A stretch of 64,000 bases of DNA from Cyanobacteria bacterium FACHB-63 (GTDB lineage: Bacteria; Cyanobacteriota; Cyanobacteriia; Leptolyngbyales; Leptolyngbyaceae). The stretch is taken from assembly GCA_014695255.1 (NCBI GenBank), contig JACJNX010000028.1, positions 1 to 64,000 on the forward strand, written 5' to 3'. Made by a program: the position numbers and the translations under genes. The notes beneath the pieces are model-generated. The model made no database searches. It was not told where the DNA came from and worked only from the letters and a program-made list of their open reading frames with translations. Shown here in pieces: positions 1 through 64,000 of the stretch; the stretch's first letter is position 1; every line of letters starts with the position of its first letter.

Positions 1-188
1 CGTTGCTTGGTCTCAGTTCTGAAGAAGCGAGGAGCAATTTGTCGAGTCAGGTTTTCCAGATGTTGAGTAGCAGTCTGTAGTGAGTCTAAATGAGGAGAAT
101 GAGTTGTCGAGTTTAATTGAAAGATATCTTGAAATGCTTGTTCTGCCTCTATTTTAGCGAATCCTAATCTACAACTGTCGTAATAGTA
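1..188 (-). pseudogene. Open reading frame fragment running off the left edge
   Basis: The minus strand is open from position 188 to the window edge, about 62 codons, with no start codon. It follows a TAA stop that lies inside the inverted repeat at 167-202. The translation is hydrophilic and helical-looking, for example FAKIEAEQAFQDIF and LDSLQTATQHLENL. I do not recognise the family. Because the frame begins exactly at the presumed insertion-sequence end, it may be the downstream part of a gene cut by that element. It could also be chance open frame. Confidence 0.3.
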
Positions 189-202
189 TTACAGTTGTAG
201 AT
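167..202. repeat. 12-bp perfect inverted repeat, possible IS terminus
   Basis: ATCTACAACTGT (167-178) and ACAGTTGTAGAT (191-202) are perfect reverse complements separated by 12 nt. A second palindrome, GTAATAGTATTAC, sits at 180-192 with a different centre. The repeat abuts the stop codon of the transposase-like tail at 203, which is where an insertion-sequence terminal repeat is expected. It could instead be a simple hairpin. Confidence 0.45.
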
Positions 203-405
203 CTAAGATTGAGAACGTTTGCGGTAGTGATGATATCGAGCGACTGCTTGATGCACTCTGCGCCAGTAAGACCAATGCAAAATCGATTCAGGAGACCAAA
301 CCGTGGGAAACAACAGCCTCCACAACCAACGCTGCATTTCCCACAGACTCAGTTTGATGATAATTTTCTGAGCGCTTTGAACACAGCCAGAGAGCCAACT
401 AGAGC
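203..405 (-). mobile_element. Remnant of the 3' end of an IS transposase
   Basis: The last ~65 codons of the reading frame that ends at 203 do not fit the 2'-5' RNA ligase family. They read like the C-terminal tail of a cyanobacterial IS transposase: a tryptophan/arginine-rich segment LHWSYWRRVHQAVARYHHYR close to the stop codon. The stop lies beside the inverted repeat at 167-202. The left boundary of the IS piece, near 405, is inferred from where ligase similarity ends. The specific IS family cannot be named from this fragment. Confidence 0.5.
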
Positions 406-673
406 CAAAGGCATGGGTGTAATCGCTGAAGGCATCATCGCCTAGAACAGCACAGCGAATGACAAAATCAAAAGACGGAATCGATCGGGCAACTTGTTCC
501 ACATGAGCAATGAAAGAGGCTTCACCGAAATCAAAGACGGGAAAGACTAGGGTGAAATGAGGTGCAACCACATCGCGATACAAGATGTCGTGTTGTTTAC
601 GCACCGATTGAATCTTTTCTAAATCTTCTGCTGATAAAGTCGGATAGTTCACCACCAGTAAGCTTCTAGCCAT
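203..673 (-). pseudogene. 2'-5' RNA ligase-family gene, 3' half replaced by IS sequence
   Basis: The first ~88 residues look like the 2'-5' RNA ligase / cyclic phosphodiesterase (2H) superfamily. They begin MARSLLVVNYP, carry one HxT motif (HFTL, about residues 39-42) and reach FSDYTHAF. Family members are usually ~170-180 residues and need a second HxT/S motif in the C-terminal half. Here that half is absent and is replaced by a transposase-like tail. The chimera is 156 residues and is probably catalytically dead. The upstream neighbour on the same strand is the acetyltransferase at 683, with a 9-bp gap, so both may once have been co-transcribed. Confidence 0.6.
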
Positions 674-682
674 GTTGCACCT

Positions 683-1324
683 CTAAGAGAAATGCAGTGC
701 GTAGAGTGCATTGATATCGTTAGACATGATTAAAGGAATGGCTTTAGTAATTTTCTCAATGTCCCAATTCCACCAGCGAATTTCGAGCAATTTGGCAATT
801 TCTGCATCGCTAAAGCGTTTCCGAATCACGGTTGCAGGATTGCCACCTACGATCGCGTAAGCTGGAATATCTTTCACCACAACAGACTTCGCTGCAATAA
901 CGGCTCCATCTCCAATTCTGACACCGGGCATAATGGTTGATTCATAGCCAAGCCAAACATCATTACCAATCACGGTATCGCCTCGACTGGGAAGGTTGAG
1001 AATTTGCTCCATTTCACCTTCCCAACCATTGCCAAAGATAGGAAATGGATAGGTTGAAATTCCGTCTAGCTTGTGGTTTGCACCACTCATGATGAATTTG
1101 ACATGGGTTGCGATCGCGCAGAATTTGCCAATAATTAAGCGATCACTGCCGTAGTTGTACAGAACATTGCGCTCAAAGCCTTGGGAATCAACGGGATCAT
1201 CGTAGTAAGAATAGTCTCCTACGATGATATTTGGAGCCGTGATGCAATCTTTGATAAAGCACACCCTTGAATGCTCAGGGAGCGGATAGCGCTGATTCGG
1301 ATCGGGACCGTAAGGATGCGTCAT
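683..1324 (-). CDS. Vat/CatB-type hexapeptide-repeat O-acetyltransferase
   Basis: This 213-residue protein belongs to the xenobiotic acetyltransferase group of left-handed beta-helix enzymes, which transfer acetyl from acetyl-CoA to hydroxyl groups. The best-known members inactivate streptogramin A or chloramphenicol. Visible signatures are YSYYDDP near residue 39, the catalytic-loop MSGANHKLDG with His84, the STYPF/FGNGW block around 90-102, and hexapeptide repeats such as VIGNDVWLGYESTIMPGVRIGDGAVIAA. The C-terminal IRWWNWDIEKI is typical of the family and the length matches Vat proteins. The true substrate is unknown; many chromosomal homologues are not resistance genes. It lies just upstream of the broken RNA ligase gene. 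Confidence 0.85.
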   Translation of the reverse strand: MTHPYGPDPNQRYPLPEHSRVCFIKDCITAPNIIVGDYSYYDDPVDSQGFERNVLYNYGSDRLIIGKFCAIATHVKFIMSGANHKLDGISTYPFPIFGNGWEGEMEQILNLPSRGDTVIGNDVWLGYESTIMPGVRIGDGAVIAAKSVVVKDIPAYAIVGGNPATVIRKRFSDAEIAKLLEIRWWNWDIEKITKAIPLIMSNDINALYALHFS

Positions 1325-1344
1325 ATCGAATTAGCTTTGTCAAT

Positions 1345-1645
1345 TTAAACTGCTACCAATGGTACCGCCAAGTCATCGTTAATGCGGCTAGCAGGGGCAA
1401 TACCGTTCGTGATCACCGTTTCAGCAGGCAATTCAGGAACAGACGCAGCATTGGTGGGATAAGGTAGCGCCATCAAACCGCAAACGACGATAAGCGGGTA
1501 ATCGTCCATCACCAGAAGTTTGCACAATCAGATCGGGATAACCATTGGTTTTTTGAGTCGTGATCACCTGCGATGTGAAGCAGTCTGGATATAATGAAAC
1601 AAGTTTTTCATTCGATGGTGAGCGGTAAAAATTCCGTTCTATCAT
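1345..1645 (-). pseudogene. Frameshifted relic of a small exported protein
   Basis: Two overlapping minus-strand frames appear to be pieces of one gene. The first (1645 downward) ends QVITTQKTNGYPDLIV...RLRFDGAT. The second (1527-1345) takes over with YPTNAASVPELPAETVITNG. Joining them with one frameshift near 1460-1475 gives a plausible continuous domain of the form xRLRFDGxxYPTNAASxP, seen in small secreted cyanobacterial proteins. No convincing signal peptide precedes it, so the 5' end may also be lost. I do not know a function. Confidence 0.4.
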
Positions 1646-1948
1646 CTTTTTTCTGCCTCATTTAATTTTTGAATACGTCTACTGTGAATAGTTATTAAAT
1701 TACTTCCGAGCGAAGCTTGTAAATATTCCCAAAATTACCATTTTGCTTAACCACGGGTATTATCCTGTCACGATCAGATGGCGCTCGAACTGTTCTACCT
1801 ACAAATCATGACCAAGATTCGCTTGCAACTCGCGCCCAAGCCGACCCAGGCTGAGAAAACCGCATAGGGAAAATCTGGTTTTGTTCCAGTTGCAATGCGA
1901 TAGATTATTGAGCGAGTAAGGCTCTATTCATTCAAGCTCTCTAGTCCG
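1646..1948. other. Gene-poor decayed region
   Basis: There is no credible gene on either strand. A plus-strand frame ends ...MTKIRLQLAPKPTQAEKTA at a stop near 1866 but is too short to assign. Together with the flanking relics this looks like decayed coding sequence rather than a long regulatory region. Confidence 0.4.
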
Positions 1949-2155
1949 ATGTCTTCAAGCTTAGGTCGTCTCCTCAAATTTTCTTATTTAATTCATATTC
2001 CAGAGCAGCTACTTACGATCAAGGATGCGACGTTGGTGAAGCAGACACAAGACAATTGCTGTTGGGGTGATGGTGGTAGCAATCGGAATATGCTCGGAAA
2101 ATTATTGATTGAGCTTCGCGCTCAGCTTCATGGCGAAATTAAAAAATTCGTGTAA
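1949..2155 (+). pseudogene. C-terminal remnant of a NADAR (YbiA-like) protein
   Basis: The 68-residue frame contains QLLTIKDATLVKQTQDNCCWGDGGSN followed by a stretch ending RNMLGKLLIELRAQL. This matches the C-terminal end of NADAR/YbiA-fold N-glycosidases, whose consensus is LLxTGDxxLVExTxxDxYWGxGxDGxGxNMLGKxLMxVRxxL. The N-terminal three quarters of the ~150-residue domain is absent upstream, and substitutions such as DGSGK to SNR suggest decay. NADAR proteins act on ADP-ribose or riboflavin-pathway intermediates. This piece cannot fold as a complete domain. Confidence 0.55.
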
Positions 2156-2246
2156 GTCTCTTCGGGCAAGCCACTCTAGCATTCTGCAAAAGACATTGGA
2201 TCAGAGGTATAGATTTCGGTAACTGCTGAAATGTCTGCACAAGATT

Positions 2247-2360
2247 CTACAACTTAGCCAGCTTATCGTCTGGAATGTGAGCGATCGCTTCACTCACTCT
2301 GATTCTCAGGTCGGCAAAATTGCTTTGCATACCGTTCCTTCGGTTGCTGTGATGACTCAT
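2247..2360 (-). pseudogene. Short antitoxin-like fragment
   Basis: A 37-codon minus-strand frame reads MSHHSNRRNGMQSNFADLRI and then RVSEAIAHIPDDKLAKL before a TAG stop. Beyond the stop the same frame continues NLVQTF. The pattern AIxxxPDDKLxxLYxLVQ resembles the N-terminus of small cyanobacterial antitoxin-type proteins, with the TAG replacing a codon such as TAC. It is a weak call made by pattern only, and no toxin partner is seen. Confidence 0.22.
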
Positions 2361-2432
2361 TGTGGCATCTGAATCCTCTGATTCTCAAATTCTGGACTAA
2401 TATAGTTTTGCCCTAGTTACCCAGTTCAATCT

Positions 2433-3383
2433 ATGTCCGACCCTCAAGCAACGTTTTCTCGGCTCAGACAAGCCCTCGATCAAATTGTGGTCGGTCAATC
2501 CTCATTAGTGCAACAGCTTCTAGTTGCGATGCTGTCTGGGGGGCACGTAATTTTAGAGGGGGTTCCGGGGACAGGGAAAACGCTGCTCGTGAAAGTCATG
2601 GCGCAATTGGTGCGATCAGAGTTTCGCCGCATTCAACTCACGCCAGACATTTTGCCATCGGATATTTTGGGGACAAATATCTTTGATCTGAATACTCGCA
2701 GTTTTGTGCTGAAGAAGGGTCCTATATTCACTCAGATTCTATTAGCGGATGAAATCAATCGAACGCCACCGAAAACGCAATCTGCACTGCTCGAAGCAAT
2801 GGAAGAACAACAAGTGACGCTCGATGGAGAAGGCTTGCCACTGTCTGATTTCTTTTGGGTGATTGCAACACAGAATTCACTGGAATTTGAAGGAACCTAT
2901 CCTTTACCAGAAGCGCAACTCGATCGCTTCCTCTTCAAGCTAGTTGTTACTTATCCCGATGCGGCGGCTGAGAAGAAAATGCTGCTGAATCATCAAGCGG
3001 GATTTCAGGCAAAACGGCTCGATTTAGATAGGATTAAGCCTTTAGCATCGGTTGAGCAAGTTTTACAGGCGCGGCAATTGGTACGATCGCTCACCGTCGA
3101 AGAGTCAATTCTGGATTACTTACTCTCTGTGGTTCAGAAAACCCGTCACCATCCTGATTTAGTTCTAGGAGCATCGCCACGATCGGCAGTAGCCTGGTTG
3201 AATGCCAGTAAAGCCCACGCTTGGTTAACAGGTCGCAATTATGTGGTTCCAGATGATATTAAAGCAGTTGCACCACCCTTGTTACGACATCGATTAATCC
3301 TGCGTCCTGAAGCTCAATTAGATGGTGTGAATGTGGATGCGGTGATCAATACGGTTCTCAATCAAGTTCCTGTTCCTCGATAA
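2433..3383 (+). CDS. MoxR-family AAA+ ATPase
   Basis: This 316-residue AAA+ ATPase of the MoxR family is thought to act as a chaperone that assembles or activates partner complexes, often with a DUF58/vWA protein. Walker A is GVPGTGKT (43-50), Walker B ILLADEIN (102-109), and sensor 1 lies in ATQN (145-148). The arginine region LPEAQLDRFLF is at about 158-168. The C-terminal lid includes LGASPRSAVAWLNASKAHA, a MoxR signature. It starts at an ATG and ends 2 bp before the DUF58 gene, so the two form a tight operon. Confidence 0.93.
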   Translation: MSDPQATFSRLRQALDQIVVGQSSLVQQLLVAMLSGGHVILEGVPGTGKTLLVKVMAQLVRSEFRRIQLTPDILPSDILGTNIFDLNTRSFVLKKGPIFTQILLADEINRTPPKTQSALLEAMEEQQVTLDGEGLPLSDFFWVIATQNSLEFEGTYPLPEAQLDRFLFKLVVTYPDAAAEKKMLLNHQAGFQAKRLDLDRIKPLASVEQVLQARQLVRSLTVEESILDYLLSVVQKTRHHPDLVLGASPRSAVAWLNASKAHAWLTGRNYVVPDDIKAVAPPLLRHRLILRPEAQLDGVNVDAVINTVLNQVPVPR

Positions 3384-3385
3384 CT

Positions 3386-4690
3386 ATGATTCCTTCGCGC
3401 CGAACCTACGGATTGTTAATACTCGGTGGCGCGATCGCTGCCGTTATTTTCTTGTTTAACGCTGCATGGTCGATCGCAGCATTGTTATTGTTTGATCTGA
3501 TTGTTCTTGGACTCGCAATTTGGGATGGTTTGCGAACCAAGCCCCATCAGGTGAAAGTTCAGCGACAAGTAGCATCCAGACTGTCGATCGGGCGAGACAA
3601 TTTAGTGAGTTTAACCGTCGAATCGGGAGCGCGATCGGCGGAAGTGCGAATCTATGACAAATATCCGATCGCGTTTTCAGCGTCATCGATGCCCTTAGCA
3701 ACAAAGCTTGCACCGAACCTCAAACAAGAACTATCCTACACCGTGCATCCTTCTGAGCGGGGAGAGTATCACTGGAAAGAGATCCAGGTTCGTCAGCTTA
3801 GTCCGTGGCGGTTAGCTTGGCACAATTGGAAGATACCACAAGATCAGAAAGTTGCGGTTTATCCTGATTTGATTGGACTACGATCGCTCTCCATTCGATT
3901 AACGTTAGAATCCTCTGGATCAATTCGTCGCGCTCGTCGATCGGGCATTGGAACTGAGTTTTCTGAACTGCGAGAGTATGGTATTGGGGATGATCCACGT
4001 TTTATTGATTGGAAAGCTACTGCGCGACGCGGACAGCCTTTAGTGAGAGTCTTAGAACCAGAGCAAGAGCAAACTTTGATTATTTTGCTCGATCGAGGCC
4101 GGTTGATGACTTCGCAGGTGAAAGGATTAACGCGGTTTGATTGGGGATTGAATGCCACCTTAGCATTAGCATTAGCAGGACTGCATCGGGGCGATCGAGT
4201 TGGCGTTGGAGTCTTCGATCGACAAGTGCAGACCTGGATTCCACCAGAGCGCGGACAAGCTCATCTGAATCATCTAATCGAACGATTAACTCCAATTCAA
4301 CCGGAGATTTTAGAGCCAGATTATCTAGGTGCAGTCACAACGTTAGTCAATCAACAAGCGCGACGTGCTTTAGTTGTGGTCATTACCGATATTGTGGATA
4401 ATACTGCGTCTTCCGAATTACTTGCAGCATTGGGAAGATTGACACCGAGATATCTACCGTTCTGCGTCACACTACGCGATCCACAGGTTGATCAGCAAGC
4501 ACACACGATTACTGAGGATTTACCGTCAACTTATCAAAGAGCCGTTGCACTTGATTTAATAGCTCAGCGTCAAATTGCATTTAGCACATTAAAGCAGCGT
4601 GGCGTTTTGGTATTAGATGCACCTGCGAACCAAATTACGAATGAATTGGTCGATCGCTATCTCCAACTCAAAGCCAGAAATCAGCTTTAG
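3386..4690 (+). CDS. DUF58 (vWA-like) membrane protein
   Basis: The 434-residue protein has two N-terminal membrane segments (about residues 8-45) and then a cytoplasmic region. The DUF58 core is RRSGIGTEFSELREYGIGDD followed by PRFIDWKATARRGQPLVR, around 185-222. After it comes a vWA-like fold beginning TLIILLDRG, where the metal-site DxSxS is degenerate (DRGRLM). DUF58 proteins pair with MoxR ATPases, and this gene starts 2 bp after one. The biochemical role is unknown; envelope-protein maturation or assembly is the usual inference. Confidence 0.9.
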   Translation: MIPSRRTYGLLILGGAIAAVIFLFNAAWSIAALLLFDLIVLGLAIWDGLRTKPHQVKVQRQVASRLSIGRDNLVSLTVESGARSAEVRIYDKYPIAFSASSMPLATKLAPNLKQELSYTVHPSERGEYHWKEIQVRQLSPWRLAWHNWKIPQDQKVAVYPDLIGLRSLSIRLTLESSGSIRRARRSGIGTEFSELREYGIGDDPRFIDWKATARRGQPLVRVLEPEQEQTLIILLDRGRLMTSQVKGLTRFDWGLNATLALALAGLHRGDRVGVGVFDRQVQTWIPPERGQAHLNHLIERLTPIQPEILEPDYLGAVTTLVNQQARRALVVVITDIVDNTASSELLAALGRLTPRYLPFCVTLRDPQVDQQAHTITEDLPSTYQRAVALDLIAQRQIAFSTLKQRGVLVLDAPANQITNELVDRYLQLKARNQL

Positions 4691-4751
4691 GGGGAAGTTC
4701 GGTGATCGGGCAAAACAGTAGATTCAGAAGTATTGTTAATTCAATCGACCG

Positions 4752-5201
4752 ATGAATCCTCTTAAGCACAAAGAACTGTTACGCGGTATTTTTGCTGTTA
4801 CGCTGATTATTGTTGGAATCACTCACTTTCTTGCACCCCAAGAGTACGCCAAAATCGTACCGCCCATCTTTCCAGCGTTCACTTCGGTTTATGTGAGCGG
4901 AGTCTTTGAGGTTCTGGGCGGCATTGGATTGTGTATTCCTTACTTAAGTGTTGCAGCAGCATGGGGACTGATTTCTCTGTTTATTGCAGTCTTTCCTGCC
5001 AACATCTATCTCGCATTGCACAGTGAAATCACATTAAACAACATTCCGCATAGTCCTTTGTTCTACTGGTTGCGATTGCCGTTTCAACCCGTATTAATTG
5101 CTTGGGCATATTGGTACACGCGCAACCCGCAAGACCAAAGAGGGGCAGAAGCGATCGTAAACCAATGGCAAAAGGTCGATCGCTTAGTCGAGAAGAAATA
5201 G
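4752..5201 (+). CDS. DoxX-like integral membrane protein
   Basis: The 149-residue protein has four predicted membrane helices: about 10-28, a second around VYVSGVFEVLGGIGL, a third around AAAWGLISLFIAVFPANIYLA and a fourth around FQPVLIAWAYWYT. Its size and topology, with G-ITHFLAPQEYAKIVPPIFP after helix 1, fit the DoxX/DoxD-like group of small quinone- or thiosulfate-linked membrane proteins. No catalytic residue can be singled out. It lies 61 bp after the DUF58 gene and converges on dapB, the two stops being one base apart. Confidence 0.75.
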   Translation: MNPLKHKELLRGIFAVTLIIVGITHFLAPQEYAKIVPPIFPAFTSVYVSGVFEVLGGIGLCIPYLSVAAAWGLISLFIAVFPANIYLALHSEITLNNIPHSPLFYWLRLPFQPVLIAWAYWYTRNPQDQRGAEAIVNQWQKVDRLVEKK

Positions 5202-5202
5202 A

Positions 5203-6024
5203 TTAAAGAATCTTCTCCAGTCCGTACACCAAAGATTTTAGAGGAAGCACTTTGCGAATCGAGAGCAGCACTCCTGGCATATAACAACTACGATCGGTCG
5301 CATCGTGCCGCAGCGTATAAATTTGTCCCTGTGCCCCAAAAATAATCTCTTGGTGTGCAACCAATCCGGGCAATCGAACGCTATGAATCCGAATTCCTTC
5401 ATCGGCTTGCGCTCCTCTCGCTCCTGCAATTTTTTCAGTTTCAGAGACGATCGCTTCGTTATAAGTCTTGCCCAGTTCCGCCAGCATTTGCGCGGTTTGG
5501 ACTGCGGTTCCGCTCGGTGCATCAGCTTTTTGATTGTGATGCAGTTCAATAATTTCGACATGATCGAAGTATTGTGAGGCTTGAATCGCGGCTTGCTGCA
5601 TCAACACAACCCCGATCGAAAAATTCGGAACAATTAAACATCCGGTACTCGCTTTATCGGCAAACTCGGCTAAATCCTGAATCTGCCCTGCGCTTAATCC
5701 GGTTGTGCCCACAACTGGACGAACTCCGTAAGCGATCGCCGATCGCACATTGTTGTAAACCGCATCTGGGTGCGTCACATCCACCACAACCCCCAACTCT
5801 TTCTCCTGCGCCAACATCGCCATCATTGACTCATACTCATTCGTCACAGGAACTTCGAGCGCCCCACAGCCGATGATTTCTCCAATATCTTCACCGACAT
5901 ACTTTGGGTTTTTTGCCAGTGCCCCAATTAACGTCATATCCGGCGACTGCGACACCGCTTTGACAATTTCCCGACCCATTTTGCCCGTCGCGCCATTCAC
6001 CACAACTGGAATTCGACCTGCCAT
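5203..6024 (-). CDS. dapB: 4-hydroxy-tetrahydrodipicolinate reductase
   Basis: DapB catalyses the NAD(P)H-dependent reduction of hydroxy-tetrahydrodipicolinate in the lysine and diaminopimelate pathway. The 273 residues match the family length. The N-terminal dinucleotide site [10 protein letters not shown] occupies 10-19. The substrate site [15 protein letters not shown] contains His162, His163, Lys166 and the SGT loop (171-173). The C-terminal half carries [20 protein letters not shown], also typical. It is divergent from chlI with a ~100-bp gap and converges on the DoxX-like gene. Confidence 0.97.
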
Positions 6025-6123
6025 CGACTCACCTTCTAATTCAGCTTCTCTATTCTCCCACTCCCGCTTCGTGTCACAATAGGAAACGCGAATTAAAACT
6101 GCTTTACTCTTTCAGGACATCCC

Positions 6124-7221
6124 GTGACCTTTACGACACAACCGACATCACAAAACGGACGATCGACCGCTACTCCTGCTCGGCGGCGTGCTGTGTTTCC
6201 TTTTACGGCGATCGTTGGACAAGAAGAAATGAAATTAGCGCTATTGCTCAACGTCATTGATCCCAAAATCGGTGGGGTGATGATTATGGGCGATCGCGGC
6301 ACCGGAAAATCCACAACGATTCGAGCCTTGGCAGATCTACTGCCAGAAATCGATGTTGTTGCTGATGATCCGTTTAATAGTCATCCGACTGATCCCGAAA
6401 TGATGGGTGATACGGTGCGGCAATCGATCGATCAAGGCGTAGATGTGCCTGTCGTCAAGAAAAAAGTAATGATGGTTGATTTGCCTCTAGGTGCGACCGA
6501 AGATCGCGTTTGCGGCACGATCGATATTGAAAAAGCACTGTCCGAAGGGGTAAAAGCCTTTGAGCCGGGACTATTGGCAAAAGCAAATCGCGGCATTCTC
6601 TATGTCGATGAAGTCAACCTGCTCGATGATCACCTCGTCGATGTGCTGCTGGACTCTGCGGCTTCCGGCTGGAATACGGTTGAGCGTGAAGGCATTTCGA
6701 TTCGACATCCAGCTCGCTTTGTTCTCGTCGGATCGGGCAACCCGGAAGAAGGTGAACTGCGTCCGCAATTGCTCGATCGCTTCGGAATGCACGCCGAAAT
6801 CCGCACCGTAAAAGAGCCAGTTCTGCGGGTGCAAATCGTTGAACAGCGCACCGAATTCGATCAAGATCCAGTTCCATTCCTGGAGAAATATCAGTCCCAG
6901 CAAACCGATTTGCAGCGCCAGATTGTCGATGCACAGGAGCGCTTAAAGGCAATCGTGATCGATTATGATCTGCGCGTAAAAATCTCGCAAATGTGTGCAG
7001 AACTCGATGTTGATGGATTACGCGGTGACATTGTGACCAATCGGGCAGCAAAAGCTTTAGCTGCTCTAGAAGGTCGGACTGAAGTTACCGTCGATGAAAT
7101 CCGTCGAATTGCGCCGCTCTGTCTGCGTCACCGTTTGCGGAAAGACCCGATGGAATCGATCGACTCTGGCTACAAGGTCGAAAAAGTGTTCGATCAAATC
7201 TTTGGAGTTGCAGCTGAGTAA
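6124..7221 (+). CDS. chlI: Magnesium chelatase ATPase subunit I
   Basis: ChlI is the AAA+ motor subunit of magnesium chelatase (ChlH/ChlI/ChlD), which inserts Mg2+ into protoporphyrin IX at the start of chlorophyll synthesis. The 365-residue protein has the conserved [20 protein letters not shown] entry, Walker A GDRGTGKS (56-63) and Walker B LYVDEVN near 158-164. It ends in the [14 protein letters not shown] region of chelatase subunits. The start is a GTG at 6124; no upstream ATG fits. A strong hairpin terminator follows immediately, so it is probably monocistronic. Confidence 0.98.
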
Positions 7222-7226
7222 GAGAG

Positions 7227-7253
7227 AAACCGGGTTTGACGACCCGGTTTTTT
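7227..7253 (+). terminator. Rho-independent terminator of chlI
   Basis: AAACCGGGT (7227-7235) pairs perfectly with ACCCGGTTT (7242-7250) across a 6-nt loop, followed by more T residues. It begins 6 bp after the chlI stop codon. It can also serve the convergent gene ending at 7262, because the 5' arm begins with AAA. Confidence 0.85.
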
Positions 7254-7261
7254 AGTGCAAA

Positions 7262-7801
7262 TTACAAGCTTGCCGTTTTTCCAGTCTCTGCTTGAGAAGG
7301 AATCGGTTCAACCTCCGTATATCCCATCTCGCTTGCCAACTCCCGCAGCAGCGAAATTTGCTGCTCAAACTCAAGCCCTTCTAACCGCTTCAACACATTA
7401 CTAATGGCTTCTGAAGCTTGATAATCCGCCGGCATATCTACAACCGCTTCACCCATTGCCACTGCCCAAGCGAACCAAACTAGAAGCTGATTGTTTTCCT
7501 TCAGCGCACCATAAGCGCGAGAATACTGCGTATCTGCCCGATTCACAATATCGCGCATCACTTGAAGCTGATCCTGATGCGAGAGATTCAGAAAATCGTC
7601 ACCCAATAGAAGCGGTGCTAATTCAGGTTCTGCCGCTCTTGGAGCCGCAGGCGTAACCGAGTCGCCCATTTTTTCGTAAACGTAATACAGCAGCGCCAAC
7701 TTATCATCGGCTCCCAACTGGTTAAAATCCGCGGTCGTACCCTGGATGTCCTGATCTAAATATTCAGACGGATCAACGTTCTGACTTGCAGATTGAGGCA
7801 T
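7262..7801 (-). CDS. Orange carotenoid protein N-domain-like (helical carotenoid-type) protein
   Basis: The 179-residue all-helical protein resembles the N-terminal carotenoid-binding domain of the orange carotenoid protein, although divergently. Matching landmarks are TADFNQLGADDKLALLYYVYEKMG, then VTPAAPRAA, then NRADTQYSRAY, then NNQLLVWFAWAVAMGEA, and the terminal LEFEQQISLLRELASEMGY. No C-terminal NTF2-like regulatory domain is present, so it would be a stand-alone HCP-like protein for carotenoid binding and singlet-oxygen quenching. The ATG at 7801 is preferred over an in-frame TTG at 7831. Whether the carotenoid-contact residues are kept needs an alignment. Confidence 0.6.
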   Translation of the reverse strand: MPQSASQNVDPSEYLDQDIQGTTADFNQLGADDKLALLYYVYEKMGDSVTPAAPRAAEPELAPLLLGDDFLNLSHQDQLQVMRDIVNRADTQYSRAYGALKENNQLLVWFAWAVAMGEAVVDMPADYQASEAISNVLKRLEGLEFEQQISLLRELASEMGYTEVEPIPSQAETGKTASL

Positions 7802-7987
7802 AAAACTTTTTCCATAAATAACGTCACTCAAGACGTATCAAGCTTTACCATCTAAAATCGCCCTCCTCAAGAGCGACTTCACACTCTAACCTCTGATAAA
7901 CGATCAGATCTGTCTTTTGGGCGTGTCAGGAAAGCTTGAAATTCAGTAGTGTAGCAACATTGCAAACGCAAGATAGGAGAATTTATT

Positions 7988-8356
7988 ATGTCTGAAATTA
8001 ATACTCAATCTCAGGACGCTCAACAGGTCGCTGAATCAATCGCAGCGGGCGATCGTCCTGCGCCTCAAGTAGATGTTTCTGCCGACTACGAAGCCGCTCA
8101 AGAATTTAGCACCAGCAGTATCGATCAAACTGCAGAAGGCGAAAAAGCCGCAGAAGCAGCAACAGCGACCCAGTTTGAAGCGCATTCGGCAAACGAAACC
8201 CAACTCGAACCCGACGCGCTTAATTCAGAGCCAACTGGCGATCCAGACCTATACCGAGACATGGCGAAAGATATCTCGCATAGTTCGGGCGCAACCGGAA
8301 ATGTAGACGATGACTTGATGAAAAAAGCGATCGAGCTAGGAAAACCGGGTGAATAG
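7988..8356 (+). CDS. Small acidic, probably disordered protein
   Basis: The 122-residue protein is rich in Ala, Glu, Asp, Ser and Gln and lacks hydrophobic stretches, so most of it is probably unstructured. The only ordered-looking piece is the C-terminal GDPDLYRDMAKDISHSS and DDDLMKKAIELGK. The ATG is preceded by a good ribosome site, AGGAGA, at about 7976-7981. I recognise it only as a conserved-hypothetical type of cyanobacterial protein. It is convergent with and overlaps the ATPase-like gene on the other strand by 21 bp. Confidence 0.75.
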   Translation: MSEINTQSQDAQQVAESIAAGDRPAPQVDVSADYEAAQEFSTSSIDQTAEGEKAAEAATATQFEAHSANETQLEPDALNSEPTGDPDLYRDMAKDISHSSGATGNVDDDLMKKAIELGKPGE

Positions 8357-9772
8357 CAGACAAACATCTTGAGACAAACTAGAACGAGGTTTGTGGTTCG
8401 GCGATCTCTGAGCGGTCAGGAATTTCACGCCCAATGACACACTAAGCACGATCGCGCAGGTGACTCCAATAATCCAGTAGCGCTGAGAAGGTTTTTGGGA
8501 AGCTTTAGACTTCACCGGAACAATCAGCGCTTTTATTTGATTGAGATTATGAGTGCTAAAAGCAAGGCTGACAGCGCATTCCGGGTTCGTGCTTCGCTTG
8601 GCTAGATCAGTTCTGATTGCTAAAGCATCCTTGAGCGTATCGTGTCCGTTGGTGACTTCTTGCTGACAAAACGCCAAGGTTCCCAATTGATGAAGCGCCC
8701 ATGCTTCGGTTGCTTCATCCCCTAATGCCCACGCTGCTGCTAAGCTGCACCGCAAGAGTTTTGACCAACTCCCCCACAATTTCGTAGTTGCAAACTCACA
8801 TTCAACCGATCGCACTATTTCAATCACTTCTGCTGATCGCCGTTGGTTTGTCCCCCACTGCACTGCAACCATCAGCAACTCCCGCTCCTGAATGATCGCA
8901 TCTGACTGAGTTCGAATCCAATTCAGAACATAGTCCAGCACGCCCTCCATCCAAGCATCTGAAGTCCGGTAGGGCGATCGCAACCGATAGCGCTCTCGTT
9001 CGACTTGAATCAGATGTAGATCAATCAGCTTGCTCAAGTCCGAGGAGGAAGCCTTTGCGATCGCAGCAATCTGCTCTACCCTGAGTGGAACTCCAACGGT
9101 TGCCAATAGTTCAAGAATGGCACTCTCTTCATCCGTTCGTGTGCTCACATCGGGTTCAATTTGCTCAGGAATCTCGATTGCGAGATTCGCTTGAGCAAAC
9201 CGTCGTCCGATCGAGGCAACTACAAATCGGCTCTGAGGCAACCATCGTTGAAGCTGTTCGAGTTCTGTTGCAGTAAGGTGCGAATGATCCAGCAGAATCA
9301 AAGCTTGACGATCGCTCAGTCCTGCTCGAATCTCTGCTCTTGATGGCTTCGCCTCTGAAGAAACTCGGTAAAACTGTTCAAAAATCGTCTGTAGCAGATC
9401 CTCGATCGGATCAAGCTGGTCTAAATACAGAATTCCATGTGGATAAGCTTGCTGCAATTCAGGCTGATGTGCCAACGATCGCAGTAGCGCTACCTTTCCA
9501 AACCCTCTGCCGCAAACTTCTATCGATCGCTGCGCTTTGAGCGCCGTTAAAGCTTGCGAGAGTGTTGCTTCATCCACTGCTTCAACCAAGCATGGCAAAA
9601 TCAACGCTGGCATCGGCATTAACTCAAAAGTGCGTGCCTCAACCGGCATCGCCCGTAACACGACCCCACATTTAGATCCAATCAAGCATTCACACTCTTC
9701 AAGCAGGAGACGAGCGACAACGGTTTGACTCAATGCGGTCTCGATTGTGCTGGAAAAGGCTGAACGAGACAT
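8336..9772 (-). CDS. STAND/NTPase-like protein with degenerate P-loop, helical repeats and C-terminal membrane anchor
   Basis: The 478-residue protein resembles a signal-transduction NTPase. Near residue 90 it has GRGFGKVALLRSLA, where a Walker A would read GxxGxGKT/S; the final Thr/Ser is Val. ALILLDHSHL, further on, resembles Walker B. A winged-helix-like segment (LLATVGVPLRVEQIAAIAKAS) follows, then TPR-like helices around AWALHQLGTLAFCQQEV. One membrane helix, WIIGVTCAIVLSVSLGVKFL, lies near the C-terminus. The ATG at 9772 is preferred to a TTG at 9799. It may bind nucleotide weakly or act as a scaffold; the partner is unknown. Confidence 0.6.
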   Translation of the reverse strand: MSRSAFSSTIETALSQTVVARLLLEECECLIGSKCGVVLRAMPVEARTFELMPMPALILPCLVEAVDEATLSQALTALKAQRSIEVCGRGFGKVALLRSLAHQPELQQAYPHGILYLDQLDPIEDLLQTIFEQFYRVSSEAKPSRAEIRAGLSDRQALILLDHSHLTATELEQLQRWLPQSRFVVASIGRRFAQANLAIEIPEQIEPDVSTRTDEESAILELLATVGVPLRVEQIAAIAKASSSDLSKLIDLHLIQVERERYRLRSPYRTSDAWMEGVLDYVLNWIRTQSDAIIQERELLMVAVQWGTNQRRSAEVIEIVRSVECEFATTKLWGSWSKLLRCSLAAAWALGDEATEAWALHQLGTLAFCQQEVTNGHDTLKDALAIRTDLAKRSTNPECAVSLAFSTHNLNQIKALIVPVKSKASQKPSQRYWIIGVTCAIVLSVSLGVKFLTAQRSPNHKPRSSLSQDVCLLFTRFS

Positions 9773-9876
9773 AATTGCACTAGCCAACTCTGCGATCAAA
9801 ATGGGAAAAAAAGAATCTCTCCCAAGGCAGATTATAATAAGCTAATTCAGCCAATCTGTCTAGATTGAGCCAAACC

Positions 9877-10386
9877 TCAATTCAGAGAACTCGATCGCAT
9901 CACCGCAAGCCCGATCGAGTCCGTCGAATCCTCTGGACCTGAGTTCACCCGCGCCAAGGTTGCTAAAAACTCTGTAACATTCTCAAACTCACAATATGCA
10001 GACGCATAGCGAATACAAGCCGCCTCGCTCAACGGCTGCAACTCTCGCAATACAAGCTCACTGATTTCATGACTTAAAATCTCGCGATTCGTGCGTTGCT
10101 GCAACAATCCTTCGATCGTACTCACAACCGTCTCAATCTGGGATGCACTAATCGCCGTTCGCTCACAAATTCGGCTCAGTGATCGCACTAGCTTTTCACG
10201 ATCGAAGCTCTCGCGATTGCCGTTCTCTTTCACCACAACCAATGGTGCAAACTCAACCCGCTCATAGGTTGTAAACCTATGATTGCACTTGAGACATTCA
10301 CGCCGCCGCCGCACACTTTGGCCCCCCTCAGCAGATCGCGACTCTAGCACTCGATTTTCCAAGTTTTGACAGGCAGGACAACGCAT
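9877..10386 (-). CDS. nrdR: Transcriptional repressor NrdR
   Basis: NrdR is an ATP/dATP-sensing zinc-ribbon repressor of ribonucleotide reductase genes. The 169-residue protein has the zinc ribbon MRCPAC...RRRECLKCNHRFTTYER with Cys3, Cys6, Cys31 and Cys34. An ATP-cone follows from about residue 45 (VVKENGNRESFDREKLVRSL). The ATG at 10386 gives the canonical M-x-C-P-x-C start; an upstream TTG at 10398 would add four residues. No ribonucleotide reductase gene lies in the window, so its targets are elsewhere. Confidence 0.96.
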   Translation of the reverse strand: MRCPACQNLENRVLESRSAEGGQSVRRRRECLKCNHRFTTYERVEFAPLVVVKENGNRESFDREKLVRSLSRICERTAISASQIETVVSTIEGLLQQRTNREILSHEISELVLRELQPLSEAACIRYASAYCEFENVTEFLATLARVNSGPEDSTDSIGLAVMRSSSLN

Positions 10387-10726
10387 AGGTTTTGTCAATA
10401 ATCATCACCTATATCATACCCCTAGCGTAGCAACTCTGGATATTTTTTTGTTTGCGCTATGGGCAGCGCAGCGCAAACGAGTCACCCCTGGAATGATGCT
10501 GTTCGATCGCACTCCTGCTCTTGATCTAGATCGCTGCCTCCTGCGATTTAGATCACAGGGATTCCGGGCATCACCGTTAGAAACGGTTGAATTCAGGGCA
10601 ACTTTACTAAAGCAAACACCGTTAGTCTGTTCCCTGACTAGCGATGTTCTAGCCCAAATGCGGTTTCGGCAATGTAACTTCGACATCCCGATTGGGCGCG
10701 TCCCACACTCAGTTGGCAAATGGCGC
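10387..10726. promoter_or_regulatory. nrdR-cyaC divergent intergenic region with hairpin
   Basis: This 340-bp region separates nrdR from cyaC. GTTTGCGCT (10450-10458) and AGCGCAAAC (10470-10478) are perfect inverted repeats with an 11-nt loop, just after a T-run. An open frame continues through the region in phase with cyaC, but its composition is unlike a protein domain, so I treat it as leader DNA. No recognisable NrdR-box or CRP site was identified with confidence. Confidence 0.5.
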
Positions 10727-13700
10727 ATGAAATCTCGTGACATTCAGAAGCAAAAATTGCTCGTCGTCGATGATGAACCAGATAATCTCGACCTGCTTTA
10801 CCGGACTTTCTACCGGGAATTTAAGGTGCTGCGGGCAGAAAACGGTCCCGCTGCACTAGATATCCTCGATCAAGAAGGCGATATCGCGGTCATTATCTCC
10901 GATCAACGAATGCCAATGATGAGTGGGACTGAGTTTCTCAGCCTCACCGTTTCAAAATATCCCGATGTCATTCGGATTATCCTTACGGGTTATACCGATG
11001 TCGAAGATTTAGTTGAGGCAATCAACTCTGGCAAGGTCTTTAAGTATGTGACCAAACCGTGGAGCGATACGGAACTGCGCGAAGTCGTCAAAAGCGCGAT
11101 CGACACTCACACGCTGCTGAGAACTCGTACAGAAGAACTGCGCCGCACTCTCCAGCGCGAATCTCTCCTCAACGCTATTACCAGGACGATCCGCAGCGCT
11201 CTTAGCTATGACGAAATTCTGCAAACGATCGTCGAAACGATCGGCAAAAACTTCGAGGTCAGCGGCGCGATCGTCTGCCCTTTTCGCGATGGTGAAATTC
11301 AAGACCAGACGTTTACCTACTGGAAAGCTGACACCCCCTCGCCAGATTTAGCGCCGACAATTTGGGAAACCTATCAGGTCGAATCGATTCCTGACGTGCA
11401 GCAGTGCGATCGCATTCAAGAGGTTCCCGATCGTCAAGCTGCTTATACCGCCGCAGAAATTCACTCGACCTTGATGGTTCCCCTGATTTGTCAGCAAGAC
11501 TTGATTGCCATTCTCGCGCTTCACGAGTGCGGCAAAAGTCGCACCTGGCAACCCGAAGAAGTTGATCTAATTCATACGGTTGCAGATCAGGCAGCACTTG
11601 CGCTTTCGCAGGCGTACAACTATGAACAAGTCCGCGCTTTGGCAAAAAGAGAAGCGTTAATCAACACGATCACAACTGCAATTCGATCAAGCCTTGATCC
11701 CCAGGATATCTTTGCCGCGATTACGCAACAGCTTGGGCAGGGGTTACAGGTCGATGGCTGTGCCTTATCACTCTGGACAGAAGATGCTGCCTTTGTGCAA
11801 TGTGTGGGGCTGCATGATTCGAGTTGGCAAGACCAAAAGCCGCCCGAAGCGCTTCTTCCGCAGTCGAGCATTCCAATCGAGGGTAACCCCGTTTTAAAAC
11901 AACTGATTGCGACGCAGCAACCCGTTGTTCTAAGCGACTTGAACGAGCATAGTGAATTCAACACCTCAGACTTTCACACTCCAGCGCGGGCGCTACTTGT
12001 CGTTCCGTTGATTACCGACGGCAAGATTATCGGTAGCATTTCGCTGCGGCAGAATTCTCGATCGCGCTACTGGCAAGCCTCAGAAATCCAACTAGCACAA
12101 TCGGTAGCCGCTCAAGCTGCGATCGCTGTACAGCAATCTCGCCTTTACCAAACCACCCGTCAGCAAGCCGAAAAGCTGCTGCAACTCGATCGTGCCAAAA
12201 CAGAGTTTTTCCAAAATATCTCACACGAGCTGCGGACTCCCTTAACCTTGATGCTCGGCCCGCTTGAAACCGCTGTTTCATCCAGTCAGGGTCTTTCGCT
12301 AGAACAGTCCACGGTTGCCCTCCGCAACTCTCGCCGTCTGCTGCGATTGGTCAATCAACTGCTGGATCTTCAGCGCCTAGATGCCGGAAGAATGCAGCCA
12401 AAGTTTCAGCCCTGTGATTTAGCAGAGTTTGTGAGACAAATTGTTGAAACCTTTCGTCCGTACTGTGAGAAAAAAGGATTGCATTTGGTAACGCAGTTGG
12501 AGCTTTGTTCGCAGGTTTATCTAGACCTCGAAAAATTTGACAAGGTGCTGTACAACTTGCTCTCGAATGCAATGAAGTTTACTCCCACAGGGGAGAGTAT
12601 TACCGTCGCTTTAGAGGCGATCGAGGAGCACTGCTGCTTAAGGGTGCGAGACACTGGAATTGGAATTCGCGAGGATCAACTGCCGCACTTGTTTGAGCGG
12701 TTCCGTCAGGCGGAGGGATCCGAAAATCGCAGCTTTGAGGGAACAGGACTGGGACTTGCACTGGTAAAAGAACTGGTCGAGCTGCACAACGGGCACATCA
12801 ACGTGGAATCAACGTATGGACAGGGAACTACATTCACAATCGACTTGAAATTAGGAGCCGATCACCTGCCGTTCGATCAGGTTGTTGAGGCTCAGTCTGA
12901 TGTGCAGACGAGTCGAGCCGCGATCGAACTTGCGGATTTGGAAGTTGAACTGCAAGACGACTGCGACCCTGAACCGCATACCATTGTGCCATCCGTGCAT
13001 GAGCATCAACCCACCATTTTGGTGGTGGATGATAACCCGGATCTCCGCTCCTATGTTTCTGGTGTACTGAGAAAACAGGGCTACCAAGTTTGGACTGCCC
13101 GCAATGGTGCAGAAGGGTTTGAGCAAGCGAGAACGCATCATCCGTCTTTAATTGTCACCGATCTGATGATGCCGATCGTGTCGGGTCTCGATATGATTCG
13201 CATGATTCGAGTGCAAGACGATCTCAAAGGCACCCCGATCGTTCTCTTAACGGCTAAAGCCGATGAAGATACGCGAATTCAAGGGGTAGAGCGGGGAGCA
13301 GACGCTTATTTAGCGAAACCGTTTAACGATCGAGAGTTGCTGGCTGAAGTCCGAAACCTCCTTGCGCTGAAAGAGAACGAGCAGCGGATTTCTCGCATTA
13401 ACACCTATCTAACTGAATCGGTTCTAAGTCGATTTCTGCCGCCAACCCTGGTTAAACGGGCTGCCCAGGGTGATCTCACCCTGGATCTTCGCCCTGAACC
13501 TCGGATGATTACAGTGTTGTTCAGCGATATTGTCGGATTTACTCAGCTTTCTAATACGCTGCGATCGCGGCGTGTGGCTGAACTTTTAAATGAATATCTC
13601 ACCGCGATGACGAGATGCGTGTTTGATAATGGCGGCACGGTTGATAAATTTATGGGCGATGCAATTCTGGCAATTTTTGGTGCGCCGGAAGAGTTGACTC

Positions 13701-14080
13701 CGAATGAACAAGTCCGACGAGCGATCGCGACTGCTCGCCAAATGTATCGGACGCTCGATCAACTCAATGCCCACTGGGAAACTCAAGGCATCGATCGCGT
13801 CCGTTTCCGCTGCGGTATTCATCAAGGAACGGCAGTGGTGGGGATGTTTGGGGGTGAAGAACGAGCGGATTACACGGCAATTGGGCCTAGCGTGAATATT
13901 GCAGCACGTCTGCAAGAGGCAGCGGCTCCGGGGTCGATCTTGATTTCTGCGGCGGTAGCGGATTATGTCGATGAAGACAACATTACTAAGGAAAGCCCGT
14001 TGAAGCTTAAGGGAGTAGATGAAACCGTTCTCACTTTTTCAATTAGTCCCTATCCGAATCAGATTCCGATGCGCCAATAA
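10727..14080 (+). CDS. cyaC: CyaC-type hybrid histidine kinase / adenylate cyclase
   Basis: This 1117-residue protein turns phosphorelay signals into cAMP. Domains in order: a receiver (KLLVVDDEPDNL, phospho-Asp in VIISDQRMP, TKPW); two GAF domains, roughly 140-300 and 320-470; a histidine kinase with His near 500 (ISHELRTP) and ATP site NLLSNAMKFTP...GTGLGLALV; a second receiver (TILVVDDNPDLRSYV, VTDLMMP, LAKPF) around 770-890; and a class III cyclase from ~925 with metal site FSDIVGFTQLS and FMGDAILAIFG. The order matches CyaC of Anabaena and Spirulina. The start at 10727 places the first receiver at the N-terminus; an in-frame extension upstream has no domain. Confidence 0.93.
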   Translation: MKSRDIQKQKLLVVDDEPDNLDLLYRTFYREFKVLRAENGPAALDILDQEGDIAVIISDQRMPMMSGTEFLSLTVSKYPDVIRIILTGYTDVEDLVEAINSGKVFKYVTKPWSDTELREVVKSAIDTHTLLRTRTEELRRTLQRESLLNAITRTIRSALSYDEILQTIVETIGKNFEVSGAIVCPFRDGEIQDQTFTYWKADTPSPDLAPTIWETYQVESIPDVQQCDRIQEVPDRQAAYTAAEIHSTLMVPLICQQDLIAILALHECGKSRTWQPEEVDLIHTVADQAALALSQAYNYEQVRALAKREALINTITTAIRSSLDPQDIFAAITQQLGQGLQVDGCALSLWTEDAAFVQCVGLHDSSWQDQKPPEALLPQSSIPIEGNPVLKQLIATQQPVVLSDLNEHSEFNTSDFHTPARALLVVPLITDGKIIGSISLRQNSRSRYWQASEIQLAQSVAAQAAIAVQQSRLYQTTRQQAEKLLQLDRAKTEFFQNISHELRTPLTLMLGPLETAVSSSQGLSLEQSTVALRNSRRLLRLVNQLLDLQRLDAGRMQPKFQPCDLAEFVRQIVETFRPYCEKKGLHLVTQLELCSQVYLDLEKFDKVLYNLLSNAMKFTPTGESITVALEAIEEHCCLRVRDTGIGIREDQLPHLFERFRQAEGSENRSFEGTGLGLALVKELVELHNGHINVESTYGQGTTFTIDLKLGADHLPFDQVVEAQSDVQTSRAAIELADLEVELQDDCDPEPHTIVPSVHEHQPTILVVDDNPDLRSYVSGVLRKQGYQVWTARNGAEGFEQARTHHPSLIVTDLMMPIVSGLDMIRMIRVQDDLKGTPIVLLTAKADEDTRIQGVERGADAYLAKPFNDRELLAEVRNLLALKENEQRISRINTYLTESVLSRFLPPTLVKRAAQGDLTLDLRPEPRMITVLFSDIVGFTQLSNTLRSRRVAELLNEYLTAMTRCVFDNGGTVDKFMGDAILAIFGAPEELTPNEQVRRAIATARQMYRTLDQLNAHWETQGIDRVRFRCGIHQGTAVVGMFGGEERADYTAIGPSVNIAARLQEAAAPGSILISAAVADYVDEDNITKESPLKLKGVDETVLTFSISPYPNQIPMRQ

Positions 14081-14172
14081 CAAGGGCGGGAACTAAATCG
14101 CGGCGATCGTAGACGAGAGAGCTAGGATAGGAACGTCGTTTCTGTTGCTTTCCGTGTGGGTGAGAGTTGGGC

Positions 14173-15321
14173 ATGGCATTTTCTGGTTTAACGGCTCGAT
14201 CGAAAGCGCAAGATTCTCCGGTACTCTGGCTGTCTTTTTTGGCTGGATCGCTTGTGGTACATCTTGCGGCAATTTTGATTGGGCGTTGGTATTTTTCTCA
14301 AACGGCAAGCCCTCCGGCTGGAATGGCTCAGGCTCCGTTAGATTTTGTGGAAATTGATCCGAATGCGTCGCCACTCAAGCAGCCGCAACAGACTGCACCT
14401 TCAAAACCGCAACCCCAAACACAAGCAAAAGCAGCGCCGCCTCAAACTTCTCCGGTGGAGCAAGCCCAGCCGCCAGACTCAATTCAGGGTCTCGCCCGTC
14501 AATCTGCACCTGAACGATCGCGCGATCCACTTGCTCCTAGCTCTGCCCCGCTGAATCCGTCAGCCGGAGCGCCGAATCGAACGCGGAGAGCGGCGGAGTC
14601 TTCACAGTCTGGACAATCTCCAGCCGAGCGATCGACTTCTAAGCAGAATTCGACGGATTCACCTCGATCAACAACAAGCCCGAACCCGGCGACAAATTCA
14701 GGCAGCAGTAATTCATCGACGACAAACCCGAACCCAACGACAAATTCAGGCAGTGGTAATTCTCAGCCTTCTACCCCATCTCCAGGAACGTCGTCCCCTT
14801 CTACGTCCCCTCCTTCATCCCAATCCCAAACTCCTGACACCACTAAACCGGAAAATCCAGGTGATGCTACAACAGGAAATCCAACGTCGCCATCGGGATC
14901 TGGAGAGCCATTGTCGATCGCAACGGGCGTTCGAGGTGAAGTCTATGGAACGCTTCAGGAAGATACTTATCGACCTGAGCAATATGCAAGAGGTACCGTT
15001 GCACTAAAATCGGCGGCTCTACCTGAAATCAAAGTAGAATTTCCAAGCAAGCTTCCGGTTAATGCTCTAGATTTGCGGTTGGGGCTTGTGATCAACTCAG
15101 AGGGACAGGTTGTCGCAGCAGATGTGCGAGAGGATAGCCCAACGCTAAAGCAAAATCCGAATCTGAATGATCCAAGAGTGCGAGCAGATATTCAGTCGGT
15201 TGTGAACGGTCTTGTGCTTCAAGCAAACGCGGACGGAAGTTTGGCATTCAATGTCAATTTGGAATCTAAAGAAGTAGATGCCTACCGAATTATGAACATT
15301 CGGCTCAATATCAATCAGTGA
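14173..15321 (+). CDS. Membrane-anchored Pro/Ser-rich TonB-like protein
   Basis: The 382-residue protein has one N-terminal membrane helix (VLWLSFLAGSLVVHLAAILIG) and then a ~210-residue low-complexity linker of Pro, Ser, Thr, Gln and Asn. Near-repeats such as TTSPNPATNSGSSNS and TTNPNPTTNSGSGNS lie inside it. A folded C-terminal ~120 residues (GVRGEVYGTLQEDTYRPEQY onward) includes DLRLGLVINSEGQVVAADV. The layout is that of TonB, which spans the periplasm to energise outer-membrane transporters, but canonical TonB motifs are not obvious. The ATG at 14173 is preferred. It follows cyaC by 92 bp on the same strand. Confidence 0.65.
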   Translation: MAFSGLTARSKAQDSPVLWLSFLAGSLVVHLAAILIGRWYFSQTASPPAGMAQAPLDFVEIDPNASPLKQPQQTAPSKPQPQTQAKAAPPQTSPVEQAQPPDSIQGLARQSAPERSRDPLAPSSAPLNPSAGAPNRTRRAAESSQSGQSPAERSTSKQNSTDSPRSTTSPNPATNSGSSNSSTTNPNPTTNSGSGNSQPSTPSPGTSSPSTSPPSSQSQTPDTTKPENPGDATTGNPTSPSGSGEPLSIATGVRGEVYGTLQEDTYRPEQYARGTVALKSAALPEIKVEFPSKLPVNALDLRLGLVINSEGQVVAADVREDSPTLKQNPNLNDPRVRADIQSVVNGLVLQANADGSLAFNVNLESKEVDAYRIMNIRLNINQ

Positions 15322-15365
15322 GGTTCATAGCTCCTGCATCTCTCAGCAAGAGCTATGGCGTTTGA

Positions 15366-17930
15366 TTAACCTTTTGCTTTTGCCTCCAGATTTTCGAGAC
15401 GGCTCTTGAGGTCTTGATTTTCTTTTTTGAGTTGATCAAGTTCCTCGCGGAGTTGTTTAACTGCCTTGTCAGACCCCGCATTTTTCTGCACGGTTTGGAT
15501 TGACTCTTCGGCAATGCGACGAACGCGCCCATCCGGAGTTTGATCGGCAAGCGATTGCAGTAGCCCGATCGCTTTAGTCGTTTCCATTTGTCCCAGCGCA
15601 ACAGCGACAGCAACTTGAGTGAGAAAGAACGTTTCGCGGGAAAGCGATTTTACTCGCTCTAAAATTCGCTCTAAGTTGATGTTGCCTTGGCCGGTGGAGA
15701 TTGTGCCAAGAGCGCGAATGGCTGCAAGACGGAGCGGTTGTGGCACTCCGGGCTGGGTGTAGTCCAGAATCAAGTTCAGTGCGGCTTCTGAGGTCTTAAG
15801 CTGGCTCAAAGCTCCGATCGCGCCTGCTCTAACGACTTCGTTCCAGCCTTGTCGCTGTTTGAGAACCGAATCGATCAGTTTTAGGGTTTGTTCTTCAGAT
15901 GCGTTGCTGAGTCCTGATGCGGCAACTTTTCCAAAGCTTCTAAGGGCAACCGCTTCGACATAGTAGCTGGCATCGCCGGTTTCGACGATCGACCCTAATG
16001 CGGCGTAGCTTTCTGGTGTCGCAATTTGGGCGAGGCTCCCGACGATCGCTCGTCTCACTCGCGCATCCGGATCGCTTAAGCCTGCAATTACGGCTTCAAC
16101 GGCTTGATCGAGTTTGATCGTGGCGAGATTTTCGGCAACTTCAGCGCGGACTCCCCAGAAGTGGTCGTTCTTCAGCGAGTCGGATAAAGCTTTTACTGCT
16201 TCGAGTCCGCCTTTTTTGGCGATCGCCTGTGCAGCATAAATCCGCGACACTGGATCAGGATCGAACTGCAATTGAGCTTTGAGTTCAGGCAGGGGATACT
16301 CTAGCTCGACGGTTTTGAGGTGATAGTTATCGACATCAAAGCTAATGAAATCGGGTTTCTTCTCTAGCGGGAAGTAGAAGCTCTGTTCTTTCTCGTGAAC
16401 TCGCACGGTAAAGGTTCTTTGATCAACCTTGCCCTCATTCACGAAGCTAATGCCGATCGGAATTTTCAGATCAAACAATTCCGATTGGGATTGTGTCACC
16501 GTGACTTTTGCAAGATTGCTATCTGAATCCCAGCTATAGCCAATTTTGAAAGCAGGATGTCCGCCGCGATAAACATACTGATCAAATAGGAAAGTGAGAT
16601 TGCGTCCGGTGGCTTTTTCGATCGCTCGTAACAAGTCGATCGTTTCAACCGTGCGGTGAGCATTGTCATTGAGAAAAGTTGCGATCGAGCGATAAAACAA
16701 CTCATCGCCTAACTGTGCTCGCATCATGTGATAAACACAAGAACCCTTCTCGTAGATATGACGATCGTAAAGCTCGATCGCTTCCCGGTAAATGTGCGTC
16801 ACGAGCGATCGACGATAGCGAGAAGCATCTTCATCAAGATACTGTCTTGCTTGACCGAGCAAGTAATATAGCGCTTCTTCTCGTCCGTACTCTTCCTCTG
16901 TCCACATCACTTCTGCATAAGAAGCCATGCCTTCTTTCACCCAAGCATGCGACCAATGCTTGATCACCACCAAATCACCGAACCATTGATGTGCCAGTTC
17001 ATGAGCAACTAGGGATTCAGTATTGCGATTGTCGATCGCCGCTCGTTCGTCGAGCAAACAGCGATCGGTTAACAAGGTCGTCGAAGTGTTTTCCATGCCG
17101 CCGAAGATAAAATCATCGACGCAGACCTGAGCATATTTGGGGAACGCATACGGATAGCCATATTTCTGACTGTAGAACTCGATCATCCGAGGCGTTTTTC
17201 CCATACTGAGACGAGCTTGATCTTCTCGCCCTTTCTCGACATAGTACGTTACAGGTTTACCGTGCCATTGATCGCGCAGTTCGGCAAAGTCTCCGATCGC
17301 CAACGTCATCAGATAGGTTGGATGAATTTCCTTTTGATGCCAGTGATAAATCTGCGTATCGCCGCGATCGTCTGTCGCGATCAGTTCACCATTCGATACA
17401 GCTATTAACGGTTTCGGAATCTCGACTCGAATTTCTGAAGTTGCTAGCTGTCCAGGATAGTCAAAGCAGGGAAACCAGAAGCGCGAGTCTTCATCTTCAC
17501 CCTGCGTCCAAACTTGGGTTGGTTTATTTGGATAGTCTGGAGTCGGTGCGATGAAATAGATACCTCGCTGCGGTTTCTCAACGTGATAGGAGATCGCTAA
17601 CTCAATCTTCTCACCGCTCTTTGTCGGCTGCTTGAGGTGAATTTGTAGCTGTTCGCCATCGTAGGCAAACGTCTGGGGAACATCATTAATCTTGACCGCT
17701 TCAATGTTCAGATTCACCGCGTCTAAAGTTAAGCGATCAAGACCATTACGAATCGGATTGAGCCGAATCGTGCAGGTTCCCTGGTAGCTTTGATTTGGGA
17801 TATTTAGAACTAGATCGAGAAAAATATGCTCTACTTGACCCGGACGATCGGGATTGTAGTGAGGACGCGCGCCCGGTAGCTCGAATGATTTGTATCCATT
17901 TTCCGTATCTGTGGAGAATTGGCTCAGCAT
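15366..17930 (-). CDS. M1-family zinc aminopeptidase with C-terminal HEAT repeats
   Basis: This 854-residue metallopeptidase removes N-terminal residues from peptides. The substrate-binding motif FGGMENTS lies near residue 277. The zinc site is HELAHQWFGDLVV near 310-322, with the downstream Glu in KEGMASYAEV. From about residue 550, HEAT-like repeats follow (DPDARVRRAIVGSLAQIATPES and similar). The last 30 residues form a Lys/Glu-rich coiled coil (QLREELDQLKKENQDLKSRL). The HEAT/coiled-coil extension is a cyanobacterial variant of M1 enzymes. It is divergent from the hetZ-like gene. Confidence 0.94.
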   Translation of the reverse strand: MLSQFSTDTENGYKSFELPGARPHYNPDRPGQVEHIFLDLVLNIPNQSYQGTCTIRLNPIRNGLDRLTLDAVNLNIEAVKINDVPQTFAYDGEQLQIHLKQPTKSGEKIELAISYHVEKPQRGIYFIAPTPDYPNKPTQVWTQGEDEDSRFWFPCFDYPGQLATSEIRVEIPKPLIAVSNGELIATDDRGDTQIYHWHQKEIHPTYLMTLAIGDFAELRDQWHGKPVTYYVEKGREDQARLSMGKTPRMIEFYSQKYGYPYAFPKYAQVCVDDFIFGGMENTSTTLLTDRCLLDERAAIDNRNTESLVAHELAHQWFGDLVVIKHWSHAWVKEGMASYAEVMWTEEEYGREEALYYLLGQARQYLDEDASRYRRSLVTHIYREAIELYDRHIYEKGSCVYHMMRAQLGDELFYRSIATFLNDNAHRTVETIDLLRAIEKATGRNLTFLFDQYVYRGGHPAFKIGYSWDSDSNLAKVTVTQSQSELFDLKIPIGISFVNEGKVDQRTFTVRVHEKEQSFYFPLEKKPDFISFDVDNYHLKTVELEYPLPELKAQLQFDPDPVSRIYAAQAIAKKGGLEAVKALSDSLKNDHFWGVRAEVAENLATIKLDQAVEAVIAGLSDPDARVRRAIVGSLAQIATPESYAALGSIVETGDASYYVEAVALRSFGKVAASGLSNASEEQTLKLIDSVLKQRQGWNEVVRAGAIGALSQLKTSEAALNLILDYTQPGVPQPLRLAAIRALGTISTGQGNINLERILERVKSLSRETFFLTQVAVAVALGQMETTKAIGLLQSLADQTPDGRVRRIAEESIQTVQKNAGSDKAVKQLREELDQLKKENQDLKSRLENLEAKAKG

Positions 17931-18223
17931 GGTCTATTTTCGCTTCTACGATTTTAAGTTTAGCGATAGTTTGATCAAACGGAGGGTTCTACGCACGATC
18001 GATACGCAAATCGATGTAATCAGTGCTACCCTGCTAGGGGTAAACTCAATACAATCCAAAGGCAGTCCAAAGCGCTTCGTATTGAATTACAAATCATTGG
18101 AACTTTGCTCCACCCAAAGGGGACAAAACTCTCGTTCCTGTTTTATTCGCTAACCACTCTAGAAACTGACACATGCTTCGCTTGTTTTTCCCGAAGCGGT
18201 ATAAGTTCGGCGTGTAGCGACTG
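17931..18223. promoter_or_regulatory. Divergent promoter region between the aminopeptidase and hetZ-like genes
   Basis: The region is 293 bp with no gene. TACCC (18027-18031) and GGGTA (18038-18042) form a short inverted repeat. The half-site CTAGGGGTA at 18034-18042 also occurs inverted at 10417-10425, upstream of nrdR and cyaC. The significance is unknown. Confidence 0.3.
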
Positions 18224-19450
18224 ATGTATCTACCGAGACCGAATTTCATGAAAGCAAAGTTCACCCAAGCGCCTCAAGCTGATGCTGCCCGGCTGACTCC
18301 ACCCCCGACTGACACTTCTCAAAACGATCGCGTCTCTCAACTTGCCAATCAACTTAAAACAGAGCTTGAAGCTGAGCTAAAGCTCTCCGGAGCGACGATC
18401 GCACAAATCGCTCAGCGCATTGCAACCGAAGTGGATCGCATTTGCAGCAAGAGCGATCGGATTCAAGCTTCTGGACAAGTTAATTCCTGGCAACTGACAC
18501 TGGGACGCTACCGCACCCAAAAATGTGTGCGGTTTTATCAGCTTGGTTCTCAGCGGGGTCGGGTCGAACTGCATAGCAATCTCAGCACGATGGTTTACCG
18601 CCCGATCGCACCTGCTTATTTACAATTGACTTTTCAAGCCCGCTACACCTTAATTGAAGACTTTCTTCAAGGCTTTTACACCGAAGCACTGAGAGCCTTT
18701 CGTCGTGAGAACGAACTACCAGAAAACTATCAACCGCGTACCCGCTTAGAACTTGCAGAATACATGGCATTTACAGAGCAGTACGCGAAACGGCGCATTA
18801 CCTTACCCACAAAACAAAATCAACAGTTAATTATTCTACGTGCCCAACGATTTGCAAGTCGTCAACCGCAAGAAATTGCAGTCGATATCGAAACTGCAAT
18901 GGAGACTGCAAAATCAGATGAAGTCGAAGCGTATGGACGCTCTGGCGTGATGCAGATGATTCGAGAACAGATGGTTTCAGAAAAAGTTGACCCATCGGAA
19001 TCGGCCTTGCGCGATCGTGTGGTCGCTGAATTGATGCGCTATCTCGAATCTCAGGGGCAAAAAGACTGTGTAGACTATCTGACGCTGAAGCTGCAAGATC
19101 TGTCAGTTCCAGAGATTGATGAACTGTTAGGGTTAACGCCACGCAAACGGGACTATCTCCAGCAGCGTTTTAAGTACCACGTTGAAAAATTCACGACCTC
19201 CAGCAATTGGAAACTGGTACATGAATGGCTAGGAGCCGATCTCGATCAGAACTTAGGATTACCTCCAAATCAGTGGGAGACATTTCTCAATGGACTGTCT
19301 GATGAAGAACAGCACTTGCTGCAATTAAAACGATCGGGGGCGAGTGAGCAAGAGATGACTGCAATACTCAAATGTACTTCAAAGCAACTGCAAAAACGTT
19401 GGGGAGCGCTGCTGGATTTGGCGCGACAACAGCGCAATCAAGCAAAGTAA
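18224..19450 (+). CDS. hetZ: HetZ-family regulator
   Basis: HetZ is an early regulator of heterocyst differentiation in Anabaena, and homologues are common in filamentous cyanobacteria that do not make heterocysts. The 408 residues match HetZ length (~400). I recognise the conserved central block KCVRFYQLGSQRGRVELHSN, then ARYTLIEDFLQGFYTEALRAF, ELPENYQPRTRLELAEYMAF and the C-terminal CVDYLTLKLQDLSVPEIDEL, which resembles a DNA-binding sigma-4/HTH-like region. The ATG at 18224 or one at 18248 could be the start. No hetR or patS is visible nearby. A strong terminator follows. Confidence 0.8.
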   Translation: MYLPRPNFMKAKFTQAPQADAARLTPPPTDTSQNDRVSQLANQLKTELEAELKLSGATIAQIAQRIATEVDRICSKSDRIQASGQVNSWQLTLGRYRTQKCVRFYQLGSQRGRVELHSNLSTMVYRPIAPAYLQLTFQARYTLIEDFLQGFYTEALRAFRRENELPENYQPRTRLELAEYMAFTEQYAKRRITLPTKQNQQLIILRAQRFASRQPQEIAVDIETAMETAKSDEVEAYGRSGVMQMIREQMVSEKVDPSESALRDRVVAELMRYLESQGQKDCVDYLTLKLQDLSVPEIDELLGLTPRKRDYLQQRFKYHVEKFTTSSNWKLVHEWLGADLDQNLGLPPNQWETFLNGLSDEEQHLLQLKRSGASEQEMTAILKCTSKQLQKRWGALLDLARQQRNQAK

Positions 19451-19470
19451 ATTCGTGAATCGGTAGTGCG

Positions 19471-19499
19471 ATGGGATGGAGAAATCCGTCCCATTTTTT
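19471..19499 (+). terminator. Rho-independent terminator after hetZ
   Basis: ATGGGATGG (19471-19479) pairs with CCGTCCCAT (19486-19494) with one G-T pair and a 6-nt loop, followed by six T residues. It starts 20 bp after the hetZ stop codon. Confidence 0.8.
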
Positions 19500-19508
19500 G
19501 TGCAATGG

Positions 19509-22500
19509 TTAGCTTAATTCTATCGGAATTGAGATTTTGAACTCGGTGCCTTTATCGGGTTGCGAGGTAAAGGTCAATGAACCGCCATGCTTTTCTACCA
19601 CGATTTGATAACAAATTGAAAGACCTAATCCGGTTCCTTTGCCTTCTGGTTTCGTGGTGAAAAAGGCTTCAAATAGATGCTGCTGCACTTCTGGCGGCAT
19701 TCCCGCACCATTGTCTGAAATCCGAATGATGGCGTTGTTTTCTTCTATATGAGTTGCGATCGTAATTGTATTCAGGGCTTTTTCAATCTCTGCGTATTGC
19801 TTCCCTTGGTTGGAGTCTTCTAAAGCATCGATCGCGTTTGCTAGCAGATTCATAAAGACTTGATTGAGTTGGGCAGCAAAGCAGCGTACTTCGGGAAGGG
19901 GTTCATACTGTTTAATGATTTGGATCGCGGGACGATCAAAACTCGCTTTCAGCCGATGCGACAGAATCATCAGCGTTGAATCTAATCCTTTGTGTAAGTC
20001 CGCAGGTTGTTTCTCGGTGCTATCGCTGCGCGAATAGCTGCGGAGTGAGTGCATGATGTCCCGAATTCGCTCAATTCCCAGCTTCATCGAATCAATCATC
20101 TTGGGCAGATCTTCGGCGACAAATTCTAAGTCCATCTGATCGATTAGCTCGGCGATCTCGGCGTGAGAATTCGGGTAGATGTCCTGATATTTGCGAACTA
20201 GCCCGATCAAGTCCTCGATATATTGAGCGGCATATTTGAGATTGCCGGAGATAAAACCAACTGGATTGTTAACCTCATGAGCAACTCCCGCGACCAGTTG
20301 ACCCAAGCTAGAGATTTTTTCCGTTTGGATGAGTTGAGTTTGGGTCTGCTGAAGTTGAATCAGGGACTGTTCGAGTTGTGAGGCGCGATCGCGCTCTCGT
20401 GCTTCAGCTATTTGCAGATTTTGGTATAAGGTAGCGTTAGAAATGGCGATCGCCATTTGAGTTGACAGCAACGATAAAACTTTCCAGCGATCGCGAGTGA
20501 AAGCATGAGTTAACTGGCGATGCTCTAGGTAAAAGATGCCAACTAACTGATTTTGATACTGCACAGGGAAACACAAAATCGATTTGGGTCGGTGCTTGAG
20601 AATATAAGCATCCGTTGCAAACGCTGCATCGTTTGTCACGTCGTGAATTAACTGCTTTTCTTGAGTGCGATCGACATAGTGAATGAGCGGGATCGGAACG
20701 GCTTCCTCTAATGAGGTCGGAAGCGATCGGATCAGAGTAATTCCAGAACGATCGCTGATGCCTTGCGCTACAACGCGCCAGCGAGTCTGTTCTTGAGCCG
20801 CGAAGCGATCGCCATCTAGCAGCAAAATTACTCCGATTTGCGCTCCTGCATTCTCCATCACCACTCGAATCAGCGTTTCGAGCAGTTTATCGAGCTGAAT
20901 TGCTTGTGAAATCACCTCGGAAGCTTTCAAGATTGTCGCGAGATCAAGAAGTTGGGAGGTGTCGGTACTGCTTGAAGAGAGATGGGAAGCCGAGAAGGTC
21001 TGCTCGGTTGGGGCAGCATCAGTGGTGTAAATGAATTTTGAGAGTTGCGGATAGTTGCGCTCTAACTGTACAAGCTTCTCGGTCGCTCCCCAAGCTCGAT
21101 AAAGATAGTAGGCTTCGAGTAAGAACGCTTGAGCAATGTTTTCTTTGCTATCTGCAATCCAAAACTTGGCGGTTTGCTCATTGATTAAAGCAATATCGGG
21201 TGTGAATTCGCTGAGAGTAGCTTGAGTAAGCGCTTGATCGTAGAGAGTGATCGCGCTGCTGCGGTCGCCGGATAGTCGTGCGATTTCTGCTTCGATGAGT
21301 TGATACTGATGCAGGAAGTTCTCAGGGCAATGCTCTGCCCAGACTTTCATCTGCTGCTGATTGTTCGATAGTTCCTGCCACAGTTGTTTTTGCGTGCTGG
21401 AGTCGGCTTTGGGATACAGAGCAGATAGGATTAAGGAATGATAGAAATTGAAGGCGGCTAGTGAGATGCAGCCCGGAATGTATTGCAGCAGGGGTTTCGC
21501 GGCTTGAATACAGTCTAAAGCATCACTTGGACGATCAAACAGGTAGAGAACTTGTGCCTTGAATATTTTATAAAAGCAGATGACTGAGAAACTGGAGTGC
21601 GATCGACAGTCTTCTAAGAATTGGTTCTCCTTTAGAGCAGTCAAGTTTCCCTGAAGCGTCTGGATAGTAAGCTGACAAGCAGATAACATCTCTTGAGCTA
21701 GCTGATTTTGCGTCTGCTGTGCAAACTTCTGATAATCAGGAATCTTTAGGCTCAAGCTCTCTAGATCAATCCCTTGGTAAAAACAATTGACCATCTGATG
21801 AGCAATGTTATAGCCCGCAAACTGAAGTTCGCCAGATTCCAGTCCTGCTTGATAGCCTTCCATGAATGTAGCTGCATCTTCCTTCAAAGGATGCACCCAA
21901 TGGTTCACTGATCCACCAATCACAACACAGACTTTGCACTTCTCGGCTTGATCCTTGAAGCGCTCAGTGAGTTTTAAGCTGAGTTGCCCAAATTCATAGC
22001 CCGATTGATATTCCCCCAGCATTGATCCAAGAATCAAGCCATACTCTGAATACCCATAGGTTGATTCTGGAAGCTGTCCGTACTTCAATGAGAGATTGAC
22101 CAGCTTCATTACGACAATCATCCAGAGAGCATGATTCGAGAAATACGTGGGCGCGCCAAGCGCAACCAGTAGCTTTGCGGCAGTTTTTTGCTCTGGAATG
22201 CTGATCTCTTTGCCGTTGAGAATCTCAGAAATCTTTCTACCACGCAGGAGCAGTTTTGCTTGGGCAAGCTCTAATTCTAGAACGGCTTCTAGATCAATTT
22301 CTGGAAACGCGATGTTCAAGAGATCGAGTGCCCTCTGTCCAGCGACGATCGCAGCTTGATACTGTGTTTTCAGCGTATAAACAACAATCAGGAGCTTATA
22401 CAGTTCTGCTTGCTCTAGTGCAGTTTTGGCATAGATCAGACTACGATCGATGAGATCCTGCGCCGCCTCGAAGTTGCCTAATAGATACTCAACTTCTGCT

Positions 22501-24887
22501 TGCTCTCTATACAAGCGAAGCATCAACTCATACTGCTCTGACCAAGCATCACCTAAGATAGCGCTGGCGCTTATGAAATATTGTTGTGCTGCACTGTAAG
22601 CAGTTGCCTGCTTTGCTTTGCACCCAGCTTGTAGATTTAGGTTTGCAAGTTCAAGCCGTTCTTGCGGAGCCGTAATTAAAGCTTGTCCAATGTTGAAGTG
22701 CTCTGTTAATTCAAAGATCAGATCATTGCGTCGCTCAATAGGCGATTTTTCATACAGCAATCGCCCAATTTGCAGATGCACCGATTGCTTCTGCTGATCG
22801 CTAATCAGAGCGTATGCCGCTTGCTGAATGCGATCGTGCAAAAAGCGGTAGTTTAAGTAGATGAGGTGAGTGGTTGCAGGGTCAATTTCAGGCGCAGAGG
22901 TGGGAGCAATCATGCCAAAATCGACTGCATGACTCAGCAATTGAGTTAGCTCTACTTCGGAGCTTGAGTGAATTAGTGCAAGCGTTTTAAGGTCAAATTG
23001 ATTACCGATACAGGCTGCAAGCTGAAGAACTTGCTGAGTGTCATTCGGTAGCTTTTTGAGCTTACGAATTAATAATTCAACAACGTTATCCGTAAAGTCG
23101 ATCGCCTGAATTTGCTCGATCTCCCAGCGCCAACTTCGACGATCGACATCAAACGAAAGCAGCTTTTCTTGGTGCAGCGTTTTGAGCAATTCATTGACGA
23201 AAAATGGATTGCCCTCGGTCTTCTGCATGACCAACTCGGTGAGCGGTTGCACCGCATCAATCGAACACTGCAAGGTATCAGAGATTAACTCAGCCACCTG
23301 CTCGGTGTTTAGTGGAGTGAGCACGATCGACTGGAGGTTCACTTTTGCCAATTGCAGTTCTTCGCGCAACATCATCAGCGGATGAGCAGCATCTACCTCA
23401 TTGTCCCGGTACGCTCCGATTAAAAAGAGGTGCTGTGTTTGCTCGTTGGTGAGCATCAGCTTGATCAGTCGCAAAGTTGCGGAGTCCGCCCACTGAAGAT
23501 CGTCGAGGAAAATCACAAACGGATGGGCAGGCTGGCAAAAGACCTGAATAAAGTTTTGAAATAGGCGATCGAAGCGATTTTGGGCTTCAGTCGGTGGGAG
23601 AACGGCAACCGCAGGCTGAGCGCCAATGATCCATTCAAGCTCTGGAATCACATCGATAATCACTTGCGCCTGTGTTCCCAATGCAGCAAGTAACTGTTCG
23701 CGCCAGCGCTGTAACTCTGCTTCAGGTTCGCTGAGCAGTTGCCGCATCAGCGATTGGAATGCAACTACGATCGCAGAGTACGGAATGTTGCGCTGCAATT
23801 GATCGAACTTGCCAGAGATGAAATAGCCGCGCCGCTGCACGATCGGCTTGTACACTTCCTGCACCAACGAAGATTTACCAATCCCAGAGTATCCCGTTAC
23901 CAGCAAAAACTCATGGGTTGCCGTCCGGGGAACTGCAACGCGATCGAAAGTCTCAAGCAGCGTTTTAACTTCTTGGTTGCGTCCATACAGCTTTGCAGGA
24001 ATCTGAAACCGATCGCATAAATCCTGCTGCGCTAACACAAACGCTTCGATTTTTCCGTCCTGTTCGTACTGTTGCTGACAGCGCTCTAAATCGTGTTTCA
24101 GACCCATCGCGCTTTGATAGCGATCTTCTGCTGTTTTTGCCATCAGCTTCAGGACGATCGCAGACAGCATTTCTGGCACGCCAAAATTTAGCTCAGTGGG
24201 TGAGATGGGCTGTCTTGCTAAGTGACAATAGACCAGTTCTAAGGGATCACGCGACTCAAAAGGTAGGCGCTGCGTTAGAAGTTGATAGAACGTGACTCCA
24301 AGCGAATAGAAATCAGTGCGATAGTCGATCTCTCGATTCATTCGCCCGGTTTGCTCTGGCGATAGATAGGCTAGTGTTCCTTCTAGTCGAGTCGGATTGA
24401 TCAGAGACTGTGTTTCTGCTTGCAGAACTGTTGCAATGCTAAAGTCAGTGATTTTAACTTGCTTGGTTTCTGGATTGATCAGTAGATTTGCAGGTTTAAT
24501 ATCTTTGTGAATAATATTGTGTTGGTGCAATTGAGCAAGAATTTGTGCGACTTGGATCGCGATCGCAAAAAACTCGCTTAAGCTTGGTGCATGGTGTTCG
24601 TAATATTGTTTGAGTGAAATTGCACCAAAATCCTCTAGCACTAATGCTAAGGCGGTTCCATAATTTTCAATGCAGTAGGAGCGAACGACTCCAGGTAAGT
24701 TGAGCCGCTCAGACAAGGTAAACTGCTTGCGAAAGGTTGCCAGTTCTCTGGGTGTCGGATACTGACCCTTGAGCAACTTAATCGCAACAGGATGTCGATC
24801 GTGCGATCGACATCCCCGATATACGACAGTTTTTGTACTTTCGTAGATCTTTTCGTTCAGTTGGTATCCAGGAAGTACAGGTAACAT
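19509..24887 (-). CDS. Giant Ser/Thr kinase - AAA ATPase - GAF - histidine kinase
   Basis: The 1792-residue protein joins two kinase chemistries in one chain, like the HstK/Pkn group of Nostoc. Residues ~8-265 are a Ser/Thr kinase: VAIKLLKG carries the ATP lysine and IIHKDIKPANLL the catalytic loop, but the DFG triplet reads DFS (KITDFSIATVL). A PknK-like AAA domain starts near 300 with P-loop GYSGIGKSS. Helical repeats of the MalT type fill ~600-1250. A GAF domain lies around 1330-1500, a coiled coil follows, then the histidine kinase (LVAGVAHEVNNPVG; NLLANAIDAL; GTGLGLSICYQI). It probably acts in stress signalling with an unlinked response regulator. Confidence 0.92.
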   Translation of the reverse strand: MLPVLPGYQLNEKIYESTKTVVYRGCRSHDRHPVAIKLLKGQYPTPRELATFRKQFTLSERLNLPGVVRSYCIENYGTALALVLEDFGAISLKQYYEHHAPSLSEFFAIAIQVAQILAQLHQHNIIHKDIKPANLLINPETKQVKITDFSIATVLQAETQSLINPTRLEGTLAYLSPEQTGRMNREIDYRTDFYSLGVTFYQLLTQRLPFESRDPLELVYCHLARQPISPTELNFGVPEMLSAIVLKLMAKTAEDRYQSAMGLKHDLERCQQQYEQDGKIEAFVLAQQDLCDRFQIPAKLYGRNQEVKTLLETFDRVAVPRTATHEFLLVTGYSGIGKSSLVQEVYKPIVQRRGYFISGKFDQLQRNIPYSAIVVAFQSLMRQLLSEPEAELQRWREQLLAALGTQAQVIIDVIPELEWIIGAQPAVAVLPPTEAQNRFDRLFQNFIQVFCQPAHPFVIFLDDLQWADSATLRLIKLMLTNEQTQHLFLIGAYRDNEVDAAHPLMMLREELQLAKVNLQSIVLTPLNTEQVAELISDTLQCSIDAVQPLTELVMQKTEGNPFFVNELLKTLHQEKLLSFDVDRRSWRWEIEQIQAIDFTDNVVELLIRKLKKLPNDTQQVLQLAACIGNQFDLKTLALIHSSSEVELTQLLSHAVDFGMIAPTSAPEIDPATTHLIYLNYRFLHDRIQQAAYALISDQQKQSVHLQIGRLLYEKSPIERRNDLIFELTEHFNIGQALITAPQERLELANLNLQAGCKAKQATAYSAAQQYFISASAILGDAWSEQYELMLRLYREQAEVEYLLGNFEAAQDLIDRSLIYAKTALEQAELYKLLIVVYTLKTQYQAAIVAGQRALDLLNIAFPEIDLEAVLELELAQAKLLLRGRKISEILNGKEISIPEQKTAAKLLVALGAPTYFSNHALWMIVVMKLVNLSLKYGQLPESTYGYSEYGLILGSMLGEYQSGYEFGQLSLKLTERFKDQAEKCKVCVVIGGSVNHWVHPLKEDAATFMEGYQAGLESGELQFAGYNIAHQMVNCFYQGIDLESLSLKIPDYQKFAQQTQNQLAQEMLSACQLTIQTLQGNLTALKENQFLEDCRSHSSFSVICFYKIFKAQVLYLFDRPSDALDCIQAAKPLLQYIPGCISLAAFNFYHSLILSALYPKADSSTQKQLWQELSNNQQQMKVWAEHCPENFLHQYQLIEAEIARLSGDRSSAITLYDQALTQATLSEFTPDIALINEQTAKFWIADSKENIAQAFLLEAYYLYRAWGATEKLVQLERNYPQLSKFIYTTDAAPTEQTFSASHLSSSSTDTSQLLDLATILKASEVISQAIQLDKLLETLIRVVMENAGAQIGVILLLDGDRFAAQEQTRWRVVAQGISDRSGITLIRSLPTSLEEAVPIPLIHYVDRTQEKQLIHDVTNDAAFATDAYILKHRPKSILCFPVQYQNQLVGIFYLEHRQLTHAFTRDRWKVLSLLSTQMAIAISNATLYQNLQIAEARERDRASQLEQSLIQLQQTQTQLIQTEKISSLGQLVAGVAHEVNNPVGFISGNLKYAAQYIEDLIGLVRKYQDIYPNSHAEIAELIDQMDLEFVAEDLPKMIDSMKLGIERIRDIMHSLRSYSRSDSTEKQPADLHKGLDSTLMILSHRLKASFDRPAIQIIKQYEPLPEVRCFAAQLNQVFMNLLANAIDALEDSNQGKQYAEIEKALNTITIATHIEENNAIIRISDNGAGMPPEVQQHLFEAFFTTKPEGKGTGLGLSICYQIVVEKHGGSLTFTSQPDKGTEFKISIPIELS

Positions 24888-24994
24888 TTCGCACTTGCTT
24901 CAGTCTCAATGGGTTTAGACTGCCCATGAATTCAACCAAAGCAACGATTCCTTAGCTCCTTCAATTTCTTCAACTAAAGAATGAGCGACTTGCT

Positions 24995-25858
24995 CTACCA
25001 ATTACGCCAGCCGCCTCTACTGGCTTCTTGGGTTCGCTCAGTAATCAAGGACTGGTATTCTTGCGAACTTGCCCAACGATCGATTTCTCGCGCTCTTAAA
25101 ACCGGAACAGGGTGCGACAACTGCACGGTTTGCAGTTGTTTGAGCATTTCTCCCATTTCGGTTTTGCTGATGTCGTCGTAAGCGCGAGCTTGAGCAATGA
25201 ACGCATCTAGATTCAACTGCTTCACTAAACTGGGCGATCCACCTGTCAGCTTCATCATCACGGACATGGTGATTCGGGGATCTTGAGTGGCGAGCAGGGC
25301 GGCACGATCGCAGGTGAATTCGGCACAGCGTACCCAATTCATGATTTGCGCCTGCAAGCCTTGGGTGATTACTCCGCCGATCGGGAAAGGTAGCTGACCT
25401 GCTGCGAGGACTAATACATTCGCCAAAGTGAGATAAACGCTGTGATCACACTTAAGATGTCCGAGTTCGTGAGCAATTACGGCTTGGATTTCTTCGGGCG
25501 TAAGTAATTCAATGAGCGAAGTGTGCATCACGATAAACGGCTGCTTGCCCCGCATGGCGAAGGTATAGGCGTTGGGAACAGGATGCTGACGCACATAAAG
25601 CTGAGGGGCTTCGAGATCGAGAACGCGGCTGGCTTCGATCAAGAGCTTGTGCAGATCCGGCAACTGCTGTTCGCTCACGAGAATGCTGGAGGCGATATTT
25701 TCTAGGTAAAAGAATTGCTCTGCTACCGGGCCTAATAATGTGCGGATTGCAAGATCCAGTCCCGGCAACTGCTTCAGGGCGTTCGTTGCTTCGAGATCGA
25801 GGGGATGGCGAAACTGGTCGGCTTTTAGCCCGATGAGCGTTGACTTGGGGAAGGACAT
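24995..25858 (-). CDS. M48-family zinc metallopeptidase
   Basis: The 287-residue protein belongs to the Ste24/HtpX-like M48 peptidases. The zinc motif is HELGH (130-134), within QAVIAHELGHLKCDHSVYL, and the third ligand Glu lies in WVRCAEFTCDRAALLA near 189. A hydrophobic stretch after the motif (TLANVLVLAAGQLPFPIGGVI) could touch the membrane. Such enzymes degrade misfolded or membrane proteins. The ATG at 25858 gives a full domain. The nearby plus-strand sequence has no gene. Confidence 0.9.
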   Translation of the reverse strand: MSFPKSTLIGLKADQFRHPLDLEATNALKQLPGLDLAIRTLLGPVAEQFFYLENIASSILVSEQQLPDLHKLLIEASRVLDLEAPQLYVRQHPVPNAYTFAMRGKQPFIVMHTSLIELLTPEEIQAVIAHELGHLKCDHSVYLTLANVLVLAAGQLPFPIGGVITQGLQAQIMNWVRCAEFTCDRAALLATQDPRITMSVMMKLTGGSPSLVKQLNLDAFIAQARAYDDISKTEMGEMLKQLQTVQLSHPVPVLRAREIDRWASSQEYQSLITERTQEASRGGWRNW

Positions 25859-25964
25859 AAGCCACCGTGAGAATACAGACTGTTGCTGATTCAGTATAGC
25901 GATTCCGCCGTCATCCCTGTCAAAATGCGGCCGTGAGCGGTCGAACTGCTCGGTCTTCTAAACA

Positions 25965-25987
25965 ATTGAGATATAGCAATTCTCAAT
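25965..25987. repeat. Short palindromic intergenic repeat
   Basis: ATTGAG (25965-25970) and CTCAAT (25982-25987) flank ATATAGCAATT. A related core, TATAGCGATTC, occurs at about 28664-28675, also between genes. This resembles dispersed intergenic repeats common in filamentous cyanobacteria. No function can be given. Confidence 0.4.
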
Positions 25988-26041
25988 CAGGGGGGGAGTG
26001 GGATGTTATTCCCTAGCTTGAAGAAAGCCAAGAGCAAAGCA

Positions 26042-26959
26042 CTATGATTGCAAACAGGCCCCGATCGTTGCCACGACCGATCGCCCTAATGTGTGATAGT
26101 CATATCCGCCTTCTAACCCAAATACAATTCGTCGGGTGACTCCCAAGCAATATTGCGTAAACAATTGGTAGTCCTCTGGCTTCAGCGAAATTCCTGATAA
26201 TGGATCAGCGTGATTGGCATCATACCCCGCACTGATAATCAGTAGCTCTGGCTGAAACTCACTTAAAAATGGAATCACTTTCTGCTCAAACAGCGGTTGA
26301 TAGTCTTCGATCGTGCTTCCGGGTGCCATCGGCAAGTTCAGCACATTCTGATGCAAGCCTGTTTCTGAAGAATGACCTGTACCCGGATACTGCGGTGACT
26401 CATGCAGCGAGCAAAACCGAATTTTGGGATTGGTTTCAACGATCGCTTGTGTACCATTCCCGTGATGCACATCCCAATCGAGAATACAGACACGCTCTAA
26501 CCCTCGTGCTAAAGCAGCATAAGCGGCGATCGCAGCATTGCTAAATAAGCAAAATCCCATTCCTTCATCCGCAACGGCATGATGTCCGGGTGGACGCGCT
26601 ATCACAAAGCAGGGTTCACCGGATGCGATCGCAGTGTCTACGCCATCGATCCAAGCGTTAACCGCTAGCATCGCTACTTCAAAACTGCGCGGAGAGATGA
26701 TCGTATCGCCATCGATATAGCCGCCGCCCCGATTCGCCAAGAGTCGAACTTGCTCAAGATAGCGGCGATCGTGGATCAACTGCATGAGGGGTAGGGGCGA
26801 TCGGGCTTCAACGGGAGTGGGCGATTTCCAATCAAGTTGATTTGCCCAAGGGACAGATTTAAGCGCAGCCTGAATCGCCGTCAACCGTCCAGCATTTTCA
26901 GGATGAAAATCGCCCGTATCATGCAGCAGAAACTCATCGGAATAGATCACCGGAAACAT
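26042..26959 (-). CDS. Histone deacetylase-family (class II-like) deacetylase
   Basis: The 305-residue protein is a zinc-dependent deacetylase of the arginase/HDAC fold. Bacterial members remove acetyl groups from polyamines, acetoin-related or protein substrates. Visible motifs are VIARPPGHHAVADEGMGFCL (the His-His charge relay), LDWDVHHGNGTQ (zinc Asp and His), ISAGYDANHADPLSG (second zinc Asp) and the terminal FGLEGGYDYHTLG with the Gly-rich catalytic loop. All catalytic elements are present and the length is normal. The natural substrate cannot be inferred from context. Confidence 0.93.
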   Translation of the reverse strand: MFPVIYSDEFLLHDTGDFHPENAGRLTAIQAALKSVPWANQLDWKSPTPVEARSPLPLMQLIHDRRYLEQVRLLANRGGGYIDGDTIISPRSFEVAMLAVNAWIDGVDTAIASGEPCFVIARPPGHHAVADEGMGFCLFSNAAIAAYAALARGLERVCILDWDVHHGNGTQAIVETNPKIRFCSLHESPQYPGTGHSSETGLHQNVLNLPMAPGSTIEDYQPLFEQKVIPFLSEFQPELLIISAGYDANHADPLSGISLKPEDYQLFTQYCLGVTRRIVFGLEGGYDYHTLGRSVVATIGACLQS

Positions 26960-27076
26960 AGGCGCGATCGGGAAATGGAGAGCAAGATTTTAATATAGCA
27001 AGCTTAGAAGACAATCTTAGAAGAGCGATCGACTTAACCTCTGTAGAACTGATTTGGCATCTTTAAGAGGATTGAA

Positions 27077-27802
27077 CTAGCGTAAGGAGAGCTTTTGAAC
27101 CTCCTGATACACGGTTATCCCAATTTGCAGGGCTTCGTTGAGCACAGTCTTATACTCACTTGCTCGTTGGTTAATTTCTAGCATTTGGAGTGCAGCTAGA
27201 TTTGTTTCGATGTTTGCAAGTAGATCTTGACGACGCGAGAGTAATCCTCGACTTTTGCGCAAGATTTTCTCGGTAAGTAATCCAGAAACGAGACTATCCC
27301 GCGTCATTCTCAGCGCTTCTAATACTTGAGTTCGATCCTGTCTCAACGGAAGCGCTACGGAATGGTTGCTTTGTAGTTTCTCAAGCTCAATCAGTGTAGC
27401 AACCGCTTCAATAATCTCGTTGTATCGATCAACCTCATCAAGCAACGGCATGAGCAAGGCAAACTGTTTTCTCGCGTACTGCATATACCCATGCCATCCG
27501 AGCATCACGGCTAGCGTTGTTCCGAGTGTAATTTGCAGAAACCGGAGCGTTGACGGTAAATCAAAGCTTCCCCCATTCGCTTGTGTGAATCCTAAGCCGA
27601 TCGGAATCGAAAACACGAACACCAACGCGGCAACGATAAGTTCAGTCGCAATCAAGGTCAGCAATCGTCCCGATTGCTTAAACACGCCAGTCCGATAAAC
27701 ACCTCCAATTGCGCCACCGATAAAAATCTCATTCACATCCAGATCGATCAGCCGTTCAATTTCTTCGGCTGTGATTTTTAGAGCAGCAATATTAGGATTC
27801 AT
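27077..27802 (-). CDS. Two-helix membrane protein of unknown function, coupled gene
   Basis: The 241-residue protein has two adjacent membrane helices around 60-100 (LLTLIATELIVAALVFVFSIPIG and LRFLQITLGTTLAVMLGWHGY). A long, helical, Leu/Glu/Arg-rich cytoplasmic C-terminal half follows. I do not recognise a family. The ATG at 27802 overlaps the TGA of the upstream gene (TGATG), implying translational coupling. An alternative upstream start would add 10 residues inside the neighbour and is unlikely. It probably forms a complex with the partner at 27802-28476. Confidence 0.75.
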   Translation of the reverse strand: MNPNIAALKITAEEIERLIDLDVNEIFIGGAIGGVYRTGVFKQSGRLLTLIATELIVAALVFVFSIPIGLGFTQANGGSFDLPSTLRFLQITLGTTLAVMLGWHGYMQYARKQFALLMPLLDEVDRYNEIIEAVATLIELEKLQSNHSVALPLRQDRTQVLEALRMTRDSLVSGLLTEKILRKSRGLLSRRQDLLANIETNLAALQMLEINQRASEYKTVLNEALQIGITVYQEVQKLSLR

Positions 27803-28476
27803 CAGAACAATAGCTGCATGAGCGCATTCCAAACACCTGTAAAAAAGCTGCCTTCACGCGGACGAAATAGCTCAAACTGACCCGGAGATCCAAAAAAGGG
27901 ACGGAGCGTCCAGCCAAGCTGACTGCCAACAAATCCGTATAGCACGAGCCAAAGTCGTAAAATGTTTGTGCGAATTTTCACGCCTTGTACGCCATCGTCT
28001 GACGCGATCGGGCGCATCACTTGATAAAGGAACGACACGCCCAAAATTCCTGTAATCGCAAAGATTGCAACGTTCAACAACATGAAAAAGTAATAGTCGT
28101 TGACCGTGATCAGAAAGAACAGCGTTACCGGAGCGAAACCACACAGCAATAACGCAATCACCGAAATTGCCGTTAATAAATAAGTGAAATGCTGAGAGAT
28201 TGTTTGTTTTGCGCCAAACAAAACGTTAAAGATATAAAGCGTCGGCAGACAGACAACCAGCGTGATTAAATAAAGTGCGGGTAGTTTAATCGCAGAGGAT
28301 AATACTTGAAGCGGACCATGAAATGCGCCAATGATGGCACCGTAGAGCGCAAAAAAGCAGAAACTCGAAATGAGTAGTGCTGAAATTTTGCTTTTGAGTC
28401 GGATACCTTTGTGAATTTCAGTCAAGAATGAATCGCGATCGCGCAGCAAAGCGATCACTGTGGAGAAGTAAGCCAT
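27802..28476 (-). CDS. Polytopic membrane protein, cyanobacterial WH2-annotated type
   Basis: The 224-residue protein has about six membrane helices and ends in GSQLGWTLRPFFGSPGQ followed by ELFRPREGS and a hydrophobic tail. The motif LGWTLRPFFG recurs in a family often labelled actin-binding WH2-domain protein in cyanobacteria; nothing here supports actin binding. The ATG at 28476 has a strong ribosome site (GGGAGA) 5-10 nt upstream and is preferred over an upstream in-frame start at 28527. It is translationally coupled to the next gene through TGATG. Confidence 0.7.
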   Translation of the reverse strand: MAYFSTVIALLRDRDSFLTEIHKGIRLKSKISALLISSFCFFALYGAIIGAFHGPLQVLSSAIKLPALYLITLVVCLPTLYIFNVLFGAKQTISQHFTYLLTAISVIALLLCGFAPVTLFFLITVNDYYFFMLLNVAIFAITGILGVSFLYQVMRPIASDDGVQGVKIRTNILRLWLVLYGFVGSQLGWTLRPFFGSPGQFELFRPREGSFFTGVWNALMQLLF

Positions 28477-28763
28477 GAAGTCTCCCTTGTAAATCACAAC
28501 TTTGGTTACTTGAGGACGGATCGGCAAGGGGGCAAGATTACATACAGTTCTTCAAGAAAGTATTCCGCACATTCTCCAAAAGAATTACAAATCGTGGACT
28601 CAAGCAGACGAGCCTGGTAGTGAAGCGATTAGCTGCTTAAAAAAATGTCAAATGGGTTCTATAGCGATTCGGTTTAAGCTATGAACGCTAAAAAAAGTAG
28701 GGAGTAGGAGACTGAACAAGAAACGACACTCCGCTCCCCATTCCCTACGCTCCACTTTACCTG
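28477..28763. other. Intergenic region with a dispersed-repeat-like segment
   Basis: No gene is seen. GTAGGGA (28697-28703) and TCCCTAC (28742-28748) are inverted repeats, with an additional GGAG/CTCC pairing inside. Just upstream is TATAGCGATTCGG, related to the repeat at 25965. The GGGAGTAGGAG-type sequence is a recognisable dispersed cyanobacterial intergenic repeat. The first ~80 bp should contain the promoter of the 28476 operon. Confidence 0.4.
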
Positions 28764-28797
28764 GAAAAGACCTCCAACCGTTGAGAGCTGGAGGTCT
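28764..28797 (-). terminator. Terminator of the BON-domain gene
   Basis: AGACCTCCA (28768-28776) and TGGAGGTCT (28789-28797) are perfect inverted repeats. Reading the minus strand, the hairpin is followed by TTTTCC. It begins 20 bp past the stop codon of the gene ending at 28817. Confidence 0.8.
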
Positions 28798-28816
28798 GCT
28801 TGATTCAAAGCATCAA

Positions 28817-29194
28817 TTAACCCACTTGCACCTGGTTTGTATCCACCGCAGTTGTACCATTGACATTATTTGCAACGCTCACCATCTTGTCTAAAACATC
28901 CTGGCTTGGAACACTGCCTTTTAACACCACAGTCGTCCCTAACTGTGCCACCCAAAGCGTATTGATATCATCTAGCTGGCTATCTTGATCAAACGCCAAG
29001 GCGACTCGCTTCGCCAAACCGCTTTGATCATATTCACCATTTAAACCAACCCGCTCTGGTGGAATCGTGTCTCCGGGAGAAACTTGAGCCTCTGGAGGGG
29101 CAGAGGCTGCCGCGTCTGGCGCGGGCTGCCCGCTGACCGCTTGCTCCGGATTCTGGGGCTTCTCCATACCAAAAAGTCTTTGTAACCAACCCAT
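28817..29194 (-). CDS. BON-domain protein
   Basis: The 125-residue protein has an N-terminal amphipathic segment (MGWLQRLFGME), a Pro/Ala-rich linker and a C-terminal BON domain: LWVAQLGTTVVLKGSVPSQD, then LDKMVSVANNVNGTTAVDTNQVQV. BON domains bind phospholipids or peptidoglycan-associated partners and occur in osmotic-stress proteins. The ATG at 29194 is preferred; the in-frame extension to 29254 lacks domain character. No neighbour is close enough for an operon. Confidence 0.8.
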   Translation of the reverse strand: MGWLQRLFGMEKPQNPEQAVSGQPAPDAAASAPPEAQVSPGDTIPPERVGLNGEYDQSGLAKRVALAFDQDSQLDDINTLWVAQLGTTVVLKGSVPSQDVLDKMVSVANNVNGTTAVDTNQVQVG

Positions 29195-29420
29195 AACAAT
29201 TCTGACTCCAAATATCACTATACACAGTGGAATTGAACGATCGAGCCACTGCAATATTCATCGCTCCAGAGAAGGATTAGAACGCAATTCAACTAATTTT
29301 CGCTGTATCGACAAAGATTTCCTGACTCAGATTTTTCCAGAAATTCTTCAGTTTCTGTCTGGACAAGACCGAACCAATGGCGCACGATAGAAGGAACTAA
29401 ATGTTACTAGGAATACAGCA

Positions 29421-29939
29421 ATGAAGCATACGCTCTCGGTTTTGGTAGAAGATGAAGCCGGAGTTCTAACTCGGATCGCAGGATTGTTCGCCCGACGCGG
29501 ATTTAATATTGAAAGTCTGGCGGTGGGTCCGGCTGAGCAAATCGGCGTTTCGCGGATCACAATGGTGGTGCCAGGAGACGATCGCGTGATCGAACAGTTG
29601 ACCAAGCAGCTTTATAAGCTGATTAACGTGATTAAAGTTCAAGACATCACCGAAGTTCCCTGTGTCGAACGCGAACTGATGCTGCTGAAGGTGAATGCAG
29701 GCAGTTCGACGCGATCGGAAATTGTCGAACTAGCGCAAATTTTCCGGGCGCGAGTAGTGGATGTGGCAGAAGATTCACTCACACTAGAAGTCGTTGGCGA
29801 TCCCGGAAAGATAGTGGCGATCGTGCAAGTGCTTCAAAAATTTGGGCTACGCGAGATTGCCCGCACTGGCAAAATTGCGCTCAGCCGCGAATCTGGCGTG
29901 AATACAGAATTTCTCAAGTCGCTGGAAGCAAAAGTGTAA
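29421..29939 (+). CDS. ilvN: Acetolactate synthase small (regulatory) subunit
   Basis: The 172-residue protein is the valine-sensing regulatory subunit of acetohydroxyacid synthase, the first step of branched-chain amino-acid synthesis. The N-terminal ACT domain starts [20 protein letters not shown] and continues [14 protein letters not shown]. The second half ([20 protein letters not shown] onward) and the terminal GIAALSRE-like region ([12 protein letters not shown]) are as in other IlvH/IlvN proteins. The large subunit is not in the window. The gene is monocistronic and ends in a strong hairpin. Confidence 0.97.
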
Positions 29940-29957
29940 ATTTGAACGAGCGATCTC

Positions 29958-29993
29958 AAAGCAGGGCTAGAAGTCTCTCTAGCCCTGCTTTTT
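29958..29993 (+). terminator. Rho-independent terminator of ilvN
   Basis: AAAGCAGGGCTAGA (29958-29971) pairs perfectly with TCTAGCCCTGCTTT (29978-29991), a 14-bp stem with a 6-nt loop, followed by T residues. It starts 18 bp after the ilvN stop. Confidence 0.9.
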
Positions 29994-30051
29994 CATCAGA
30001 TTCAGCGGGGATCAAGCCTGCAGCAGAGACACCTGCCGCAGACCTGAATAA

Positions 30052-33000
30052 CTACACTGGAATCCAGCGACCGACTTCACCTGATACCAAACTTGCATAG
30101 TACAAGTTGCCATCAGCCCCAGTTCTAATCTGTGTCAAACCAAACATAAACTGGTCAATTTGTCGCGGATCCCCCACCACTGCACCCGATGAATCAAGGG
30201 ACAGCGCAGAGACTGTTCCCCGACTCATATCAGTGATGATCAAATCCCCCCTGTAGAAGTCGCCGACGTTGACGGCAGCGGTGCCGCCATCGTGTGAGTA
30301 CGTATAAAGCGGAGCAGTTACCCTAGCAGCATCAGGACTGGACATGAACGCTTGAATGCTGGAGAGATTATCATAGCCGCTTGCTCTTTCGCGTCCTTCA
30401 AACGCCGTCCAACCGAAGTTTTCGCCACCTCGTCCAGTGTTGACTTCTTCCCATCGCGACCAGCCGACATCACCGATGTAGGTCTGCCCATTGGTCGGGC
30501 TAATCGTAAAGCGGAATGGATTTCGCAAGCCAGACTGCCAAATTTTCGATCGATTACTTTGCGGATTGCCATCAAAGAACGGATTCGAGGAGGGAGCATT
30601 CCCGGTAATTGGATCGATTCGCAGAATCTTACCCGATAGATTATCCAAGCTCAGGACGCGAACGGCTCTCGAATCAACATTGTTGTACGAAGCGCCATCT
30701 CCATTACTCACATACAAGTAACCATCGCTGCCAAATCGGACTGTCCCGATCGTGTGCGATTCACTATCAGCAATCAGGAAGTCTTGAACGTAGTTGCCAT
30801 TCGCATCTCGACCCGATTCTGGAATAAAGAAGTTGTTGGTGCTATTGTCGCCCGGACTGCTGATGTACTGCCAGACGCTGTTTCGACCCAGAATCACTTC
30901 TTCGCTGCCACGATTGATCGACACTACTCCGTTGGTGATTGTAGCGGTAAATCGTCCCAGTCGTGCTGCTCGGTTGCCCACGGCATCTGGCCGCTCTAGT
31001 TCAGGAACAAAGCCTGCTCTGCGCGTTTCGGGCGGGTCATACGAGTACAGCAAGTAGACATACGGGCTGCCATTGAAGAATTGCGGGTGTATCGCTAGAC
31101 CGAGTAAGCCACGATCGCGGGGACTGTTGACAATATCAGAAATATCGACGGCGGGTGTTTGTTGTAACACCCCGTTTCGAGCTACCCGGACAACCCCATT
31201 CTTTTGAGCAATGAACATATATTCACCGCCTGGTGTCCAATCAAATGCAGTCGGCTCTAACAGTCCTGAAGTCACAGTCTGACGAGTGACGCTGAAGTCG
31301 TTATCTGAGATCGACAAGATTGCGGTTTGCCGACCCAAACTCCCTGAGAACGGATTGCTCAAGGTGAGATTAATCGTCTCGTTGCGTTCGCTCTCACGGT
31401 CATCGCGGATTGCGATCGTGAACGTCTTGCTGGTTTCTCCAGGTGCAAAGGCGAGAGTACCAAAGGTTGCCGTGTAGTCTGAGCCAGCCGTTGCCGTGCT
31501 ATCCGCGGTGGCATAGCTGATGCTACCAGTCGTCGAGGTATCCCCATTTCGTTGAACGGTAATTGTCGCGGTTCCCGCGCCCTCATTGACATTGAATTCG
31601 GCAGCGCTAAGGCTATAGCTCGTTGGCGCGTCATTATCGATGATGGTAATCTGCGCGGTGCGGTTAATGCCCAAAGTTGCACCCGCAGCTTCTGTCATAC
31701 CAAAACCAAAGGACTCAGTGCCTTCTTCGATGCGATCGTTGAGAATCGGAATTACTACGGTTTTGCTAGTTTCCCCCGCGGCAAAGATAAGCTCACCCGA
31801 GGTAGCAGTGAAATCTGTTCCTGATCTAGCGCTTCCTTCTATGGTCGAGTATTTCGCAGTTGCGACTCCATCGCTACCACCGACGCGATCAATCCGGACT
31901 GTGGCGGTTCCAGTATCTTCGTTGACCGTGACGCTGTTCGTTCCGATCACGAGGGTGCCGGGATTGGTCGAGAAGACATTGCTGTAAAGCTGCGATTGCG
32001 GAATGATCTGACGAGCTTGATTGGCGCTAAACCAGCCCAGTTGGGCCGAAGCATCATAGCCGTTCTCGAAATACTCCATCACAATGTCATAGCGCTGTCC
32101 GGCTTGCAGCGCGATCGTGCCTCCGCGCTCAGTTGCAGATTGATTCGCAAAGCTGTCGATAATGAGTTGACCATTCACAGACAATCGTACCCCATCATCA
32201 GTGGTCGTGAAGAAGGTGTAGGTATCGCTGTGAAGCGGCTGAACTTGACCTGCCCAACGGACTGAGAAGGTGTCAGGAGCAATGTTGGGGTCAGGTGAAC
32301 TTTGTGCCCAGTTGAAGTTGATGCTGGCATCAGTGCGAGCAAATCTAAAGGCTGTAAAGTCGATGTTGTCGAAATACTCACCTCGTAGACCGTTGCCTGT
32401 GCCGGGGGTTGGAGTTGGGGGTGGAGGTGTGGGGTTTGAGGGAGCAGTGCTGAATAGTTGGGATTGTGGAATGATTTGCTTTGTAATGCCAGGTGCTGAC
32501 CAACCCAGGAGCGCCGCAGCCCCACCACCGTTCTCGTAGTATTCCATGCGGATGTCGTAGCGCTGCCCTGCCACTAGCGCGATCGACCCGGTACGCTCGG
32601 TCACTGGCTGATCCGCAAAGCTGTTGATCACCAGTTGATTGTTGACAAACAGGCGGACTCCATCATCGGTGGTGGTGAAGAATTGATAGGTTCCCGATGT
32701 GGGTGCAAGCACTTGACCTGTCCAGCGGACTGAGAAAGTATCAGCACCGATGCCTGCGGCGGGTGAGCCTAGTATCCAGTCAAAGTTCACTGTGGCATCA
32801 GTGCGCGTCAGAATGCGATTGGTGAAGTCAATATTGTCGAAGTATTCGCCTAGCAGACCATTCCCTGTACCAGTAGGCGGAGGGGTGGGAGTTGGGGGTG
32901 GAGGGGTGGGAGTTGTAGCGCTAAACAGTTGAGACTGCGGAATGATTTGCTTTGTAATGCCTGGTGCTGACCAACCCAGGAGCGCTGAGGCACCATAGCC

Positions 33001-34416
33001 ATTCTCGAAATACTCCATGCGGATGTCGTAGCGCTGCCCTGCCACTAGCGCGATCGATCCAGTACGCTCGGTGGGCGGTTGATCAACAAAACTGTTGATT
33101 ACCAGTTGGTCGTTAACAAACAGGCGGACTCCATCATCGGTAGTAGTGAAGAATTGATAGGTTCCCGACGTAGGCGCGAGTACCTGACCTGTCCAACGGA
33201 CTGAGAAAGTATCAGCTCCAATGCCTGCGGCGGGTGAAGTTTCTCCCCAGTCAAAGTTCACTGTGGCATCGGTGCGCGTCAGAATGCGATTGGTGAAGTC
33301 GATATTGTCGAAGTATTCGCCTAGCAGACCATTCCCTGTACCAGTGGGCGGAGGGGTGGGAGTTGGGGGTGGAGGGGTGGGAGTTGTAGCGCTAAACAGT
33401 TGGGACTGCGGAATAATTTGCTTTGTAATGCCCGGTCCTGACCAGCCCAGGAGCGCTGAGGCATCATAGCCATTCTCGAAATACTCCATGCGGATGTTGT
33501 AACGCTGTCCAGCTTGAAGCGCGATCGACCCGGTACGCTCGGTGGGCGGTTGATCGACAAAACTGTTGATTACCAGTTGGTCATTGACAAACAGGCGGAC
33601 TCCATCATCAGTGGTGGTGAAGAATTGATAGGTTCCCGACGTAGGCGCGAGTACCTGACCTGTCCAACGGACTGAGAAAGTGTCGGGGGCAATTCCAGGC
33701 GCGGGTGAAGCTTCTCCCCAGTTAAAGTTCACTGTGGCATCAGTGCGCGTCAGAATGCGATTGGTGAAGTCGATGGTGTCGAAATACTCACCCTGTAGTC
33801 CGTTACCATCTGCAAGAATGCCTGTGTACTGGGCGAGTAGATTGGGATCAAACGGTAAAGCTGCCTCGATCGTCCAAGTTGAGGCTTCAAGTGTCCAGTT
33901 CCCGCCGCGATCTGCACTTCCAGTTGCATCGGTTGAAGCAGCAACATCGGATCCAGTGAGTTCGCTCAGGACTGTAATTAGCGAAGTATCGCCATCTGCA
34001 ACATTACAACCGTACAGCAGGATATCTGCATCGGTAGATAGGGCATTTGACCAACTTCTCAGCTTGTCGCTGTAGCCAGAGATCGTACCGAGGTCAAGAG
34101 CCGCCTTGCCGAGTTCAATACTGCTAATGCTGCCGTGAGAGAGGATATGAATACTGTCTAAGTTTTGATATCCAGCGAGAACTTCGCTGATTTGGTCGAT
34201 TCCATCTGTGTTGACATCGAGCAATACCACTTTTGTCCCACTGCTTACGCTAGCAGCGAGACTCTGAGCATTTTCAACGGCTGAATCGATAAATACCAAG
34301 CGATTCGACGAACTAGATCGCGCCGTTTCCAGGTTGGCGGAGTCGAACGGAGAACCACTAGGAGATTGAGAATAAGTTAAATCTAAGAGATTTGAGGAAT
34401 TAGAAGAACTCTGCAT
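30052..34416 (-). CDS. DUF4347 - PA14 x4 - Calx-beta x2 - glucose/sorbosone dehydrogenase-like exoprotein
   Basis: This 1454-residue protein is built like a secreted or surface enzyme-adhesin. Order: DUF4347 (about 40-180; VFIDSAVENAQSL, HILSHGS, LLYGCNVADG); four PA14 carbohydrate-binding-type repeats (about 205-815), each with GEYFDNIDF, FSVRWTGQV and YQFFTTTDDGVRLFVN, separated by Pro/Thr linkers; two Calx-beta domains (about 825-1035); and a C-terminal beta-propeller of the PQQ-dependent sugar dehydrogenase type (IVNSPRDRGLLGLAIHPQF, DGYLYVSNGDG, IWQSGLRNPFRF, IGDVGWSRWEEVN). No classical signal peptide or RTX repeats are seen. A role in extracellular glycan binding and oxidation is inference. 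Confidence 0.88.
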   Translation of the reverse strand: MQSSSNSSNLLDLTYSQSPSGSPFDSANLETARSSSSNRLVFIDSAVENAQSLAASVSSGTKVVLLDVNTDGIDQISEVLAGYQNLDSIHILSHGSISSIELGKAALDLGTISGYSDKLRSWSNALSTDADILLYGCNVADGDTSLITVLSELTGSDVAASTDATGSADRGGNWTLEASTWTIEAALPFDPNLLAQYTGILADGNGLQGEYFDTIDFTNRILTRTDATVNFNWGEASPAPGIAPDTFSVRWTGQVLAPTSGTYQFFTTTDDGVRLFVNDQLVINSFVDQPPTERTGSIALQAGQRYNIRMEYFENGYDASALLGWSGPGITKQIIPQSQLFSATTPTPPPPTPTPPPTGTGNGLLGEYFDNIDFTNRILTRTDATVNFDWGETSPAAGIGADTFSVRWTGQVLAPTSGTYQFFTTTDDGVRLFVNDQLVINSFVDQPPTERTGSIALVAGQRYDIRMEYFENGYGASALLGWSAPGITKQIIPQSQLFSATTPTPPPPTPTPPPTGTGNGLLGEYFDNIDFTNRILTRTDATVNFDWILGSPAAGIGADTFSVRWTGQVLAPTSGTYQFFTTTDDGVRLFVNNQLVINSFADQPVTERTGSIALVAGQRYDIRMEYYENGGGAAALLGWSAPGITKQIIPQSQLFSTAPSNPTPPPPTPTPGTGNGLRGEYFDNIDFTAFRFARTDASINFNWAQSSPDPNIAPDTFSVRWAGQVQPLHSDTYTFFTTTDDGVRLSVNGQLIIDSFANQSATERGGTIALQAGQRYDIVMEYFENGYDASAQLGWFSANQARQIIPQSQLYSNVFSTNPGTLVIGTNSVTVNEDTGTATVRIDRVGGSDGVATAKYSTIEGSARSGTDFTATSGELIFAAGETSKTVVIPILNDRIEEGTESFGFGMTEAAGATLGINRTAQITIIDNDAPTSYSLSAAEFNVNEGAGTATITVQRNGDTSTTGSISYATADSTATAGSDYTATFGTLAFAPGETSKTFTIAIRDDRESERNETINLTLSNPFSGSLGRQTAILSISDNDFSVTRQTVTSGLLEPTAFDWTPGGEYMFIAQKNGVVRVARNGVLQQTPAVDISDIVNSPRDRGLLGLAIHPQFFNGSPYVYLLYSYDPPETRRAGFVPELERPDAVGNRAARLGRFTATITNGVVSINRGSEEVILGRNSVWQYISSPGDNSTNNFFIPESGRDANGNYVQDFLIADSESHTIGTVRFGSDGYLYVSNGDGASYNNVDSRAVRVLSLDNLSGKILRIDPITGNAPSSNPFFDGNPQSNRSKIWQSGLRNPFRFTISPTNGQTYIGDVGWSRWEEVNTGRGGENFGWTAFEGRERASGYDNLSSIQAFMSSPDAARVTAPLYTYSHDGGTAAVNVGDFYRGDLIITDMSRGTVSALSLDSSGAVVGDPRQIDQFMFGLTQIRTGADGNLYYASLVSGEVGRWIPV
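32882..32910 (+). other. G-run cluster in PA14 linker, potential G-quadruplex (copy 1)
   Basis: The plus strand, which is the template for the exoprotein gene, carries five G-runs of three or more separated by loops of at most seven bases. They encode the PTPPPPTPTPPP linker on the other strand. An equivalent copy lies at 33353-33381. Quadruplex formation is predicted from pattern only. Confidence 0.5.
33353..33381 (+). other. G-run cluster in PA14 linker, potential G-quadruplex (copy 2)
   Basis: The same G-run arrangement as at 32882-32910, exactly 471 bp further on. A weaker third version lies at about 32404-32435, where one run is interrupted. Confidence 0.5.
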
Positions 34417-35037
34417 TTCGCTTCATACGTGAAAACGACAGGACTGGCAGGCACGACCCAGCACGAGCGCGCGATCGCGATGCTCGTTACCTAAAATTCG
34501 GGCAGGCAAAACTCAGCCAACTCATTCGAGCGGCTTTGCAACCTACGCCAACCCAGAAGGCGGGTCGCGACCAAAACAAGAGGGATCAATCGAGTATCAG
34601 GAGAGGTCAATCGAGTAGGTTGAACACTACAGCTCCAGATTTCAGGTCTAGATAGCTATGGTGTTCGATGCGCGTGAAACCCACAGAAAGTCTGTGAATT
34701 GATCGACACGCGATCAATTCGCGTGGAAGAGTCGGCGCTAATGTGCCGTTGTCTCAAATCCCGCTGGCGACGCTAGACTCGCTCAGTGCATCACGAAATG
34801 CTGGCTTGTAGGATTGTTTTGATATTTGCGCCCCTCGAAACTAACATTGTTTCGGAGAATACTTAAGTGCTTGTACGGGACTTTAACGAAATTTCAAGAG
34901 GATATTCTGTTTTGTAAGAATTACAACAAGTAGTCAGTGCAAAGCTTTGTCGCCTGAGATACCTGAGTTTGCTACTCTGTGGCGGCGATATCTCATCTTC
35001 ATAATGAAAGCATCAAGAAAATTCGATCGAGATGAAG
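34417..35037. promoter_or_regulatory. Long leader/intergenic region upstream of the exoprotein gene
   Basis: No gene is seen in about 620 bp. CAATCGAGTA occurs twice near 34587 and 34608. Three compact hairpins cluster at 34682-34725: CACAGA/TCTGTG, then AATTGATCG/CGATCAATT, then CACGCGA/TCGCGTG. The last two overlap and exclude each other. They would lie in the 5' leader of the minus-strand exoprotein gene, about 265-310 nt upstream of its ATG, if transcription starts beyond them. Confidence 0.45.
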
Positions 35038-35067
35038 AAACCGGGAAATTACACAGACTCCCGGTTT
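35038..35067 (-). terminator. Hairpin terminator of mutS2
   Basis: AAACCGGGA (35038-35046) and TCCCGGTTT (35059-35067) form a perfect 9-bp stem with a 12-nt loop, 18 bp past the mutS2 stop. The trailing T-run on the minus strand is short (TTTCTTC). Confidence 0.65.
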
Positions 35068-35084
35068 AAAGTAAAGGCTACTAC

Positions 35085-37463
35085 TTAGATCGGGTAAGCG
35101 ATCGTGACTCCGCTGCCGCCATCGGCTCGATCGGCGAGTTCAAAGCGATCGACTCGTGGGTGACGTTTGAGAAACTCGTGGACACCCTGCCGCAGTTTGC
35201 CGGTTCCATGTCCGTGAATAATCCAGATCGGAGTTTGCGCTTCTGAGATTGCTTTATCCAGCACGATTTCGGCATCGGCGACGCGACTGCCGCGAATATC
35301 GAAGGTATTGCGATCGGTGCGAATGATCGGAGCAGGAGCAGCAGGCGGGGGAGGCGGAGCAGCTTTTGGTTTGGGTTCGGGCTTCGGTTCGGGTTTCGCG
35401 ACTTTTTCACCCGTAAGCGATTCGATATCACTGATCGGAAGCGTCATCTTCATCAAGCCAAACCGCACAACTAATTCGTCGTCTCCTGCGAGTTCCAGCA
35501 CTTCGGCGGTTTGACCCAAGCGGGGAATGCGGACGCGATCGCCGATTTGGGGACGATATCCGGGTTTCGGTTTTTGCGGTTGCTGACGAGAGGGCAGGTG
35601 CTTCTGAGCTAGGTGATTGAGCGATTCTGTCGCTTGTTGAGCCTCTTGAGCCGTGGCGCTGCCTTTTTGAAGGTTGCGAATCACCTTGGCGATTTCACCC
35701 TTCGCTTGGACGATCGCGTCTTGAACGGCGCGTTCTTGGGCTTGCTGTAAATCGCGTTCTCGATCGCGCAGACTTGCCGCTTTTGCCGAGACTTCTGCGT
35801 AGAAGCGTTCGGCTTGCTGCAACAGTTCTGCGGCTTCTTTCGCTTTGGTTTCTTGAGTGCGGCGCTGCGATTCGAGTCCTGCGATCACTTGGTTGACATC
35901 TTCGGCTGCGCCCCCCACTTGGGTTTGAGCAGACTCAATAATCTCTGGCTTCATGCCCAAGCGACGAGCGATCGTCAAGGCGTTCGATCGTCCGGGAATG
36001 CCCCACAGCAATCGATAAGTCGGAGAAAGGGAGACATCATCGAACTCAACCGAAGCATTTTCAAACCGATCGTCTTCGTATTTGAGGGCTTTGAGTTCGC
36101 CGAAGTGAGTCGTGGCGATCGATAGCTTTGCGTGATCAGCCAGGTAGTTCAGAAGCGCGATCGCGAGGGCGCTGCCCTCGGTTGGATCGGTTCCGGCTCC
36201 GACTTCATCGAGTAAAACGAGTGAGTTTGGAGATTCTGTCAAAGCTTCGATAATTCGGCTAATGCGGCGAATATGTCCAGAGAAGGTAGAAAGACTTTGT
36301 TCTAGGGATTGCTCGTCACCGATATCGGCTAGAACTTGCTCGAACCAGGGCAATTCAACGGGTTCACGCGCCGGGATAAACAAGCCAACTTTTGCCATCA
36401 ACATTGCTAAGCCCATTGTTTTGAGCGTAACGGTTTTTCCGCCTGTGTTGGGTCCGGTAATTGCCACGACTCGAATTTGCGGCTGAATGATTAAGTCAAC
36501 CGGAATCACCGATCGACCTTGTTCTTGCTGCTGCTGCCAAACGAGTAAGGGATGTCTTAATTGGCGCAGCACGATCGCCTCGTTGGTAAATCGCGGCGGA
36601 TTCGCTTTCAGCCAGTAACTATAGCGAGATCGAGCGGCAGCTAAATCGAGTGCGGTACAGATTGCAAGTAATCGTTCGAGGTCATCTTTGGCGATCGCAA
36701 CTTGTTCGGTGAGGACACGTCGAACTGCTTCTTCCTCGGTTTGCTCCTGTCGAAGTAATTGGCGCAGTTGATTGTTGAGTGGCACAGTCGGATGCGGTTC
36801 CACATAGAGCGTTGCTCCGCTCATCGACACATCATGCACAATGCCGGAGATCACATCTTTGTGCGTTGCCTTCACAGGAATCACAAACCGTCCATCGCGC
36901 TGGGTAATCACCTGTTCTTGAACCGCGCTAGCTTGTCGCTGCATGGTTCGTTGCAGCATTTCGTAGACGCGATCGCGCACTTGTTTTTGTTTCGATCGAA
37001 TCTCTGCTAGCTTCGGGCTGGCACGTTCGCTCACTTTTCCATCATCATTAATGCAGCGATAAATCTCCTGCTCGATCTCTGGATAAGTCCGGAGTTCTGC
37101 CACTAATTCAGTCAGAATCGGAAAATCGTCTTGACTATCGATCGTGCGTCGGAGCGTTCTAGCACCAGACAATGTAGTTGCGATCGACAATAGTTCCACG
37201 CCTGACAGAATGCCATTGAGTGCGGCTCTTTCCAGCGCATCTCCAATGTCCTCAATGCCCTCGAAGCTCAGTCCGTTCGTAAGTTGTGATTCTAGAGTGT
37301 AAACTTCTTGGGTTTGAGCAAGTAGACGTTCGGTTTCAGCTTGGGTTGTGGGAATTTTGAGCGCCCGAAGCGCGATCGCTCCTAATTTTGTCGAAGCAAA
37401 GGTCGCCAGATGTTGACACAGGCGCGACCATTCTAATAGTTCTAAAGTCTCAGTTTGGATCAA
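35085..37463 (-). CDS. mutS2: Endonuclease MutS2
   Basis: MutS2 is a MutS-like ATPase with a Smr nuclease domain. It suppresses recombination and, in some bacteria, acts on collided ribosomes. The 792 residues include Walker A GPNTGGKT near 338-345, Walker B LVLLDEVGAGTDPTEGSALA and the signature ATTHFGELKAL. A coiled-coil region with RRTQETKAKEAAELLQQAER follows, then a KOW-like RPQIGDRVRIPRLGQTAEVL and a C-terminal Smr domain (FDIRGSRVADAEIVLDKAIS; IIHGHGTGKLRQGVHEFL). The apparent first codon is TTG. It is divergent from sppA with about 160 bp between. Confidence 0.97.
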   Translation of the reverse strand: MIQTETLELLEWSRLCQHLATFASTKLGAIALRALKIPTTQAETERLLAQTQEVYTLESQLTNGLSFEGIEDIGDALERAALNGILSGVELLSIATTLSGARTLRRTIDSQDDFPILTELVAELRTYPEIEQEIYRCINDDGKVSERASPKLAEIRSKQKQVRDRVYEMLQRTMQRQASAVQEQVITQRDGRFVIPVKATHKDVISGIVHDVSMSGATLYVEPHPTVPLNNQLRQLLRQEQTEEEAVRRVLTEQVAIAKDDLERLLAICTALDLAAARSRYSYWLKANPPRFTNEAIVLRQLRHPLLVWQQQQEQGRSVIPVDLIIQPQIRVVAITGPNTGGKTVTLKTMGLAMLMAKVGLFIPAREPVELPWFEQVLADIGDEQSLEQSLSTFSGHIRRISRIIEALTESPNSLVLLDEVGAGTDPTEGSALAIALLNYLADHAKLSIATTHFGELKALKYEDDRFENASVEFDDVSLSPTYRLLWGIPGRSNALTIARRLGMKPEIIESAQTQVGGAAEDVNQVIAGLESQRRTQETKAKEAAELLQQAERFYAEVSAKAASLRDRERDLQQAQERAVQDAIVQAKGEIAKVIRNLQKGSATAQEAQQATESLNHLAQKHLPSRQQPQKPKPGYRPQIGDRVRIPRLGQTAEVLELAGDDELVVRFGLMKMTLPISDIESLTGEKVAKPEPKPEPKPKAAPPPPPAAPAPIIRTDRNTFDIRGSRVADAEIVLDKAISEAQTPIWIIHGHGTGKLRQGVHEFLKRHPRVDRFELADRADGGSGVTIAYPI

Positions 37464-37625
37464 GGTTAGGAATCAAGAGAACAAAGGCTGCACTTCTTTA
37501 TTCTAGAAGGTTCTGATTGAACGATCGCGGCTCTAAGGGCTTTGATAACTTGATCCCATAATCTTCTGATTCTCGAAAACAGATGTAGCATAGAATGGCG
37601 ACATTTCCGATGCTTCTCTAAAGAT

Positions 37626-39428
37626 ATGCGTGACTTTCTCAAACAGACCCTCGCTACACTGCTTGCCCTGTTCATTTTCCTGGGCGTGAGTGTGGGCGGT
37701 CTTTTGCTGCTGCTGATCTCACTCTCGATGCTAGCAAGCCGCGACACAACTCCCACGGTTCGAGATAAGTCAGTGCTTGTCTTCGATATGAGCCAAACGA
37801 TCACGGATGCGCCTGCGAGTTCCAGCACTCGTGACGTGTTAAACGATGCAATTTCTGGATCTCGTCCGAATACGGTGAGCCTGCGATCGGTACTCAATTC
37901 GATCGAGGAAGCCGCTAAAGACAATCGCGTTGTCGGAATTTATCTCAATGGCGGCGATGGAAGTAGCACCACAGGTTACGCGACGCTGCGGGAAGTCCGT
38001 CAAGCTTTAGAGCGCTTCAAAGCAAGCGGCAAAAAAATCTTTGCTTACGATGTCGATTGGCAAGAGCGCGAATATTATCTCGGCTCGATCGCCGATACGA
38101 TTGCAGTCAATCCAGTCGGCAGTGTCGAATTGAATGGCCTAAGCTCAGAAGGACTTTATTTTGCCAGAGCTTTACAGAAATTTGGCATTGGATTTCAGGT
38201 GACGCGAGTCGGAAAGTTCAAGTCTGCGGTCGAACCCTTTTTACAAAACCGACGGAGCGCTGCCGATCGCCAACAAACGCGCAAATTACTCTCAGATATC
38301 TGGACAGAATTTCTCAGCACTACGGGTAAATCTAGAAATCTTGCTCCTAAGCAACTGCAAGCGATCGCCGATCGCTCTGGGCAAGTTGAGCCACAGGACG
38401 CAGTGAAAGCAAAACTGGTCGATCGAGTTGCCTACGTTGATGAAATGACTGCGGAGTTAAAAAAGCTGACTGGACAAGATGACGACACCAGATCGTTTCG
38501 GCAGGTGAGCTTAAAAACTTATGCCCAAGTCGCGGAAAACAAGCGCGACTCGAAAACGAGCCGAAATCAAATCGCAGTCGTCTATGCCGAAGGTCAAATC
38601 GTCAACGGTCAAGGGGGGGCTGGGCAAATTGGTGGCGATCGTCTAGCCAAACAACTGCGGGATTTGCGATTTGATGATGATGTCAAAGCAGTGGTGCTGA
38701 GAGTGAATAGTCCTGGCGGAAGTGCAACCGCCTCAGAAATTATTCAGCGAGAAGCCATTCTGACCAATCAGAAAAAACCTGTGATTGTGTCGATGGGCAA
38801 TGTTGCGGCATCTGGCGGCTATTGGATTTCAACCTATGCCAGCGAAATCTTTGCAGAACCCACCACGATCACAGGCTCGATCGGCGTATTCGGCGGACTG
38901 CCCAACATCCAACAAATTGCAAATCAAAATGGTTTCAATTGGGATGTGGTAAAAACTGCTCGCTTTGCGGATAGCCGCACGATTTCGCGCCCGAAAACAC
39001 CAGAAGAGCTAAAGATTATTCAAACCTCAGTAGATCGCATCTATGACCAGTTTTTAACTAAAGTCGCAGACTCGCGCAAGCTAGAAAAAGCCAAAGTTGC
39101 GGAGATTGCTCAAGGTCGGGTTTGGTCAGGCAATCAGGCTAAATCGATCGGTCTTGTCGATCAAATCGGTGGGCTTGAAGACGCGATTCGAGCGGCAGCA
39201 GAACGCGCAAAACTGGGGAACGATTGGCAAATTGACGAATACCCAAAACCTCGATCGTTTGAAGAACGCTTGATCGAAACGCTTACGGGAGCAATGGTGA
39301 CTGAACCTGCGATTGATCCGATTACCAGTGAGATCAAAAAAGTTCAGGCACAGCTAGAGAGCCTAAAAGCGATGAACGATCCGCACGGTATTTATCTACG
39401 AATGCCGTTTGATTTATCGATTCGATGA
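37626..39428 (+). CDS. sppA: Signal peptide peptidase SppA, 67-kDa type
   Basis: SppA is a membrane serine peptidase that digests released signal peptides. The 600-residue protein is the tandem-domain form. One membrane helix lies at about 10-35 (LLALFIFLGVSVGGLLLLLISL). The catalytic lysine lies in VTRVGKFKSAVEPF near 195 and the serine in MGNVAASGGYWIS near 396, giving the Ser/Lys dyad across two domains. The ending LESLKAMNDPHGIYLRMPFD is typical of cyanobacterial SppA. In cyanobacteria it has also been linked to high-light antenna turnover. Confidence 0.95.
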   Translation: MRDFLKQTLATLLALFIFLGVSVGGLLLLLISLSMLASRDTTPTVRDKSVLVFDMSQTITDAPASSSTRDVLNDAISGSRPNTVSLRSVLNSIEEAAKDNRVVGIYLNGGDGSSTTGYATLREVRQALERFKASGKKIFAYDVDWQEREYYLGSIADTIAVNPVGSVELNGLSSEGLYFARALQKFGIGFQVTRVGKFKSAVEPFLQNRRSAADRQQTRKLLSDIWTEFLSTTGKSRNLAPKQLQAIADRSGQVEPQDAVKAKLVDRVAYVDEMTAELKKLTGQDDDTRSFRQVSLKTYAQVAENKRDSKTSRNQIAVVYAEGQIVNGQGGAGQIGGDRLAKQLRDLRFDDDVKAVVLRVNSPGGSATASEIIQREAILTNQKKPVIVSMGNVAASGGYWISTYASEIFAEPTTITGSIGVFGGLPNIQQIANQNGFNWDVVKTARFADSRTISRPKTPEELKIIQTSVDRIYDQFLTKVADSRKLEKAKVAEIAQGRVWSGNQAKSIGLVDQIGGLEDAIRAAAERAKLGNDWQIDEYPKPRSFEERLIETLTGAMVTEPAIDPITSEIKKVQAQLESLKAMNDPHGIYLRMPFDLSIR

Positions 39429-39498
39429 CGGAATCAAGGGTGCAACTTCTCGTAAAAAACCGTGACTACGGTGAGCCATCGTATGAAATGATAAGGAG

Positions 39499-40092
39499 TT
39501 AGCGATCGCGCATTGCTTGCTGAAAGACTCGCACTGCCTCACGGAGATCGGTTTCACCCATGAGAATACAGCGTTGTAGTAGATCGAGATCCAGATTTTG
39601 CAGATCCTCGAGCCGGCTGCGATCGATTTGCTTATAGCCATCAGACTCTAGATGATAAAGCTTCAGCACCCCGTCTTGCCAAAACCACACCTCAGCAACG
39701 CCTAATGCTTGGTAGCGCCTAAGTTTGTTTGCGCCACCGCTCGTAAAGACAACCTCAATCGATAAATTAGGAATCGGCTTAACACGACCCAAACAGTAGG
39801 ACTGGTCAGCTTGAGCAGATGCAGTTCCTTCTTGCTCTTGAGTCATCGCTCCTGTCGGTTGAAAGAAGATTCCTTGATGGATCAAGTAGGTTGTGACTAA
39901 GTATCCGATAACGTGTCCAAAAATTTCGTGATCGCGTCCAGGCATGAGTAGCTCGATCGTTCCGTCGTAATAGAACAAACGAACCCCGCGTGAGTGTTCA
40001 AATCCTTTTTGGATCGATTTGAACTGCTCCCACGTTCCAGGCACAACAATATGCTGATCCGGTGTCGTGGTTTTTAGCGGGGTTTGCGTCAT
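39499..40092 (-). CDS. Uma2-family (DUF820) putative endonuclease
   Basis: This 197-residue protein belongs to the Uma2 family, a PD-(D/E)xK-like fold vastly expanded in cyanobacteria. Motifs visible are HSRGVRLFYYDGTIELLMPGRDHEIFGHVI, then PNLSIEVVFTSGG (E and nearby D positions), then GVAEVWFWQDGVLKLYHL. The catalytic residues appear as D/E in these strands. The biological role is unknown. It is the last gene of a minus-strand trio, 2 bp after the DUF3172 gene. Confidence 0.85.
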   Translation of the reverse strand: MTQTPLKTTTPDQHIVVPGTWEQFKSIQKGFEHSRGVRLFYYDGTIELLMPGRDHEIFGHVIGYLVTTYLIHQGIFFQPTGAMTQEQEGTASAQADQSYCLGRVKPIPNLSIEVVFTSGGANKLRRYQALGVAEVWFWQDGVLKLYHLESDGYKQIDRSRLEDLQNLDLDLLQRCILMGETDLREAVRVFQQAMRDR

Positions 40093-40094
40093 GG

Positions 40095-40691
40095 TTAGAA
40101 CTGATCGTCGTTACCGAGGGTCGGGGTTGAAGCGCCACCTAAGAAGAGGTTCTTAGCGTTATCGCTCTGGTAGACGCAATCGATCGTCACTTTATCTTTG
40201 TTGTCGAGATTGCCGATGTAGCCAAAGGTATTCATCTTCTGACGGCAATCACGGCTTTGCTCAGCGGTTAGCAGTTTGCGCTGTTCTAGCACTGACCAGT
40301 TGGCGCGTCTGATGATGCAGGCAGGTTCCATTCCCGCTTGTGCCACAAAGACTTTGAAGGGATTGAGTGTCACATAAAGGCGGGTACTCACCGCCATCGC
40401 GCTAGCTCCGTTTTGGATACAGACTTCAGGATTGGGGGCTTGCTGGTCGATTTGAAGGTTTGTGACGACGCTAGTTGGGTTAGTCGGAGTCGCAGCGCTG
40501 AAGGCAATTCCGACACCAATCCCTAAGACGAAAATGCCTGCAAGTACCGCAATGACGGTGGCGTTAAACCATGAAGGATTGTTATTGTTCACAGGTTTTC
40601 CTCGCTTGGGTTCGGGGGGCAGATATTCATCGTCTCGATCGTAGTCGTTGTAGCGATCGTTGTAGGAATTGTTGCGGGGTCTGCGCTTCAT
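40095..40691 (-). CDS. DUF3172 membrane protein
   Basis: The 198-residue protein fits DUF3172, found only in cyanobacteria and plastid lineages. A basic Arg/Asp/Tyr-rich N-terminus (NDRYNDYDRDDEYLPPEPKR) precedes one membrane helix (ATVIAVLAGIFVLGIGVGIAF). The conserved domain follows: APNPEVCIQNGASAMAVSTR, then NWSVLEQRKLLTAEQSRDCR and MNTFGYIGNL. Four cysteines in the soluble part suggest disulfides outside the cytoplasm. Function unknown. It is in an operon with the genes at 40724 and 39499. Confidence 0.88.
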   Translation of the reverse strand: MKRRPRNNSYNDRYNDYDRDDEYLPPEPKRGKPVNNNNPSWFNATVIAVLAGIFVLGIGVGIAFSAATPTNPTSVVTNLQIDQQAPNPEVCIQNGASAMAVSTRLYVTLNPFKVFVAQAGMEPACIIRRANWSVLEQRKLLTAEQSRDCRQKMNTFGYIGNLDNKDKVTIDCVYQSDNAKNLFLGGASTPTLGNDDQF

Positions 40692-40723
40692 AAGTGAGAA
40701 ATTGAGAAGGGTTGGATTATATT

Positions 40724-41428
40724 CTAGCGGTTCAAGCCTTGGCTTTCTTTTAGAAGGTCATAATACGCTTGGGCGGTGTCTTTCATGAATTGATATTCAG
40801 CTTTGACGCGCTCGTATTGGGCATCTAGCGGGACGTGCAAATCGAGGAGTAGGTCTGGGTTGAAGTCTGCAATTCTGGTTCCGATTAGGGTTTCTCGCAC
40901 GATGCGGACATAGACTTCACTCAGTTCATCGACTTTTTTGATCAGCTTATTGGTTTCGTCGATCGCTTTTTCGTAAATCTCTAACTGCGACGAATAAAAA
41001 TCGGAAACCGCAACTAATTTAGCGATTTTGTTGATCTTCTCGAACTGTTTTTCGAGCGCGATCGTATCGAATTCAAGTTTCAAATGCTCTTTCATAATCG
41101 GCGCGAGTTCTGCCATGACGCGGATTTTGTTCTGGCGATCGGTGCGCGACAGAGCGATGGGTGTAACCGAGTTTAAGCTATGCCAGGAGTAAATATATTC
41201 CACATCGCCTGCGTCGGTAATGGTGGGAAACACGACTTGAACGCGATCGGGAGCGCGAAACCGATGCGGCACGGCGAAATTTCCCAGCGGCAGATTCGGG
41301 TAGCGATCTTCGGCTCCTTTGACAATCACGACATCGCTATTGCGGATCGTCCGAATCTGATAATTCTGGTACTGCAAATATAAATATGCGATTAGACCCA
41401 TAAATAGAAAAACCAGCAGTAAACTCAC
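40724..41428 (-). CDS. N-terminally anchored helical protein of unknown function
   Basis: The 234-residue protein has one N-terminal membrane helix (LLLVFLFMGLIAYLYLQYQNY). A small beta-rich region follows (RAPDRVQVVFPTITDAGDVE), then a long helical C-terminal part with heptad-like patterns (YEKAIDETNKLIKKVDELSEVYVRIV). I do not recognise a family. The start is a GTG at 41428; an in-frame ATG ten codons in would cut the membrane helix. It leads the minus-strand operon with DUF3172 (32 bp gap) and Uma2. Confidence 0.7.
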   Translation of the reverse strand: MSLLLVFLFMGLIAYLYLQYQNYQIRTIRNSDVVIVKGAEDRYPNLPLGNFAVPHRFRAPDRVQVVFPTITDAGDVEYIYSWHSLNSVTPIALSRTDRQNKIRVMAELAPIMKEHLKLEFDTIALEKQFEKINKIAKLVAVSDFYSSQLEIYEKAIDETNKLIKKVDELSEVYVRIVRETLIGTRIADFNPDLLLDLHVPLDAQYERVKAEYQFMKDTAQAYYDLLKESQGLNR

Positions 41429-41549
41429 CGCAAGATCTCCAGACTTTATTAGTTTATTGTGACGAATTCGATCGCGATCTTGCCATCGCGGTAGAGATTA
41501 GAGTGCGTCGTTGATGCCACAATGATTAGGATTGTAAAGATTTCTATGT

Positions 41550-42353
41550 ATGCGTTCTTCTCTGCGTCGTTCTTCGTTAGCTACGTTGTGGCAAGATAGC
41601 CTGACAGTATTTTGGGGGGATTGGCTGGATCTGCGGGTGCGGCTGGTTCAGATTGCGGCTTCGGGCTTGGTGTCACCGTTAATTTATATCTTGGCATTTG
41701 GGCTGGGATTGGGGAGTTCGCTCGATAGCGTGACCAAACCGAGCGCGGGAGATAACTATTTACAGTTTATTTTGCCAGGAATGGTGGCGCTCTCGTCGAT
41801 GGTGATCAGTTTTGGCGGTACGACGTTTTCAATTTGCGGCGATCGCTTGTTTACGAAAACGTTTGAGGAAATTTTGCTGGTTCCGGTGCATCCGTTGGCG
41901 GTGCATCTGGGTAAGGTGCTGGCGGGAATTGTGCGCGGTTTGCTAACGGCTGGATCAGTGATTTTGGTGGCGATTCTATTCACAGGCAAAGTTTGGAGCT
42001 TTCTGAACCCATTGTTTTTGCTGGTTCTGGCTTTAAACTGCGCTGTATTTGCAGGACTGGGTGTGATTGTGGGCTTGAATGTAAAGTCGCTCGAAGGGGT
42101 TGGCATTTACAACAACTTCGTGATTGTGCCGATGTCATTTTTAGGGGGAACGTTTTTCGATGCGGCAACATTACCCGCAGCGTTAAAAGCGATCGTTTAC
42201 CTATTACCGCTAACGTATACAAGCTTAGGGTTAAGAGCGGCAGCTTATTTACCGATCGCGCAATTTCCCTGGTTTGTGATTCCGGTTTTGCTGGTGATGG
42301 CGATCGGACTTTCGGCGGTGGGCGCATATCAGTTCTCACACCTGCAAGATTAA
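41550..42353 (+). CDS. ABC-2 type transporter permease
   Basis: The 267-residue protein is an ABC-2 family membrane subunit with six helices. The family loop appears in LQFILPGMVALSSMVISFGGTTFSICGDRLFTKTFEEILLVP and the conserved ending in FVIVPMSFLGGTFFDAATLPAAL, then LPLTYTSLGLRAAAY. This type exports drugs, lipids or polysaccharide precursors. The ATPase partner is not adjacent, which is common in cyanobacteria. The substrate cannot be told from sequence. Confidence 0.9.
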   Translation: MRSSLRRSSLATLWQDSLTVFWGDWLDLRVRLVQIAASGLVSPLIYILAFGLGLGSSLDSVTKPSAGDNYLQFILPGMVALSSMVISFGGTTFSICGDRLFTKTFEEILLVPVHPLAVHLGKVLAGIVRGLLTAGSVILVAILFTGKVWSFLNPLFLLVLALNCAVFAGLGVIVGLNVKSLEGVGIYNNFVIVPMSFLGGTFFDAATLPAALKAIVYLLPLTYTSLGLRAAAYLPIAQFPWFVIPVLLVMAIGLSAVGAYQFSHLQD

Positions 42354-42463
42354 ACTTTCATATCGCTGTATTTCACTCCATTACTTTCGATGCTCAATCT
42401 AGAACGAACGCTCTATAACCATTGCAGCAACGCTTAGACTGTGTGCATAGGAGGGGCTGAATC

Positions 42464-43222
42464 ATGGAAGTTCAGGAGCTACTGCGGCGGTACGAATGGG
42501 GCGATCGAGATTTCTCTGGGGTTGACTTAAGCAATGCCGACCTGAGCAATGTCACGCTCGTCGATATTAATCTCAGCAATGCTAATTTAACAGGTGCGAA
42601 TTTGAATCGAGCGTTCCTGATGAAAGCAAATCTGCGGGGCGCATTTCTAAATTGGGCAGATCTTCGCTTCGTCAAGCTGAATGAAGGGAATCTGATCGAG
42701 ACAGATTTCACCAAGGCGCACCTGAACGGCGCATTTCTGGTAAGGTCGGATTTTTCGCGATCGCGCCTTAGTGGTGCCGATTTGAGTCACGCCAATTTAC
42801 GGGGTGCGATTTTAGAGCACGCAAATCTCTGTGGTGCAAAGCTGCTCAGCACAAATCTCCGAAGCGCGAATCTTCAGGGCGCAAACCTCAATTGGGCAAA
42901 TCTCCAAGGCGCAAAACTGAGCGGTGCAATGCTTCAAAATGCTTTTTTGAGTGAAACGAACCTTGCAGAAGCGTTTCTCAATGGAGTGGATCTGCGAGGA
43001 ATTGATTTAAGCGGGATCAATCTTCGGGCAGCAAAGCTAAACGGCGCAAATTTGGAAGGTGCAACTTTATCGTTTTCAAACCTACGCGACGCACACTTAC
43101 ACGGCGCAAATCTCACCAGTGCGAATTTGATTGGCGCGAATTTAGAAACTGCCTTTCTTCAAAGATCCCTAGTTGAATTGCATTACTACAACTCGATCGA
43201 CCGACAAAGCGGTGAGTTTTGA
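42464..43222 (+). CDS. Pentapeptide-repeat protein
   Basis: The 252-residue protein is almost entirely A(D/N)LxX pentapeptide repeats, for example VDLSNADLSNVTLVDINLSNANLTGANLN and ANLQGANLNWANLQGAKLSGA. About 40 repeats would form a right-handed quadrilateral beta-helix. A short N-terminal cap (MEVQELLRRYEWGDRDFSG) precedes them. No signal peptide is present, so it is probably cytoplasmic. Functions in cyanobacterial members are mostly unknown. It ends 15 bp before the convergent SulP gene. Confidence 0.93.
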   Translation: MEVQELLRRYEWGDRDFSGVDLSNADLSNVTLVDINLSNANLTGANLNRAFLMKANLRGAFLNWADLRFVKLNEGNLIETDFTKAHLNGAFLVRSDFSRSRLSGADLSHANLRGAILEHANLCGAKLLSTNLRSANLQGANLNWANLQGAKLSGAMLQNAFLSETNLAEAFLNGVDLRGIDLSGINLRAAKLNGANLEGATLSFSNLRDAHLHGANLTSANLIGANLETAFLQRSLVELHYYNSIDRQSGEF

Positions 43223-43236
43223 AAACGATAAACGGC

Positions 43237-45546
43237 TCAAAACGAGTCCAATAGTTGATTGAGTTCTTTCTCGCGATGCTGAAGGCGTTCAGCCAACAAC
43301 CCAACAACAAATCGATGGATACTCGCTGCCAACATCGGATCAGTGTTTTCAAGCTGCTCGAAAGATTCTGTCGATAGAAAATACAATGTGCTGGGCTTGT
43401 CTGCAATCACCGACGCCATACGGACTGTCCGGCGATACAGTCCCATCTCTCCGATCGTGTTCCCGATCGTGTAGGTACGAATCCGTTTGTTTTGACCGTT
43501 GCTCAGTTTCAGCACAACACTCACCTGTCCCGATGCCACAAAGTAGAGTCCATCAAACGGATCGCCTTGATGAAATAGATATTCACCTTCTGCAACCTGA
43601 CAAACCTCTAGACACTTCATCAAGCGATCGACCTGACGCGGATCAGGAAAATCAGCCTTTAGATAAGCGGCGAGTGCAGCGTCAGGAGACTGAAACTCCT
43701 CTTCGGTCAACGATTGATACTGCTGCAAAATTTGCTGCTCATACCATTCCAATCCTCGATCTAAGTCATCAAAGAGATGGCAAACTTCATGATCTAAACA
43801 ATCGCCCTGCTCTAATCGCTGATGCGCCGCAGAAGACAGATGGGTGTAAATCAAGTGAACCTGCTTCTGATGCGCGACCTGCTTCAGTTTGGCAAAGCTG
43901 AGAACGGCTGAGGCATCTAGTCCGCTCACCAGACGGAAGTCGAGAATGACATAGTGAACGGGCGGTAACTCATGATTGCTGATGCGATCGCGGACTTGAT
44001 TGAGCAATTTATTTGCCGTTCCAAAAAAGATCAAGCCCTGCAATTCCACAATGTAAGCCTGCTCACCCTGCTCTTCTAGGATTTCCAATTCTTCAGACGT
44101 GCGGAGGACATTACTGTGATGATAGGTTCCTGTGCTGATGCGGCGCACCACAGTGAGCCGACTATAGTTAATTACAAACAGCACGATCGCGGCCCCTAGC
44201 CCGACGGCGATCGCTTGCAAAAAGCCAATGGTTGCCGTCACAATCACAATCAGCACAATGATGGCATAATCCGCACGAGCAAACTTAAACCAAGCTTCGT
44301 AGAGCCATTCATTGAAAAACTCGATCGTGATTAACAGTGGCATCCCAATCAGAATGAACCGCGGAAAGAGCGATAACACGGGCGCTCCACCTAGCATCAT
44401 CGCAAGGCAAAGTGCCGCAATGATCCAGCCCACCAATCGCCCCCGCCCCCCCACTTGGTAAGACAGCGCATTCTCTCCAGCGCTGGCAAATCCACCGACT
44501 CCACCGCCGATTCCTGCCACCAAGAAAGCTACTCCTGCTGCCTTCAATTCCTGATTCAGATCAAGATCGCGGGAAGCCAAAAGCTCAACGCCATTGGAAT
44601 GAAGCAACAATGCGATCGCAGAGATCAGCCAAAGTGCCGCTAAGGTTGGGATTTGCTGAGCAATTACGCTCCAGTTCGCTTGCTGGACTGCGGCAATACT
44701 GGCAAAGTGATACAGTCCACCTGCGGGAACACTGCCTAAAATCCAACCCCGTTGGCTAGCCTCCGCGATCGAGATTCCAGACAGCGCTAGGGCCGTATAA
44801 AACAGCGCGACCGCTCCCAGGAGAATCCCTGGATACACAAAGATGCTGTTAATTCGCTGAGGTAGAACAAACATTGCCGCCGCAAATAAGGCTGCCGGAA
44901 GCCATTGCAGTAGAACATTGATCTGAAAGAAAGCCGCCAGCGAAAACGGCTGTAAGTCCAGCCCCGAAACCGACTGAAACGCTGCCATCAGCAACAGTGA
45001 CCCAATGCCTGCCAGAAAGCCTCCCACCACCGGGTAGGGAATGTATCGCACAAAGCTCCCTAAGCGAAACCAGCCCAATCCTAGAAAAATGCCGCCTGTA
45101 ATCAGACTATTTACGACAAGGGTAGCAACAACGGTCATTAACTTTTGCTCGATCGGAGCATCCGGCATCGCTGCCACAATTTGCTTTGCAATCAAGCTAA
45201 AGATCGGAACTGTCACTTCTGCGATCGTCGCCACGATCGGAGGGTATGAACTGAGCGCAGTCACAACCGCACTAATAATGACCGAACTAAACAGCAACAG
45301 CCCGATTCCAAAGGGCATAAACGGTGCGAGTTCGCCTGAGAAAATCAGAGCGCCAAACGATACGGCACTCGTGACGGTGAGCAGCCCCATTATTGCGCCT
45401 GCAATGCCGTTGGAGACGATCGGGCTTGTCCCTAATTTAGAGTTTGAGATAAGAGCCACTGTAATTAAGAGATGAATATAGAAAAATAATGTCTGGATGT
45501 GCTTATCGTATAGAACTCCATTCAAATTTAGGGAGTCAAGCACCAA
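43237..45546 (-). CDS. SulP-family anion transporter with STAS and cyclic-nucleotide-binding domains
   Basis: The 769-residue protein joins a SulP (SLC26-like) membrane domain, about residues 40-470, to a STAS domain (about 485-590; VELQGLIFFGTANKLLNQV and VILDFRLVSGLDASAVLSF). A C-terminal cNMP-binding domain follows (about 640-755; EYLFHQGDPFDGLYFVASG, TIGEMGLYRRTVRMASVIAD). SulP proteins carry sulfate, bicarbonate or other anions. The cNMP cassette keeps GE and an Arg, so nucleotide control is plausible but unproven. The start is uncertain: TTG at 45546, GTG at 45543 or GTG at 45459. Confidence 0.88.
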   Translation of the reverse strand: MVLDSLNLNGVLYDKHIQTLFFYIHLLITVALISNSKLGTSPIVSNGIAGAIMGLLTVTSAVSFGALIFSGELAPFMPFGIGLLLFSSVIISAVVTALSSYPPIVATIAEVTVPIFSLIAKQIVAAMPDAPIEQKLMTVVATLVVNSLITGGIFLGLGWFRLGSFVRYIPYPVVGGFLAGIGSLLLMAAFQSVSGLDLQPFSLAAFFQINVLLQWLPAALFAAAMFVLPQRINSIFVYPGILLGAVALFYTALALSGISIAEASQRGWILGSVPAGGLYHFASIAAVQQANWSVIAQQIPTLAALWLISAIALLLHSNGVELLASRDLDLNQELKAAGVAFLVAGIGGGVGGFASAGENALSYQVGGRGRLVGWIIAALCLAMMLGGAPVLSLFPRFILIGMPLLITIEFFNEWLYEAWFKFARADYAIIVLIVIVTATIGFLQAIAVGLGAAIVLFVINYSRLTVVRRISTGTYHHSNVLRTSEELEILEEQGEQAYIVELQGLIFFGTANKLLNQVRDRISNHELPPVHYVILDFRLVSGLDASAVLSFAKLKQVAHQKQVHLIYTHLSSAAHQRLEQGDCLDHEVCHLFDDLDRGLEWYEQQILQQYQSLTEEEFQSPDAALAAYLKADFPDPRQVDRLMKCLEVCQVAEGEYLFHQGDPFDGLYFVASGQVSVVLKLSNGQNKRIRTYTIGNTIGEMGLYRRTVRMASVIADKPSTLYFLSTESFEQLENTDPMLAASIHRFVVGLLAERLQHREKELNQLLDSF

Positions 45547-45900
45547 ATTTCCTACCTCAGAAGCAAGTTGAAGAATTTACAATCAGTCTTTCGACATAAG
45601 ACAAGTCGCACGAATGACCATGGAATGCTGTGTTACTTCGGTTCAGATCTCTATCTGCCCTAATATAGTGACCGTCTAGGCGGGGTTGGTGCAGGTGCGG
45701 AAGAATTAGCGTTTGGTAGTTTAGTTCGCAAGAGAACGATCGGAATGCTAAGTATCCCCAGAATCATCGGCTTGATGTTCTCGTTGACGATCGATCTTGG
45801 GTTTCTGAGTCATAGTCTTCTTAAACTGAAATATCTCGAATGAAGTCACCTCTATCAAAAGATGTTTATTGAGATGTTTATTGTCTAGGAGAATTAAGGG
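45547..45900. other. Intergenic region between the SulP and hydrolase genes
   Basis: This 354-bp region holds the divergent promoters and a possible broken microprotein gene on the minus strand (45660-45813). The hydrolase start has a clear ribosome site, AGGAGA, about 10 bp upstream of its ATG. Confidence 0.4.
45660..45813 (-). pseudogene. Possible frameshifted small membrane protein
   Basis: A minus-strand ATG at 45813 begins MTQKPKIDR. One base later, in the next frame, the sequence continues NENIKPMILGILSIPIVLLR, a single membrane helix, then a Pro-rich tail ending PTPPRRSLY before a TAG at 45660. Joined by a one-base shift it would be a ~51-residue tail-type membrane protein with a credible shape. 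In its own frame the ATG gives only 21 codons. It could be a recent pseudogene, a sequencing error or chance. Confidence 0.3.
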
Positions 45901-46809
45901 ATGCTACCTGAGTTTTTGCCTGCGTCAGCAAGTGAGATCGAGAATACGGATGCGATCGCTCTGCTGCAACAACTCCAGCGTCGATCAATTCAAACTTCAC
46001 TGGAGTTAGAAACAGTAGAGATTGCAACGGCTTATGTTTATGTAGCGCGTGAGCAATCAACAACTCCAATCGTCTTGCTTCCCGGATTTGATAGTTCGTT
46101 GCTAGAGTTCCGACGATTGTTCCCGCGTCTTGTGGCTCAACATCCCACTTGGACGATCGATTTAATTGGATTTGGGTTTACAAGAGCAATTCCACTAGTT
46201 TCTATCTGCCCTCAAGCCATCCGGGAGCATCTGCTGAGCCTTATTCAAACTTGGATTGCTCAACCTGTGATTTTAGTGGGCGCATCGTTGGGCGGTGCAG
46301 TGGCGATCGATTTTGCGCTGCATTATCCGAACTGGGTGCAATCTCTCGTGTTGATTGATAGCGTTGGATTTTCTGGCAGCTTCCCGATCGGACAGTGGAT
46401 GCCCCGATCTGTGCTGGAATTCGGAGCAGATTGGCTACACTTCCGCAAACAGGCTGCTCTAAGTGCTGCATTAACAATCCCAGGAATGGATTTAACCCTG
46501 ATTGACGCGCTTCGCTGTTCACTGCTGCATCAAGCTATGCCCGGATGGAAGGAAGCGATCGTCTCTTTTAGCCAAAGTGGAGGTTATGCTAACTTGGACA
46601 CTCAGCTTGGGAAGATTCAACATCCGACTTTAATTCTTTGGGGAACTTCGGATGATGTTTTGGGTACAAAGGATGCAATCCGATTTCAGGAAGCGATTTC
46701 AAACAGCGAACTGATTTGGATTGAGAAGGCGGGTCATGTGCCGCATTTTGATCAATCTGAGGCGGTTGCAGTCCATTTATCAAGGTTTGTGCATCAGGTC
46801 GGAAGCTGA
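45901..46809 (+). CDS. Alpha/beta hydrolase
   Basis: The 302-residue protein is a cytoplasmic alpha/beta-hydrolase-fold enzyme. The nucleophile elbow is VGASLGGAVA with Ser129. The oxyanion HG-type loop lies in LLPGFDSSLLEFR (59-71). The acid is probably the Asp in LWGTSDDVLGTKDA, and the base His lies in IEKAGHVPHFDQSEAV near 283. The layout resembles epoxide-hydrolase/MhpC-like enzymes, but no substrate can be named. The start is supported by AGGAGA upstream. Confidence 0.88.
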   Translation: MLPEFLPASASEIENTDAIALLQQLQRRSIQTSLELETVEIATAYVYVAREQSTTPIVLLPGFDSSLLEFRRLFPRLVAQHPTWTIDLIGFGFTRAIPLVSICPQAIREHLLSLIQTWIAQPVILVGASLGGAVAIDFALHYPNWVQSLVLIDSVGFSGSFPIGQWMPRSVLEFGADWLHFRKQAALSAALTIPGMDLTLIDALRCSLLHQAMPGWKEAIVSFSQSGGYANLDTQLGKIQHPTLILWGTSDDVLGTKDAIRFQEAISNSELIWIEKAGHVPHFDQSEAVAVHLSRFVHQVGS

Positions 46810-46887
46810 TTCAACGTTCAAGAGAGTCACAAGTAGAATGAAGAAGTAAAAGTTCGTTGATTCAATCCGCTCATTAAACTTTAGTCT

Positions 46888-47250
46888 ATGAAATTCTGGT
46901 ATCTCACCCTTGCAACCCCTCTGCTTACAACTCTGCTTTTTTCTGGTATGAAGGCGATCGCACAGTCGCTTCCCACGCCTGTTCGACCATCGCCCGCTTC
47001 CAGTTGTCTTCTTGGCTATCCAGACAGCACCTATCAAGGGGAGCGTCCGATCACCCGAAATGAATTTGCGGCAGGACTCAATGCGTGTTTGCAGCAAGTC
47101 GATCAATCGATTCGCGTCAATCGAGAAGGGTTTGCCACAAGAGCGGAGTTTGAACGTCTGCTTCAACGGCAACGGGAGTTAAACGAACAATTGCGCCAAA
47201 CAAGCGATCGTGTCGATACGCTCTCAAATCCACCTGCTTCGTCGAAGTAA
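46888..47250 (+). CDS. Stand-alone SLH-domain protein (porin N-terminal type)
   Basis: The 120-residue protein has a signal peptide (MKFWYLTLATPLLTTLLFSG, cleaved near AIAQ). A single SLH motif follows, CLLGYPDSTYQGERPITRNE then FAAGLNACLQQVDQ, and a short coiled coil (EFERLLQRQRELNEQLRQTS). This is exactly the N-terminal architecture of cyanobacterial SLH-OprB porins (SomA type), but the beta-barrel is absent and the gene stops cleanly. It may tether to peptidoglycan or pyruvylated polymers in the periplasm. It could be a truncated porin or a dedicated small protein. Confidence 0.75.
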   Translation: MKFWYLTLATPLLTTLLFSGMKAIAQSLPTPVRPSPASSCLLGYPDSTYQGERPITRNEFAAGLNACLQQVDQSIRVNREGFATRAEFERLLQRQRELNEQLRQTSDRVDTLSNPPASSK

Positions 47251-47275
47251 ATATAGTGTTATTCCTCCGACCTTG

Positions 47276-47304
47276 AATCTTACGGTTTTGTTAGCTGTAA
47301 GATT
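47276..47304. terminator. Weak bidirectional hairpin between convergent genes
   Basis: AATCTTAC (47276-47283) and GTAAGATT (47297-47304) are perfect inverted repeats between the two convergent stop codons, overlapping the stop of the minus-strand gene. There is no T-run, so terminator function is uncertain. Confidence 0.35.
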
Positions 47305-47569
47305 ACTTCGATTTTCGCTTTGACTTTGGGGCAGTTCGATGTGCACCGAAATATTTTTCGCTGCGATATCTCAGCCAAACTCGTAAGGCTTCCGGAATTT
47401 GGTCTTTCTGTTCTTTGGTCAAGGTGTTGTAGAGAGCGAGTGCTTTTTCTCGTTCTCCGCGACAGGCAGCATTGTTGTGGGCATCCCAATAGCTGCGAGC
47501 CACTCGAATCCGCCGACAGACTTCCTTGATTAGCGCCGCTCCGGTTAGCGGTTCGTCTTGCTTTGCCAT
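47303..47569 (-). CDS. Small basic conserved-type protein
   Basis: The 88-residue protein is helical and basic: LIKEVCRRIRVARSYWDAHN, then EREKALALYNTLTKEQKDQI and a Lys/Arg-rich tail (APKSKRKSK). I do not recognise a defined family. The composition and the regular helices suggest a small cytoplasmic protein, possibly nucleic-acid binding. It starts at an ATG with no close neighbour on its strand and converges on the SLH gene. Confidence 0.6.
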   Translation of the reverse strand: MAKQDEPLTGAALIKEVCRRIRVARSYWDAHNNAACRGEREKALALYNTLTKEQKDQIPEALRVWLRYRSEKYFGAHRTAPKSKRKSK

Positions 47570-47753
47570 GCGTTAATCTCAATCTGCCTCTATTCTAACT
47601 AACCATCGCTTCGGAGCCATAATGCAGCATGATTTTTCCCTCAGTGCCCGGCAAAACAGAAAATGCTGTCAATTTCAGTTCGTATGATATATTGCTTCAC
47701 GGTGGATGAGGATTCTACTACAGAAGCCCTAAGTACGATCTACGATAAGCAAG

Positions 47754-48611
47754 ATGAAAAAAGCCGACAAGACAGCCCACAACCGAGCTTACACTGTCCT
47801 AAAAAGCACTGCCGTTGTTGTCGGTATTAGCTTCGGGTTTTGGAGCCGACCAGAAGCGACCGTTGCCCAAACGCCTCAACCGATCGTTTCTGAATCCAGG
47901 TTTTGCCGCAGTGATTTAGCCTCGAAAATCGATCGCATTGTTCAACAACCCAGATTTCGCTCTGCACAATGGGGCATTCTGATTAAGCCGATCGAAGCCT
48001 CGACAATCCTTTATCAACGCAATTCTAATCGCGCCCTGATTCCAGCATCAAACGTCAAGCTTTTGACCACTGCCGCTGCCCTGCAAGTTGCGGATAAAAG
48101 GCCGCGATCGCTTCCAACCGTAAAGAACTGGCTGATTGCCGTGAACCGTTACAGCGATAACTATAAAGCGGATGCGCTACGTCGTCGAATTGGGGGTCAA
48201 CCTGCAATTCGGTCTGCGCTTGAAGCCTTGGGTATTCAAGCCAATAGTTACGCACAGGTCGATGGTTCGGGACTCTCCCGCAGTAATCGAGCGACACCCG
48301 CCGCACTCGTTTCTGTGTTAGAAGCAATGTTCAGCGATCGTCAGAGCGAATTGTTTTATCGATCGCTAGCGGTTGCCGGGGTAAATGGAACATTACGAAG
48401 TCGATTTCGCAATACGCCCGTTCAAGGCAATCTTCACGGTAAAACGGGAACCTTACGCGGCGTAAGAGCGCTGTCTGGATATCTAGACAATCCGAACTAT
48501 GGCACGATAGCGTTTAGCATTGTGGTGAATCAACCGGGACAGTCTGGACAAGCATTAGCGCAAGCGATCGATCAAATCGTGGTACAAACCGCTAAGGTCG
48601 ATCGCTGCTAA
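47754..48611 (+). CDS. Compact PBP4-type D-Ala-D-Ala carboxypeptidase
   Basis: The 285-residue protein is a penicillin-binding protein of the S13 (DacB/PBP4) type, which trims peptidoglycan stem peptides. All three catalytic motifs are present: SNVK (Ser99, Lys102), SDN (134-136) and KTG (230-232). A hydrophobic N-terminal segment (AVVVGISFGFW) with AxA-like cleavage precedes the domain. SxxK and SxN are only ~31 residues apart, compared with ~240 in E. coli PBP4, so the inserted domains II and III are missing. The catalytic core around YSDNYKADALRRRIGG is intact. Confidence 0.85.
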   Translation: MKKADKTAHNRAYTVLKSTAVVVGISFGFWSRPEATVAQTPQPIVSESRFCRSDLASKIDRIVQQPRFRSAQWGILIKPIEASTILYQRNSNRALIPASNVKLLTTAAALQVADKRPRSLPTVKNWLIAVNRYSDNYKADALRRRIGGQPAIRSALEALGIQANSYAQVDGSGLSRSNRATPAALVSVLEAMFSDRQSELFYRSLAVAGVNGTLRSRFRNTPVQGNLHGKTGTLRGVRALSGYLDNPNYGTIAFSIVVNQPGQSGQALAQAIDQIVVQTAKVDRC

Positions 48612-48627
48612 TTTTGACTTGACACCA

Positions 48628-50673
48628 TTAAACTAGCTTCCACTGATCCAGTAGAAAAGCATACTCAAACGCAATCTCTTTCAAGCGCTCATACCGCCCG
48701 GATGCACCGCCATGTCCAGCCCCCATGTTCGTCTTCAACAGCAAAACGTTAGTGTCTGTCTTTGATGCTCTTAGTTTTGCTGTCCATTTTGCAGGCTCCC
48801 AATAAGACACACGCGGATCATTCAAACCTGCGGTAACTAGCAGAGCGGGATAAGCCTTTGCTTCGACGTTATCGTAAGGTGAATAGCCTTTCATGTAGAA
48901 GTAAAAGTCTGGTTCATTCGGGTTGCCCCATTCTTCCCATTCTGTTGCAGACAAGGGCAATGAAGTGTCTAGGATTGTGGTCACAACATCCACAAAAGGA
49001 ACTTGTGCGATCGCAGCTTTGAACAGTTCTGGATGCTGATTGATCACAGCTCCCATCAACAATCCGCCTGCGCTTCCTCCAGAAATGGCTAAATGTTCGG
49101 CATCTGTCCAACCCGCTTTGATCAGCATTTCTGCACACGCAATAAAATCGCTGAAGGTATTTTGTTTATGTAAGAATTTGCCGTCTTCGTACCACTTGCG
49201 TCCGAGTTCGGAACCGCCCCGAATATGTGCGATCGCTAACACAACGCCTCGATCGAGCAGTGCTAAGCGAGTCGAAGAAAAAGAATCGGGATAGCTAAAC
49301 CCATAGGAACCATAACCTGTCATCAGTAGGGGATTTTTGCCTGTGCGATCAATACCTGCTTTGTAGACGATCGACACCGGAACAGCAGTGCCATCAGGCG
49401 AGATCGCTTCGAGACGCTCACTGCGATAGTGAGTGCGATCGTAGCCTCCCAAAACGGGTGTTTCTTTTTTCAGTTCGCGAGTTTGGGCATCGAGGTCATA
49501 GTCAAAAATCGAAGACGGTGTGACTAATGAGGTATAGCCAAACCGCAGCGTTTTTGTATTAAAGTCTGGATTGATCGATTCTGACACTTCGTAAGTGGGT
49601 TCGGGAAACGTGATCTTATGTTCCTCTTGTGTGGAGAACTTACGAACTTGGATGTTGGGTAGTCCAGCTTCGCGATCGTAGATGACTAGATGATCAATAA
49701 AGGCACTGACACCCATTAAAAAGACATCTTCGCGATGTTCGATCACCGTTTCCCAGTGTTCCACACTCGGATCACTGACGGGTGCTTTCATCAGCTTGAA
49801 ATTAAGAGCGTTTTCGTTGGTCAGAATGTAGAACGCATCAGTATGGTGCTCAACTTCATACTCGATGCCGACTTGACGCGAGCGAATCACCTGAAAGTCT
49901 CCGTTTGGATTGTTCGCATCAAGGTAATGCACTTCTGAGGTGATGTTGCTGCCCAAACCGAGTAGCAGATAAGCTTCACTCCGAGTTTTATCAATTCCAA
50001 GGAAGTAAGCATCGTCAGCTTCATGAAACAACAGTTGATCCGTGTTGATTTCACTTCCTAAACAGTGTCGAAACAATTTATAAGGACGATTCGCCGGATC
50101 AATCTGAGCATAAAACACAGTTTGATTGTCATTGCCCCAAGCAAACGAAGCAGTATCAGGAATAGATTCGGAATAGAGTTGACGAGTGGTTAAATCCAGA
50201 AAAAACAGAGTATAGCGCTCGGCTCCTGTTGTATCGATCGAATAAGCTAGCAATTGCTGATTTGGACTAACTTCAAGTACCCCTAAGCTGAAGTATTCTG
50301 TGCCTTCAGCCAGTTTATTTTGATCCAATAGCACTTCTTCTGGTGCATCCAAGCTTTGATATTTGCGGCAATGGATGGGATAAGCTTTTCCGGTTTCAGT
50401 GCGCGTGTAGTAATAAAACTCGCCTTGACGATAAGGCACAGACAAATCATCTTCCTGAATGCGCGATAGCATTTCATCATAGAGCTGTGCTTGCAGCGAT
50501 TCCGTATGCTGCATCATTGTTTCGGTGTAAGCGTTCTCAGCTTCAAGATACGCGATGACTTCAGGATTGTCCCGCTCCCGCAACCAAAAATAGTCATCAG
50601 TACGCTCATCGCCGTGGAGTTGATGCACATAAGGACGTTTTGGAGCGATCGGAGGAGTGACTGTATCTGACAT
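48628..50673 (-). CDS. ptrB: Oligopeptidase B (S9 prolyl-oligopeptidase family)
   Basis: The 681-residue enzyme is a cytosolic serine peptidase that cuts short peptides after basic residues. An N-terminal beta-propeller (about 1-400; HGDERTDDYFWLRERDNPEV at the start) gates the C-terminal alpha/beta-hydrolase domain. The nucleophile is in AISGGSAGGLLMGAV, about residue 530. The Asp is in LVTAGLNDPRVSYWEPAKW and the His in TNMGAGHGGASGRYE. All are conserved and the length is normal. The ATG at 50673 starts the family-typical MSDTVTPPIAPKRP; an upstream extension to 50736 is unlikely. Confidence 0.93.
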   Translation of the reverse strand: MSDTVTPPIAPKRPYVHQLHGDERTDDYFWLRERDNPEVIAYLEAENAYTETMMQHTESLQAQLYDEMLSRIQEDDLSVPYRQGEFYYYTRTETGKAYPIHCRKYQSLDAPEEVLLDQNKLAEGTEYFSLGVLEVSPNQQLLAYSIDTTGAERYTLFFLDLTTRQLYSESIPDTASFAWGNDNQTVFYAQIDPANRPYKLFRHCLGSEINTDQLLFHEADDAYFLGIDKTRSEAYLLLGLGSNITSEVHYLDANNPNGDFQVIRSRQVGIEYEVEHHTDAFYILTNENALNFKLMKAPVSDPSVEHWETVIEHREDVFLMGVSAFIDHLVIYDREAGLPNIQVRKFSTQEEHKITFPEPTYEVSESINPDFNTKTLRFGYTSLVTPSSIFDYDLDAQTRELKKETPVLGGYDRTHYRSERLEAISPDGTAVPVSIVYKAGIDRTGKNPLLMTGYGSYGFSYPDSFSSTRLALLDRGVVLAIAHIRGGSELGRKWYEDGKFLHKQNTFSDFIACAEMLIKAGWTDAEHLAISGGSAGGLLMGAVINQHPELFKAAIAQVPFVDVVTTILDTSLPLSATEWEEWGNPNEPDFYFYMKGYSPYDNVEAKAYPALLVTAGLNDPRVSYWEPAKWTAKLRASKTDTNVLLLKTNMGAGHGGASGRYERLKEIAFEYAFLLDQWKLV

Positions 50674-50783
50674 AACGCAAATCATTGAAGAGCAAAATTT
50701 AGTCAAGCATTTAATCCAAGCTTTGTCACTCCACACTAGGTAGCATTTTGTAGAGTGACAGACTTCAACCGCTCACGAAAATC

Positions 50784-52175
50784 CTATCGACTGTTGACGA
50801 CTCGCAGCTTGAAATGATCAGAGGGCGCGATCGTAATCCCCCGCCGTCTGGGTCGAATCGGCTTCGTATTGACTAACGTTAATTCCCAATTCAATAGCAA
50901 CTCAAACAGCACTAGCTTCATCTCAAACAGCGCAAAAGCAGAACCGATACAGCGACGATCGCCACCCCCAAACGGCAAATACTCATACGGTGAGAACTGC
51001 CGCTCCAGAAAGCGCTCCGGATTAAACTGTTTCGGGTTGGGATAGACCTCTTCTCGATGATGCGCCAAGTAAATCGAGGGCATAATCACGGTTCCGGGTT
51101 CGAGGGCATACCCTGCAATCTCGATCGGCTGTTTGACCGTTCGGGGAAAGGAACTCATCGCGATCGGGTAGATCCGCAGAGTTTCTTGACACACCGCAGT
51201 GAGATAGGGCAATCGTGCAATCGTTGTCGGTTCTGCGTGGGCATCGATTGTTGCGAGTTCTGCCAAGAGTTTCGTTCGTACTTCCGGCAATGCTGCAATC
51301 CAATACAGCGCCCACGTTAATGCAGAAGCAGTCGTTTCATGTCCAGCAAATAGCAGTGTGATCAGTTCGTCGCGCAGTTCGACATCGCTCAACGGCTGCC
51401 CGTTTTCATCGCGTGCCTCCATCAGCAGCGCCAAAATATCAGTTCGACTTGTATCAGGATGACGGCGACGATCGGCAATCTCCGCGTAAATCAAATCATC
51501 GACTCGTTGGCGCGATCGCACAAATCGCCCCCACGGACTCCAAGCACCCCAATCTTTTCGTAGAACCGGATAAAACAGCAGCATCGCCCCGATCAAAGAG
51601 CCAAAGCGATCGAGCATCTGCGTTAATCCTTGACGCAGCGCTTCATACCGGGTTCCGTTCTCTACTCCAAGCACTGCCTGCAAAATCACCTGAAGCGAAA
51701 TCGACTGCATCACAGGACGCACCTGAAATGTGGTGCCAGGCTTCCAACCCTGAGTCACTTGAGCGGTAATCGCTTGAACTAGCTTGCCGTAGGAGCGCAT
51801 TCGATCGCCGTGGAATGGGGGCATCAACAATTGACGCTGACGCTGATGTGCCTCACCTTCCAGCAAGACAATGCCATATTTTCCGAGCAGCACTTCCAGA
51901 ATTTGATTGCCGCGTCCAGCGCTGAGTTGCTCCGGTTTTGCCGTGAAAATAGCTTCGAGGGCTTTGGGAGTGCTGAAATAGACCAATGAAGTCTTCGCAT
52001 CGGGTTGAGACACGCGGTAATTCTCGCCATACGTTTGACTGCGAGCTTCGACGGTTTCAAGTGGGCGAAACAGAAAGCGAAATCCCCACAATTGACGTTT
52101 CCAGCGTGGCATTTTTGGGGAGCCATTGAGCGATCGTTTTACCGTTGCGCTTTTTTCAGGAATGCTGTCAGTCAT
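50784..52175 (-). CDS. Cytochrome P450, CYP110-like
   Basis: The 463-residue P450 has the I-helix LFAGHETTASALTWALYW (near 273-290), the K-helix ETLRIYP, PERF in FNPERFLERQFSPYEYLPF, and the heme loop FGGGDRRCIGSAFALFEMKL with the thiolate Cys near 408. This pattern and length fit the CYP110 group that is general in filamentous cyanobacteria and hydroxylates fatty acids or hydrocarbons. The ATG at 52175 is preferred to one at 52274. Redox partners are not adjacent. It is divergent from the copper operon. Confidence 0.93.
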   Translation of the reverse strand: MTDSIPEKSATVKRSLNGSPKMPRWKRQLWGFRFLFRPLETVEARSQTYGENYRVSQPDAKTSLVYFSTPKALEAIFTAKPEQLSAGRGNQILEVLLGKYGIVLLEGEAHQRQRQLLMPPFHGDRMRSYGKLVQAITAQVTQGWKPGTTFQVRPVMQSISLQVILQAVLGVENGTRYEALRQGLTQMLDRFGSLIGAMLLFYPVLRKDWGAWSPWGRFVRSRQRVDDLIYAEIADRRRHPDTSRTDILALLMEARDENGQPLSDVELRDELITLLFAGHETTASALTWALYWIAALPEVRTKLLAELATIDAHAEPTTIARLPYLTAVCQETLRIYPIAMSSFPRTVKQPIEIAGYALEPGTVIMPSIYLAHHREEVYPNPKQFNPERFLERQFSPYEYLPFGGGDRRCIGSAFALFEMKLVLFELLLNWELTLVNTKPIRPRRRGITIAPSDHFKLRVVNSR

Positions 52176-52322
52176 AGTCAAAAAGTGGGGCAAACGCTGC
52201 TGCCCATAGTCTAGTTCCCATAGTCTAACGAGCATTAATCCGAATTCTCCAAATCTGAATTCTGGTTTAAACATTCGTTCTTCTGAACGTCCTAACCAAA
52301 AGACAGAATTTGAAGAAATTAC

Positions 52323-52354
52323 TTGACTCTCCAGTCCACTAGAGATTTCAGAAT
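52323..52354 (+). promoter_or_regulatory. MerR-type metal-responsive promoter of the copZ-copA operon
   Basis: TTGACT (52323-52328) and CAGAAT (52349-52354) are separated by 20 bp instead of the usual 17. Between and overlapping them is a dyad, TCTCCAGTCCACTAGAGA (52328-52345), with 7 of 8 paired positions. An over-long spacer carrying a central dyad is the hallmark of promoters controlled by MerR-family sensors such as CueR, ZntR and PbrR. The site lies 43 bp upstream of the copZ ATG. No merR gene is in the window. Confidence 0.75.
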
Positions 52355-52396
52355 GATGATATAAACATTCGATTTTTGGTTTTAGGAGTTTGGCTG

Positions 52397-52591
52397 ATGT
52401 CTCTTCAATTGACTGTTCCGAATATGGCGTGTTCTGCTTGTAGCGATACGATTACCAACGCAATTAAGTCGATCGACCCAGATGCGACTGTGACGGCTGA
52501 TCCCAAAACTAAACTTGTCAGCATCGAAACACAAGCTTCCGAAGCCTCGATCAAACAAGCGATCGCTGATGCAGGTTACACCGTTGCTTAG
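52397..52591 (+). CDS. copZ: Heavy-metal-associated chaperone, CopZ/Atx1-like
   Basis: The 64-residue HMA-fold protein carries the metal site MACSACS (Cys12, Cys15) and ends DAGYTVA, as in copper chaperones that hand Cu(I) to P-type ATPases. The ATG at 52397 follows a good ribosome site (AGGAG, 52384-52388); an in-frame TTG upstream is discounted. It is the first gene of an operon under the MerR-type promoter and ends 20 bp before copA. In cyanobacteria such chaperones serve the thylakoid copper supply or copper export. Confidence 0.92.
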
Positions 52592-52611
52592 TCCTTTCAC
52601 TGATATGCATA

Positions 52612-54867
52612 ATGGAAACCACCACATTAAAGCTGCACGGCATGAGTTGTGCAGCTTGCGCCAAGAATATTGAAGACGCGATCCGATCGGTTGAGGGTGT
52701 GAAGGAGTGTAACGTTAACTTTGGTGCAGAGCAAGCATCGATCGCGTTTGATTCGCATAGAACGACTGTGGCGGATATTCAGCAAGCGGTTGATGCCGCA
52801 GGATATTCGGCTCAACCGATGCAAGAAGATGTGCTTGCGGGTGAAGACGATATCGAACGGCAAGAGCGCCAAGCGCAACACCACAAACTCAGGCGCAAAG
52901 TTTGGACAGCAGGCACGATCGCGGCGGTGCTGGTGATCGGTTCAGTTCCAATGATGACGGGACTGGCGATTCCCTTAATCCCGATGTGGCTGCACCATCC
53001 TTTACTTCAGTTGGTATTGACAACTCCGGTGCTGTTTTGGTGTGGTGCCTCCTTCTTTATCAATGCTTGGAAAGCTTTGAAGCGGCACACTGCAACGATG
53101 GATACTTTAGTTGCGATCGGCACTGGCGCGGCTTATCTGTATTCTTTGTTCCCTACTTTCTTCCCGCAGTGGTTTACGGCTCAAGGTCTGAATCCAGATG
53201 TTTATTTTGAAGCGACAACGGTGATTATTGCGCTGCTCTTACTGGGGCGATTGTTAGAAAATCGAGCGAGAGGACAAACCTCAGAAGCAATTCGGAAATT
53301 AATCGGGCTGCAAGCTAGAACAGCGCGAGTGATTCGTCAAGGACGAGAAATTGACTTGCCGATCGCAGAGGTTGTAGTCGGTGACGTGATTCTCGTTCGT
53401 CCGGGTGAAAAAATTCCGGTGGATGGGGAAATTCTGGAAGGTCGATCGGCGATTGATGAAGCAATGGTCACAGGTGAAAGCTTGCCTGTGACAAAGCAGA
53501 CCGGGGATGAGGTGATTGGAGCAACCTTAAACAAAACAGGAAGCTTCAAATTTCGGGCAACACGAGTCGGAAAAGATACCTTTCTCGCTCAGATTGTCAA
53601 ACTGGTGCAGCAAGCCCAAGGCTCAAAAGCACCGATTCAACGGTTAGCAGATCAAGTCACCAGCTGGTTTGTGCCTGCGGTGATTGCGATTGCGATCGCA
53701 ACCTTTGTCCTCTGGTACAACGTCATGGGCAACGTGACGATGGCATTGATTACAACTGTTGGCGTGTTGATTATTGCTTGTCCTTGTGCGCTGGGATTAG
53801 CAACTCCGACCTCGATCATGGTTGGAACAGGCAAAGGAGCAGAAAACGGAATTCTGATCAAAGGTGCAGAAAGTTTAGAACTGGCACACAAACTACAAAC
53901 GATCGTGCTTGATAAAACTGGAACGATCACTCAAGGAAAGCCAACCGTTACAGATTTTGTCACTGTCCAAGGCACTGCTAACCACAATAAGTTAAATTTA
54001 CTGCGGCTTGCAGCATCGATCGAGCGTAACTCGGAGCATCCGTTAGCGGAAGCGGTGGTGCATTATGCTCAAGCTCAGGGCGTAGACATCAGCACTCCAC
54101 AGGAATTTGAGGCGATCGCAGGAAGCGGTGTTCAGGGTTACGTCTTTGATCAATTGATTCAGATCGGAACTCATCGTTGGATGGCTGAGTTAAACATTGA
54201 CACTGAAGCACTTCAGCAACAGTGGGATCACCTCGAATCGAGCGGTAAAACGGTCGTTTGGATCGCAGTGAACGGTAAAGCTGAAGCAATCATGGGAATT
54301 GCAGATGCGGTTAAATTGTCTTCGGTTGCTGCAATTCGCGCCTTGCAAAAGTTAGGGCTAGAAGTGGTAATGTTGACCGGAGACAATCGCCGCACTGCTG
54401 ATGTGATTGCGCGGGAAGTGAACATTAATCGAGTGTTTGCAGAAATTCGCCCCGATCAGAAAGCCGCGATCGTTGAAACCCTTCAGCGTGAAGGAAAGAT
54501 CGTTGCAATGGTGGGAGATGGAATCAATGATGCACCTGCATTAGCGCAAGCAGATGTGGGAATGGCGATCGGAACCGGAACAGATGTGGCGATCGCAGCC
54601 AGTGATATCACGTTGATCTCAGGGGATCTACAAAGCATTGTGACTGCGATTCAACTTAGTCGCGCAACCATTCGCAACATTCGGCAGAATCTATTCTTTG
54701 CCTTTATCTACAACGTGGCAGGCATCCCGATCGCCGCAGGCATTCTTTATCCAGTGTTCGGTTGGTTGCTGAGTCCGATTATTGCTGGAGCAGCAATGGC
54801 ATTTAGCTCAGTGTCTGTCGTCACGAATGCGCTGCGACTGCGTAACTTCCAGCCCAAGACGAGGTGA
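52612..54867 (+). CDS. copA: Cu(I)-translocating P1B-type ATPase
   Basis: The 751-residue ATPase pumps monovalent copper across a membrane. Its N-terminal HMA domain has GMSCAAC (Cys13, Cys16). The membrane CPC motif is [13 protein letters not shown], near 389-392. The phosphorylation loop is [11 protein letters not shown] near 432-442, with [16 protein letters not shown] and [20 protein letters not shown] all intact. The CPC plus the downstream YN/MSxS-type helices fit PIB-1 copper pumps (CtaA/PacS/CopA). It is followed after only 3 bp by a micropeptide gene. Confidence 0.96.
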
Positions 54868-54870
54868 TTT

Positions 54871-54951
54871 ATGGTTAAGCAAGTCATATTCTTTGGCACA
54901 TTAGCCGGGTTTGGATTTCTGATCGGAACGCTTTCAGGAGCAATATTGTAG
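54871..54951 (+). CDS. 26-residue single-helix membrane micropeptide
   Basis: Between copA and the cupredoxin gene is a complete small frame: MVKQVIFFGTLAGFGF, then a second Gly-rich half ending SGAIL and a TAG. It is one hydrophobic helix with a single charged residue near the start and a run of small Gly/Ala residues typical of helix-helix packing. The ribosome site AGGTGA (54862-54867) overlaps the copA stop, and the gene is 3 bp from copA and 12 bp from the next gene. By analogy with small subunits of transporters it may bind and stabilise CopA. It is too short for ordinary gene calling. Confidence 0.6.
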   Translation: MVKQVIFFGTLAGFGFLIGTLSGAIL

Positions 54952-54963
54952 GGGTGACAAACG

Positions 54964-55467
54964 ATGAAAAAGCTGCTCATCAGTGGAATTGCAAGCTTAG
55001 GGCTAGTGTTGGGAAGTACATTTGGTGCGATGGCTGAGACGATGCACTCTTCTGAATCGGCTCAGGCTGGGCAGTTTCACCGGATTGAACAACCGATCGT
55101 CAATAAAGCGATCGTCACGATCTCTGGACTTGGATTAATCGGTCTAGAGTTGTGGTGGTTCTTGCTCAGTAAACCAAAATCTCGTAAGGCAACGGCTCAA
55201 AGCGGTGTTCAAGAAGTGACTGTGATGGTAGATGGTGGATACGAGCCGAGTCAGATTGTCGTGCAGGTCGGACAACTTGTGCGACTGAAGTTCGATCGCA
55301 AAGATCCAAACAGTTGTCTCGAAGAAGTGCGATTTCCAGCCTTGCACATTGCTCAAGCTTTACCGCTTCATCACGTGACTGCGATCGAGTTCACACCCAA
55401 TCAGCCCGGTGAGTATTCCTTTACCTGTGGCATGAATATGTATCGTGGAGTGGTCAGAGCAGAATGA
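54964..55467 (+). CDS. Membrane-anchored cupredoxin-domain protein
   Basis: The 167-residue protein has a signal peptide (MKKLLISGIASLGLVLGSTF, cleaved after AMA) and one membrane helix (IVTISGLGLIGLELWWFLL). A C-terminal cupredoxin-like domain follows (EVTVMVDGGYEPSQIVVQVG; DPNSCLEEVRFP; GEYSFTCGMNMYRG). Cys in DPNSCLEE, His in the LPLHHVTAIEF segment, and Cys and Met in FTCGMNM could bind copper. Such proteins often accompany copper ATPases. It is the last gene of the copZ-copA operon and probably accepts or buffers Cu outside the cytoplasm. Confidence 0.8.
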   Translation: MKKLLISGIASLGLVLGSTFGAMAETMHSSESAQAGQFHRIEQPIVNKAIVTISGLGLIGLELWWFLLSKPKSRKATAQSGVQEVTVMVDGGYEPSQIVVQVGQLVRLKFDRKDPNSCLEEVRFPALHIAQALPLHHVTAIEFTPNQPGEYSFTCGMNMYRGVVRAE

Positions 55468-55537
55468 TGCTTTAACTAGAAGATCAACGATACTAATTTA
55501 ATCGTTGGTTTTATCGATTGTTGCTTTGCTTCATGCG

Positions 55538-55801
55538 CTAAATCAGTAAGTCTAATGCCTTGCGAAAATTGTTGAGTTCTCCCTCAAATTCCCCGGTTTC
55601 AGACGCTTCGATCAGGCAGTGCTCCACATGGTCGAGCAGAACAATTTGCGCCACTTTATTCAGTGCAGATCGAACAGCAACCAGTTGCGTGACCACATCG
55701 GGGCAGGGACGATCGCTCTCGATCATTTTGGAGATTGCCTCAACGTGTCCTTTAATTCGAGCCAGCCGATTCAGAACCTGTTGCGTGTGAGCATGTGCCA
55801 T
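55538..55801 (-). CDS. csoR: CsoR/InrS-family metal-sensing repressor
   Basis: The 87-residue all-helical repressor belongs to the CsoR/RcnR family. Cys33, His58 and Cys62 have the exact spacing of the Cu(I) site of CsoR (25 then 4 residues). An N-terminal MAHAH provides extra His residues like those of the Ni sensors RcnR and InrS, so Cu and Ni cannot be separated by sequence. It is convergent with the copper operon, 70 bp away. A G/C-tract palindrome at 55806-55822 just upstream of its ATG is its likely own operator. Confidence 0.88.
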   Translation of the reverse strand: MAHAHTQQVLNRLARIKGHVEAISKMIESDRPCPDVVTQLVAVRSALNKVAQIVLLDHVEHCLIEASETGEFEGELNNFRKALDLLI

Positions 55802-55805
55802 GATT

Positions 55806-55822
55806 ATGCCCCCCTGGGGGAT
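55806..55822 (-). promoter_or_regulatory. CsoR-type operator at the csoR start
   Basis: ATGCCCCCCTGGGGGAT lies 5-21 bp upstream of the csoR ATG, next to a -10-like TAGAAT (minus strand, about 55833-55838). Tracts of C and G flanking a CT/AG centre are the recognition type of CsoR and InrS repressors. Its place over the transcription start implies autorepression. No copy is seen in front of copZ. Confidence 0.7.
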
Positions 55823-55871
55823 CAGGATGCTTTGATTCTACAATTTCTACACAAGCAAAAAAACTAGGGCA

Positions 55872-58800
55872 TTAGTTGTAACTGTTACACAAGGAACGAT
55901 CGTCTTTTGTAGAATCTGACCGTACGTATGATCGCACCCGATCGCAGCTTCGGCTCAATAAGTTATCTAAATTGAGATTCCATCTGGTCAAGCCTAAACG
56001 ATCGCTGGTACTCAAAAGTTTGTCAGACTGAAAGGCAACACTAGCAATCCGATCGTTCGTGCCGACTAGGGTTTTAATCAGCTCTCCGGTTTCACTGTTC
56101 CAAAGCTTGATCGTCGTATCATCACTGCCAGAAGCTAACACTAAACCCTCTTGATTAAAGCTCAAGGATGTCACTCCGCCATTGTGTCCGATCAAGGTTT
56201 GTCGTAATCTAGCTTCATCAACTGCCCAGAGCTTAATCGTATTGTCCCAACTTGCAGAAGCTAATGTTTTTCCATCGGGACTAAAAGCGATCGCGCCTAC
56301 TGCTAAGTTATGTTTGCCAAGAATCGTGGAAGTTCTGCGATCGACATTCCACAGCCGCACGGTATTATCAACGCTGCCAGAAGCCAAGCGTCCATCAGGA
56401 CTGTAGCTTAAGCTCGTCACTTCGTCGGTATGACCTTGCAAAATTGTGCGGACACTACCTTGAAGCGTCCAAATCTTAATCGTTCGATCTGCACTTGCCG
56501 ATGCGAAGGTTTCTTGATCAGGACTAAAACTTAATGCCGTAACCCGATCGTTGTGTCCTGAAATAGTTCTAATCAGCTCTCCAGTGCTGATATTCCACAG
56601 TCGAATTGTTTTATCTGCACTGCCAGAGATGAGCAATGTATTATCCGGACTGATTTGAATCTGAGTAATCAGTGCAGTGTGACCTTTTAAGCTGAGAAAA
56701 TCTTTGTTGTTTTGCAAGAGAATCGTGTTGTCAGAAGCCGCGATCGCGGTAATGCTTCCGTCTAAATTGGTGGTCATCGTTGATAGACCTGTATTCAATC
56801 GAGCCGGTAAATCCATCTGCCAAATCCGCGCTGTTTTATCCGCACTCGCGCTGAGAAGCTGAGTTCCAGCAGGACTAAAGCTAACGTGCATGACTGCGGC
56901 TCCATGTCCTTGAAGGGTTTGAAGCGATGCACCTTCTAAATTCCAAAGCCGAATCGTGCGATCGCTTGAACCTGTCGCGATCGTCCCTCCATCGGGACTA
57001 TAGCTTGCAGTGTTAACCTGATCGCGATGTCCTTCTAAGGTTGTAATTTCTTTGCCGTTCAATGTCCAAAGCTTTGCCACGTTGTCCCCACTGGTGAGAA
57101 ACGATCGACCATTTGAAGCCATCATCACGCTGGTTACACGATCGTTGTGAACTCTAAAGCTTCTCAGCGCAGCCACTCTCCCCACTTGCCAAAACCTCAC
57201 CGTTCCATCTTCGCCACCGGATAGGATCTGACGATCGTTCTGTCCGAATGTCACACTGTTGACCCATCCTCTATGCCCCCGAAAGGTTTGAGCGACTCTC
57301 ATGCTATCGAGTTGCCATAGCTTCACGGTGCCGTCTCGACTGCCCGAAATGAGCGATCGACCATTCGAGCTAAACCGCACCGATGTCACCCAGTTTTGAT
57401 GTCCAGTCAAGGTCTGTATCAATGTGCCGTCACGATTCCACAGCTTGATGGTTTTATCCGCGCTAGCCGTGGCAAGTTGCTGTTGATCAGGGCTGAATGC
57501 CACCGCTAAAACACGATCGCTGTGTCCCACTAAATCTTTAATCAATTGACCTTCACGCGACCATAGTTTTACTAAGTTGTCGTTGCTCGCAGTAACAATT
57601 AGCTGACCATCAGAACTCATCTGCACGTCATTAACTTGCTGGGCGTGACCTGTGAGCCGATTCGATTCTTGCGTTTGAGAGATTGCCTGCTGTAAAGTTG
57701 CGATCGTATTAGTTCGCACATCTATCGGGACGAATTGATCAAGCTGTTTTAGCTGTTGTCCTGCTTTAATCGCTGCGGTTAGCGCCTCTAATTGTTGATT
57801 CGAGTTCAGTAATGCTTCAGATGAGGCAGACAGGGCTTGAATCGATCGGATTTGAGCATTTCGCTGATTCCACAGTGCCAATCCTCCTAATCCAAATGCA
57901 GCAACTGCTAAGCTGGCAATTGCTGCGATCGCTTGTTGAGCGCGTCTGAGCCGACGTTTGAGCGCAATTTTCTCATTCTGACGCGCTTCTAAACTGGCTT
58001 CAATAAAGATTTGAGTATCTTGAGTTAGTTCATCAGTGTACTTAACATAAAGTTCTTCTGCTTCCGCCAGCCGCATTCCTCGCAACAATAAATCTGGAGG
58101 GCGGTTGCTCTTTTTCCAGTCGATCGCGGCTTGCTCGATCGGTCGCTGCACTCTCAATCGATTGCGGTTCTCATCTAGCCACCAGCGCAAGGTTGACCAG
58201 TGGCGAATCAGAATTTCGTGGGCAACTTCAATGGTGACAGAAGGCTCAAACTCTGCTTGTTCAAGCTTTAATTGTTCAATCTCTGATTGTTCAATGCTCC
58301 GACTAATGGGCACATCTTCGGCGTTGATCACAATCAGTTTTGCAGCACTAAGCGATTGTAAAGTTCGATCGACCAAAGCTTGAGGATACTTTGCAACCGA
58401 CAACTCCGACTTCAGCACCCTCCGCCGCGTATCTTCAACACCTTCTCCTAGCTGCGTGAGCGACAGGAAAATCCATCGAGCGCAGTGCTGCTCCTCTGGA
58501 TCAAGCTGGTTGTAAGCGGATTGAGCTTTATGCTCTAATGCACCCTGCAATCCACCAATCTCAGCTTGATAGGCTTCTAGTGTGAGTGTTCCTTGTTGCC
58601 GATGCTGCCAAAGCTGCTCCAACACAAACTCTAAAATCGGCAAGTCTCCCGGAGTGCGATCAAGTTCTTGCAGCAGCACTTCGACCAGTCCCGGCTCTAC
58701 GGTTAATCCCACTTGTTCCGCAGGGCGCACAATCACCTGACGGTACTCTTCATCGCTGAGGCAAGGAGGAATCAGAATGCTCGATCGCTGTAAAATCGCC

Positions 58801-60824
58801 GCGAGTTGAGGCACTTCTAAGCCTGCCGCGACAAAATCTGCTCTCAATGTCAGCACTAATTTGAAGCGATCGCGGGTGTACTCCAGTGTTTCTAAAACAA
58901 TATTGAGAAAGTCTTGCCGAACTGGTTCCGAACACAGCGTAAACAGTTCCTCGAACTGATCAATCACCAGCATGACCATCGGTTCAGCACGAGTTCTAAA
59001 CCATTGCACCAACCCTTCTACCCCTTGATACAACAGTCCCTCGACTTGCTCTTGTTCCTCTGACTCAGCCAAACACTTAACCAGTGCATCAAACGGACGA
59101 TCGCCCGGACACATTCGCCCCAGCCACCAGTGTTCACTACCGGGGACACGCTGCCCTTGTCTTAACTGTGCCATCAATCCAGCTTGCACGATCGAAGACT
59201 TCCCGCTTCCTGATGCACCGACCACCGCTAAACAAGATTGCTGCTGAACTGCCTGCAAAAGCTGTTGGGTTAAAGTCGATCGTCCATAAAAGAACTCTGC
59301 ATCATGCTCTGTAAACGGCTGCAATCCCCGATAAGGACAGACACTAATATCTGAGCTTCGATTCGCCTGCTGGCTCGGAAACACTTCGATCACACCCTGC
59401 GTTCCCGATAGCCAAACCGATAGTGTCGTTTGTCCTGCTAATGCCAGTTGAAGCTGAGTAATCCATGCTGCAACCGGATACCCAGAGTGACGATCGGCAG
59501 CATTCAAAGTCTCAACCAGCGATCTCGTAAATAGTTCAGGATCAGTCCGAGAAGCTGCTGCAATCAAGCATTGTCCCTGCTCTCGCTGCAACTCTTCGAT
59601 CCAATCAGGTAAATTACTTGCATTCGGACAATCCAGAATCACAATCTGTTGAGCCGCTGTACTGTGTCGCAGGGTTTGACGCAGCCACGATCGCGAAACG
59701 CGCTCTGTTCCCAGGATTACACAGGGTTCGCCTTCAGCCGTAGTCCCAACTCTAGCCCGGAGATACAGTAGAATCGTCGTTGCTTCGGGAGTTTGTAGCT
59801 TGGTTTGAATGCTTGATCGAATCGTCTCCCAATCATCAGACTGATAAGCCAGTTCGAATCCAGCGCTGAGCAGCTTACTCAATTGCAGGGTTAGACTGTG
59901 ATTGGGAAAAGCATCAATGACGATCGCTTGACGAGAAGGAGGTGCGATCGTGCTTGATTTTACACCAATCACAAACTGCCCAAAGCCTTCTACAACTCGT
60001 TTTGGTGTTTGCAGTGGATACTCAGGCTGAAGCTGCGTCTCACCGCGTCCTCGTTTTTGCTGATTAATCAACCGGAGTTGTTGATTGCTTTTATCAATGT
60101 ACTGAAGTGTTTGATGATACACATACTTGTATAAACCATCGGCATCGATCGTTCCGGTTGCGTCTGCTGCGGCTCCCCGGAGTCCTTGCATCAGGAAATA
60201 GGTAAACACCCCATGTCCTAACTCTGGAAACTCCCACGACTGCTGTGCTTGATCGCACGACAGCAAAGCGTAGAAGCCTTGGCTCTCCGAAGCTTGTCGC
60301 CCCAACACCCGCACTAACTGCTGAGTCGGATTCGGCAACGTGCCTCTCAGCGTCATTCCGCCACTGTGACAAGCATCTAACCAGATGATCTGCTGTTTTG
60401 CTTGACACTGACTGAACTGTTCTAAAAGTTCAGCAACACTCAGCCCAGTGTTGGACAAATCTGCTTTCTGAGTATCGGTTAAACAAAGAATTGGCTGTTG
60501 TGTGGTCGTCTCTAATACTCCGTGACCTGAAAAATACACCAGAACAGTATCTATCGCTTGCGCCGACTGCACAATCTCCCTTAGGCTATCGCGGACTTGA
60601 CTTAGGGTCGCTGGCACTCCAAAATCATGGCGGATTTGCATCGATCGCTGCGGAAAGCTTTGAGTTGCATCGATCAGCGCTTCAGAAAGACCCTGACAAT
60701 CGATCGCGGAATATTGTAGTGAGGGGAGTTGCGGATCTCTGTAGCGATTCACACCAATCAGCAAGATCCAGAGTTTAGCTTGTCCCGTTTCTAGGACGCT
60801 AGAACGATTGAGAGCGCGGGGCAT
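55872..60824 (-). CDS. Caspase - pseudo-caspase - nSTAND NTPase - membrane helix - WD40 protein
   Basis: This 1650-residue protein resembles cyanobacterial orthocaspase NLR-like proteins. Residues ~18-265 form a p20/p10 caspase (C14) domain with His101 in YFSGHG and Cys152 in LDACHSGGM. Residues ~295-480 look like a second caspase-type domain whose catalytic elements are altered (YLRARV for YFSGHG; LDCPNAS for LDACHSG). A nSTAND1 NTPase follows with P-loop GASGSGKS (536-543) and Walker B VMLVIDQFEELF. One membrane helix lies near 970. About 14 WD40 blades, two of them degenerate, run from ~1057 to the end, enough for two propellers. It probably couples sensing to proteolysis, perhaps cell death or immunity. 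Confidence 0.88.
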   Translation of the reverse strand: MPRALNRSSVLETGQAKLWILLIGVNRYRDPQLPSLQYSAIDCQGLSEALIDATQSFPQRSMQIRHDFGVPATLSQVRDSLREIVQSAQAIDTVLVYFSGHGVLETTTQQPILCLTDTQKADLSNTGLSVAELLEQFSQCQAKQQIIWLDACHSGGMTLRGTLPNPTQQLVRVLGRQASESQGFYALLSCDQAQQSWEFPELGHGVFTYFLMQGLRGAAADATGTIDADGLYKYVYHQTLQYIDKSNQQLRLINQQKRGRGETQLQPEYPLQTPKRVVEGFGQFVIGVKSSTIAPPSRQAIVIDAFPNHSLTLQLSKLLSAGFELAYQSDDWETIRSSIQTKLQTPEATTILLYLRARVGTTAEGEPCVILGTERVSRSWLRQTLRHSTAAQQIVILDCPNASNLPDWIEELQREQGQCLIAAASRTDPELFTRSLVETLNAADRHSGYPVAAWITQLQLALAGQTTLSVWLSGTQGVIEVFPSQQANRSSDISVCPYRGLQPFTEHDAEFFYGRSTLTQQLLQAVQQQSCLAVVGASGSGKSSIVQAGLMAQLRQGQRVPGSEHWWLGRMCPGDRPFDALVKCLAESEEQEQVEGLLYQGVEGLVQWFRTRAEPMVMLVIDQFEELFTLCSEPVRQDFLNIVLETLEYTRDRFKLVLTLRADFVAAGLEVPQLAAILQRSSILIPPCLSDEEYRQVIVRPAEQVGLTVEPGLVEVLLQELDRTPGDLPILEFVLEQLWQHRQQGTLTLEAYQAEIGGLQGALEHKAQSAYNQLDPEEQHCARWIFLSLTQLGEGVEDTRRRVLKSELSVAKYPQALVDRTLQSLSAAKLIVINAEDVPISRSIEQSEIEQLKLEQAEFEPSVTIEVAHEILIRHWSTLRWWLDENRNRLRVQRPIEQAAIDWKKSNRPPDLLLRGMRLAEAEELYVKYTDELTQDTQIFIEASLEARQNEKIALKRRLRRAQQAIAAIASLAVAAFGLGGLALWNQRNAQIRSIQALSASSEALLNSNQQLEALTAAIKAGQQLKQLDQFVPIDVRTNTIATLQQAISQTQESNRLTGHAQQVNDVQMSSDGQLIVTASNDNLVKLWSREGQLIKDLVGHSDRVLAVAFSPDQQQLATASADKTIKLWNRDGTLIQTLTGHQNWVTSVRFSSNGRSLISGSRDGTVKLWQLDSMRVAQTFRGHRGWVNSVTFGQNDRQILSGGEDGTVRFWQVGRVAALRSFRVHNDRVTSVMMASNGRSFLTSGDNVAKLWTLNGKEITTLEGHRDQVNTASYSPDGGTIATGSSDRTIRLWNLEGASLQTLQGHGAAVMHVSFSPAGTQLLSASADKTARIWQMDLPARLNTGLSTMTTNLDGSITAIAASDNTILLQNNKDFLSLKGHTALITQIQISPDNTLLISGSADKTIRLWNISTGELIRTISGHNDRVTALSFSPDQETFASASADRTIKIWTLQGSVRTILQGHTDEVTSLSYSPDGRLASGSVDNTVRLWNVDRRTSTILGKHNLAVGAIAFSPDGKTLASASWDNTIKLWAVDEARLRQTLIGHNGGVTSLSFNQEGLVLASGSDDTTIKLWNSETGELIKTLVGTNDRIASVAFQSDKLLSTSDRLGLTRWNLNLDNLLSRSCDRVRSYVRSDSTKDDRSLCNSYN

Positions 60825-60883
60825 AACAGTCTCTTAACAGGGATAGAATGCTGCTGAAGCGGAGCGCTACAGCACCGAATGGA

Positions 60884-61807
60884 TTAATGATCAATGGCGT
60901 AAGTATAATCGAACAGTTGCCCCACTTGGTGACGTAAGCCTGCTAATGGGTAAAGTTTTGGAGCCATCGTTTCTGCATATTGATCGGCTGCCACGATCGC
61001 GTGACGTGCTTCGGCTTTCGGCAGTCGCCCTTGCTTGAATGCTTGAATTAAGGCTTCGATGCCTTGGTTGTATTCCGCGCTGTTCCGGAAGTTGAACTGT
61101 TGCTGAGTTTGTTGTGAGGTTGCTTGCGATGGGTTTGTGGGTGAAGCATTCGGAGCGACTGCGACCATTGGTAACACGATCGGAGCTTGCAGCGACAGCA
61201 CATAGACACTAGCAGCAGGCAACTGCACAACCCGAACATTTTTGGGAGAAGACATCCCACTGAGAATCCCGATCGCGCCTCCAATCATTCCTCCACGCTC
61301 AAACATATCCGTAGAGCGGCTACTTGGAGCCGTTGCACCCATAACAGATCCCAAAAGGTTGCCAAAAACGCCGCTATTTTCGCGGGCACGCTCTGCACCG
61401 CTGACCTGCTCGATCGTATTGCCCGGAATCACCGCCGTTGTTGCTTGAATCGGGACAATCTGACCGCGAACGACGATCGCTTCTGCCACGATTCGCGCTC
61501 CACCATTCTCCGGCTTTAATTTGATAGAGACGGGCGTATCAGCCGGAACCACTTCGTTTCCTTGCAGATCAATCAGCGGTTGTGCCAACGGAACCGTTAA
61601 GGGATAGTCTTGTTTTTGTCCCACGTCAACATTGACTGCACCAGGAAGCTTAATCACGACTCCTGCTGTTTGAGGGATGATTGTACCAGACTGAGGGCTA
61701 GAGAGAGAGGCTGTGTTAGAAACCACGACCTGAGCCGAAACCGGAAGCGCAACAGGAGCAGAAACCGCGATCGTTAAAGCCAAGTTCAACAGTGTACGAG
61801 CGTTCAT
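60884..61807 (-). CDS. Exported protein of unknown function with glycine-rich segment
   Basis: The 307-residue protein has a clear signal peptide (LLNLALTIAVSAPVALPVSA). A beta-rich region follows (QDYPLTVPLAQPLIDLQGNE; VPADTPVSIKLKPENGGARI). A Gly-rich hydrophobic stretch, GGMIGGAIGILSGM, may insert in a membrane, and the C-terminus is helical. I do not recognise a family beyond cyanobacterial exported proteins of similar layout. The ATG at 61807 has a ribosome site (AGGAAAG) upstream and is preferred to 61903. The promoter region contains one copy of the repeat shared with vapB. Confidence 0.65.
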   Translation of the reverse strand: MNARTLLNLALTIAVSAPVALPVSAQVVVSNTASLSSPQSGTIIPQTAGVVIKLPGAVNVDVGQKQDYPLTVPLAQPLIDLQGNEVVPADTPVSIKLKPENGGARIVAEAIVVRGQIVPIQATTAVIPGNTIEQVSGAERARENSGVFGNLLGSVMGATAPSSRSTDMFERGGMIGGAIGILSGMSSPKNVRVVQLPAASVYVLSLQAPIVLPMVAVAPNASPTNPSQATSQQTQQQFNFRNSAEYNQGIEALIQAFKQGRLPKAEARHAIVAADQYAETMAPKLYPLAGLRHQVGQLFDYTYAIDH

Positions 61808-61918
61808 CAGTCTTTCCTCTGTACGATTACATCTGAGGAATAGGGACGGCGATCGACTTTTATGCAGCTTCTCTCGCAGGTAGCTAGAAGCAAGTTTTTG
61901 CACTTGTTGGTGGCGATC

Positions 61919-61989
61919 GAGACCTTCATTAGCCTTACTACACGGGTAAGCAATAACTTCGCTACACGAGCGCGTGTTTGCGAATGCCC
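61919..61989. repeat. Repeat copy A downstream of vapC
   Basis: GAGACCTT, TTAGCCTTACTACACGGGTA and GCGAATGCC occur here in the same order as in copy B at 62732-62780. Between them is an imperfect inverted arrangement, CTACACGAGCGCGTGTTTG. The copy lies upstream of the exported-protein gene and just past the vapC stop. Confidence 0.6.
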
Positions 61990-62032
61990 CTTTCCATCAT
62001 AATTTTACTTATCTAGCAGAAGTAACCAAGGT

Positions 62033-62461
62033 TTAGACTGTCCAATCCTCGATAGATAATGCTGGTACTTTCTGAAAATCTCTTGTATTTCGAGTGAGTA
62101 CCGCTAAGTTTCTTGAAAGTGCTATGGATGCGATCCGCAAATCCATCGTGGAGACTCGAATTTTCTGGTTTTGCAGTTGCTCGAAGACTGCCAATGCTGG
62201 TGCATCAAACGGTAAAACTATAGCTTGCGAGAACCCCTGGAGTATTTCGGATAACAGGGTGTATCCACGAATCAAATCAGATTTGGTCTTAGCTCGATTA
62301 ACGAAATCATGAGCGCCGATCGCTTGTTCGTGAAAACTAATAATTGAGAGCGCAAAGTCAACCGGCGGGAATCGGCTCATCCTGCTTAGCAAGGCTGCGA
62401 ATTCTGGACTTGAACGGCGCTGAAGAAGACTAATATGATCGGTATCCAGCAAATACTTCAT
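62033..62461 (-). CDS. vapC: VapC-type PIN-domain toxin
   Basis: The 142-residue protein is a PIN-domain ribonuclease. Acidic residues at the conserved places include Asp6 and Asp8 (MKYLLDTDHIS), Asp in MDLRIASIALSRN and the terminal TRNTRDFQKVP loop. PIN toxins cleave tRNA or rRNA when freed from the antitoxin. Its ATG overlaps the TGA of the upstream antitoxin gene (ATGA, 62458-62461), so translation is coupled. Length is normal for VapC. Confidence 0.9.
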   Translation of the reverse strand: MKYLLDTDHISLLQRRSSPEFAALLSRMSRFPPVDFALSIISFHEQAIGAHDFVNRAKTKSDLIRGYTLLSEILQGFSQAIVLPFDAPALAVFEQLQNQKIRVSTMDLRIASIALSRNLAVLTRNTRDFQKVPALSIEDWTV

Positions 62462-62676
62462 CTAGAGCCATCATATTCATCTACAGGTTTGTCGGAGTCG
62501 CGAAATTCCTGCCCATACTTCAAGGCTTGTAAGAAAGCATCTTCATCCGAGATTGAGCCGATGAGATTCTGCAGCCAGTTCGTAGAAGCAGATTCAGCAG
62601 CGGATTTCTGCTTGAGGGCAGCAACTTCTTGCTCAAGTTTCGCTAAACGTTGCTCGATCGCGGTTTCGTCTAACAT
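62458..62676 (-). CDS. vapB: VapB-type antitoxin
   Basis: The 72-residue protein starts MLDETAIEQRLAKLEQEVAA, a coiled-coil antitoxin N-terminus found next to PIN toxins in cyanobacteria. It continues with an acidic C-terminal tail (ISDEDAFLQALKYGQEFRDS) that should wrap the toxin. It overlaps vapC by 4 bp. The start could instead be an ATG at 62688 or, less likely, a codon at 62721. The coiled coil may serve for dimerisation; a separate DNA-binding fold is not obvious. Confidence 0.8.
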   Translation of the reverse strand: MLDETAIEQRLAKLEQEVAALKQKSAAESASTNWLQNLIGSISDEDAFLQALKYGQEFRDSDKPVDEYDGSR

Positions 62677-62731
62677 AGTTTTACGCATACGCTCTTCGTT
62701 AATTCCAAGAATAGCGCACACAGAAGGGATC

Positions 62732-62780
62732 GAGACCTTGAGCGTTAGCCTTACTACACGTGTAGGCGATCGCGAATGCC
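62732..62780. promoter_or_regulatory. Repeat copy B with perfect 12-bp palindrome, likely vapBC operator
   Basis: GAGACCTTGAGCGTTAGCC is followed by the perfect palindrome CTACACGTGTAG (62754-62765) and GCGATCGCGAATGCC. It sits 44-104 bp upstream of the possible vapB start codons, where toxin-antitoxin operators are found. Copy A at 61919 shares most of the sequence. Confidence 0.55.
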
Positions 62781-62833
62781 TTTGCCCACTACAATCACTT
62801 CAATTTCGCTAATCTCAACGCTCAGAAGAAATT

Positions 62834-63076
62834 CTACTGATTGATACTCTGAGCGGTCATTATCGCGTTAATATGCGTGAAAATTCGATCGAGTTCTGCG
62901 ATCGCATCCAATTCACCAATCTCTTCAATTGCCAGTTGATCCGCTTTCTTTTTCTCTAGTAATTCTTCCATCCGAAGCTGTAGCGCATCGCTGAACTTGA
63001 ACAAATTCCATCCACCAATTTTTTCAATTTGGATTTCATGCACGAAAGAAGATGGCTTGGTAAGGATTGCGTCCAT
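62834..63076 (-). CDS. Small conserved-type protein, antitoxin-like neighbourhood
   Basis: The 80-residue protein reads SFVHEIQIEKIGGWNLFKFS, then LQLRMEELLEKKKADQLAIE and ends ELDRIFTHINAIMTAQS. It is mostly helical and acidic/basic mixed. I recognise the pattern (FVxELxVExxGxWxxFKFxDxLQxRxxELxEKKK) from small cyanobacterial proteins of unknown function near mobile or toxin genes. It lies between vapBC and the HEPN gene and 31 bp after the latter, so it may be co-transcribed with it. Confidence 0.65.
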   Translation of the reverse strand: MDAILTKPSSFVHEIQIEKIGGWNLFKFSDALQLRMEELLEKKKADQLAIEEIGELDAIAELDRIFTHINAIMTAQSINQ

Positions 63077-63107
63077 TTTAGTTCCTGTCGATCTCTAGAA
63101 CATCGTT

Positions 63108-64000
63108 TTACTGCGTGGACAGAAGTGCTTCTTCTACAGATTTGGGAAGCTCGATCACATAAAAGCGATCGCTCGAAACCGCATAATTCTCTCCGCTCTC
63201 ATCAATCACTCGAATCAAACCATTACTTGCAGCTTGCTCATCGGGTATCGCTCGATAGAGCTTACCAACTTCGAGTGACGCTGGATGACCTTTGTTACTA
63301 AGACAGATAGCGAATTGGGTTCGGGCTGATGCTGGCTTTAACCTCGTACTCAATCTGCTAATTTGACTATCAACCTCGTTCATTGTTGTATACCGTGTCC
63401 GTAAGCTAAACAAGCTCAAAATGCTCCAGGCTGTGTACTTACAAATCTCAGCAACATCAGCTTCATCAATGACTTGATTTGCTAAGTAGTTCATACCGCG
63501 ATGAATAATATCTGACCGCTTGCCATAGAGTCCTTTTATTCTGCTGTGTATGCTTTCTATATCTTCAATGTCAACAAAGCCGTATTCGCTAAAAGTATTA
63601 ATCACAGTGACTCCTTTAGCTAAAGCTTCTGTAGGATTTTTAGAGTGAGTAAAAATGCACTCCAGTGCAGTCCAATATTTCAAGAACGCTACATCTAAGT
63701 CTGGTTCGTTCTGTGCTTCACCTATCCAATAAATTGCCGTTAAAATTCGCCCTTCTAGCTCGGTCTGCGAGGAAGCATTAATAATTTCAACAAAATCTTC
63801 TAGAAAGCCGTTAGATGTCAAGTCTTGAAATAAATTCACATCTATCGTGAGCTTTTGCAATGGCTTTCTTCCACGACCAGAGACTAGAATAATAGCACTG
63901 TCTCTATCTCTGTTGATTATAGTTCTCTCATTGTTGCTATAAGATTCGGATGAAATATTAATCCTCACAATTTGCTGTGTGATTCTAGTATGTGCAAATA
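63108..64000 (-). CDS. HEPN-domain protein, 5' end beyond the window
   Basis: At least 297 residues are visible. The frame stays open to the right edge (FAHTRITQQI before the possible GTG at 63968), so the N-terminus is missing. The central helical region contains VAFLKYWTALECIFTHSKN and YGKRSDIIHRGMNYL, where RSDIIH fits the Rx4H motif of HEPN ribonucleases such as the ApeA-type C-terminal domains. A small beta domain follows (GKLYRAIPDEQA...VIDESGENYAV). HEPN proteins act as RNases in defence and toxin systems. The identity of the N-terminal domain decides the system. Confidence 0.7.
   Translation of the reverse strand, partial: FAHTRITQQIVRINISSESYSNNERTIINRDRDSAIILVSGRGRKPLQKLTIDVNLFQDLTSNGFLEDFVEIINASSQTELEGRILTAIYWIGEAQNEPDLDVAFLKYWTALECIFTHSKNPTEALAKGVTVINTFSEYGFVDIEDIESIHSRIKGLYGKRSDIIHRGMNYLANQVIDEADVAEICKYTAWSILSLFSLRTRYTTMNEVDSQISRLSTRLKPASARTQFAICLSNKGHPASLEVGKLYRAIPDEQAASNGLIRVIDESGENYAVSSDRFYVIELPKSVEEALLSTQ

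Follow-up and report, generated by a model that had tools for sequence, protein, structure and literature searches.

Known pairings of active and inactive caspases

Inactive caspase homologues have been described both in animals and in cyanobacteria. In the death receptor pathway, c-FLIP(L) carries Arg and Tyr at the positions of the catalytic dyad and is an energetically favoured partner for caspase-8 (PMC7586951). The YS and YN pseudo-orthocaspases of cyanobacteria are dead, keep the two pocket Asp residues and mostly occur without other domains (PMC6426788, PMC8283722). In the vWA-MoxR ternary conflict systems, inactive caspases are accompanied by other caspases (PMC7159879). Fusions of active caspases are also on record: orthocaspases with AAA_16, NACHT or WD40 domains have been reported (PMC7475262, PMC2853523, PMC3501461), and caspase-WD40 and caspase-GUN4 proteins of cyanobacteria have already been described (PMC5756287, PMC7475262, PMC2853523, PMC3501461).

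The gene analysed here lies in a 64,000-nucleotide stretch of DNA from Cyanobacteria bacterium FACHB-63 (the window), and its product begins with a caspase domain with an intact dyad (domain 1) followed by a predicted pseudo-caspase (domain 2). The initial annotation compared this arrangement with c-FLIP, and as an analogy the comparison is fair. c-FLIP(L) is likewise a full-fold pseudo-caspase in which His is replaced by Arg and Cys is lost, it is paired with an active caspase (PMC7586951), and one of the structural matches of domain 2 is the c-FLIP(L) protease-like domain. In contrast, c-FLIP(L) is encoded by a separate animal gene, is recruited through its DED and is present at a variable ratio (PMC7586951), whereas here both domains belong to one bacterial chain together with nSTAND1 and WD40. 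Since domains 1 and 2 share a chain, they form a fixed 1:1 pair, whereas the effect of c-FLIP varies with its ratio to caspase-8 (PMC7586951). No common descent of the two pairings is implied. Domain 2 resembles the YS/YN pseudo-orthocaspases in being a catalytically dead caspase domain of a cyanobacterium (PMC6426788, PMC8283722). However, it differs from that group in having mostly Arg and Pro at the dyad positions, in having lost the pocket, in matching no Pfam family and in standing behind a caspase whose active site is intact; membership in the YS/YN group was ruled out by motif and pocket. The vWA-MoxR caspases differ in being separate proteins and in being tied to a different switch (PMC7159879).

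In the literature searched, which included few subscription papers, we found no account of a tandem of caspase and pseudo-caspase. Dead caspases are already known in cyanobacteria; the live-dead tandem with nSTAND1, GUN4 or helical repeats is new within that literature. It bears on the control of STAND-linked bacterial caspases, their being held off as well as their activation. The question becomes testable because the live-dead pair is covalent and conserved and single-caspase relatives still exist for comparison.

Gene layout and the active-site-intact caspase

The gene occupies positions 55872..60824 on the minus strand and encodes 1650 residues, the same reading frame that had first been described. 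From the ORF list, Pfam and NCBIfam models and hydropathy, the order of its parts is caspase, pseudo-caspase, nSTAND1, transmembrane-like helix and WD40 array. The nSTAND1 NTPase (residues 497-910; 58095..59336, minus strand) matches PF20703 with 411.3 bits, and the WD40 array (approximately residues 1049-1612, with limits taken from beta-propeller model matches; 55989..57680, minus strand) matches PF00400 in 12 stretches with 425.6 bits, so that these two parts had been correctly recognized from the outset. Between them lies a transmembrane-like helix (residues 965-985; 57870..57932, minus strand; hydropathy 2.2), preceded by a basic stretch. By a crude 19-residue window test, such a helix occurs in the same region in 51 of 53 tandem proteins of at least 1500 residues. 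The protein thus has the N-terminal effector, nSTAND1 NTPase and C-terminal repeats of an nSTAND1 receptor.

Domain 1 (residues 17-289; 59958..60776, minus strand) matches the NF047832 caspase model with 153.5 bits, against a cut-off of 140. The SGHG and DACHSGG motifs previously noted in this domain are present and correspond to the dyad residues His101 (codon 60522..60524, minus strand) and Cys152 (codon 60369..60371, minus strand), respectively. In an AlphaFold2 model of the tandem (residues 3-489; mean pLDDT 89.4, pTM 0.81), domain 1 matches procaspase-6 (VIA Z 22.1, rmsd 3.0, 227 residues) and one chain of the caspase-8:c-FLIP(L) complex (VIA Z 20.4). Conservation was followed in 107 distinct proteins with both domains, drawn from loci L001-L136 with identical sequences counted once. 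Among the rows with a letter at the position, the dyad is invariant (His 105/105, Cys 106/106), as are the pocket residues (Asp42 104/104, Asp191 106/106). Domain 1 therefore combines a caspase fold carrying the His-Cys dyad with two acidic pocket residues, as in orthocaspases and other C14-type proteins.

As read from the motifs, Asp42 and Asp191 would be the counterparts of Asp95 and Asp211 of TbMC2, which are acidic pocket residues for a basic P1 (PMC6426788), and domain 1 is predicted to cut after Arg or Lys. The loop after Cys152, which contains MTLRG, is modelled with low confidence in the tandem and has Arg160 in 70 of the 107 proteins; a protease specific for Arg/Lys might cleave itself at an Arg in this loop. 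Self-processing has been reported for the orthocaspase MaOC1 (PMC5756287). Values of dN/dS for domain 1 range from 0.04 to 0.10 in the six of eight pairs for which they were computable.

The second domain has a predicted caspase fold

Standard profiles match domain 2 (residues 297-485; 59370..59936, minus strand) weakly or not at all. Residues 285-495 alone match NF047832 with 24.6 bits (E 1.5e-5), which is below the cut-off, and match no Pfam family; when domain 2 by itself was compared with PDB sequences, two matches were returned (E 0.42 and 0.74), both taken as chance. Across 78 sequences of the domain-2 family, NF047832 matches 63, and Peptidase_C14 of Pfam (E<=0.01) matches none, which suggests that surveys built on Pfam's caspase model would miss such pseudo-caspases. 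The same null result could be read as a sign that domain 2 has no caspase fold at all. However, this is contradicted by the profile match of domain 2 to active B-type caspases (E 1.9e-18, see below) and by structure prediction. From the 78 sequences and without templates, AlphaFold2 folds residues 296-486 alone with a pLDDT of 94.1 and a pTM of 0.91. The model matches procaspase-6 across the whole domain (VIA Z 18.7, rmsd 2.5, 178 of 191 residues) and also the protease-like domain of c-FLIP(L) (3h13; VIA Z 16.8, rmsd 2.8, 168 residues). By title, all 50 VIA matches listed are caspases, paracaspase, metacaspase, legumain or c-FLIP(L), with Z from 16.8 to 18.7. Similarly, Foldseek returned a Geobacter caspase-like protein, MALT1, caspases, legumain and metacaspase, with E-values down to 4e-7. 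A non-caspase fold was ruled out on these AlphaFold2, Foldseek and VIA results, and we consider it a negligible prospect.

The fate of the original proposal had been tied to the fold of residues 295-480, for which AlphaFold2, Foldseek and VIA give a caspase fold, and the proposal was not refuted. Both AlphaFold2 models are predictions from a method trained on known structures. According to the model, domain 2 keeps the caspase fold up to the last strand, the strand that pairs in caspase dimers. The initial annotation also held that both domains have the same strand order; in the tandem model this is true of the main strands and helices, but a few short elements differ.

Loss and conservation at the dead site

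The segments TILLYLRARV and QQIVILDCPNAS sit in the second domain at the positions given for them earlier, and the reported loss of His and alteration of the Cys region hold throughout the family: none of the 107 distinct tandem proteins has His at position 358 or Cys at position 400. The site of the lost His lies in YLRAR (residues 354-358; 59751..59765, minus strand), where position 358 is Arg in 72 proteins, Gln in 10, Lys in nine, Glu in seven and other residues in the remainder. The site of the lost Cys lies in DCP (residues 398-400; 59625..59633, minus strand), where position 400 is Pro in 86, Leu in 10 and otherwise varied; an alignment shift of one residue would move Cys399 into the place of the Cys, and the His is lost regardless. 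The pocket residues Asp42 and Asp191 have no conserved counterpart in domain 2 of the 107 proteins. Domain 2 thus joins a predicted caspase fold to the loss of both catalytic residues, and, on the strength of the model, it is a true pseudo-caspase that retains the full fold but neither catalytic residue and no acidic pocket. Fold prediction, motifs and conservation together bear out the first description of the gene in so far as an intact-dyad caspase precedes a pseudo-caspase within a single nSTAND1-WD40 protein.

Other residues at the dead site are nearly fixed (Tyr354 107/107, Arg356 102/107, Asp398 107/107, Cys399 100/107), and the fixation of Tyr354, Arg356 and Asp398 argues for a role of the dead site that has been kept. 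Purifying selection on domain 2 was seen in all eight comparisons (dN/dS 0.07-0.22, with dS above 1 in seven of the eight). By this measure, the evolution of domain 1 is somewhat slower (six computable pairs, versus eight for domain 2). Its higher range, together with the lost pocket, would be expected if domain 2 were a passive remnant, that is, a folded domain that only separates domain 1 from the next part of the protein and is kept for stability. Against this, residues are conserved at the dead site itself, and domain 2 is also kept in 19 complete short forms that have no nSTAND1 (see below). We therefore regard a mere spacer as improbable.

Distribution of the live-dead pair

Domain 2 gave a single match within its own genome, and matches were found in all eight genomes of the genus that were searched and in 13 of 42 of the order. 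At a threshold of E<=1e-3, the domain-2 profile matched at least 47 of 386 cyanobacterial genomes in a scan that scored at most eight first-look candidates per genome. As counted from the listing of these genomes, 30 have a match of at least 90 bits (one of them a broken fragment) and 16 have weak matches only. A scan of contigs from 84,980 species gave at least 80 loci, all listed with cyanobacterial titles; the nearest named tandem genes among the loci listed belong to Pseudanabaenaceae, Phormidium and Leptolyngbya records. Relatives were also present in two of 72,556 plasmid records, NC_011721.1 (Rippkaea orientalis PCC 8801) and NC_019749.1 (Stanieria cyanosphaera PCC 7437).

Domain 2 is found almost without exception behind domain 1. 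Loci L001-L136 contain 108 distinct domain-2 frames above 80 bits; 107 are preceded by domain 1, and the sole exception (L129) lies at a contig start, where the frame is cut. There are 126 tandem reading frames, some of which are one gene seen twice, and their architectures were assigned by single-sequence queries. The 76 complete frames comprise 51 with nSTAND1 and WD40, six with nSTAND1 but without detected WD40, four with GUN4 and 15 with 'VGPIAP' repeats. For instance, Pfam identifies GUN4 in L132 with 125.8 bits and, as a sub-threshold match, in L120. Segments of the 'LVGPIAP' kind are repeated behind the caspase pair in L012-L015, L064, L090, L100, L108 and L114, and in L064 and L108 Pfam assigns these segments to no family. 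Because the GUN4 and helical-repeat forms lack nSTAND1, the pair is evidently kept without this switch too; several of the 19 complete short forms of this type are one gene seen twice. The recurrence of the pair in many cyanobacteria suggests control of the live domain by the dead one.

Origin of the second domain

A search with nSTAND1, followed by reading of the upstream region, found receptors in which a single caspase immediately precedes nSTAND1. Seven of these receptors were made into a profile, which found more. From these single-caspase receptors (L152-L196), 30 distinct caspases, here called B-type, were taken. In 24 of the 30, nSTAND1 begins 8-28 residues after the caspase; in the other six, none was found within the stretch examined. 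Domain 2 ends approximately 12 residues before nSTAND1, and thus sits where the B-type caspases sit. The B-type dyad is largely live (His 29/30, Cys 28/30, both 28/30), and all 30 share the DC of the active site; the residue before the catalytic Cys is itself Cys in 30/30 (DCC), and domain 2 keeps that Cys in 100 of 107 proteins (DCP). In contrast to these single-caspase receptors, the window protein has a dead domain in that place and another caspase in front. A partly lost dyad was also observed in a few B-type caspases, namely L189 (GRG and DCG) and L158/L192 (DCF in L158).

Profile comparisons place domain 2 nearer to this group than to domain 1. With hhalign, domain 2 aligns to the B-type caspases over 173 columns (E 1.9e-18) and to domain 1 over 73 columns (E 6.7e-7); the B-type group and domain 1 for their part also match well (1.6e-21). 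All 25 weak domain-2 profile matches listed are on B-type caspases, as compared by eye, and all 25 domain-2 rows are nearer to B-type caspases than to domain 1 in mean identity (24% versus 19%). Shared columns favour B-type over domain 1 by 19 to 7 (p 0.03) or 22 to 7 (p 0.008), but at a stricter cut by 12 to 6 (p 0.24), so that overall support from this count is modest.

Domain 2 could instead be a decayed tandem duplicate of domain 1. A free tree groups domain 2 with the B-type caspases (support 98/82), but an AU test did not reject a clade of domains 1 and 2 (p 0.582), and the tree constrained to that clade even scored better than the free tree, by 4.96 log units. Since the AU test does not reject that clade, the case for descent from an nSTAND1-linked caspase is built on similarity of profiles, a single motif and position. 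These features, the free tree and the 25 of 25 rows that are nearer to B-type all weigh against duplication, which we judge unlikely. Therefore, conversion of an nSTAND1-linked caspase is the likelier origin on present sequence comparisons, and the probable ancestor of domain 2 is the caspase usually placed just before nSTAND1. We tentatively extend this to an in-place take-over, a scenario that seems plausible but falls somewhat short of an even chance. A caspase-nSTAND1 receptor would have gained a front caspase, its own switch-coupled caspase would have become a built-in pseudo-caspase regulator, and the live-dead pair would then have become a portable unit on other sensors (GUN4, helical repeats). 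If true, the tandem would be an independently arisen, bacterial, single-chain counterpart of caspase-8/c-FLIP.

Possible mode of action

Animal caspases are active as dimers and need a partner. By analogy with c-FLIP(L) and caspase-8, the dead domain may be a built-in partner that couples the nSTAND switch to domain 1; this is the reading that we favour, with nearly even confidence. AlphaFold2 appears to place the two domains in a defined arrangement, because the pTM of the tandem (0.81) exceeds our own rough ceiling of 0.61-0.68 for domains left unplaced. A fixed, covalent, dead partner between switch and protease would fit a role like that of c-FLIP(L). In this scheme, the protein would be a STAND receptor anchored in the membrane, and its output would be the proteolytic action of domain 1. 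Sensing by WD40 would lead nSTAND1 to bind nucleotide and oligomerise, and the pseudo-caspase, at its putative switch-coupled position, would relay the signal to domain 1. It may do so as a fixed dimer-type partner, so that domain 1 would gain activity only upon assembly, perhaps through self-cleavage in the flexible loop that follows Cys152. The analysis itself establishes the sequence, the fold prediction, the conservation and the recurrent fusion; the activity, the coupling, the dimer geometry, the direction of control, the topology, the ligand and the substrates in this scheme are inferred. If the pair works like c-FLIP(L), pseudo-caspase control would have evolved at least twice.

The AlphaFold2 results for the tandem and for domain 2 alone are equally compatible with an opposite effect, in which the pseudo-caspase holds domain 1 inactive until it is freed by movement of the switch or by cleavage between the domains. 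Two basic motifs just before domain 2 could be cut by an Arg/Lys protease: KRxRG (Lys257 79/107, Arg258 69/107, Arg260 73/107, Gly261 104/107) and QTPKR (Lys275 105/107, Arg276 102/107). However, QTPKR partly coincides with a strand close to where the domain-1 fold ends and may be structural, the need of animal caspases for a partner speaks against a purely restraining one, and we know of no inhibitory activity. A restraining role is thus rather unlikely in our estimation, and a partner role remains our preferred reading.

Genomic neighbourhood

The upstream neighbour (60884..61903, minus strand) encodes 339 residues without a Pfam match, and lies 59 bases before the tandem gene on the same strand; its family is upstream of the tandem gene in six of 79 loci. 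No common conserved partner gene was found among these 79 loci, where the largest neighbour clusters occur in 17 and 12. With one member of each tested, the cluster in 17 loci is sigma-70 region 4 and that in 12 loci is DUF1822. An ECF sigma factor and DUF1822 have been reported beside EACC2-caspase genes (PMC8195603). In EACC1 two-gene conflict systems, an upstream gene next to the caspase encodes the EACC1 membrane protein; here the domain-1 score is above the cut-off of the EACC1-type caspase model, and the upstream neighbour is the protein without a Pfam match.

PADLOC gave only a 'caspase' match (71.3 bits), and no defence island was noticed among the neighbours looked at in the window: by eye, these look like prolyl oligopeptidase, P450 and copper-type ATPase, and there are also a cupredoxin-like and a PIN protein. 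Judged by the domain-2 matches in every genome of the genus searched, the tandem gene looks more like a core gene.

Another dead caspase is present elsewhere in the same genome. A domain-1 paralogue on contig C124 (L019) has Trp in place of the catalytic Cys (DVWHANG); no domain 2 was detected in it, and WD40-like repeats appear by eye to follow. Two further large proteins are encoded on the minus strand of the window: a 1792-residue fusion of protein kinase, AAA_16, GAF and histidine kinase (19509-24887) and a 1454-residue DUF4347-PA14-Calx-beta-GSDH protein (30052-34416).
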